A program made the position numbers and the translations under genes. Shown piece by piece: positions 1 to 22,824 of a stretch of DNA of 22,824 bases (within the stretch, counting starts at the first letter, position 1; each line of letters starts with the position of its first letter). This stretch comes from Halobacteriales archaeon QH_10_70_21 (GTDB lineage: Archaea > Halobacteriota > Halobacteria > Halobacteriales > Haloarculaceae). The notes under the pieces are model-generated. The model saw nothing but the letters and a program-made list of their open reading frames with translations, made no database searches and was not told the DNA's origin. The stretch covers positions 1 to 22,824 of the forward strand of contig PXQM01000011.1 in the NCBI GenBank assembly GCA_003021325.1, given 5' to 3'.

Positions 1-492
1 CCATGAGGCGGGCTCGGACAGGCGGTCCCGGAGCGCGAACCGTTCGGCGTTCGCCGTCCAGAAGCGCCGGTACTGTTCGAAGGCGGCCCACTCGGCGAAC
101 CAGCGCCGCTGGGACCAGCCGTCCTCGGTGACCTGCGCCCGTTCGACGATGGACTCGTTGCCGGCCAGTTCCCGTAGCCGCTCCGCCGGTCGACGTGCGG
201 CCCGGGCTGCTCGGTCATCGTCGCCGCCAGCAACACCTGGTACCGGCCCCGGTGGTCGGTCGCCTTGACGGTGGTGTGGCTGTCGACGAACGCCGACCGC
301 TCGAGAGCGCGCTCGACCGTCCCGGGCGGTGCGCCGTCCGCGCGAAGGTCGAACGGCGGAGGTCCGCCCCGGTTCGGCCGTCCCACGTCCACCGTCAGCG
401 TCGCCTCGGGCACCACCGCAGCCACATCCACCAGCGGCAGATGCTCGAAGACGAGTTCGTGCCCGGCGAGCAGACCTATACCCTGTCGTCAC
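1..492 (-). pseudogene. N-terminal part of haloarchaeal HTH (bacterio-opsin-activator-like) regulator, frameshifted and cut by window edge
   Basis: Two minus-strand reading frames together look like one protein. From about 480 to 216 one frame reads LLAGHELVFEHLPLVDVAAVVP...VDVGRPNRGGPPPF...RYQVLLAATMTEQ. From about 186 to the edge another frame reads AERLRELAGNESIVERAQVTEDGWSQRRWF, then EQYRRFWTANAERFALR. This resembles the N-terminal sensor half of haloarchaeal regulators that end in an HTH_10 DNA-binding domain, which here would lie left of the window. One indel between 218 and 186 (GC-rich run near 199-206) is needed to join the halves. A second may lie near 480-490, because the main frame meets a TGA at 491-489 while GTG at 492-490 opens a neighbouring frame. 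Family assignment is from remembered pattern only. Two indels in 500 bases mean either a decaying gene or poor base quality. Confidence 0.55.
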
Positions 493-662
493 TCCGGGAC
501 GTAATCTGCCTGTCGACATCCGACGCAGGAGCGCTCCTGTGGCGGCCTCGGCGCCGGACACGCGCGGGGTCCACCCTCCTCGGGCGCCGTCGGGCCGAAC
601 GTCGGTACCGGGCGGCGAGCCGAACCGTAACCGCTTACCCGTCGAGCGCCCGAGCCGGGAGT

Positions 663-899
663 ATGCCGGAGCGCGTCGAGACGACCGACCCGGACGGCGT
701 CGACCACGGGTGGGTGATGCAGACGACGTTCGTCCTCACTATCGTCGTCGGGGCGCCGGTCGTCGCGGCGCTGTCGGCGTTCACGACGCTGCCGACCTGG
801 GGCCAGCGCGCCGAGTTTGCGGTCCGCGTCGGCGCCGTCGTGTGGCTCTGCATCGGAATCCCCGTCTACGCGTACGCCCGGAGCCACTCCGAGACGTAG
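663..899 (+). CDS. DUF5822 family small membrane protein
   Basis: 78 residues with two predicted membrane helices, about residues 20-42 (TTFVLTIVVGAPVVAALSAF) and 53-72 (VRVGAVVWLCIGIPVYAYA). The N-terminus MPERVETTDPDGVDHGWVMQ matches the haloarchaeal DUF5822 pattern as I remember it; function unknown. The start is the ATG at 663; a TATA-like CTTACC at 634-639 sits 23 nt upstream, so a leaderless transcript is likely. Longer upstream extensions of this frame look like non-coding shadow. The last 34 bases overlap the 3' end of the HAD gene on the other strand, so the two converge. Confidence 0.8.
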   Translation: MPERVETTDPDGVDHGWVMQTTFVLTIVVGAPVVAALSAFTTLPTWGQRAEFAVRVGAVVWLCIGIPVYAYARSHSET

Positions 900-1405
900 A
901 CGTACTCCGTCCCGGCGCGCTCTGCGGTCCGCTCGTCGCGCTCGCTGTCGCCGACGAACAGCGTCGTCGCCGGATTCCCGTCGAGGCGCCGGACGGTCTC
1001 GAGCAGCGGGTCCGGGTCGGGCTTCTCCGTGGCGACCGTATCGCGCCCGACGACGGCGTCGATACCCTCGATGGCGTGCTCCTCAAGCGCGATGTGGCAA
1101 GCGTCCTCGCAGTTGAGCGAGCAGACGCCGACCGGCCCCGCCGGGACGGTCCCGGCCGCTGGCAGCCGCTCGGAGTTGCGGGCGCCCTCGCGCTCGAAGC
1201 CGGCGATGACGGCCTCGATGGCCTCGCGGTGGCCGGTCCGGTCGGCCGCCTCCAGGGCCGCCCAGAGGTCGTCGGGCGGCGAGACGCCCCGCTCCTCGAG
1301 CGCCGCCGCGGCGGCCTCGGCTACGTCGTCCCAGTCGACGACCAGCCGGACGAGCGTCCCGTCGAGGTCGAACACCAGCGTCTCGTACTCGAAGGTGGCG
1401 CTCAT
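866..1405 (-). CDS. HAD-superfamily phosphatase (phosphoglycolate-phosphatase-like)
   Basis: 179 residues carrying the HAD motifs in order: motif I FDLDGT with nucleophile Asp13 and acid/base Asp15; motif II Ser96 in VGVCSLN; motif III Lys128 in ATEKPDPDP; motif IV GDSERD at 152-157. The helical segment between motifs I and II is a small type-I cap, as in phosphoglycolate phosphatases and pyrophosphatases; the substrate cannot be named. It starts 30 bp after the acyl-CoA dehydrogenase stop on the same strand, so co-transcription is likely. The start is ATG at 1405. Confidence 0.87.
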   Translation of the reverse strand: MSATFEYETLVFDLDGTLVRLVVDWDDVAEAAAAALEERGVSPPDDLWAALEAADRTGHREAIEAVIAGFEREGARNSERLPAAGTVPAGPVGVCSLNCEDACHIALEEHAIEGIDAVVGRDTVATEKPDPDPLLETVRRLDGNPATTLFVGDSERDERTAERAGTEYVYVSEWLRAYA

Positions 1406-1435
1406 CGTTCGGTCGGCCCTCCCGGCTCCGACCGC

Positions 1436-2563
1436 TCACTCGAGCAGTTCACGCGCGATGACCTTCTTCTGTATCTGGGTCGTCCCCTCGTAGATGGTCG
1501 TTATCTTGGCGTCGCGGTAGAGCCGCTCGACGGGGAAGTCGGTGGTGTAGCCGTAGCCGCCGTGGACCTGTATCGCCTCGTTGGTCACGTCCATGGCGGC
1601 CTCGCTGGCAAAGTACTTCGCTGTGCTCGCGGCCATCGACGGCGGCGCGCCCTCGTCGAGCTGGCGGGCGGCCTCGTAGGTGAGACACCGGCCCGCCTGG
1701 GTCTTGGTGTGCATCTCCGCGAGCTTCTGCCGGACGGCCTGGATGTCGGCGATGGCGCCGCCGAACTGCTCGCGCTCGGAGGCGTACTCAACGGCCAGGT
1801 CCAGCGCCGACTGGGCGAGCCCGACCGACTGGGCCGCGATGCCGACCCGGCCGCCGGTCAGAATCGACAGCGCGGCCGATAGGCCCCGCCCCTCGGGCGT
1901 CAGCCGGTTCGACGCCGGGATACGGACGTCCTCGAAGACCAGCGACGTCGTATCGCTGGCACGGAGACCGAGCTTCTCCTCCTTCTTGCCGACCTCGAGG
2001 CCGTCGGCGTCCTTCGGGACGACGAACTGCGTGACGGTCCCGGGGTCGTCCGGGTCGGTCTTCGCGAAGAGGATGACGACACCGCTTCGGACGCCGTTGG
2101 TAATCCACTGCTTCGTGCCGTTGATGACGTACTCGTTGCCCTCCTTGCGGGCCTCGGTGGACATCTCGGCGGGGTTGGAGCCGGCGTGCGGCTCCGAGAG
2201 CGCAAACGCGCCGACCGGCCGGCCGTCGACCATCTCCGGCAGCCAGCGCTCCTTCTGGTCGCCGTCGCCGAACTCGGCGATGCACGAGGTCGCCAGACAG
2301 TGGACGGACAGCGCCGTCGCGACGGCCAGCTGGCCGTAGGCGACCTCCTCGTTGCACACCGCGTAGGTCATCCCGTCGACGTCGAGGCCGCCGTACTCCT
2401 CGGGGACGGTCATCGCCGTCAGCCCGACGTCGGCCAGCCCGTCCCACACCTCCTCGGGGAACGTCTCGGTCTCGTCGGCCTCGCGGGCCGTCGGGCGTAT
2501 CTCCTCCACTGCGAACTCCCGGACGGTCTCCCGGATGGCCTCCTGCTCCGGCGTCAGGTCCAT
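1436..2563 (-). CDS. acyl-CoA dehydrogenase
   Basis: 375 residues, the normal length for a soluble FAD-dependent acyl-CoA dehydrogenase, which catalyses the first, alpha-beta desaturating step of fatty-acid or branched-chain acyl-CoA oxidation and passes electrons to ETF. The N-terminal helical domain begins MDLTPEQEAIRETVREF. The middle beta domain has FALSEPHAGSNPAEMST and QWITNG, flavin and substrate contacts in the family. The C-terminal helical domain has AIQVHGGYGYTTDFPVERLYRD and the catalytic base Glu359 in IYEGTTQIQ. The chain length preferred cannot be read from sequence. A TATA-like TTTTTG (2587-2592) lies 23 nt upstream of the ATG, consistent with a leaderless message. First gene of a two-gene unit with the HAD phosphatase. 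Confidence 0.96.
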   Translation of the reverse strand: MDLTPEQEAIRETVREFAVEEIRPTAREADETETFPEEVWDGLADVGLTAMTVPEEYGGLDVDGMTYAVCNEEVAYGQLAVATALSVHCLATSCIAEFGDGDQKERWLPEMVDGRPVGAFALSEPHAGSNPAEMSTEARKEGNEYVINGTKQWITNGVRSGVVILFAKTDPDDPGTVTQFVVPKDADGLEVGKKEEKLGLRASDTTSLVFEDVRIPASNRLTPEGRGLSAALSILTGGRVGIAAQSVGLAQSALDLAVEYASEREQFGGAIADIQAVRQKLAEMHTKTQAGRCLTYEAARQLDEGAPPSMAASTAKYFASEAAMDVTNEAIQVHGGYGYTTDFPVERLYRDAKITTIYEGTTQIQKKVIARELLE

Positions 2564-2713
2564 GTCCGGGAAAGGGCCCCGACCGGCAAAAATCGTCCGT
2601 TCCTCGTACTGCCGGACTCGACCGGTCGAACCGCAGTCCGGTCCTGCGTCACTCCCTGCCGGTCCCTCGAGCCCGTTCCGATTCGGACGGGCGCGAAGCT
2701 ACCTCCGGCAGTG

Positions 2714-3943
2714 TCAGCCGCCGTCAGCGCCGCCGCGGAGGTACGAGACGACGGCCGCCCCGTCGGCGTCGAGGCCGCCGGCCTGAGCGACGGTCGGCGA
2801 TCCCCCGCCACCGCCGCCGAACTCGCCGGTCAGCTCGTCGACCACGTCGCCGGCCTCGGGGTCACCGGCCGTCCCGACCGCGAGCTTGCCGGCCGGCGAG
2901 ACCAGCACGAGCACGTCTACGTCGTTCGACCGCTCTCTGACCTGCTCCGCGAGGACGTTCGCGTCGGCGTCGACCACCCCCGCCGCCCACCGGCGGCCGT
3001 CGCGCTCGAAGCTGTCGGCGGCAATGTCATCGATTTCGGCCTCGAGCAGGCGGTCCCTGAGAGCGTCGCGTTCGGCCGCCAGGTCGTCGACGCGGTCCCG
3101 GAGGGCTTCGACCTCCGCCGGCAGCGACCGGACGTTCGTCCCGAGCGCGCCGGCGGCCCGCAACGCCGCCCGCTTCTCATCGACGCGGTGGTCGATGCCG
3201 GTCGGGCCGACCGCGAACTCGACCCGGGTCAGCCCCTCGCCGGGGTTCGACCGCTCGAGGACGCTCACCGGGCCGATTTCGCGGGTGTTGCGGACGTGGG
3301 TCCCCCCGCAGGCCGCGACGTCCCAGCCGTCGATCTCGACGACGCGGACCGTCTCACCGGTGATACCCTCCTCGGTCTTCGTGTTGAATGCGACCTCCTC
3401 GCGGTCGAGCGCCTCCGCCCTCGGGAGCCGCTCCCAGGTGACCTCGCGGCTCTCCCAGACGCAGCGGTTGACCAGCCGCTCGAGTTCGACCAGCGTCCCG
3501 TCGTCGATGCTCGTCGAGGTGGTGAAGTCCACGCGGACCTTCTCCTCGGTGCTCCCGGCTGCGTCGTTCGCTCGCTGCCCCCGCGGGGCAGCGCTGATGC
3601 CGAAGCCGCCGTAGCCGATGTCGTCGAAGAGCCGCCGGCCGGCGCCGTAGAGGGCGTGACTCGCCGTGTGGGCCCGCCGGCAGTAGCGGCGGAACTCCGG
3701 GTCGACGGCGCCCTCGACGGTACGGCCCGCCTCGAGGCTCCCGTCGATGACGTGGACGACCTCGCCGTTTCGCTTCTGGACGTCGAGGACCTCGATGCCG
3801 TCGACGGTGCCGCGGTCGGCCGGCTGGCCGCCGCCCTCGGGGTAGAAGTACGTCTCAGAGAGGGCGACCTCGGAGCCGCCGGACTCGACCGTGGCCTCGA
3901 ACGCGAGCGTCTCGGGGTCGTCGGGTGCTGACGACTGTGCCAT
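2714..3943 (-). CDS. alanyl-tRNA editing hydrolase (AlaX-type, with DHHA1 domain)
   Basis: 409 residues from the ATG at 3943; a TTG at 3970 would add nine residues, but TTTTTG at 3968-3973 is 24 nt upstream of the ATG and overlaps that TTG, so the ATG fits a leaderless message. The product is a free-standing homologue of the AlaRS editing region that deacylates mischarged tRNA-Ala. Seen: SETYFYPEGGGQPADRG at 29-45, zinc ligands His92 and His96 in HTASH, and Cys212/His216 in CGGTH. A coiled-coil stretch (about 255-300) follows, then a C-terminal DHHA1 region with a glycine-rich GGGGGG near GSPTVAQAGG. This is the long AlaX type. Residues about 118-133 (AAPRGQRANDAAGSTE) look like an extra, compositionally odd insert compared with family members I recall. 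Confidence 0.93.
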   Translation of the reverse strand: MAQSSAPDDPETLAFEATVESGGSEVALSETYFYPEGGGQPADRGTVDGIEVLDVQKRNGEVVHVIDGSLEAGRTVEGAVDPEFRRYCRRAHTASHALYGAGRRLFDDIGYGGFGISAAPRGQRANDAAGSTEEKVRVDFTTSTSIDDGTLVELERLVNRCVWESREVTWERLPRAEALDREEVAFNTKTEEGITGETVRVVEIDGWDVAACGGTHVRNTREIGPVSVLERSNPGEGLTRVEFAVGPTGIDHRVDEKRAALRAAGALGTNVRSLPAEVEALRDRVDDLAAERDALRDRLLEAEIDDIAADSFERDGRRWAAGVVDADANVLAEQVRERSNDVDVLVLVSPAGKLAVGTAGDPEAGDVVDELTGEFGGGGGGSPTVAQAGGLDADGAAVVSYLRGGADGG

Positions 3944-3991
3944 GGCTACCCGCAGGTCCGTCCACGACAAAAACGGGTCGGAAACGGGCCG

Positions 3992-4492
3992 CTACTCCTC
4001 GGCGAGCTCGACGCCGAGGCGGTCCTCGAGCGCCTCGATGACGGAGCCGCCGACGTTCGCCCGTGCGGCCCGGCCCTGCTCGACCGCGACGACGTCGTCC
4101 TCGTCGACGTCGAGCTCCGCGGCGAGTTCGTCGGCCTGCAGGCCGACGTCCTGGCGGGCGTCCTCGACGAGTTCGCCGTAGCCGGAGACGAGGTACGGCA
4201 GTGGGTCGTCCTCGTAGTCCGTGCCCTCCTCGAAGTCGGTGTCGACCGTCCGGGCGTCGTCGATGCGGGCCGTGTTCTGTGCGGCCTTCTTCCGCCGGCT
4301 CCGCTCCTCGTCGGCGTCGTCGCCACCGCCGGAGCCGCCGCCCGAGTCGTCGCCGTGCCTCGCACACTCCCCGCAGACCTCCAGTTCCGCACCGGCTACC
4401 CTCGCGGTCTCGAGGGAGCGGTCCTCGGCGCCGCAGAGCTCGCAGGCGCCGCTGGAGTCGCCCCCGACACCGCCGGTCGAGTATTTAGCCAT
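3992..4492 (-). CDS. multiprotein bridging factor MBF1-like protein (zinc ribbon plus XRE-type HTH)
   Basis: 166 residues. The N-terminal zinc ribbon has paired cysteines CELC and CGEC. It is followed by a low-complexity Gly/Asp/Ser linker and a basic ERSRRKKA patch, then a C-terminal Cro/XRE-type helix-turn-helix beginning YGELVEDARQDVGLQADELA. That order is the archaeal MBF1 (aMBF1) architecture; archaeal MBF1 is thought to act in transcription or translation, and its role is not settled. I chose ATG 4492 because the family starts MAKYSTGG; an in-frame ATG at 4504 would add MYPC. No clear TATA box precedes either start. The gene lies downstream of, and in the same direction as, alaX's neighbour upstream element, with a 48 bp gap to alaX. 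Confidence 0.9.
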   Translation of the reverse strand: MAKYSTGGVGGDSSGACELCGAEDRSLETARVAGAELEVCGECARHGDDSGGGSGGGDDADEERSRRKKAAQNTARIDDARTVDTDFEEGTDYEDDPLPYLVSGYGELVEDARQDVGLQADELAAELDVDEDDVVAVEQGRAARANVGGSVIEALEDRLGVELAEE

Positions 4493-4636
4493 ACAGGGGT
4501 ACATTGCTGGTACCTACTTCAACCCCGCGTTCCCGGACGGGACGACGCTCCAGCGACGCACCGCTGCGTCGTGACGATGCCACCGACGGTGGTGGACGGG
4601 ACGCGCATGAGTCACCCCGTCGGACGGCCCGCTCTC

Positions 4637-4746
4637 ATACTGCCGGCTGTAATCACGTGAAGATTCCTTCGAGACATTCGACGGCAACGGTCCTGTACCA
4701 CTCGGCTCAAAACGCCCCCGTTTGAGATAGTTACAGCCAGCAGTAT
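4637..4746. repeat. MITE-like element with 16-bp terminal inverted repeats
   Basis: Arm ATACTGCCGGCTGTAA at 4637-4652 is the reverse complement of TTACAGCCAGCAGTAT at 4731-4746 with one mismatch (15 of 16). The 78 bp between them have no open frame. The 110-bp size and long terminal repeats resemble a miniature inverted-repeat transposable element. I see no flanking target duplication. The right end starts at the last base of the zinc-ribbon gene's stop codon, so an insertion may have supplied or abutted that stop. The remainder of the 4493-4745 gap holds nothing else I can support. Confidence 0.5.
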
Positions 4747-4964
4747 CAGCCGCCGTCGGTGGGCCACCAGGTGCAGTGGCCGAGCTGGTGGCCGCAGGTC
4801 CGGCAGATGACGGCCGAGACGTCCTCGTCGTGGTACGTGTCGGCGCTGCTCCGCCTGAACGTCGGTGCCGTCTTCTCGTTGCACTCCGGACAGTACCGTC
4901 GATACGACCCCTCGTCCCGTTCCTCGACGTGTGCGTTATCCATCGTAATCTCCAGCCGCCTCAT
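4746..4964 (-). CDS. small zinc-ribbon protein, haloarchaeal
   Basis: 72 residues with two CxxC knuckles: CPEC in YRRYCPECNEKT and CRTC in AVICRTCGHQLGHC, spaced as in a zinc ribbon, so metal binding is likely. I do not recognise a named function. Two starts compete. ATG 4964 has TTTTTG at 4989-4994 exactly 24 nt upstream, the leaderless spacing seen across this window. ATG 4943 is preceded by GGAG six bases upstream. I prefer 4964. The stop codon abuts the MITE-like element. Confidence 0.72.
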   Translation of the reverse strand: MRRLEITMDNAHVEERDEGSYRRYCPECNEKTAPTFRRSSADTYHDEDVSAVICRTCGHQLGHCTWWPTDGG

Positions 4965-4988
4965 CACGGACCTGTTCGGGTGGAGGAA

Positions 4989-4994
4989 CAAAAA
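4989..4994 (-). promoter_or_regulatory. TATA-like box of the zinc-ribbon gene
   Basis: TTTTTG on the minus strand, 24 nt before ATG 4964. It decides the longer of two possible starts for the gene at 4746-4964. Confidence 0.5.
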
Positions 4995-5078
4995 TCACCC
5001 TGCGCCGTTCGAGCCGACCGACCGGTCCTCGAGGCCGGAACCGCCAGGCGATGGCACACGACCGGTGAACGGAAAGCG

Positions 5079-5084
5079 TTAAAA
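5079..5084 (+). promoter_or_regulatory. TATA box of tRNA-Leu
   Basis: TTAAAA within GCGTTAAAACCG, 40-45 nt before the mature tRNA 5' end. An archaeal TATA box here would place the start near 5108-5112, leaving a short leader to be removed by RNase P. Confidence 0.6.
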
Positions 5085-5124
5085 CCGAACGCCTCCGAAT
5101 CGGTGATGCGCAACGAGACGGCGT

Positions 5125-5209
5125 GCGTGGGTAGCCAAGCTAGGCCAACGGCGCAGCGTTGAGGGCGCTGTCCTGTAGAGGTCCGCCGGTTCAAATCCGG
5201 TCCCACGCA
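5125..5209 (+). tRNA. tRNA-Leu (anticodon GAG)
   Basis: An 85-nt class II tRNA. Acceptor stem GCGTGGG (5125-5131) pairs perfectly with CCCACGC (5202-5208), discriminator A5209, and no encoded CCA. D stem GCC/GGC is at 5134-5136 and 5150-5152. Anticodon stem CAGCG/CGCTG encloses loop TTGAGGG, with anticodon GAG at 5161-5163 reading CUC/CUU. A long variable arm with CCT/AGG stem (5172-5181) confirms the leucine class. T arm is GCCGG-TTCAAAT-CCGGT. No intron. A GC-rich hairpin follows at 5217-5232. Confidence 0.96.
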
Positions 5210-5216
5210 CTGTCGA

Positions 5217-5232
5217 CCCGCCCCCCGGCGGG
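5217..5232 (+). terminator. GC hairpin just downstream of tRNA-Leu
   Basis: CCCGCC and GGCGGG form a perfect 6-bp stem around four C, eight bases after the tRNA. No T-run follows, so a role in 3'-end formation or termination is only a guess. The remaining 5233-5420 stretch shows nothing I can support. Confidence 0.3.
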
Positions 5233-5421
5233 ACCGGTGTGGCCCCGGCTCGACCCCAGGCAGGCTCCGTCTGCCGCCGGGTCGGTGCCGGCAGCGCATC
5301 GGAGGCGACCGACCGTCGCCGCACGCCAGTGCGGGTGCTCGCAGACAGCACCCACGCATACTCCTCCGAACGCTACCGGGCGAGCGGCGGTGCCGTCGCT
5401 GACCGTCGGCGGTCCGTGTCG

Positions 5422-5427
5422 AAAAAA
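5422..5427 (-). terminator. poly-U terminator of rubredoxin-like mini-gene
   Basis: A run of six T on the minus strand lies three bases after the TAA stop of the gene ending at 5431. Archaeal RNA polymerase commonly terminates at such runs. Confidence 0.5.
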
Positions 5428-5430
5428 GCG

Positions 5431-5565
5431 TTACAGCGTCCGACCGACGCCGATGTTCTTCAGGTACCCCCCGCACGAGCAGAGACGGCCGTCCGGGTCC
5501 CGTTCTCGCTCGCCGCAGTCGATGCACTCGTAGAGGGTTTCGCCCTCCGGTTCCGTCCCGCGCAT
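5431..5565 (-). CDS. rubrerythrin/rubredoxin-like zinc-ribbon mini-protein
   Basis: 44 residues starting MRGTEPEG and carrying two cysteine knuckles, YECIDCG and LCSCGG, typical of the haloarchaeal 'rubrerythrin-like domain' proteins of 40-55 residues. They probably bind one metal ion; role unknown. ATG 5565 was chosen because a TATA-like TTAACA around 5592-5597 lies about 27 nt upstream, and homologues begin a few residues before YEC. An upstream ATG at 5607 would add 14 unlikely residues. The promoter contains a tandem AGTGTTA repeat on the plus strand near 5590-5604. Confidence 0.75.
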   Translation of the reverse strand: MRGTEPEGETLYECIDCGERERDPDGRLCSCGGYLKNIGVGRTL

Positions 5566-5668
5566 GCTACCCGCCTGTTTACTCTCTTGAGTGTTAAGTG
5601 TTAGCATACACCGGTAGAAATAGACGTCTCGGCGGTTCTGGCTCGGAATCATCAACACCTATTCAGCG

Positions 5669-5686
5669 CCGGTCCGTAGGGACCGG
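5669..5686. promoter_or_regulatory. perfect palindrome abutting the DUF420 start codon
   Basis: CCGGTCC-GTAG-GGACCGG is a 7-bp perfect inverted repeat ending one base before the ATG at 5688. A weak TATA-like CTATTC lies just upstream, so the palindrome falls between promoter and start. It could be a repressor operator or, if transcribed, a start-occluding hairpin. Confidence 0.45.
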
Positions 5687-5687
5687 T

Positions 5688-6251
5688 ATGATAACCCGGA
5701 CGTGGGCCAGAGAGCACGTACCGGCGCTGACCGCGCTGCTTTCGGTCGTGTCGTTGGCACTGGTGTTCGGCGCCGCCCTCCAGCTACTCCCTGTCGGCGC
5801 TCTCCCCAGCCCCGAGGGCCTCCTGGAGGCGATACCGCACGTCAACGCCGTCGTCAGCCTCGCCGCCATCGGAACCATACTCGCGGGCGTTCGCGCCATC
5901 AGGCGGGGCGAGGTCCGCAAACACCGCGCGCTCATGGTGACGAGCTTCGGGCTGTTCGCGCTCTTTCTCGTGCTGTACCTCTACCGGGTCGCGGTTCTCG
6001 GCCCGACGGAGTTCACTGGTCCGGCGGTCGTCCGGGCGTACGTCTATCTGCCCGTCCTGTTCGTCCACGTCGCCCTGGCGATACTCTGCGTCCCGTTCGT
6101 CTTCTACGCGCTCCTGATCGCCGGGACCCGGCCGACCGCCGAGGTGTACGAGACCCGCCACCGGACGGCCGGCCGCGTCGCCGCCAGCCTGTGGCTGATA
6201 TCGTTCACGATGGGGTTGGCAATCTACACGATGCTCTACCACGTCTTCTGA
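5688..6251 (+). CDS. DUF420 family integral membrane protein
   Basis: 187 residues with five or six hydrophobic segments: about 10-32, 48-65, 78-100, 112-140 and 160-183. Conserved-looking histidines sit in PHVNAVVSL, VRKHRALM, FVHVALA and YETRHRTAGR. This pattern is typical of DUF420 (YozB-like) proteins, often found near haem-copper oxidase assembly genes in other genomes, where roles in cytochrome oxidase maturation have been suggested. No oxidase genes are visible here. The start is ATG 5688, directly after a perfect palindrome. It converges on the methyltransferase gene with a 77-bp gap. Confidence 0.88.
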   Translation: MITRTWAREHVPALTALLSVVSLALVFGAALQLLPVGALPSPEGLLEAIPHVNAVVSLAAIGTILAGVRAIRRGEVRKHRALMVTSFGLFALFLVLYLYRVAVLGPTEFTGPAVVRAYVYLPVLFVHVALAILCVPFVFYALLIAGTRPTAEVYETRHRTAGRVAASLWLISFTMGLAIYTMLYHVF

Positions 6252-6255
6252 CACC

Positions 6256-6320
6256 GACCGTCGTGTAGCGGTATCGCCGGGAGCGCGGGACCCGGAGCGA
6301 CGAGTCCGGTCACGACGGTC
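6256..6320. repeat. 10-bp inverted repeat between convergent genes
   Basis: GACCGTCGTG (6256-6265) and CACGACGGTC (6311-6320) are perfect reverse complements 45 bases apart, inside the 77-bp gap between the two convergent stops. Possible bidirectional transcription-end structure; no T-run is present. Confidence 0.35.
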
Positions 6321-6328
6321 CGGACGAG

Positions 6329-6934
6329 CTACGGGGGGCCTTCGGCCACCAGCACGCCGACCTGGTCGTGGACCATCTCGACGGCGGTCAGCGAGAAGCC
6401 CGCCGCGGTCAGCGCGTCGGCCAGCACGCCGACCGTCGCCGGGTCGTCCACCTCGGGGCTGTAGAACGGCTCCTCGGGGTCGGGCTCGCCGAAGAACATC
6501 ACGTCGCCGAGCACGAACCGCCGTGGACCGAGCCCCGCGATGACGTCGACCGCGTCGCGCTTCTCGGCGTCCGAGAGGTGGTGCATCGCGAAGTTCGAGA
6601 CCACGACGTCCGGGTCGCAATCGACGTCCGGCTCCCGGAAGGTCCCCTCACCGAAGGCGACGTTCTCCACGCCGCGCTCTCGGGCCTTCCGGCGGGCCTC
6701 GTCCATCATCCCCCCGCTGATGTCGCGGCCGACCACCCGGTCGGCGTCCCCGGCCAGCCGGAGGCCGACCGCGCCGGTCCCACAGCCCAGGTCCAGTACC
6801 GTGTCGTCGGGCCGGGGGTCGGCGTGCTCGACGACGAGCGAGACGCAGGCGCGGTACTCCTCGCTCTTGGAGTCGTCGTAGTCGGCGGCCTTCTCGTCGA
6901 ACCGGGCGGCGTGCTCCTCATGCGTCCTCTTCAT
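6329..6934 (-). CDS. class I SAM-dependent methyltransferase
   Basis: 201 residues with a Rossmann-type methyltransferase fold: motif I VLDLGCGTGAVGLRLA at about 46-61, acidic residue after strand 2 (VVGRDISGGMMDEARRKA), motif IV-like PDVVVSNFAMHHL, and a C-terminal strand pair. The N-terminus FDEKAADYDDSKSEEYRACV is the UbiE/Coq5-like entrance helix. The substrate cannot be read from sequence. The ATG overlaps the end of the RNase P subunit gene by 17 bp, so the two are translationally coupled; this pairing with rnp3 suggests an RNA- or translation-related target, but that is inference. Confidence 0.9.
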   Translation of the reverse strand: MKRTHEEHAARFDEKAADYDDSKSEEYRACVSLVVEHADPRPDDTVLDLGCGTGAVGLRLAGDADRVVGRDISGGMMDEARRKARERGVENVAFGEGTFREPDVDCDPDVVVSNFAMHHLSDAEKRDAVDVIAGLGPRRFVLGDVMFFGEPDPEEPFYSPEVDDPATVGVLADALTAAGFSLTAVEMVHDQVGVLVAEGPP

Positions 6935-7613
6935 GATCGTCGATACGGACGCCCGGCTCTATGAACGTCCCGGAGCGCCGCTCCCGGTTCCGGGCGGCGA
7001 TGTCGCCCCAGGCCGTCAGCCCCGCCTCGACGGTCTCGCGGTCGAATCCCACGACCTGCCCCAGCGCGAACAGCTCGCGAGGGGCCCGCAACTGGAGGTG
7101 CGAGCGGGGGTCCGCCGAGACGACGAAGGGGGCGTCGTACTGCTCGACGAGTTCGCGCAGCTTCCGGAGCCCCTGGATGGCCTGGACGCGAGCCCCGCCG
7201 TCGGCCCGGAGGGGGCGTCCCAGGTTGAACTCGAGGTGAACGCCGTTCTCGGCGGCGGCCTTCGCCAGCACGTGGTTCACGTCGCCGTCCCGCATCGGGT
7301 GCGCGAGCACGTCCACCTTCGGCTGTTCGACCGCGAAGCGGTTCAGCGGGCCGCCGTGGACGCAGACCATGTCCCGCTTCGAGCGGTAGTTGCCGATGAG
7401 GCCGCTGGCCTGCCCCGCGTCGTCGGTCCGTATCTCGATTCCCTCGACGACGTCCACGCCGAACTCGGCGGCGACCGCCCCGGCGTCGTACGCCGCCTGT
7501 GCGTCGCCGTGGTTCCGGACCACCACCCCCTCGAACCCGTAGTCGGCCGCCGTCGTCGCGAGCCGGGCGACCGTTGCCTCGCCGTCGGGGTGGGCGTGGA
7601 CCCCCTCGTACAT
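6918..7613 (-). CDS. rnp3: ribonuclease P protein subunit 3 (Rpp30)
   Basis: 231 residues with a PHP-like TIM-barrel arrangement typical of archaeal Rpp30, one of the protein subunits of RNase P that matures tRNA 5' ends. Recognised blocks are MYEGVHAHPDG, GFEGVVVRNHGD, VDVVEGIEIRTDD, VCVHGGPLNRFAVEQPKVDVLAHPM, HLEFNLGRPLR and VVSADPRSHLQLRAPREL. The start is ATG 7611-7613; no TATA box is obvious, so it may be read through from the rhomboid gene 147 bp upstream. In several haloarchaea I recall rnp3 next to rnp2 and psmA; neither is present here. Confidence 0.94.
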   Translation of the reverse strand: MYEGVHAHPDGEATVARLATTAADYGFEGVVVRNHGDAQAAYDAGAVAAEFGVDVVEGIEIRTDDAGQASGLIGNYRSKRDMVCVHGGPLNRFAVEQPKVDVLAHPMRDGDVNHVLAKAAAENGVHLEFNLGRPLRADGGARVQAIQGLRKLRELVEQYDAPFVVSADPRSHLQLRAPRELFALGQVVGFDRETVEAGLTAWGDIAARNRERRSGTFIEPGVRIDDHEEDA

Positions 7614-7760
7614 ACCACCGACTCCGCCCGGCCCGGCCTTCGGTGTTGCGTCTCGGAGGCCCTCGCGATTCGCTACCGCCCGGGAGGCGGACGCCGAGAG
7701 CGCCAGCCCGGAGCCCGCACCAGGGCGTGGGGACTGCTGGAGTCAGCCACGAGGCCCCGG

Positions 7761-8351
7761 TCACGCGCGTGCGGCCTTCGTGTCGGCCCCCGTGTGCAGG
7801 AGCCGCGACTCGCCGGCGACCGCGCCGACGAGAAAGCCCGTGAAGTGTGCCACCAGTGCGACGCCGGGTGCGGCCGTCGCCAGCGTCACGGCGGCGGCAA
7901 GCACCCCGAACAGCAGCAGCATCCCCGTCGCGCCGAGAGGGAGCCACGACAGAACGCGGTTCGAGGCCCGGTTGGCGACCAGGATGTACCCCATCAGGGC
8001 GAAGATGGCGCCGCTGCCGCCGAGGACGCCTGCTGGCGCGAACGGCAGGGTCACGACCACCTGCGCGATGCCGGCCAGCGCGCCCGAAACGACGAAAAAG
8101 AGGTGGAACCGGACCGGCGTCGTCACGTAGGCGACGAGCGGGCCCACCACCGCCAGCGCGAGCGTGTTGGCGGCGAGGTGCTGGAGGCTGCCGTGGGCGT
8201 AGACGCTCAGGAGTATCGCCGAGGGGTGCTCGGTGAGTGGCCACGAGAGCACGAACAGCGACCGCCCGATACCGAGGACGCCCCCGAACGCCTGGAGGCC
8301 GAACACCACCGCGAACAGACACAGCGTCGTCAACGTCGGTCTGTCGGCCAT
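7761..8351 (-). CDS. rhomboid family intramembrane serine protease
   Basis: 196 residues with six predicted membrane helices. The catalytic dyad is visible: Ser113 in GGSGAIFALMGY (helix 4) and His169 in VALVAHFTGFLVG (helix 6). The helix-2 HGSLQHLAANTLAL motif is also typical. Rhomboids cleave substrates inside or near the membrane. It starts three bases after the DUF368 stop and so belongs to the aglB operon. Loss of a rhomboid in Haloferax volcanii has been reported to change an S-layer glycoprotein N-glycan, which makes this position meaningful. The C-terminal tail after residue 180 is short and soluble. Confidence 0.9.
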   Translation of the reverse strand: MADRPTLTTLCLFAVVFGLQAFGGVLGIGRSLFVLSWPLTEHPSAILLSVYAHGSLQHLAANTLALAVVGPLVAYVTTPVRFHLFFVVSGALAGIAQVVVTLPFAPAGVLGGSGAIFALMGYILVANRASNRVLSWLPLGATGMLLLFGVLAAAVTLATAAPGVALVAHFTGFLVGAVAGESRLLHTGADTKAARA

Positions 8352-8354
8352 GGG

Positions 8355-9183
8355 TCAGTACTCCAGGTCGTCGGTGTAGCTGTCGAGCACCAGTACGAGC
8401 CCCGCGCCGACGACGAGTGGGACCACGACGACGACGGCCGTCTCTACGGTCACGCGCTCGACGTTCGTCCGTACCTCGTAGACGGGCAACCGGAGGGCCC
8501 CGACCATCAGGCTCACGAGGAAGACGAGCGTCGCCTCGCGGTACCGTTTCAGTGCGGCCCGGACCACGTACGCGACGGAGAACAGGCCGAAGAGCGCACC
8601 CGAAACGAACGAGACGAACGGCACGAACGCCTCGAGGAGGGGGTTGACGTCGCCGCCGACCGCCGCCGGCCACGAACAGTATCAGCGGCGTGGTTCCGTC
8701 GCCACCCGGGGACAGCGCCGGGTCCGTTATCAGGAACGCAACGAGGACGCCGACGGCGCCGACGGCGGCACGGCGCGGCGTTGCGGCGTCGACGTAACGG
8801 TAGAGAACGACCGCAGAGGCGGCAATCAGGCCGAAGAAGAAGGCGTTCGTTGGTGCCGGGTACCGGTCGACGGCGACGCTCATCGCCGACGCTATCGTGG
8901 CTGCGGCCGACAGCACGCCCGCCCCGAGCACGAGCAGGAACGGTGCGTCCATCCGGACGAGGTCCTCGGCGAGCGCCGCCCGTCCCTCCGGCGTGTGGAC
9001 CGAGAGGAGATGCCGGACGGCGGTGGGGTCGACCGAGGTGAGTGCGGTGATGAGCCGCTCGTAGACGCCGACGATGACCGCGATGGTGCCACCTGAGACG
9101 CCAGGGACGGTGTCGGCGGCGCCCATGCAGGCGCCCTTGAGGTAGACGGCAAGCCACGCACGGAAGCCGGCGGAGTCCGTCAT
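8355..9183 (-). pseudogene. DUF368 membrane protein (putative polyprenyl-phosphate transporter), frameshifted with internal loss
   Basis: The N-terminal part reads from ATG 9183 to about 8665: YLKGACMGAADTVPGVSGGTIAVIVGVYERL..., then FFFGLIAASAVVLYRYVD, ending TPLILFVAGG. The C-terminal part is in another frame (about 8660-8355): DVNPLLEAFVPFVSFVSGALFGLFSVAYVVR..., ending DSYTDDLEY. DUF368 proteins have two inverted halves, each with a PGVSG motif; the second (roughly 35-40 residues, xxILPGVSGxxxLLLLGQY) is missing at the junction. So more than a single base is lost. The junction is a GGCGGCGG-type repeat at 8652-8670. The gene starts directly at the aglB stop (TGAATG). In bacteria DUF368 (PopT) returns undecaprenyl phosphate across the membrane; a dolichyl-phosphate role here is inferred from context. 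Confidence 0.8.
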
Positions 9184-12035
9184 TCAGCTCGCTCTGGCGA
9201 CGTGCTGTTGAGGGGTCGCGGTCGGCGTCTGGTCGGAGCTCTCACCGTCCGACCCGCCGTCGCTAATCGTCCGCTCCTCGTCGGTCGTCACGTCGTCGGT
9301 CGACTCGTCGTTCGAGGGCGACTGGGCCTCGAGCTCGACCTGGACGGCCGTGTCGTTCTCGCCGACGACCTGCCCCTCCGTCACGTCGGCCTGACCGACG
9401 AAGGCCGACGACCCGTTGTCGGGGATGGCGATGAACCGGTAGCTCGACTCGGCCCGCACGCTCGTGTTCGCGTAGCCCTCCTCGGGGCCGTACTCGTCGT
9501 AGCCGGTCGTCGAGTAGGGCACCACCATCTCGAAGTTCCCCTCGTCGTCGGTCTGTGCGAACTGCGTGTAGCTGAACGTCTCGTTGGTGGTCGGAATCCG
9601 CATCTCGACGGTCGCTCTGACCTCGGTGTTCGCCGGGCCGGTGCCCTCGATTCGCGCCCCATCGACGCGCTCGAAGGTCTTGACGTACGGTTCCGGTGGC
9701 GCGTCTGCGCCGACGGCATTCTCGAAGGGCGACCGCTGGAGACTGGAATCGGACGACGGTTCGCTCGCGGCTCCGCCGGCTGCCCGAGGACGCCGCCGTG
9801 GACGGCGTTCGGGTTGCTCGCGGCGGCCTGTCTGGCCGCATCGGGGCTCTCGTACTGCTCGAAGACCTGCCCCTCTGGAGCCGTCCCGAAGCCGCCCGAT
9901 TCGTTCAGGCTGTTGAACTGGGTGACGATGTTGGTCGCTTCCCGTGCGCTGCCGTGGAACTGGTACAGTCGAACGCGCATGCTCTCGTAGGCTCGTTGCG
10001 TATGGACGCCGTACAACGGCTGGAGGCGACCCTGTGGTGTCTCGACGAAGGTCGTGATGCCGATGTCGCTCCTGTCGAGGTCGTGACGGGTCTCGAAGGC
10101 CGTCGGTGCGTTGTACTTCGTCGTCCCCGCGTACCCCAGCTTGTAGTCTATCATGACGTAGCGGGTCCCCTCGCCCTCGCCGCTGTCCGCCTCGAGTATC
10201 TCGATGGATTCGGACTCGTTGTCCGCGAGCAGGAAGTCCGCCGCCTGGTCGGCGTGCTGCTGGAACGGGTTCGCAACCGGAACGCGTTCGCCGCCGTAGG
10301 TGATGTAGTGGCCGTAGTCCCACCACGCCATGACGCCGTACTCGCCGGCCCGGTACTGGAAGTCGTCGGTCGGCCCGTAGCTGCCGTAGTACTCGAGGTT
10401 ACGGGAGCCGCCATCGCCGTACTCGCCGAGCTCCGGCGTCTCCTCGGAGAGCCACTCGAGGCTCCCCTGCCAGTCCTGGTACTCGCCGGGGGTCGTCGCC
10501 CCGTCGGCGGCCGCGAGCGGTGCCGCGGTGGCGACGAGCGGCCCGGCGACAACGAACAGAATGGCAATCACGACGAGTACCTGGTAGGTCTCGACGTTGG
10601 TTACGTCCTTCCGGACGTCGTTAAGGTCGATGAACTGGAATATCTCGCCGACGAGGTAGGCGTTGGCGGCGGCCACGCCGACGACGAGGTAGTAGTCGAA
10701 CCGCCGTTGGGTCATCGTGAACAGGATCATCAGGACGACGAAGACGGCGATCAGGAGGCGTTCTGCGCGCGAGCGGTCTGCGAAGGCCGAACGAAGCAGG
10801 ATGACCAGAACGCCGACGAGTGCGGTGTAGAACGCGAGTCCGTAGCTCCTGAAGAAGAACCGTATCGGGTTGTCGAGCGCCTGTGCCTCGCCGACGGTCG
10901 ACGCGGTGTCGGTCGAGCCGAGCCCGGCGACGCGCTCTATCTGCCCGAGAATGAAGTCGAAGAACTCCGGCGCGACGAGCGCGACGACCCCGGCCGCGAT
11001 GAGGCCGGCGCCGGCGACGCCGGCCGGGTAGCCGGTCCGGGGGAGGTCGCGGTTCTCCCAGAGGCGGGCGACGCCGGCCATGAACGCCGCTCCGACCGCG
11101 ACGAGCACCGCAAACAGCGGCTGCAGGACCGATACCGATGTCGTGTCGAGTTCGAGCGTCGCAATGAAGGGCAGCAAGAGCAGGGTCGCGACCAGCATCG
11201 CAACGATGGACGGAATCGCGACGTGGTCCGGGCTGTGGCCGTGGAGGAACTCCAGTGAGAGGTGGAAGAACAGGAAGATGGCGTAGAGACCGATGAGGAA
11301 GACGGCGGGCGGCCACACCAGCATCGTCAGCGCGAGGGCGGTGCCGAGGGCGGCGCCCCAGGCGACCGGCCGCTTCAGGAGGTCGAACTCGCGGGTCTCG
11401 ACGAACTCGTAGATGGGTTTGTCCCGCTGGGCGACGGTGAGCATGACCATGGCGGCCGACAGCACCAGCAGCGTTCCCAGCGCCTCGGCGATGTGGTGGT
11501 CGTAGACGCCGGCGACGCTGCGCGAGAGGAACGCTCCGGGGGTGAGTGCGAGCAGTAGCACGCCGATGAGGCCGCCGAGGCGGCCGCCGAGCCGCTCGCC
11601 GACGTAGTACATCGGCACCACGCACAGCACCGCGACGACCGGCGTCGCCACGAGCGTGACCATCGTGACCGTCGACTGGGAGGGGTCACCGAGGCCGACG
11701 ACCAGCGCGGCGGTCGCGACGAGCTGGTCGAAGATGGTGCCGAACTGGCCGACCTGGGTGCCGGTGTCGAAGCCGCTCCAGACCTCGTAGGGCATGTTGA
11801 ACGGGTAGTTCTGGATGACGTAGTCGGTGGTCCGGCGGTGGTAGTAGGGGTCGTTGCCCCGGTAGAGCGGCTCGCCGTTCTCGCCGATCATGCGCTCGTA
11901 GTGTCGCACCCGGTTCCACAGCATGAAGGCCATGAGGGCTGCGAGGACGGGGATGTGGTACAGCTGGTAAACTGCGTCGAGTTGCGACTCGTAGTCGTCG
12001 AGTCGCTCCTCGACCTGGTCCCACCGCTGACTCAT
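9184..12035 (-). CDS. aglB: oligosaccharyltransferase AglB, with C-terminal frameshift
   Basis: The membrane enzyme transfers dolichol-phosphate-linked glycans to Asn in N-X-S/T on S-layer and other exported proteins. Seen: GNDPYYHRR near 61-69 (catalytic Asp of the first loop), YDHHIAEAL at 178-186, TVGE at 380-383, about 12 further membrane helices, WWDYG at 571-575 and the DK-type motif MIDYKLGYA. Beyond LGQPAEP, near 9765-9772, the frame is lost; the continuation SEPSSDSSLQ...YVKTFERVDGARIEGTGPAN...ARAS is one frame away and ends at 9184. One added base restores about 950 residues, normal for haloarchaeal AglB; as written the protein would end at 9381 with about 130 aberrant residues. The start is ATG 12035, with TTATGC 25 nt upstream. 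First gene of the DUF368/rhomboid operon. Confidence 0.95.
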
Positions 12036-12152
12036 TGCCCCCAACAACCGTCAAAACGCGCATAAGCCTTTTCCATTGGTCGTCGAAACGGGAGCAGCGA
12101 GCGGACAGCGAAAGCTCAGTCTTTTTGTCGTTCGGTGCCGCACCCACCTCCA
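12036..12152. promoter_or_regulatory. divergent leaderless promoters of aglB and aglJ
   Basis: Minus-strand TTATG (12061-12065 region) stands about 25 nt before the aglB ATG. Plus-strand CTTTTTG (12121-12127) stands 25 nt before the aglJ ATG. The two genes thus share a 117-bp control region; I see no dyad in it. Confidence 0.6.
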
Positions 12153-13088
12153 ATGCCCGACCGTTCGGACGTCTGTGTGCTGCTGCCGACCCTCGAGGAG
12201 GCCGAAACCATCGGGGACGTGGTCGAGGGCTTCATCGAGGCCGGGTTCGAGCACGTGCTCGTGGTCGACGGCAACTCGACGGACGGGACGCGGGAGATCG
12301 CCCGCGAGCACGGCGCCACGATTCTGACGCAGTCGGGCGTCGGCAAGGGCCAGGCCGTCCGCGAGGGCGTCGACCACGTCGACCAGGAGTACGTGCTCAT
12401 GGCAGACGGCGACGGCACCTACCGCCCCGAAGACGCCGACCGGATGCTCCAGCCGCTGTTCGAAGGGCGGGCCGAGCACGTCATCGGCAACCGGTTCGCG
12501 GACATGGAGGCGGGCGCGATGACGCGACTCAACCGGTTCGGCAACCGGGTCATCAACCGGCTGTTCGCGACGGTCCACGGCCGGGACATGGTGGACATCC
12601 TCTCTGGCTATCGGGCGTTCACCCGGACGTCCTTCGAGCGATTCAACCTGGACGCCGAGGGGTTCGGCATCGAGACGGAACTCGCCGTCGAGTGCGTCCG
12701 AAACGGCGTCGCCACCGAGGTCGTCCCGATACGCTACGAGGCCCGGCCGGGCGGCTCGGAGACCAACCTCCACCCGCTGAAGGACGGCGGCCGAATCCTC
12801 CTGACGCTGTACGCGCTGACGAAGATGAACAACCCCATCTTCTACTTCGGGTCCGTCGCCGCAGTGGGCTCCCTGCTCGGCGTGGGACTCGCGGGCTTCG
12901 TCGGGTACGAGTTCTTCGTCAACGGCATCTCGCGCAACGTGATGGCGCTTTTGTCGGCGTTCCTGGTCCTGCTCTCCGTACAGCTGTTGATGCTCGGCGT
13001 GCTCACCGACGTCATCGTCTCGGTCAACCGCGAACAGACGCGCCGGCTCGAGGAGCTGTCCGACCGGCTCCGGGAGTTCGAGGACTAG
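12153..13088 (+). CDS. aglJ: dolichol-phosphate glycosyltransferase AglJ
   Basis: 311 residues. A GT2-family catalytic domain (1-220) opens CVLLPTLEEAETIGDVVEGF, has VVDGNSTDGT, and carries the metal/nucleotide-binding DGD at 85-88 (MADGDGTYRPEDAD). VIGNRFADMEAGAMTRLNRFGN and DILSGYRAFT are hallmarks of dolichyl-phosphate sugar transferases. Two C-terminal membrane helices (about 228-250 and 263-288) end before EQTRRLEELSDRL. It closely resembles Haloferax AglJ, which adds the first hexose to dolichol phosphate in S-layer glycan synthesis. ATG 12153 is preferred to the in-frame GTG at 12135 because of promoter spacing. Divergent from aglB; its stop overlaps the next gene's stop by 4 bp. Confidence 0.93.
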   Translation: MPDRSDVCVLLPTLEEAETIGDVVEGFIEAGFEHVLVVDGNSTDGTREIAREHGATILTQSGVGKGQAVREGVDHVDQEYVLMADGDGTYRPEDADRMLQPLFEGRAEHVIGNRFADMEAGAMTRLNRFGNRVINRLFATVHGRDMVDILSGYRAFTRTSFERFNLDAEGFGIETELAVECVRNGVATEVVPIRYEARPGGSETNLHPLKDGGRILLTLYALTKMNNPIFYFGSVAAVGSLLGVGLAGFVGYEFFVNGISRNVMALLSAFLVLLSVQLLMLGVLTDVIVSVNREQTRRLEELSDRLREFED

Positions 13089-13414
13089 AAGGGCAGAAGC
13101 GAGCGGAGCTGGCCGACGATGCTGTTGTTCGCGCGCTCGCGTCTGGCCTCGAAGACCGGATGCAGCGCGTTCATGAGCTCCTGTCTGGTCTCGAACTCCG
13201 CGGCGTGGGTCTCCGCCAGCGCCGCCGAGAGCGACATCTCGTTGCCCTTGGCATCGTAGGGGACGTCAGGGTCCTCGAGCCGCGCCACCAGTTCCCGCTC
13301 GGTCGTCGGGAACGATAGGTCCGCCCGCTCGAGGTGCTCGTCGAGGGCCGCGATGCCGAAGGCGATGGTCTCTACCTCGTCGTCGCCGTCCTGCTGCGGT
13401 GGTCGGACTCCCAT
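13085..13414 (-). CDS. haloarchaeal small conserved protein, possibly DUF5789-like
   Basis: 109 residues, soluble, no membrane segment. The core LDEHLERADLSFPTTERELVARLEDPDVPYDAKG resembles the small haloarchaeal DUF5789-type alpha/beta proteins (a 'FPTT...ELV' pattern followed by a short helix bundle), but I am not sure. The C-terminal tail RRERANNSIVGQLRSLLPF is amphipathic. The start is ATG 13414, and a TATA-like CTTTACGG lies about 26 nt upstream. A perfect dyad sits between that box and the start. Divergent from the ribbon-helix-helix gene, which may therefore control it. Confidence 0.7.
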   Translation of the reverse strand: MGVRPPQQDGDDEVETIAFGIAALDEHLERADLSFPTTERELVARLEDPDVPYDAKGNEMSLSAALAETHAAEFETRQELMNALHPVFEARRERANNSIVGQLRSLLPF

Positions 13415-13447
13415 TTGTGAGGCCTTGTACGCTCACAACCGTAAAGG
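13415..13447. promoter_or_regulatory. dyad operator in the divergent promoter of the RHH gene
   Basis: TTGTGAG (13415-13421) and CTCACAA (13432-13438) are perfect inverted repeats with a 10-bp spacer. Next to them, CCGTAAAGG (13439-13447) can serve as a TATA box on both strands. Ribbon-helix-helix repressors bind such symmetric sites, so autoregulation by the neighbouring RHH protein is plausible. Confidence 0.55.
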
Positions 13448-13494
13448 CTCACGACTTGCCAACGCCTATGTCTGCGGCGAGCGTCCTCGCCGGT

Positions 13495-13704
13495 ATGACG
13501 GATTATACGACCGTCTCGATTCCGAAGGACCTCGCCGACCGGGTCGAGGAGACCATCGAGGGGACGAGCTTCTCGTCGACGAGCGACCTGGTGCGGTTCC
13601 TGCTGCGGAGCATCGTCATCCAACACCAGAAACAGGGCGAGCTGACGGAGGCCGAGTTCGACGAGATAACCGACCAGCTCAGCGAGCTCGGCTACCTGGA
13701 GTAG
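13495..13704 (+). CDS. ribbon-helix-helix (CopG-type) transcriptional regulator
   Basis: 69 residues. A beta-strand TDYTTVSIPKDLADRVEETI opens a CopG/MetJ-type ribbon-helix-helix, followed by SSTSDLVRFLLRSIVIQHQ as the second helix. The acidic C-terminal helix TEAEFDEITDQLSELGYLE may dimerise or contact a partner. RHH proteins bind DNA as dimers with the N-terminal strand in the major groove. I chose ATG 13495 because the fold begins there; ATG 13468 (MSAASVLAG added) is possible and lies about 21 nt after a TATA-like box. The 3' end overlaps the next minus-strand gene by 13 bp. Confidence 0.82.
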   Translation: MTDYTTVSIPKDLADRVEETIEGTSFSSTSDLVRFLLRSIVIQHQKQGELTEAEFDEITDQLSELGYLE

Positions 13705-14105
13705 TCCTCGAGGCTCCCGTGCGGCGGGGCCACGTCGAGGACGTCGATCGGAACGCGGTCCCCGGAGCGGTCGAAGGCGCCGACGCAATCGTCGTCGTAG
13801 GGCGGCACGGCCACGAAGACGACCTCGTGGAGGTCGTCGCGCTTGGTGAGTGCCAGCGGTCCCTCCGGGTGGGTGACGAACCGGCCGGCGGCCTCCGGTG
13901 TCGAGAGGTCCATCCCGAACACCGCAGTCACCGACTCCCCCGCCTCCGGCAGGTACATGTCCGTGAACACGGACGTCTCCGGCGGTAGCTCGACGTCCAG
14001 TTCCCCGGCGTTCGTCACCGCGAGCGAGACGGTCACGGCGGAGGGGTCACGGTCGGCACCGAGGTCCAGAAGCGCCGTCAGCAGCCCGTGCGTGATGTAG
14101 ACCAC
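13692..14105 (-). CDS. conserved haloarchaeal hypothetical protein
   Basis: 137 residues starting at GTG 14105 (VVYITHGLL). Soluble, with a beta-rich middle: VTVSLAVTNAGEL, ETSVFTDMYLPEAG, VTAVFGMDLSTPEAAGRFVTHPEG and LHEVVFVAVPPYDDD. I recall homologues of the same length in other haloarchaea without assigned function. The 'FxTHPxG' and 'VVFVAVPP' blocks are the most conserved-looking parts. No catalytic motif is evident. Its 3' end overlaps that of the RHH gene. Confidence 0.72.
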   Translation of the reverse strand: MVYITHGLLTALLDLGADRDPSAVTVSLAVTNAGELDVELPPETSVFTDMYLPEAGESVTAVFGMDLSTPEAAGRFVTHPEGPLALTKRDDLHEVVFVAVPPYDDDCVGAFDRSGDRVPIDVLDVAPPHGSLEDYSR

Positions 14106-14160
14106 AGGAACCGTTCGGCCCTCCGATGCCTAACGCTGTCGGTCTCCTTCCTGCCCGGAT

Positions 14161-14173
14161 TCACACGTATACA
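14161..14173. repeat. distal copy of TCACAYGTATACA repeat
   Basis: TCACACGTATACA here matches TCACATGTATACA at 14259-14271 in 12 of 13 positions, 98 bp apart. Both contain GTATAC. The region 14106-14270 is markedly more AT-rich than its surroundings and holds no gene. Confidence 0.45.
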
Positions 14174-14239
14174 ACCAACCGCCGCGCCTCATGTTCGTAT
14201 GTTTCGGCTACCGGTATATCGAATAAATATCACAGAAAA

Positions 14240-14274
14240 CTTATTATCCAAAGCGGTGTCACATGTATACATGT
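14240..14274 (+). promoter_or_regulatory. TATA box and start-codon palindrome of the DUF7503-like mini-gene
   Basis: CTTATTA (14240-14246) lies about 24 nt before the ATG at 14271, so transcription should begin at or near the start codon. The perfect 14-bp palindrome ACATGTATACATGT (14261-14274) covers that position including the ATG. A protein bound there would block initiation. Confidence 0.6.
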
Positions 14275-14405
14275 CGAAAAGTAGCATCAAACAGGTTCTT
14301 GCCAACCACCCGAGGCTCCTCAGTGTCCTGTTTACGCTCCTTCTGTATCTCTCGCAGGTGGGGTCGGTCATCGCGGACGGTGGTGGCGGCCACGCCGGCC
14401 CCTGA
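14271..14405 (+). CDS. DUF7503-like 44-residue hydrophobic peptide
   Basis: 44 residues in three parts: a basic N-terminus (MSKSSIKQVLANHPRL), one hydrophobic helix (LLSVLFTLLLYLSQVGSVIA, about 17-36), and a glycine-rich tail DGGGGHAGP. The HPRL...LFT...LLSQ.G...GP pattern matches haloarchaeal DUF7503 mini-proteins as I remember them; their function is unknown. It could be a signal-anchored membrane peptide or be secreted, since the VIA-DGG junction resembles a signal-peptidase site. A TATA box 24 nt upstream and the palindrome over the ATG support this start. Its stop is 5 bp from the stop of the CHAT gene on the other strand. Confidence 0.75.
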   Translation: MSKSSIKQVLANHPRLLSVLFTLLLYLSQVGSVIADGGGGHAGP

Positions 14406-14410
14406 CGCGG

Positions 14411-16294
14411 TTACAGTTCCGAGAGGAGGTCCCGACTCCAGCCGAAGCGCCCGTCTACGACGACAGGGAACGACCCCGAGTCGAGGTACTCGCGGAGACG
14501 GTCGGTCGATACTTCGACTGGCGGGAGCGTCTTGGGGGCGAGGAAGACGGAGTCCTCGCCGATAGCTGGCCAGAACGCCGATCCCATCCCGGCGGAGCGG
14601 GCCGGGTGTGTAGTGATGCGCAGTCGGTACTCGTCGGGACCGACGGAATCGACCTCGGTGACCCAGGGTATGAGTCCTCTTGCCTGCGCGATGTCAGCGT
14701 TTCCGTCGCCCAAAACGAGGTACTGCGAGCCGACGATGCTCCGGTCTCTCGCGATAGAGAGCGCTCGCCGGAGCGGGAATCCCCTGTTGAGAAGCCGTGC
14801 CATCGTCTTCCCGATCCGAAGTGCACCCTCCTCGTAGACGTCGTCGAACGTCACGACGGCACCGACCGCGCCCCTCTCTGTGAGTCTGTACCCCTGGTCG
14901 TAGGACCGACAGGCGTTCAGGAATGCGATGTCGACCCCCACAGTATCCAGGGTCTCGGCGTCGAGCGTGCCGTCGGCACACTCGAACCCGTCGTCGTTGA
15001 CGTGTCCGACGTAGTGGACGTAGTCGAGGTCGGATTCGAGGACGAGCCGCAGGCTCTCGACGTCGAGGTCGTCGTGGAGTGTAACCTCGAACGGTAGGTT
15101 CAGGTTCGACCCGTAGGCCTCGCTGGCCGTGTCCCCCTCCTCGAGCATCCCCTCGTCGTTGCAGACGACGGCCACCTCGACGGCGTCGTCGTCCGCCGGT
15201 TCGCGCTCCTGCCAGTTCCAGTACGCCTCGGGTATCGTCTTGCTCGCGCCCACCGGCACGCCGGGGCCGACCCAGGCCTGGTCGATCGAGTCCGCTTCCG
15301 GCGGCCGGACGACGTCGCCGGCGTCCTCGAGCGCCTCCTGTTCGTCGTTCGAGCCGGCCGGCAGGTCGTCGTACACTCGAACCACCGCGAGGTCGTTCGC
15401 GAGAAACGGAAGGGCCTCGATACCCGGTTCGGAGGACTGCACGTGGGCCGTCAGCCCCCAGTTCGGGAACTCCCCCTCGACTTTCCCGTGGGGTACCTCC
15501 ATGTACCGTTCGAAGCGTTCCGCGGCGGGGCGTCCGTAGAGGGCCTCGAGGTCGACCTCGAGACCGTCCTCAAGCGTCTCCCGTTCGGACAGCGGGGTCT
15601 CGCGCTTGTCGACGGTCCTGACCAGACAGTCGAGGAAGAACGTTCGCTTGAGGGTCCGTTCGACGCCCCGCTCGAAGCCGCCACCGTCGTCGAGCGGATA
15701 CCGCCTGCCGTCAACGACAACAGCCGCCGGCTCGCCCGGTTCGACCCTCGCCCCGAGATAGTACGCCAGCGATGCCACCGGGAGGACGTACTCGAGATCG
15801 GCCGGGACCTCGACGTGGACCGGTCCGGTCGGGGCTTCGAGACCCGCCGGCACGGAGAACTCGTCGCCCACGGCGACCGCCGGCGGATGCCCCCGCAGCG
15901 TCGGGTCCATTTCCACGGTCAGGACGTTGAGCTTGTTCTCGACCGTACAGGGACCGCTCACCTCGACGTACAGCTTCAGCGGTCCCGACATCTCCACCGT
16001 GTAGGTGCCCGCCGGGAACGTCTCGCGGTCGAACAGGTCAACCGACATCGACGAGTCGGCCTCGTGGACGAACGCCGCGCCCGTGGGGCTGAACTCGAGG
16101 CGGTCGGTGCTGAACGCGACGGCCACGTCGATGGGGTACCGGAACCGGTCGTCGTCGGCAGGGGAGGGATCGACGTCTCCCCCCGTGCGCACCGTGTAGT
16201 TACGGCGGTCGATACGGTCGTCGATCCGCAATCCGCCATCGCAGAGGGTCTCGATGGCGACCCTGTCGTCGGTGTCGCCGTCGGCCGCGGCCAT
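14411..16294 (-). CDS. CHAT-domain (caspase-like) protease, haloarchaeal
   Basis: 627 residues in two parts. Residues about 30-170 are beta-rich (GTYTVEMSGPLKLYVEVSGPC), with no signal peptide; a mixed alpha/beta linker follows to about 365. Residues about 370-540 form the CHAT caspase-like domain: predicted catalytic His431 in VHYVGHVNDDG and Cys462 in IAFLNACRSYDQG, then GAVGAVVTFDDV, MARLLNRGFPLRRALSIAR and YLVLGDGNADIAQ, in the usual CHAT order. CHAT proteases cleave partner proteins, for example Csx29 in type III-E CRISPR and gasdermin activators. A 90-residue C-terminal extension follows. The start is ATG 16294; GATAAA (16319-16324), 24 nt upstream, lies inside a dyad. Convergent with the DUF7503-like peptide. 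No TPR or CRISPR genes are nearby. Confidence 0.85.
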   Translation of the reverse strand: MAAADGDTDDRVAIETLCDGGLRIDDRIDRRNYTVRTGGDVDPSPADDDRFRYPIDVAVAFSTDRLEFSPTGAAFVHEADSSMSVDLFDRETFPAGTYTVEMSGPLKLYVEVSGPCTVENKLNVLTVEMDPTLRGHPPAVAVGDEFSVPAGLEAPTGPVHVEVPADLEYVLPVASLAYYLGARVEPGEPAAVVVDGRRYPLDDGGGFERGVERTLKRTFFLDCLVRTVDKRETPLSERETLEDGLEVDLEALYGRPAAERFERYMEVPHGKVEGEFPNWGLTAHVQSSEPGIEALPFLANDLAVVRVYDDLPAGSNDEQEALEDAGDVVRPPEADSIDQAWVGPGVPVGASKTIPEAYWNWQEREPADDDAVEVAVVCNDEGMLEEGDTASEAYGSNLNLPFEVTLHDDLDVESLRLVLESDLDYVHYVGHVNDDGFECADGTLDAETLDTVGVDIAFLNACRSYDQGYRLTERGAVGAVVTFDDVYEEGALRIGKTMARLLNRGFPLRRALSIARDRSIVGSQYLVLGDGNADIAQARGLIPWVTEVDSVGPDEYRLRITTHPARSAGMGSAFWPAIGEDSVFLAPKTLPPVEVSTDRLREYLDSGSFPVVVDGRFGWSRDLLSEL

Positions 16295-16310
16295 GCCTGG
16301 GTAGATAGCT

Positions 16311-16330
16311 GTCAGGGCGATAAACCTGAC
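16311..16330 (-). promoter_or_regulatory. TATA box of the CHAT gene flanked by an inverted repeat
   Basis: GTCAGG (16311-16316) and CCTGAC (16325-16330) are perfect inverted repeats enclosing the 8-bp GCGATAAA, which contains the CHAT TATA box (16319-16324). A regulator bound here would mask the box. Confidence 0.5.
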
Positions 16331-16340
16331 GACGGGACGG

Positions 16341-17009
16341 TCACCCGAGGCCGACGAAGCCCTTGAGATTGTCGAGGTACAGCGGGACCATCTTCCGACG
16401 AGAGCTGCCGATAGCGTTGCTGATGGCGGGTCTGACGTTCTCGAAGAGCCCCTCGCCGTGGCCGACCAGGAGCCGGTCGGCGTCGTACTCCCGGAGCGAC
16501 CGCGGGGGCACCGCCCGCAGCATCGGGTGGACGCCGAGCCGCTCGCCGGGCGCGCGGAAGTACGACACCCTCCCGAGCGCCTCCGGGACGAGCAGCGTCT
16601 CGCCGTCGAACAGTGCCGCCTCCTGCCAGAAGGGGTTGTCGACGACCGTGTCGACGGCGAACTCGCCGACGCCGTCCTGGAACCGGACGACCGGGGCGTC
16701 GACGTCCTCCTCGACGCCGCTCATCCAGTCCGGGACGTAGACGGGCACGTCGTGACGGTTGGCGAGGGCCGCCGAGTCCCGCTTGTGCCGGTCCAGGAGT
16801 ATCACGACGCCGCCGACCTCGCCGTGCTCCGCCAGCAGGTCGTCGACCCCGTCGACGTCCACGGGGTCGATGACCCACAGTTCGCCGTCACTCTCGACGG
16901 CGTGGGAGGCTCGCTGCATCGTCTCCTCGGGGTAGGCCAGCCAGCCGACGCCGCCCTCGAAGCGGTCTATCTCGGTCAGCTCTGCCTCGCCGGCGCTTTT
17001 CATTCCCAT
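16341..17009 (-). CDS. metallo-beta-lactamase-like protein with degenerate metal motif
   Basis: 222 residues. The layout resembles an MBL fold: N-terminal strands ELWVIDPVDVDGVDDLL, then VVILLDRHKRDSAALANRHDVPVYVPDWM where HxHxDH would be, DGETLLVPEALG, and a C-terminal ADRLLVGHGEGLFENV. The zinc motif is reduced to DRHKRD, so hydrolase activity is doubtful. Haloarchaeal homologues of this length exist to my recollection, without known function. ATG 17009 has TTAAAT (17035-17040 on the plus strand) about 25 nt upstream; ATG 17003 is an alternative. Its stop is only 47 bp from the CHAT start, but CHAT has its own promoter. Confidence 0.75.
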   Translation of the reverse strand: MGMKSAGEAELTEIDRFEGGVGWLAYPEETMQRASHAVESDGELWVIDPVDVDGVDDLLAEHGEVGGVVILLDRHKRDSAALANRHDVPVYVPDWMSGVEEDVDAPVVRFQDGVGEFAVDTVVDNPFWQEAALFDGETLLVPEALGRVSYFRAPGERLGVHPMLRAVPPRSLREYDADRLLVGHGEGLFENVRPAISNAIGSSRRKMVPLYLDNLKGFVGLG

Positions 17010-17104
17010 GTCCGGAGCTTCGACCCCACGCGGCTTAAATTCCGCAGTGTCGGCAGTTACCGGTGGACCCGGGGTTTATCCTCGCAGGCGACCATCCCGA
17101 ACAC
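17010..17104. promoter_or_regulatory. divergent leaderless promoters of the MBL-like and VOC genes
   Basis: ATTTAA on the minus strand (17035-17040) and TTTATC on the plus strand (17075-17080) each lie about 24 nt before the respective ATG. No dyad is evident between them. Confidence 0.55.
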
Positions 17105-17800
17105 ATGCTTCGCGCGTGTCGCTGGCTGGCGCTCGAGGTCAAGTACGTCGACCCGGTCGTCGAGTTCTACCGGGAGCACCTCGGCGTTCCGGTCGCGCAG
17201 ACCTCGGACCGGGAGGTCGCGCTCGACGTCGGCGCCGGCGGGGAACTGCGGCTCCGGCGGCCGGATGGCGTCCCGCGCGGGGGGCTCCACACCCACTACG
17301 CGCTGGCCTGTCCCGCGGACGCCTACGACGCCTGGTGGGACCGCCTGGAGCCCGCCTTCGACCTCCAGGAGGTCGACTTCGGGGGAATGCGCTCGCTGTA
17401 CTTCTACGACCCCGAGGGCAACTGCGTCGAGATCGCCGGCGCGAGCGACGCCGGGGGAGCCGAGCCGACGCTCGAGGGGATCTTCGAGGTGGTCTTCGAG
17501 GTCGAGGACCTCCCTGCCTCGGAGGCGTTCTACACCGACCTCGGCTTCGAGGTGGTCGACAGGGGGAAGGACCGCAAGCGGACCCGGCTGACGACCGGCC
17601 CGTTCGACGTCGAGCTGTGGGAGCCGCACCTGGGGCTGGCCGACGCCCGCGGTGGCGTCCACGTCGACGTCGGCCTGGTGGCCGACGACCCCGAGACCGT
17701 CGCGGACAGCGTCGCCGCCCGGGCGACAAAGCGGGAGCTGGTCGACGGCGAGCTCCGCATCCGCGACCCCGACGGTCACTACCTGACGCTGCTCAGCTGA
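17105..17800 (+). CDS. VOC-superfamily protein with two glyoxalase-like domains
   Basis: 231 residues forming two tandem vicinal-oxygen-chelate domains. The first (about 6-118) opens ALEVKYVDPVVEFYREHLGVPV and ends SLYFYDPEGNCVEIAG, with Glu of CVEI a usual metal ligand. The second (about 125-231) opens IFEVVFEVEDLPASEAFYTDLGF and ends LRIRDPDGHYLTLLS. Members include glyoxalases, extradiol dioxygenases and fosfomycin/bleomycin resistance proteins; the substrate is not evident. ATG 17105 is favoured over GTG 17063 by the TATA box at 17075-17080. Its end overlaps the DUF5779 gene by 8 bp, convergent. Confidence 0.88.
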   Translation: MLRACRWLALEVKYVDPVVEFYREHLGVPVAQTSDREVALDVGAGGELRLRRPDGVPRGGLHTHYALACPADAYDAWWDRLEPAFDLQEVDFGGMRSLYFYDPEGNCVEIAGASDAGGAEPTLEGIFEVVFEVEDLPASEAFYTDLGFEVVDRGKDRKRTRLTTGPFDVELWEPHLGLADARGGVHVDVGLVADDPETVADSVAARATKRELVDGELRIRDPDGHYLTLLS

Positions 17801-18083
17801 GCCGGTCGGTGTCGATGTCCCGGCCCGGCGGCGAGACGACCAAGAAGTCGCGGAAGTGCATCAGCTCGCCGCCCATGTCCCTGACGTCACGGGCGAACCC
17901 CGCAGCGAGTTCGTTCAGCTCGCCCTCGATGTTCAACACGAGGACATCGTCGTTCTCGACGTGTTCTATCCACTCCTCGTCGTCCGTCGTCCCGTCCAGG
18001 ACGCCGAGGACGACGCGACCGCTGGGGTCCGGCTCGTCGAGCTCGCCCTCCGCAGTCTGCAAATCGAGGTCAAGGTCGCTCAT
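17793..18083 (-). CDS. DUF5779 family protein
   Basis: 96 residues, acidic and soluble. The blocks VVLGVLDGTTDDEEWIEHV, VLVLNIEGELNELAAGFARDVRDMGGELMHFRDFL and PPGRDIDTDRL match the haloarchaeal DUF5779 pattern I remember; function unknown. ATG 18083 is chosen because homologues begin MSxxxLDLQxAE; a T-rich TATA-like stretch (plus-strand CTAAAGAAAAAG at 18103-18114) lies 20-30 nt upstream. A longer in-frame extension to 18167 is unlikely. Confidence 0.83.
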   Translation of the reverse strand: MSDLDLDLQTAEGELDEPDPSGRVVLGVLDGTTDDEEWIEHVENDDVLVLNIEGELNELAAGFARDVRDMGGELMHFRDFLVVSPPGRDIDTDRLS

Positions 18084-18383
18084 ACCAGGGAGTCTCTGTG
18101 CCCTAAAGAAAAAGCCTGCCGGCATCGGTCCAGTACCCGGACGCCTGAACAGGTAGGCACTGAGCACATTCGTCGACGGCCGTCAATGTGTGATGCGCTG
18201 TGCGACGACTGGTCGCTCCCGAACGGAGCCGTGGACACCCATTCGCCAGCGCGCAACCGGGATGCTGTCCCCGTCCCTGACCGTTCCCCACCCCACCCAT
18301 TTCCCCAATCGCCCTCGGGTTCGCTCCGCGAGCCCCACGGGCCAGGCGGGCCGCGTCCCCGCTCGATACCGGTCAGCGACGCG
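18084..18383. other. 300-bp gene-free stretch
   Basis: Apart from the DUF5779 promoter at its left end, I see only a near-perfect hairpin GGGTTCGC-TCC-GCGAGCCC (18317-18335, one G-T pair), just past the 3' end of the gene at 18384. No coding frame here looks like a protein. Confidence 0.5.
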
Positions 18384-18647
18384 TCACTCGAACACCTGGC
18401 TGGCCTCGCGGAGCCCCTCGACGTCCTCGACGATGGACTCGACCTGTTCCGGGAACATCGCTATCTGGACCTCGTTGCCCTCGGCGTCGGTTGCGACGAG
18501 CTTCACCTGGCTGTCGCCGAAGGCTCTCGCCGTCGCCTCGTCGACGTCGAAGAGCTTCGCCTCGGCCGACTTGTTCGGCGGCCCGACGTTCTTGATACTG
18601 CCGTCCGTGAGTTCCACCATGAACGAGTCGATGTTCAGGTTGAGCAC
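18384..18647 (-). CDS. small conserved haloarchaeal hypothetical protein
   Basis: 87 residues starting at GTG 18647 (VLNLNIDSFMVELTDGSIKNVGPP). Predicted beta strands at the N-terminus are followed by helix EATARAFGDSQVKLVATDAEGNEVQIAMFPEQVESIVEDVEGL. It looks like a complete, soluble small domain; I do not recognise a function. TTTAGC (plus-strand GCTAAACGG around 18671-18678) lies 23 nt upstream, so a leaderless GTG start is likely. A 5-bp dyad CGGCC/GGCCG lies between box and start. Confidence 0.72.
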   Translation of the reverse strand: MLNLNIDSFMVELTDGSIKNVGPPNKSAEAKLFDVDEATARAFGDSQVKLVATDAEGNEVQIAMFPEQVESIVEDVEGLREASQVFE

Positions 18648-18768
18648 GGCCTCCGATTCGGCCGCCGGGGGCTAAACGGTTCCTCCGCGGGGGCGAACGA
18701 CTGACAGGGGTCTCGAACCGGCGTCCATACACGCGGCGCTTTTATCCGCTCGCCTCCAACCCCGGACA

Positions 18769-20643
18769 GTGACCGAGAACGAAGCGGTCGACATCGACGC
18801 CTTCTACGACGCCCTCGAGGACCGGACCCGGCCGGTCGTCACTGCCGGCGAGGTCTCCCGCGTCGCGGGGTGCTCGCAGGCGACTGCGGTCGAGGCGCTG
18901 GAGGCCCTCGCGGCCGAGGGGCGGATCGACCGGCTGGAGGTCGAGGCCGACCCGGTCGTCTGGTTCCCGACGGACTACCGCGAGACGGCCGCCCGCGAAC
19001 GGATCACGGTGTTCCCGGGTCGCCGCGAGATAGTCGCCGACCAGCCCTCCCAGTTCACCCGCGCACAGCTGTCGCAGTTCGCCCGCCTCGAGGACACCAA
19101 CCGCGAGGGCGCCTACCGCTACGCCGTCCGCGAGCAGGACGTCTGGAGCGCGCCCGCCGAGACGCTCGGAGACCTCCTGACGACGATCCGGTCGGCGCTC
19201 GGGCGGCGGTACGAGTCGCTCGAGGAGTGGGTCGAGGGCATGTGGGAGCGGGCCCACAAGTTCCGGCTCCGGACCCACGAGGACGGCTACGTCGTCCTCG
19301 AGGCGGCGAGCGCCGACCTCCTCGGTAACGTCGCGGAACAGCACCTCGCCGACGGCACCGTCAGGGCGCGCATCGACGACGAGACGGCCTGGGTCGCCGA
19401 GGAGCGGACCGCCGAAATAAAACGGGCCCTCTACGAGGCGGGCTACCCCGTCCAGGACCACCGCGACCTCGAGACCGGCGACGCGCTGCCGGTCGACCTC
19501 GAACTCGAGTTGCGGCCCTACCAGGCCGACTGGGTCGCCCGGTTCGCCGACGCGAACTCCGGCGTCCTCGTCGGGCCGCCGGGCTCCGGCAAGACCGTCG
19601 CGGCGCTGGGCATCATGGCCGACATCGAGGGGGAGACGCTGGTTCTCGTCCCCTCCCGCGAACTGGCCGGCCAGTGGCGCGAGCGTATCCTGTCGGACAC
19701 CTCGCTGACCGCCGACCAGGTCGGTGAGTACCACGGCGGCGCCAAGGAAATCCGGCCCGTCACCATCGCCACCTACCAGACCGCCGGGATGGACCGTCAC
19801 CGGTCGCTGTTCGACTCCCGGAAGTGGGGCCTCGTCGTCTACGACGAGTGCCAGCGGGTCCCCTCGCCGGTCAGCCGCCGGAGCGCGGACCTCCAGACGA
19901 AACACCGGCTCGGGCTGACGGCGACGCCCATCCGCGAGGACGACCTGGAAGACCAGATCTACACCCTCATCGGACCGCCAATCGGCACGGACTGGGAGGC
20001 GCTGTTCGAGGCCGGCTACGTCGCCGAACCGGAGGTCGAACTCCGCTATCTCCCGTGGGCCTCCGAGACCCACAAGAACGAGTACGGCGCCAGCCGTGGC
20101 CAGGAGAAGCGACAGCTCGCGGCGACGAACCCCGCGAAGATAGACGAGATAGCGGCCATCATCCGCGACCACCCGGGGTCGAAGACCATCGTATTCGTGG
20201 AGTTCATCGACCAGGGCGACGCCATCGCGGAGTCGCTTGGGGTCCCGTTCATCAGCGGCGAGACGCCGCACGCCCGCCGGAGCCGGCTGTTCGACCGGTT
20301 CCGGTCGGGCGCGCTCGACACCGTCGTCGTCTCGCGGGTCGGCGACGAGGGCATCGACCTGCCGGACGCAGAGGTGGCGGTCGCCGCCTCGGGGCTGGGC
20401 GGGTCGCGGCGCCAGGGCGCCCAGCGGGCCGGCCGGACGATGCGCCCCGTCGGCAAGGCGCGGATGTACGTGCTGGCGACCCGTGGGACCCGCGAGGAGG
20501 AGTTCGCCCGGCAGCGGACCCGGCACCTGGCCGCCCGGGGGGTCCGGGTCCGGGAGGGCGAGCCGGCGGCTTTCGGCGAGGGCCGGGTCGCCGGCGAGCC
20601 GTCGACGGCGACCGGCGTCGACGCCGCCTCCGGAGAGGAGTAA
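18769..20643 (+). CDS. XPB/Rad25-like superfamily 2 DNA helicase
   Basis: 624 residues. The N-terminal region (1-70) is a winged-helix-like domain (GEVSRVAGCSQATAVEALEALAAEGRIDRL); a damage-recognition-like region follows to about 240. The SF2 core has RPYQADWV (Q-like), Walker A GPPGSGKT at 269-276, motif II DECQ at 359-362, motif III TATP at 384-387, then the second RecA domain with TIVFVEF and motif VI QRAGR at 552-556. These haloarchaeal XPB relatives are thought to act in nucleotide excision repair or related remodelling. The 'GPPIGTDW' insert is typical. GTG start 18769 has TTTTATC (18740-18746) 22 nt upstream. The last 35 residues are low-complexity. Confidence 0.93.
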   Translation: MTENEAVDIDAFYDALEDRTRPVVTAGEVSRVAGCSQATAVEALEALAAEGRIDRLEVEADPVVWFPTDYRETAARERITVFPGRREIVADQPSQFTRAQLSQFARLEDTNREGAYRYAVREQDVWSAPAETLGDLLTTIRSALGRRYESLEEWVEGMWERAHKFRLRTHEDGYVVLEAASADLLGNVAEQHLADGTVRARIDDETAWVAEERTAEIKRALYEAGYPVQDHRDLETGDALPVDLELELRPYQADWVARFADANSGVLVGPPGSGKTVAALGIMADIEGETLVLVPSRELAGQWRERILSDTSLTADQVGEYHGGAKEIRPVTIATYQTAGMDRHRSLFDSRKWGLVVYDECQRVPSPVSRRSADLQTKHRLGLTATPIREDDLEDQIYTLIGPPIGTDWEALFEAGYVAEPEVELRYLPWASETHKNEYGASRGQEKRQLAATNPAKIDEIAAIIRDHPGSKTIVFVEFIDQGDAIAESLGVPFISGETPHARRSRLFDRFRSGALDTVVVSRVGDEGIDLPDAEVAVAASGLGGSRRQGAQRAGRTMRPVGKARMYVLATRGTREEEFARQRTRHLAARGVRVREGEPAAFGEGRVAGEPSTATGVDAASGEE

Positions 20644-20655
20644 CTTCAAACGGGC

Positions 20656-20675
20656 CGGTCCCGATGTCGGGACCG
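20656..20675. promoter_or_regulatory. 9-bp perfect palindrome ending in the acyltransferase start codon
   Basis: CGGTCCCGA-TG-TCGGGACCG spans 20656-20675, and its last G is the first base of the GTG start. A TATA-like CTTCAAA lies at 20644-20650, so the palindrome fills the space between box and start. Possible operator. Confidence 0.5.
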
Positions 20676-21235
20676 TGACCGAACGCGACGAGTCCGGGGA
20701 CGCACGGTACGGCCGCCTGACGCGGCACGCCACCCCCGGCCCGCGGAACTCGCTGCAGTCCTGGACCGACGCCAAGCACCCGCTGCGGGTCGCGTTCAAC
20801 TACGCGTTCGTCGTCGCGGCGCGGGTCTCGCCGAGCCTCCGGCTGAAGAACTGGCTCCTCCGGACAATCGGCGTCGACGTCGGAGAGGGTGTCTCGTGGG
20901 GCCTCGAGTCGACGCCTGACGTCTTCTGGCCGGAGCTCATCACCGTCGACGACGACGCCATCATCGGCTACGACGCGACGCTGCTGTGCCACGAGTTCCT
21001 CCAGGAGGAGTACCGCACCGGCGAGGTCCGGGTCGGCGAGCGGGCGATGATCGGCGCCGGCGCGGTCGTCCTTCCCGGCGTCGAGATCGGCGACGACGCA
21101 CAGGTGGCCGCCAACTCGCTCGTCGCCGAGGACGTGCCGCCGGGGGAGACGTGGGCAGGCGTGCCGGCGGAACCGGTGGACCAGCCTGACGAGAACCGAA
21201 CGAACCCGGACGAGGAGAGGGCGTCGGACCGGTAG
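20675..21235 (+). CDS. hexapeptide-repeat (LbH) acyltransferase
   Basis: 186 residues. An N-terminal helical part (KHPLRVAFNYAFVVAARVSPSLRLKNWLLR) precedes left-handed beta-helix repeats: ITVDDDAIIGYDATLLCHEF, VRVGERAMIGAGAVVLPGVEIGDDAQVAANSLVAEDVPPGETWAGVPAEP. This is the maltose/galactoside O-acetyltransferase-like pattern, with the catalytic His probably in LLCHEF. The acceptor is unknown; a cell-surface or glycan role would fit the family, not the local context. GTG 20675 is chosen from TATA spacing. It begins 31 bp after the helicase stop and may also be read through from it. Confidence 0.85.
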   Translation: MTERDESGDARYGRLTRHATPGPRNSLQSWTDAKHPLRVAFNYAFVVAARVSPSLRLKNWLLRTIGVDVGEGVSWGLESTPDVFWPELITVDDDAIIGYDATLLCHEFLQEEYRTGEVRVGERAMIGAGAVVLPGVEIGDDAQVAANSLVAEDVPPGETWAGVPAEPVDQPDENRTNPDEERASDR

Positions 21236-21260
21236 TCGGGGCAGGGCGGGGCGGCGGCGG

Positions 21261-21443
21261 TCAGGCGTCCCACTCGCGGCGGCACGTCTCGTCGCAGAAG
21301 TGAGCCGACTGGACCGTCTCCTCCTCGACCCACGTGACGACCCGGTGCGTCGATTCGTTCAGTATTGGCTCTCCACAGGCCTCGCATCTCGGCGCGTCGT
21401 CCTCGGTGACGTCCTCACCGAGGTCCGATGTAGGGTCGACCAT
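21261..21443 (-). CDS. small zinc-finger protein (DUF7576-like)
   Basis: 60 residues with two metal knuckles, CEAC (RCEACGEPILNES) and CDETC (HFCDETCRREW), separated by THRVVTWVEEETVQSAHF. This treble-clef-like pattern recurs in haloarchaeal DUF7576-type mini-proteins; role unknown. ATG 21443 is preceded by GAGGTG five bases upstream, one of the few Shine-Dalgarno-like sites in the window, so this message may have a leader. Confidence 0.78.
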   Translation of the reverse strand: MVDPTSDLGEDVTEDDAPRCEACGEPILNESTHRVVTWVEEETVQSAHFCDETCRREWDA

Positions 21444-21537
21444 CTCATCACCTCGTTAGGAGGCATCCATATGAACGATTATGTTCGCACAATCGGTTGT
21501 CGACCACCGCGGTCGGCCGACCCGGTGGGCTCGCCGG

Positions 21538-22401
21538 TCACTCCGGGCGCTCGTAGCTCGGGTCGAACATCTGTGCGGACATCGGCGCCGGGTCGCCCTC
21601 CGTCAGATTGTACCGCGAGAAGTCCTCGACGCCGGCCTCCCTGAGTATCTCCTCGTCGTAGACGGCGTGGCCGTTGAACGACGAGGGGTCGCGGCGCAGT
21701 ATCTCGAGGACGGCGTCGCTGACGACCTCGGGTGTCCGCCAGTCGTCCTCGGTACCCATCCCGAAGTAGCGGGTGGCGCGGGTGTCGATGGCCGTGACCG
21801 GCCAGAAGGAGTTACAACCGACGCCCTGGCCGCTGAGTTCGGTCGACAGCGACAACGTGATGAACGACATCCCCATCTTCGACCAGGCGTAGGGGGCCTC
21901 GCCGGGCGCGCGGTCGACGGTCACCGGCGGCGCGTTCGTCAGTAGCCAGGCGTCGTCGACCTCCTTGAGGTGGTCGATGAACGCCCGGCAGGTGAGGTAG
22001 GTACCACGGACGTTGACGTCGTTCAGCAGGTCGAACCGCTTTGCAGGCAGCTGCTCGACGTTCGCTATCTGGATGGCGCTGGCGTTGTTGATGACGATGC
22101 CAACCTCGCCGAAGTGGTCGATGGCTTGCTCGGCGGCCGCGTTGACCTCCGACTCGTTGCGGACGTTCAGCTGGACGGGCAGGGCCTCGACGCCCAGCTC
22201 CTCGCACTCGCGGGCGGTCCGTTCGATGCTGCCCTCGAGGTCCTTGTCGTCGCCGTAGTCGTCGTTCTCGCTGGTCTTGCCCGTCGAGACGATGTTGCAG
22301 CCCCGCTCGGCCAGGGAAAGCGCCAGCGCCTTGCCGATGCCGCGGGTGGTGCCGGTGATGAATGCCGTCCGTCCGGAGAGGTCCGGTTTCTCGAGCGTCA
22401 T
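21538..22401 (-). CDS. short-chain dehydrogenase/reductase, SDR_c36/HSDL2-like
   Basis: 287 residues with a Rossmann fold: cofactor motif TGTTRGIG at 16-23, STGKTSEN after strand 2, INNASAI at 104-110 (NNAG variant) and active-site YAWSK with Tyr171 and Lys175. The loop that normally carries the catalytic Ser reads TNAPPV (154-159), so Ser appears replaced by Ala. The insert after strand 2 (DDYGDDKDLEGSIERTA) and the length resemble the HSDL2-like class. The substrate cannot be named. ATG 22401 is chosen because the fold begins there and TTTATG (22427-22432) lies 25 nt upstream; an open extension to 22662 is non-coding in character. Confidence 0.9.
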   Translation of the reverse strand: MTLEKPDLSGRTAFITGTTRGIGKALALSLAERGCNIVSTGKTSENDDYGDDKDLEGSIERTARECEELGVEALPVQLNVRNESEVNAAAEQAIDHFGEVGIVINNASAIQIANVEQLPAKRFDLLNDVNVRGTYLTCRAFIDHLKEVDDAWLLTNAPPVTVDRAPGEAPYAWSKMGMSFITLSLSTELSGQGVGCNSFWPVTAIDTRATRYFGMGTEDDWRTPEVVSDAVLEILRRDPSSFNGHAVYDEEILREAGVEDFSRYNLTEGDPAPMSAQMFDPSYERPE

Positions 22402-22597
22402 GCCCCACCCATCCGCGGGGGCGTCACATAAATCCGGGCCGTTCGGCGGCGTCGTGCTGGCTACGGAGACGCATCCTCGAGGCTGGACCGGCCGTCGGCG
22501 GGCGACCCCGTCGCGCCGACCACGAACTGCTCGGTCTTGGGTTGGGACTGTACGCCGAATACAGGGACAATGGTCGCACGCAGGTGGGACCGCCGAG

Positions 22598-22822
22598 ATG
22601 GGCCAGGGGGTGGGTGGACACAACGTCTCGTTGAATGAGGAAACGCAGAAAGAGGTGACCATTGGGTACCAGCTGACGAACCGGACGACCGAGGTGACGC
22701 AGACAAAGGACGTCTACGTCGCCGCGGATGACGCGCCCGAGGCCGCGGACGACGGTGACATCCTTCCCGCAGGTCAAGCGCCTCCGGGACGTCTGCTTCA
22801 CGCCGCACCCCCGACCCCCTGA
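22598..22822 (+). CDS. possible short gene or gene remnant
   Basis: 74 codons from ATG 22598, beginning MGQGVGGHNVSLNEETQ. The stretch NEETQKEVTIGYQLTNRTTEVTQTKDVYVAADDAPE has a credible protein composition, like a beta-rich surface-protein domain, and lower GC than its surroundings. After it the translation becomes poor (PAGQAPPGRLLHAAPPTP). I see no TATA box. It may be a remnant, a frameshifted 5' or 3' piece of a gene running off the window, or spurious. The gap 22402-22597 shows only the SDR promoter. Confidence 0.25.
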   Translation: MGQGVGGHNVSLNEETQKEVTIGYQLTNRTTEVTQTKDVYVAADDAPEAADDGDILPAGQAPPGRLLHAAPPTP

Positions 22823-22824
22823 CC

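What the first reader, a model, noticed from the sequence alone, without database searches (positions are those of the whole stretch)
14271..16294. CHAT protease convergent with a hydrophobic DUF7503-like mini-protein: candidate protease/membrane-peptide system
Seen: a 627-residue protein with CHAT His431/Cys462 motifs, and a 44-residue peptide made of a basic start, one membrane helix and a Gly-rich GP-ending tail. They face each other with stop codons 5 bp apart. Known: CHAT proteases act on specific partners, some of which form membrane pores or trigger dormancy (Csx29/Csx30, gasdermin systems). Inferred: the peptide is the substrate, effector or sensor of the protease, giving a stress- or phage-response or peptide-maturation pair. 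No CRISPR, TPR or gasdermin gene is near, so this would be a different arrangement.
Basis: partly seen in the sequence, partly recalled or inferred. Interest (0 to 1): 0.8.

Follow-up and report, generated by a model that had tools for sequence, protein, structure and literature searches.

The report
Archaeal caspase-like protease with partner peptide
Salt-loving archaea carry a caspase-like protease gene almost always facing, tail to tail, a tiny gene whose essential part seems to be a short peptide ending in Gly-Pro, sometimes encoded in up to 13 identical copies, which points to an undescribed protease-peptide system.

Summary
In detail: a 627-aa CHAT-fold protease gene faces a 44-aa DUF7503 gene with stop codons 5 bp apart. 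The pairing is not local. Of the 150 best-scoring DUF7503 hits in 292 haloarchaeal genomes, 149 have a convergent CHAT gene. Of the 150 best CHAT hits, 134 face DUF7503, 13 face another ORF ending in Gly-Pro, 3 face nothing found. Six neighbour genes of the window recur in only 1-10 of 80 loci.

Forms without a membrane helix occupy the same slot. One CHAT clade faces tandem arrays of 4-13 copies of an 11-aa unit ending ISGP; in one array 13 different DNA units encode the same peptide (pS 0.58, pN 0). The unit resembles the 9-aa DUF7503 tail of the sister clade. The last two residues (mostly Gly-Pro) show 0 nonsynonymous changes at 191 sites in 47 close pairs.

So the conserved element is a short C-terminal peptide ending in GP, carried by exchangeable bodies. 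Best reading: a dedicated peptide-CHAT module, the microprotein being peptide carrier or precursor and CHAT the enzyme that binds or cuts it. Whether the peptide is exported signal, inhibitor or substrate is open. The window's own CHAT allele lacks a conserved 49-aa block.

The parts
14411..16294 (-). CHAT/separase-fold cysteine protease gene, 627 aa; this allele lacks 49 + 8 aa present in relatives
15002..15004 (-). catalytic His431 codon (HYVGH motif)
   Evidence: position by arithmetic from the ORF start
14909..14911 (-). catalytic Cys462 codon (LNAC motif)
   Evidence: position by arithmetic from the ORF start
15905..15907 (-). about codon 130: junction where 49 residues of a strongly conserved block (GARSxHERP...SY before PTLRGHPP) are missing
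   Evidence: alignment A1; conservation of the block in 114 rows
14271..14405 (+). DUF7503 microprotein gene, 44 aa
14316..14375 (+). hydrophobic segment ending in VIA (signal-peptidase-like -3/-1 pattern)
14376..14402 (+). 9-aa C-terminal tail DGGGGHAGP, the element shared by the whole system
14406..14410 (.). five bases between the two stop codons (tail-to-tail)
14234..14247 (+). AT-rich BRE/TATA-like element (agaaaacttattat) about 35 bases before the peptide's ATG, at the position of the AT peak (0.87) over 178 partner genes

Best explanation
A two-gene module of haloarchaea. Gene 1 encodes a CHAT/separase-fold cysteine protease without an obvious signal sequence. Gene 2, tail to tail with it, encodes a microprotein whose essential part is a short C-terminal peptide ending in Gly-Pro (7-9 aa after an AxA site in most DUF7503; 11-aa unit in arrays). 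The rest of the microprotein is a replaceable carrier: usually a single hydrophobic helix (DUF7503), sometimes none, and in one clade 4-13 tandem copies of the peptide with no helix. I propose that gene 2 is a peptide carrier/precursor and that CHAT is the enzyme that recognises this peptide by its Gly-Pro end and, in the array form, may cut the copies apart. In DUF7503 the tail is predicted outside the membrane or released by signal peptidase, which makes an exported or surface-displayed peptide later met by CHAT the likelier variant. SHOWN here: conserved pairing and orientation, invariant catalytic dyad, purifying selection on the tail and on the array units, likeness of array unit and sister-clade tail, helix-less forms. 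INFERRED: physical binding or cutting, which peptide bond, topology, direction of the effect on CHAT, and the physiological output.
For: Pairing: 149 of 150 listed DUF7503 genes convergent with CHAT; CHAT-first, of 150 listed hits 134 face DUF7503, 6 arrays, 7 other GP-ending ORFs, 3 none (65, 84, G132). Co-occurrence 250/250 with CHAT versus 0/21 without, Fisher p about 1e-20, not corrected for kinship. Six neighbour genes of the window recur in 1-10 of 80 loci of either set. GP end: 170 of 191 partners (158 of 178 where the GP codons do not overlap CHAT's coding part) against 344 of 25,209 background ORFs. Selection, 47 close pairs chosen by CHAT similarity: dN/dS CHAT 0.19, core 0.14, tail 0.18; last two residues (GP in 43 of the 47 pairs) 0 nonsynonymous changes at 191 sites with pS 0.51. 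Arrays: 4, 5, 6, 7, 10 and 13 full units in six genomes; L173 has 13 units, 13 different DNA sequences, one peptide ADGNSGGISGP (pS 0.58, pN 0.000) while the residue after GP varies Y/F/S, so GP looks like the mature C-terminus. The array clade is sister to a DUF7503 clade whose tails (GNHVGISGP, GNHGAISGP) are the five best matches to the array unit among 177. TATA-like element before arrays and DUF7503 alike. AxA-like site, basic N-flank and nearly uncharged tail in DUF7503. Tail classes change only 7 times on the CHAT tree.
Against: No direct evidence of binding or cleavage. Arrays and several other partners have no signal or helix, so export is not general and peptide and enzyme may meet only inside the cell. 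21 of 191 partners end otherwise (TID, NGGx, TGI...). The AxA count (163 of 166) leaves out 11 of 177 DUF7503 that did not fit the cutting pattern, and that pattern itself asks for an Ala nearby. In more distant CHAT paralogs the pairing is looser: of 16 paralog loci, five face a GP-ending ORF, one a DUF7503-like ORF not ending in GP, ten none; of 32 further CHAT ORF entries (fragments and a few repeats of earlier loci included) 12 face a candidate, at least one of these probably by chance and one not ending in GP. No CHAT position tracked the tail class in all independent changes. The window's CHAT allele lacks a conserved block and may be inactive or mis-assembled.
Confidence: 0.5

Rival explanations
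1. Intracellular inhibitor or antitoxin-like plug: the GP tail sits in the CHAT active site as a product-like inhibitor, the body acts as anchor or sensor, and loss of the microprotein frees the protease to stop or kill the cell.
For: Invariant C-terminus with changing bodies; helix-less forms; multiple copies could mean multivalent inhibition; in 33 of 33 genomes with two or more pairs in hand the tails differ between pairs; presence on 25 plasmid records.
Against: For DUF7503 the positive-inside pattern (K+R 1.84 before the helix, 0.10 in the tail) puts the tail outside, away from an enzyme without signal; near-universal presence (271 of 292 genomes with a CHAT-family match) is more than usual for toxin-antitoxin pairs (general knowledge).
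Confidence: 0.22
2. One reading: the microprotein is the protease's substrate and becomes a membrane effector (pore or dormancy), as with CHAT-cut gasdermins or Csx30.
For: DUF7503 core is one hydrophobic helix with a conserved glutamine and HPR/K flank; Csx29 and Craspase are structural neighbours of the enzyme.
Against: Arrays and some other partners lack the helix; the part kept in nearly all partners is the C-terminal GP, not the helix.
Confidence: 0.1
3. Multivalent scaffold: GP tails, clustered through helix oligomers or tandem repeats, bring CHAT molecules together and switch them on by proximity, as for other caspase-fold enzymes.
For: Helix and tandem repetition look interchangeable as ways to present several tails; the best structural match is the filament-forming SAVED-CHAT.
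Against: The predicted outside position of the DUF7503 tail; array unit number varies from 4 to 13 full units with no clear optimum.
Confidence: 0.1
4. CHAT is a maturation or ligase enzyme for a secreted peptide natural product or bacteriocin-like peptide, and the GP peptide acts on other cells.
For: Repeated identical cores with variable spacer, as in multicopy peptide precursors; legumain-type enzymes, which share the fold, are among the structural matches.
Against: The six window neighbours tested do not recur beside the pair; a systematic search for transporter or modifying genes was not made (the neighbour clustering was too noisy to use).
Confidence: 0.06

Closest known systems
Csx29/Craspase with Csx30 (type III-E CRISPR TPR-CHAT)
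   Same: CHAT cysteine protease; Csx29 and Craspase structures are among the matches of the model; a dedicated protein partner (Csx30, recalled)
   Different: Partner here is a microprotein or peptide array ending in GP in a separate convergent gene; a CRISPR link was not searched for systematically
SAVED-CHAT (CRISPR-linked filament protease)
   Different: Match covers model residues 424-594 only; the N-terminal part of the haloarchaeal protein (about 12-187, mostly strands) is spanned by few of the listed matches
Separase with securin
   Different: No sequence relation found; DUF7503 partners are mostly 37-49 aa and end in GP
Bacterial gasdermin with caspase-like/CHAT protease (recalled)
   Same: Neighbouring genes for a caspase-like protease and a small membrane-active partner
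   Different: Helix-less partners exist here; the conserved part is the tail, not a pore domain
RRNPP peptide systems such as Rap-Phr and AimR-AimP (recalled)
   Same: About 40-aa precursor with hydrophobic N-terminal part and functional C-terminal oligopeptide, encoded beside its cytosolic receptor
   Different: Receptor here is a protease, genes are convergent, domain is Archaea; no import step shown
Yeast alpha-factor and other multicopy peptide precursors (recalled)
   Same: Tandem identical peptide units separated by a short spacer
   Different: Arrays here lack an obvious signal sequence

Membership tests
CHAT/separase (clan CD) cysteine proteases | caspase-like fold | tested here: met
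CHAT/separase (clan CD) cysteine proteases | His/Cys catalytic dyad | tested here: met
   H and C in 165 of 165 rows filled over 70%
CHAT/separase (clan CD) cysteine proteases | score above the Pfam CHAT cut-off (PF12770) | tested here: not met
   11.3 bits against 24; 0 of 15 members match at E 0.01. Described by fold and dyad, not by this profile
CHAT/separase (clan CD) cysteine proteases | proteolytic activity | not testable with these tools
   needs biochemistry
DUF7503 (PF24335) | profile score above cut-off | tested here: met
   61.8 bits against 27
Craspase/Csx29-Csx30 type CRISPR protease systems | CRISPR effector and CRISPR-linked partner beside the CHAT gene | not tested
   no systematic CRISPR search was made; recurrence was tested only for six window neighbour genes
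Gasdermin-protease systems | gasdermin pore-forming partner | tested here: inconclusive
   in 147 of 150 CHAT-first loci the convergent slot holds DUF7503 or a GP-ending ORF, several without a helix; no gasdermin profile was searched elsewhere in the loci
Known anti-phage defence proteins (PADLOC 2023) | match to a PADLOC model | tested here: not met
   0 matches at E 0.1 for three CHAT proteins and the peptide
RRNPP-type peptide signalling | precursor with signal-like N-part and short C-terminal mature peptide next to the receptor gene | tested here: inconclusive
   AxA-like site in 163 of 166 and 7-9-aa tail in 161 of 166 DUF7503 that fitted the cutting pattern, of 177; arrays lack it
RRNPP-type peptide signalling | receptor of all-helical HTH-TPR type (recalled) | tested here: not met
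   the candidate receptor has a CHAT fold and a strand-rich N-terminal part; no Pfam match of any kind in 15 members
RRNPP-type peptide signalling | peptide secreted and re-imported | not testable with these tools
   needs mass spectrometry and transport mutants

The most novel reading that the evidence does not exclude
The first gene-encoded peptide communication system of archaea: haloarchaea export a lineage-specific 7-13-aa peptide ending in Gly-Pro (single tail or multicopy precursor), and its cognate caspase-like CHAT protein, encoded tail to tail, senses it inside cells and turns it into a proteolytic decision such as differentiation, dormancy or death.
Probability: 0.25. Interest if true: 0.95.

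Novelty: categorically new. Interest (0 to 1): 0.86.

Why it matters
A protease-peptide pair found in most haloarchaeal genomes sampled appears undescribed: the library holds 0 papers with DUF7503 and 0 with both 'CHAT domain' and 'haloarchaea'. Two open questions become testable. First, Haloferax volcanii has strong caspase-like activity for which the 2012 paper names no gene in what I saw (PMC3615174, abstract and passages); H. volcanii carries DUF7503 (control), so by the pairing it should also carry this CHAT protein (not looked up). Second, an archaeal quorum signal of 3 kDa or less, stable to autoclaving and proteinase K, is chemically unidentified (PMC12240190, abstract, section 8 and passages); its authors argue against a large peptide, and any link to the GP peptides is speculation. 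In the multicopy arrays evolution marks the exact peptide that matters, so it can be synthesised and tested directly.

Tried and rejected
Chance adjacency or general synteny: rejected (149 of 150; six window neighbour genes in 1-10 of 80 loci of either set). Spurious small ORF: rejected (dN/dS below 0.2, TATA-like element). GP conserved as DNA or terminator motif: rejected, its synonymous sites change freely (pS 0.51) with no amino-acid change; in 13 of 191 pairs, however, the GP codons overlap CHAT's coding part. A first selection estimate chose 59 pairs by core similarity (tail dN/dS 0.26, last two residues 2.2 nonsynonymous changes at 240 sites) and overstated tail variability; replaced by pairs chosen by CHAT similarity. 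Diversifying selection on the tail: not found (dN/dS 0.18). Specificity positions in CHAT that follow the tail class: none in all independent changes, best 4 of 7. Neighbour clustering was dominated by antisense ORFs and not used; its table of tails per genome was used. Array search on plasmids: one low-complexity mycoplasma hit, disregarded. DUF7503 protein in phages and CHAT in phages: no match. In 246 phylum genomes four genomes outside my class sample gave weak matches of 215-227 bits; their convergent slot shows no DUF7503, and one long ORF ending in GP taken as chance. A CHAT-family hydrophobic stretch over 1.6 occurs in 23 of 119 proteins but within the first 50 residues in only 2. Literature searches (listings seen, two papers opened) gave no description of the pair. 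The CHAT tree is a FastTree tree with long branches; the window row was only partly used, so clade claims rest on the other rows.

Full report

THE PAIR IS WIDESPREAD, NOT LOCAL. In 292 genomes of the class (drawn evenly by the tool), DUF7503 occurs in 250 and the CHAT family in 271. From the two tables, all 250 DUF7503 genomes have a CHAT match, and none of the 21 CHAT-less genomes has DUF7503 (Fisher p about 1e-20, not corrected for kinship). The tools list the best 150 matches of each search, so what follows is about strong matches. DUF7503 first: 65 are convergent with a listed CHAT gene; 80 of the 84 without a listed CHAT were fetched and 79 have one; the other four and one ambiguous case (G132) also have one. 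Total 149 of 150. The exception, G162, carries an orphan DUF7503 (no CHAT within about 9 kb on either side) and an orphan CHAT 32 kb away on the same contig, which looks like a split pair. CHAT first (150): 65 face a listed DUF7503; of the 84 others, all fetched, 69 face DUF7503 (one borderline, L216), 6 arrays, 7 other GP-ending ORFs and 2 nothing found (G051, G162); one of two CHAT genes at G132 faces nothing found. Sum: 134, 6, 7, 3. In G051 a DUF7503 lies 1.4 kb away in tandem. In contrast, six genes around the window pair recur in 1-8 of 80 DUF-centred and 4-10 of 80 CHAT-centred loci. Over 191 pairs, 35 overlap by exactly 4 bases, 27 lie at -3 to 0 and 50 at 1-10 bases.

WHAT EXACTLY IS CONSERVED IN THE SMALL PARTNER. 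158 distinct DUF7503 peptides share a core around xxYLAxHPRMIGVLFTLLLLLSQAGxxAA and a variable tail; 140 of 158 end in GP. Over 191 pairs, 170 end in GP, against 344 of 25,209 background ORFs (1.4%); the 195-CHAT set mixes DUF-first and CHAT-first loci, so its 191 of 195 is not an unbiased rate. Where the GP codons do not overlap CHAT's coding part, 158 of 178 end in GP. Other endings form classes (TID in 5, NGGx in 9, others 7) that follow CHAT clades: only 7 changes over 170 rows of the CHAT tree. In 47 close pairs chosen by CHAT similarity (70% or more over the last 330 residues, tails of equal length), dN/dS is 0.19 for CHAT, 0.14 for the core, 0.18 for the tail, and the last two residues (GP in 43 pairs) show 0 nonsynonymous changes at 191 sites with pS 0.51. 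The Gly-Pro end is therefore kept as protein, not as DNA.

THE DECISIVE VARIANTS. Twelve of 60 fetched CHAT genes without listed DUF7503 showed no DUF7503 by profile. All 12 have in the same slot an ORF that ends in GP. Six encode tandem arrays with 5, 4, 7, 10, 6 and 13 full units of ADGN[GS][GS]GISGP and no obvious hydrophobic helix; within each array the unit peptide is identical. In L173 thirteen units have thirteen different DNA sequences and one peptide (pS 0.58, pN 0.000), while the residue after GP varies among Y, F and S. The units are thus under selection as peptides and their natural end looks like GP. The arrays form one CHAT clade (support 100), joined at 99 with a clade of ordinary DUF7503 (its own support 91) whose tails GNHVGISGP, GNNVGISGP and GNHGAISGP are the best five matches to the array unit among 177 tails (sister mean 4.06 of 7, others 1.58; not corrected for kinship). 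The nine-residue tail of DUF7503 and the array unit are thus best read as the same thing. Four others (L172, L182, L188, L196) end in ACTYSGP or SCTYSGP without an obvious helix (in these the GP codons overlap CHAT's end), and two are diverged DUF7503-like forms. More distant CHAT paralogs also often face GP-ending ORFs with unrelated bodies (RVSTYGGP, SSSPYTGP, TTTTPGP, TNPGP), but often do not: 5 of 16 loci, 12 candidates for 32 entries.

EXPRESSION AND PLACE. 178 partner genes share an AT peak (0.87) 31-35 bases before the ATG; the pattern AAANTTAT occurs in 44 of them, 35 of these at -40 to -36, and it is seen in arrays as in DUF7503. This is the expected distance for a TATA element of a transcript with little or no leader (general knowledge). 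In 163 of 166 DUF7503 that fitted my cutting pattern (of 177; the pattern asks for an Ala nearby) the residues before the tail fit the -3/-1 rule of signal peptidase; basic residues lie before the helix (1.84 per protein) and hardly any in the tail (0.10). That predicts N-in, C-out, or release of a 7-9-aa peptide. Only 2 of 119 CHAT proteins have a hydrophobic stretch starting in the first 50 residues, so CHAT is probably cytosolic.

HOW IT PROBABLY WORKS. The part common to helix, array and other forms is the short peptide with a free Gly-Pro end. I take the microprotein as its carrier or precursor and CHAT as its dedicated enzyme. In arrays CHAT is the obvious candidate to cut after GP; in DUF7503 signal peptidase may do the release. 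What the peptide does to CHAT (activate, inhibit, or be destroyed) cannot be told from sequence. The exported-signal variant fits DUF7503; the intracellular inhibitor variant fits the helix-less forms. A membrane effector as first proposed is the least general.

KNOWN OR NEW. The library holds no paper with DUF7503 and none with 'CHAT domain' and 'haloarchaea'; other searches gave nothing on the pair (listings only). PADLOC models do not match. CHAT relatives occur on 25 haloarchaeal plasmid records and on no phage record. The closest kinds are CHAT-partner systems, RRNPP peptides and multicopy peptide precursors; the module shares single features with each and all features with none.

CAVEATS. 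The window's CHAT allele lacks a conserved 49-aa block and may be an assembly error or a dead copy.

Noticed in passing
15905-15907 (-) and about codon 325 of the CHAT ORF: The window's CHAT allele lacks 49 and 8 residues in frame relative to the otherwise nearly identical P0002; the 49-residue block is among the most conserved parts of the family. Assembly artefact, strain variant or inactive allele cannot be told apart here.
   Followed up: partly
13695-14105 (-) and 16344-17009 (-): Two uncharacterised proteins without Pfam or NCBIfam match (137 and 222 aa) flank the pair and recur in 3 of 80 DUF-centred and 10 of 80 CHAT-centred loci.
   Followed up: partly
L277 (G025): Three CHAT genes in tandem for which no DUF7503 or GP-ending convergent partner was found.
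   Followed up: no
G126 loci L287, L295, L300, L303, L305-L307: One genome with 11 CHAT-family matches, several facing GP-ending ORFs with different hydrophobic bodies.
   Followed up: partly
partner genes of the 47 pairs: The DUF7503 core shows fewer synonymous changes (pS 0.27) than CHAT (0.41) or the tail (0.56) in the same pairs: a possible extra constraint on the RNA or codons of the core.
   Followed up: no
model of P0002, residues about 12-187: The N-terminal, mostly strand-rich part with the invariant HPP motif is spanned by few of the listed structural matches, which lie mainly in 189-596; it was not folded alone.
   Followed up: no
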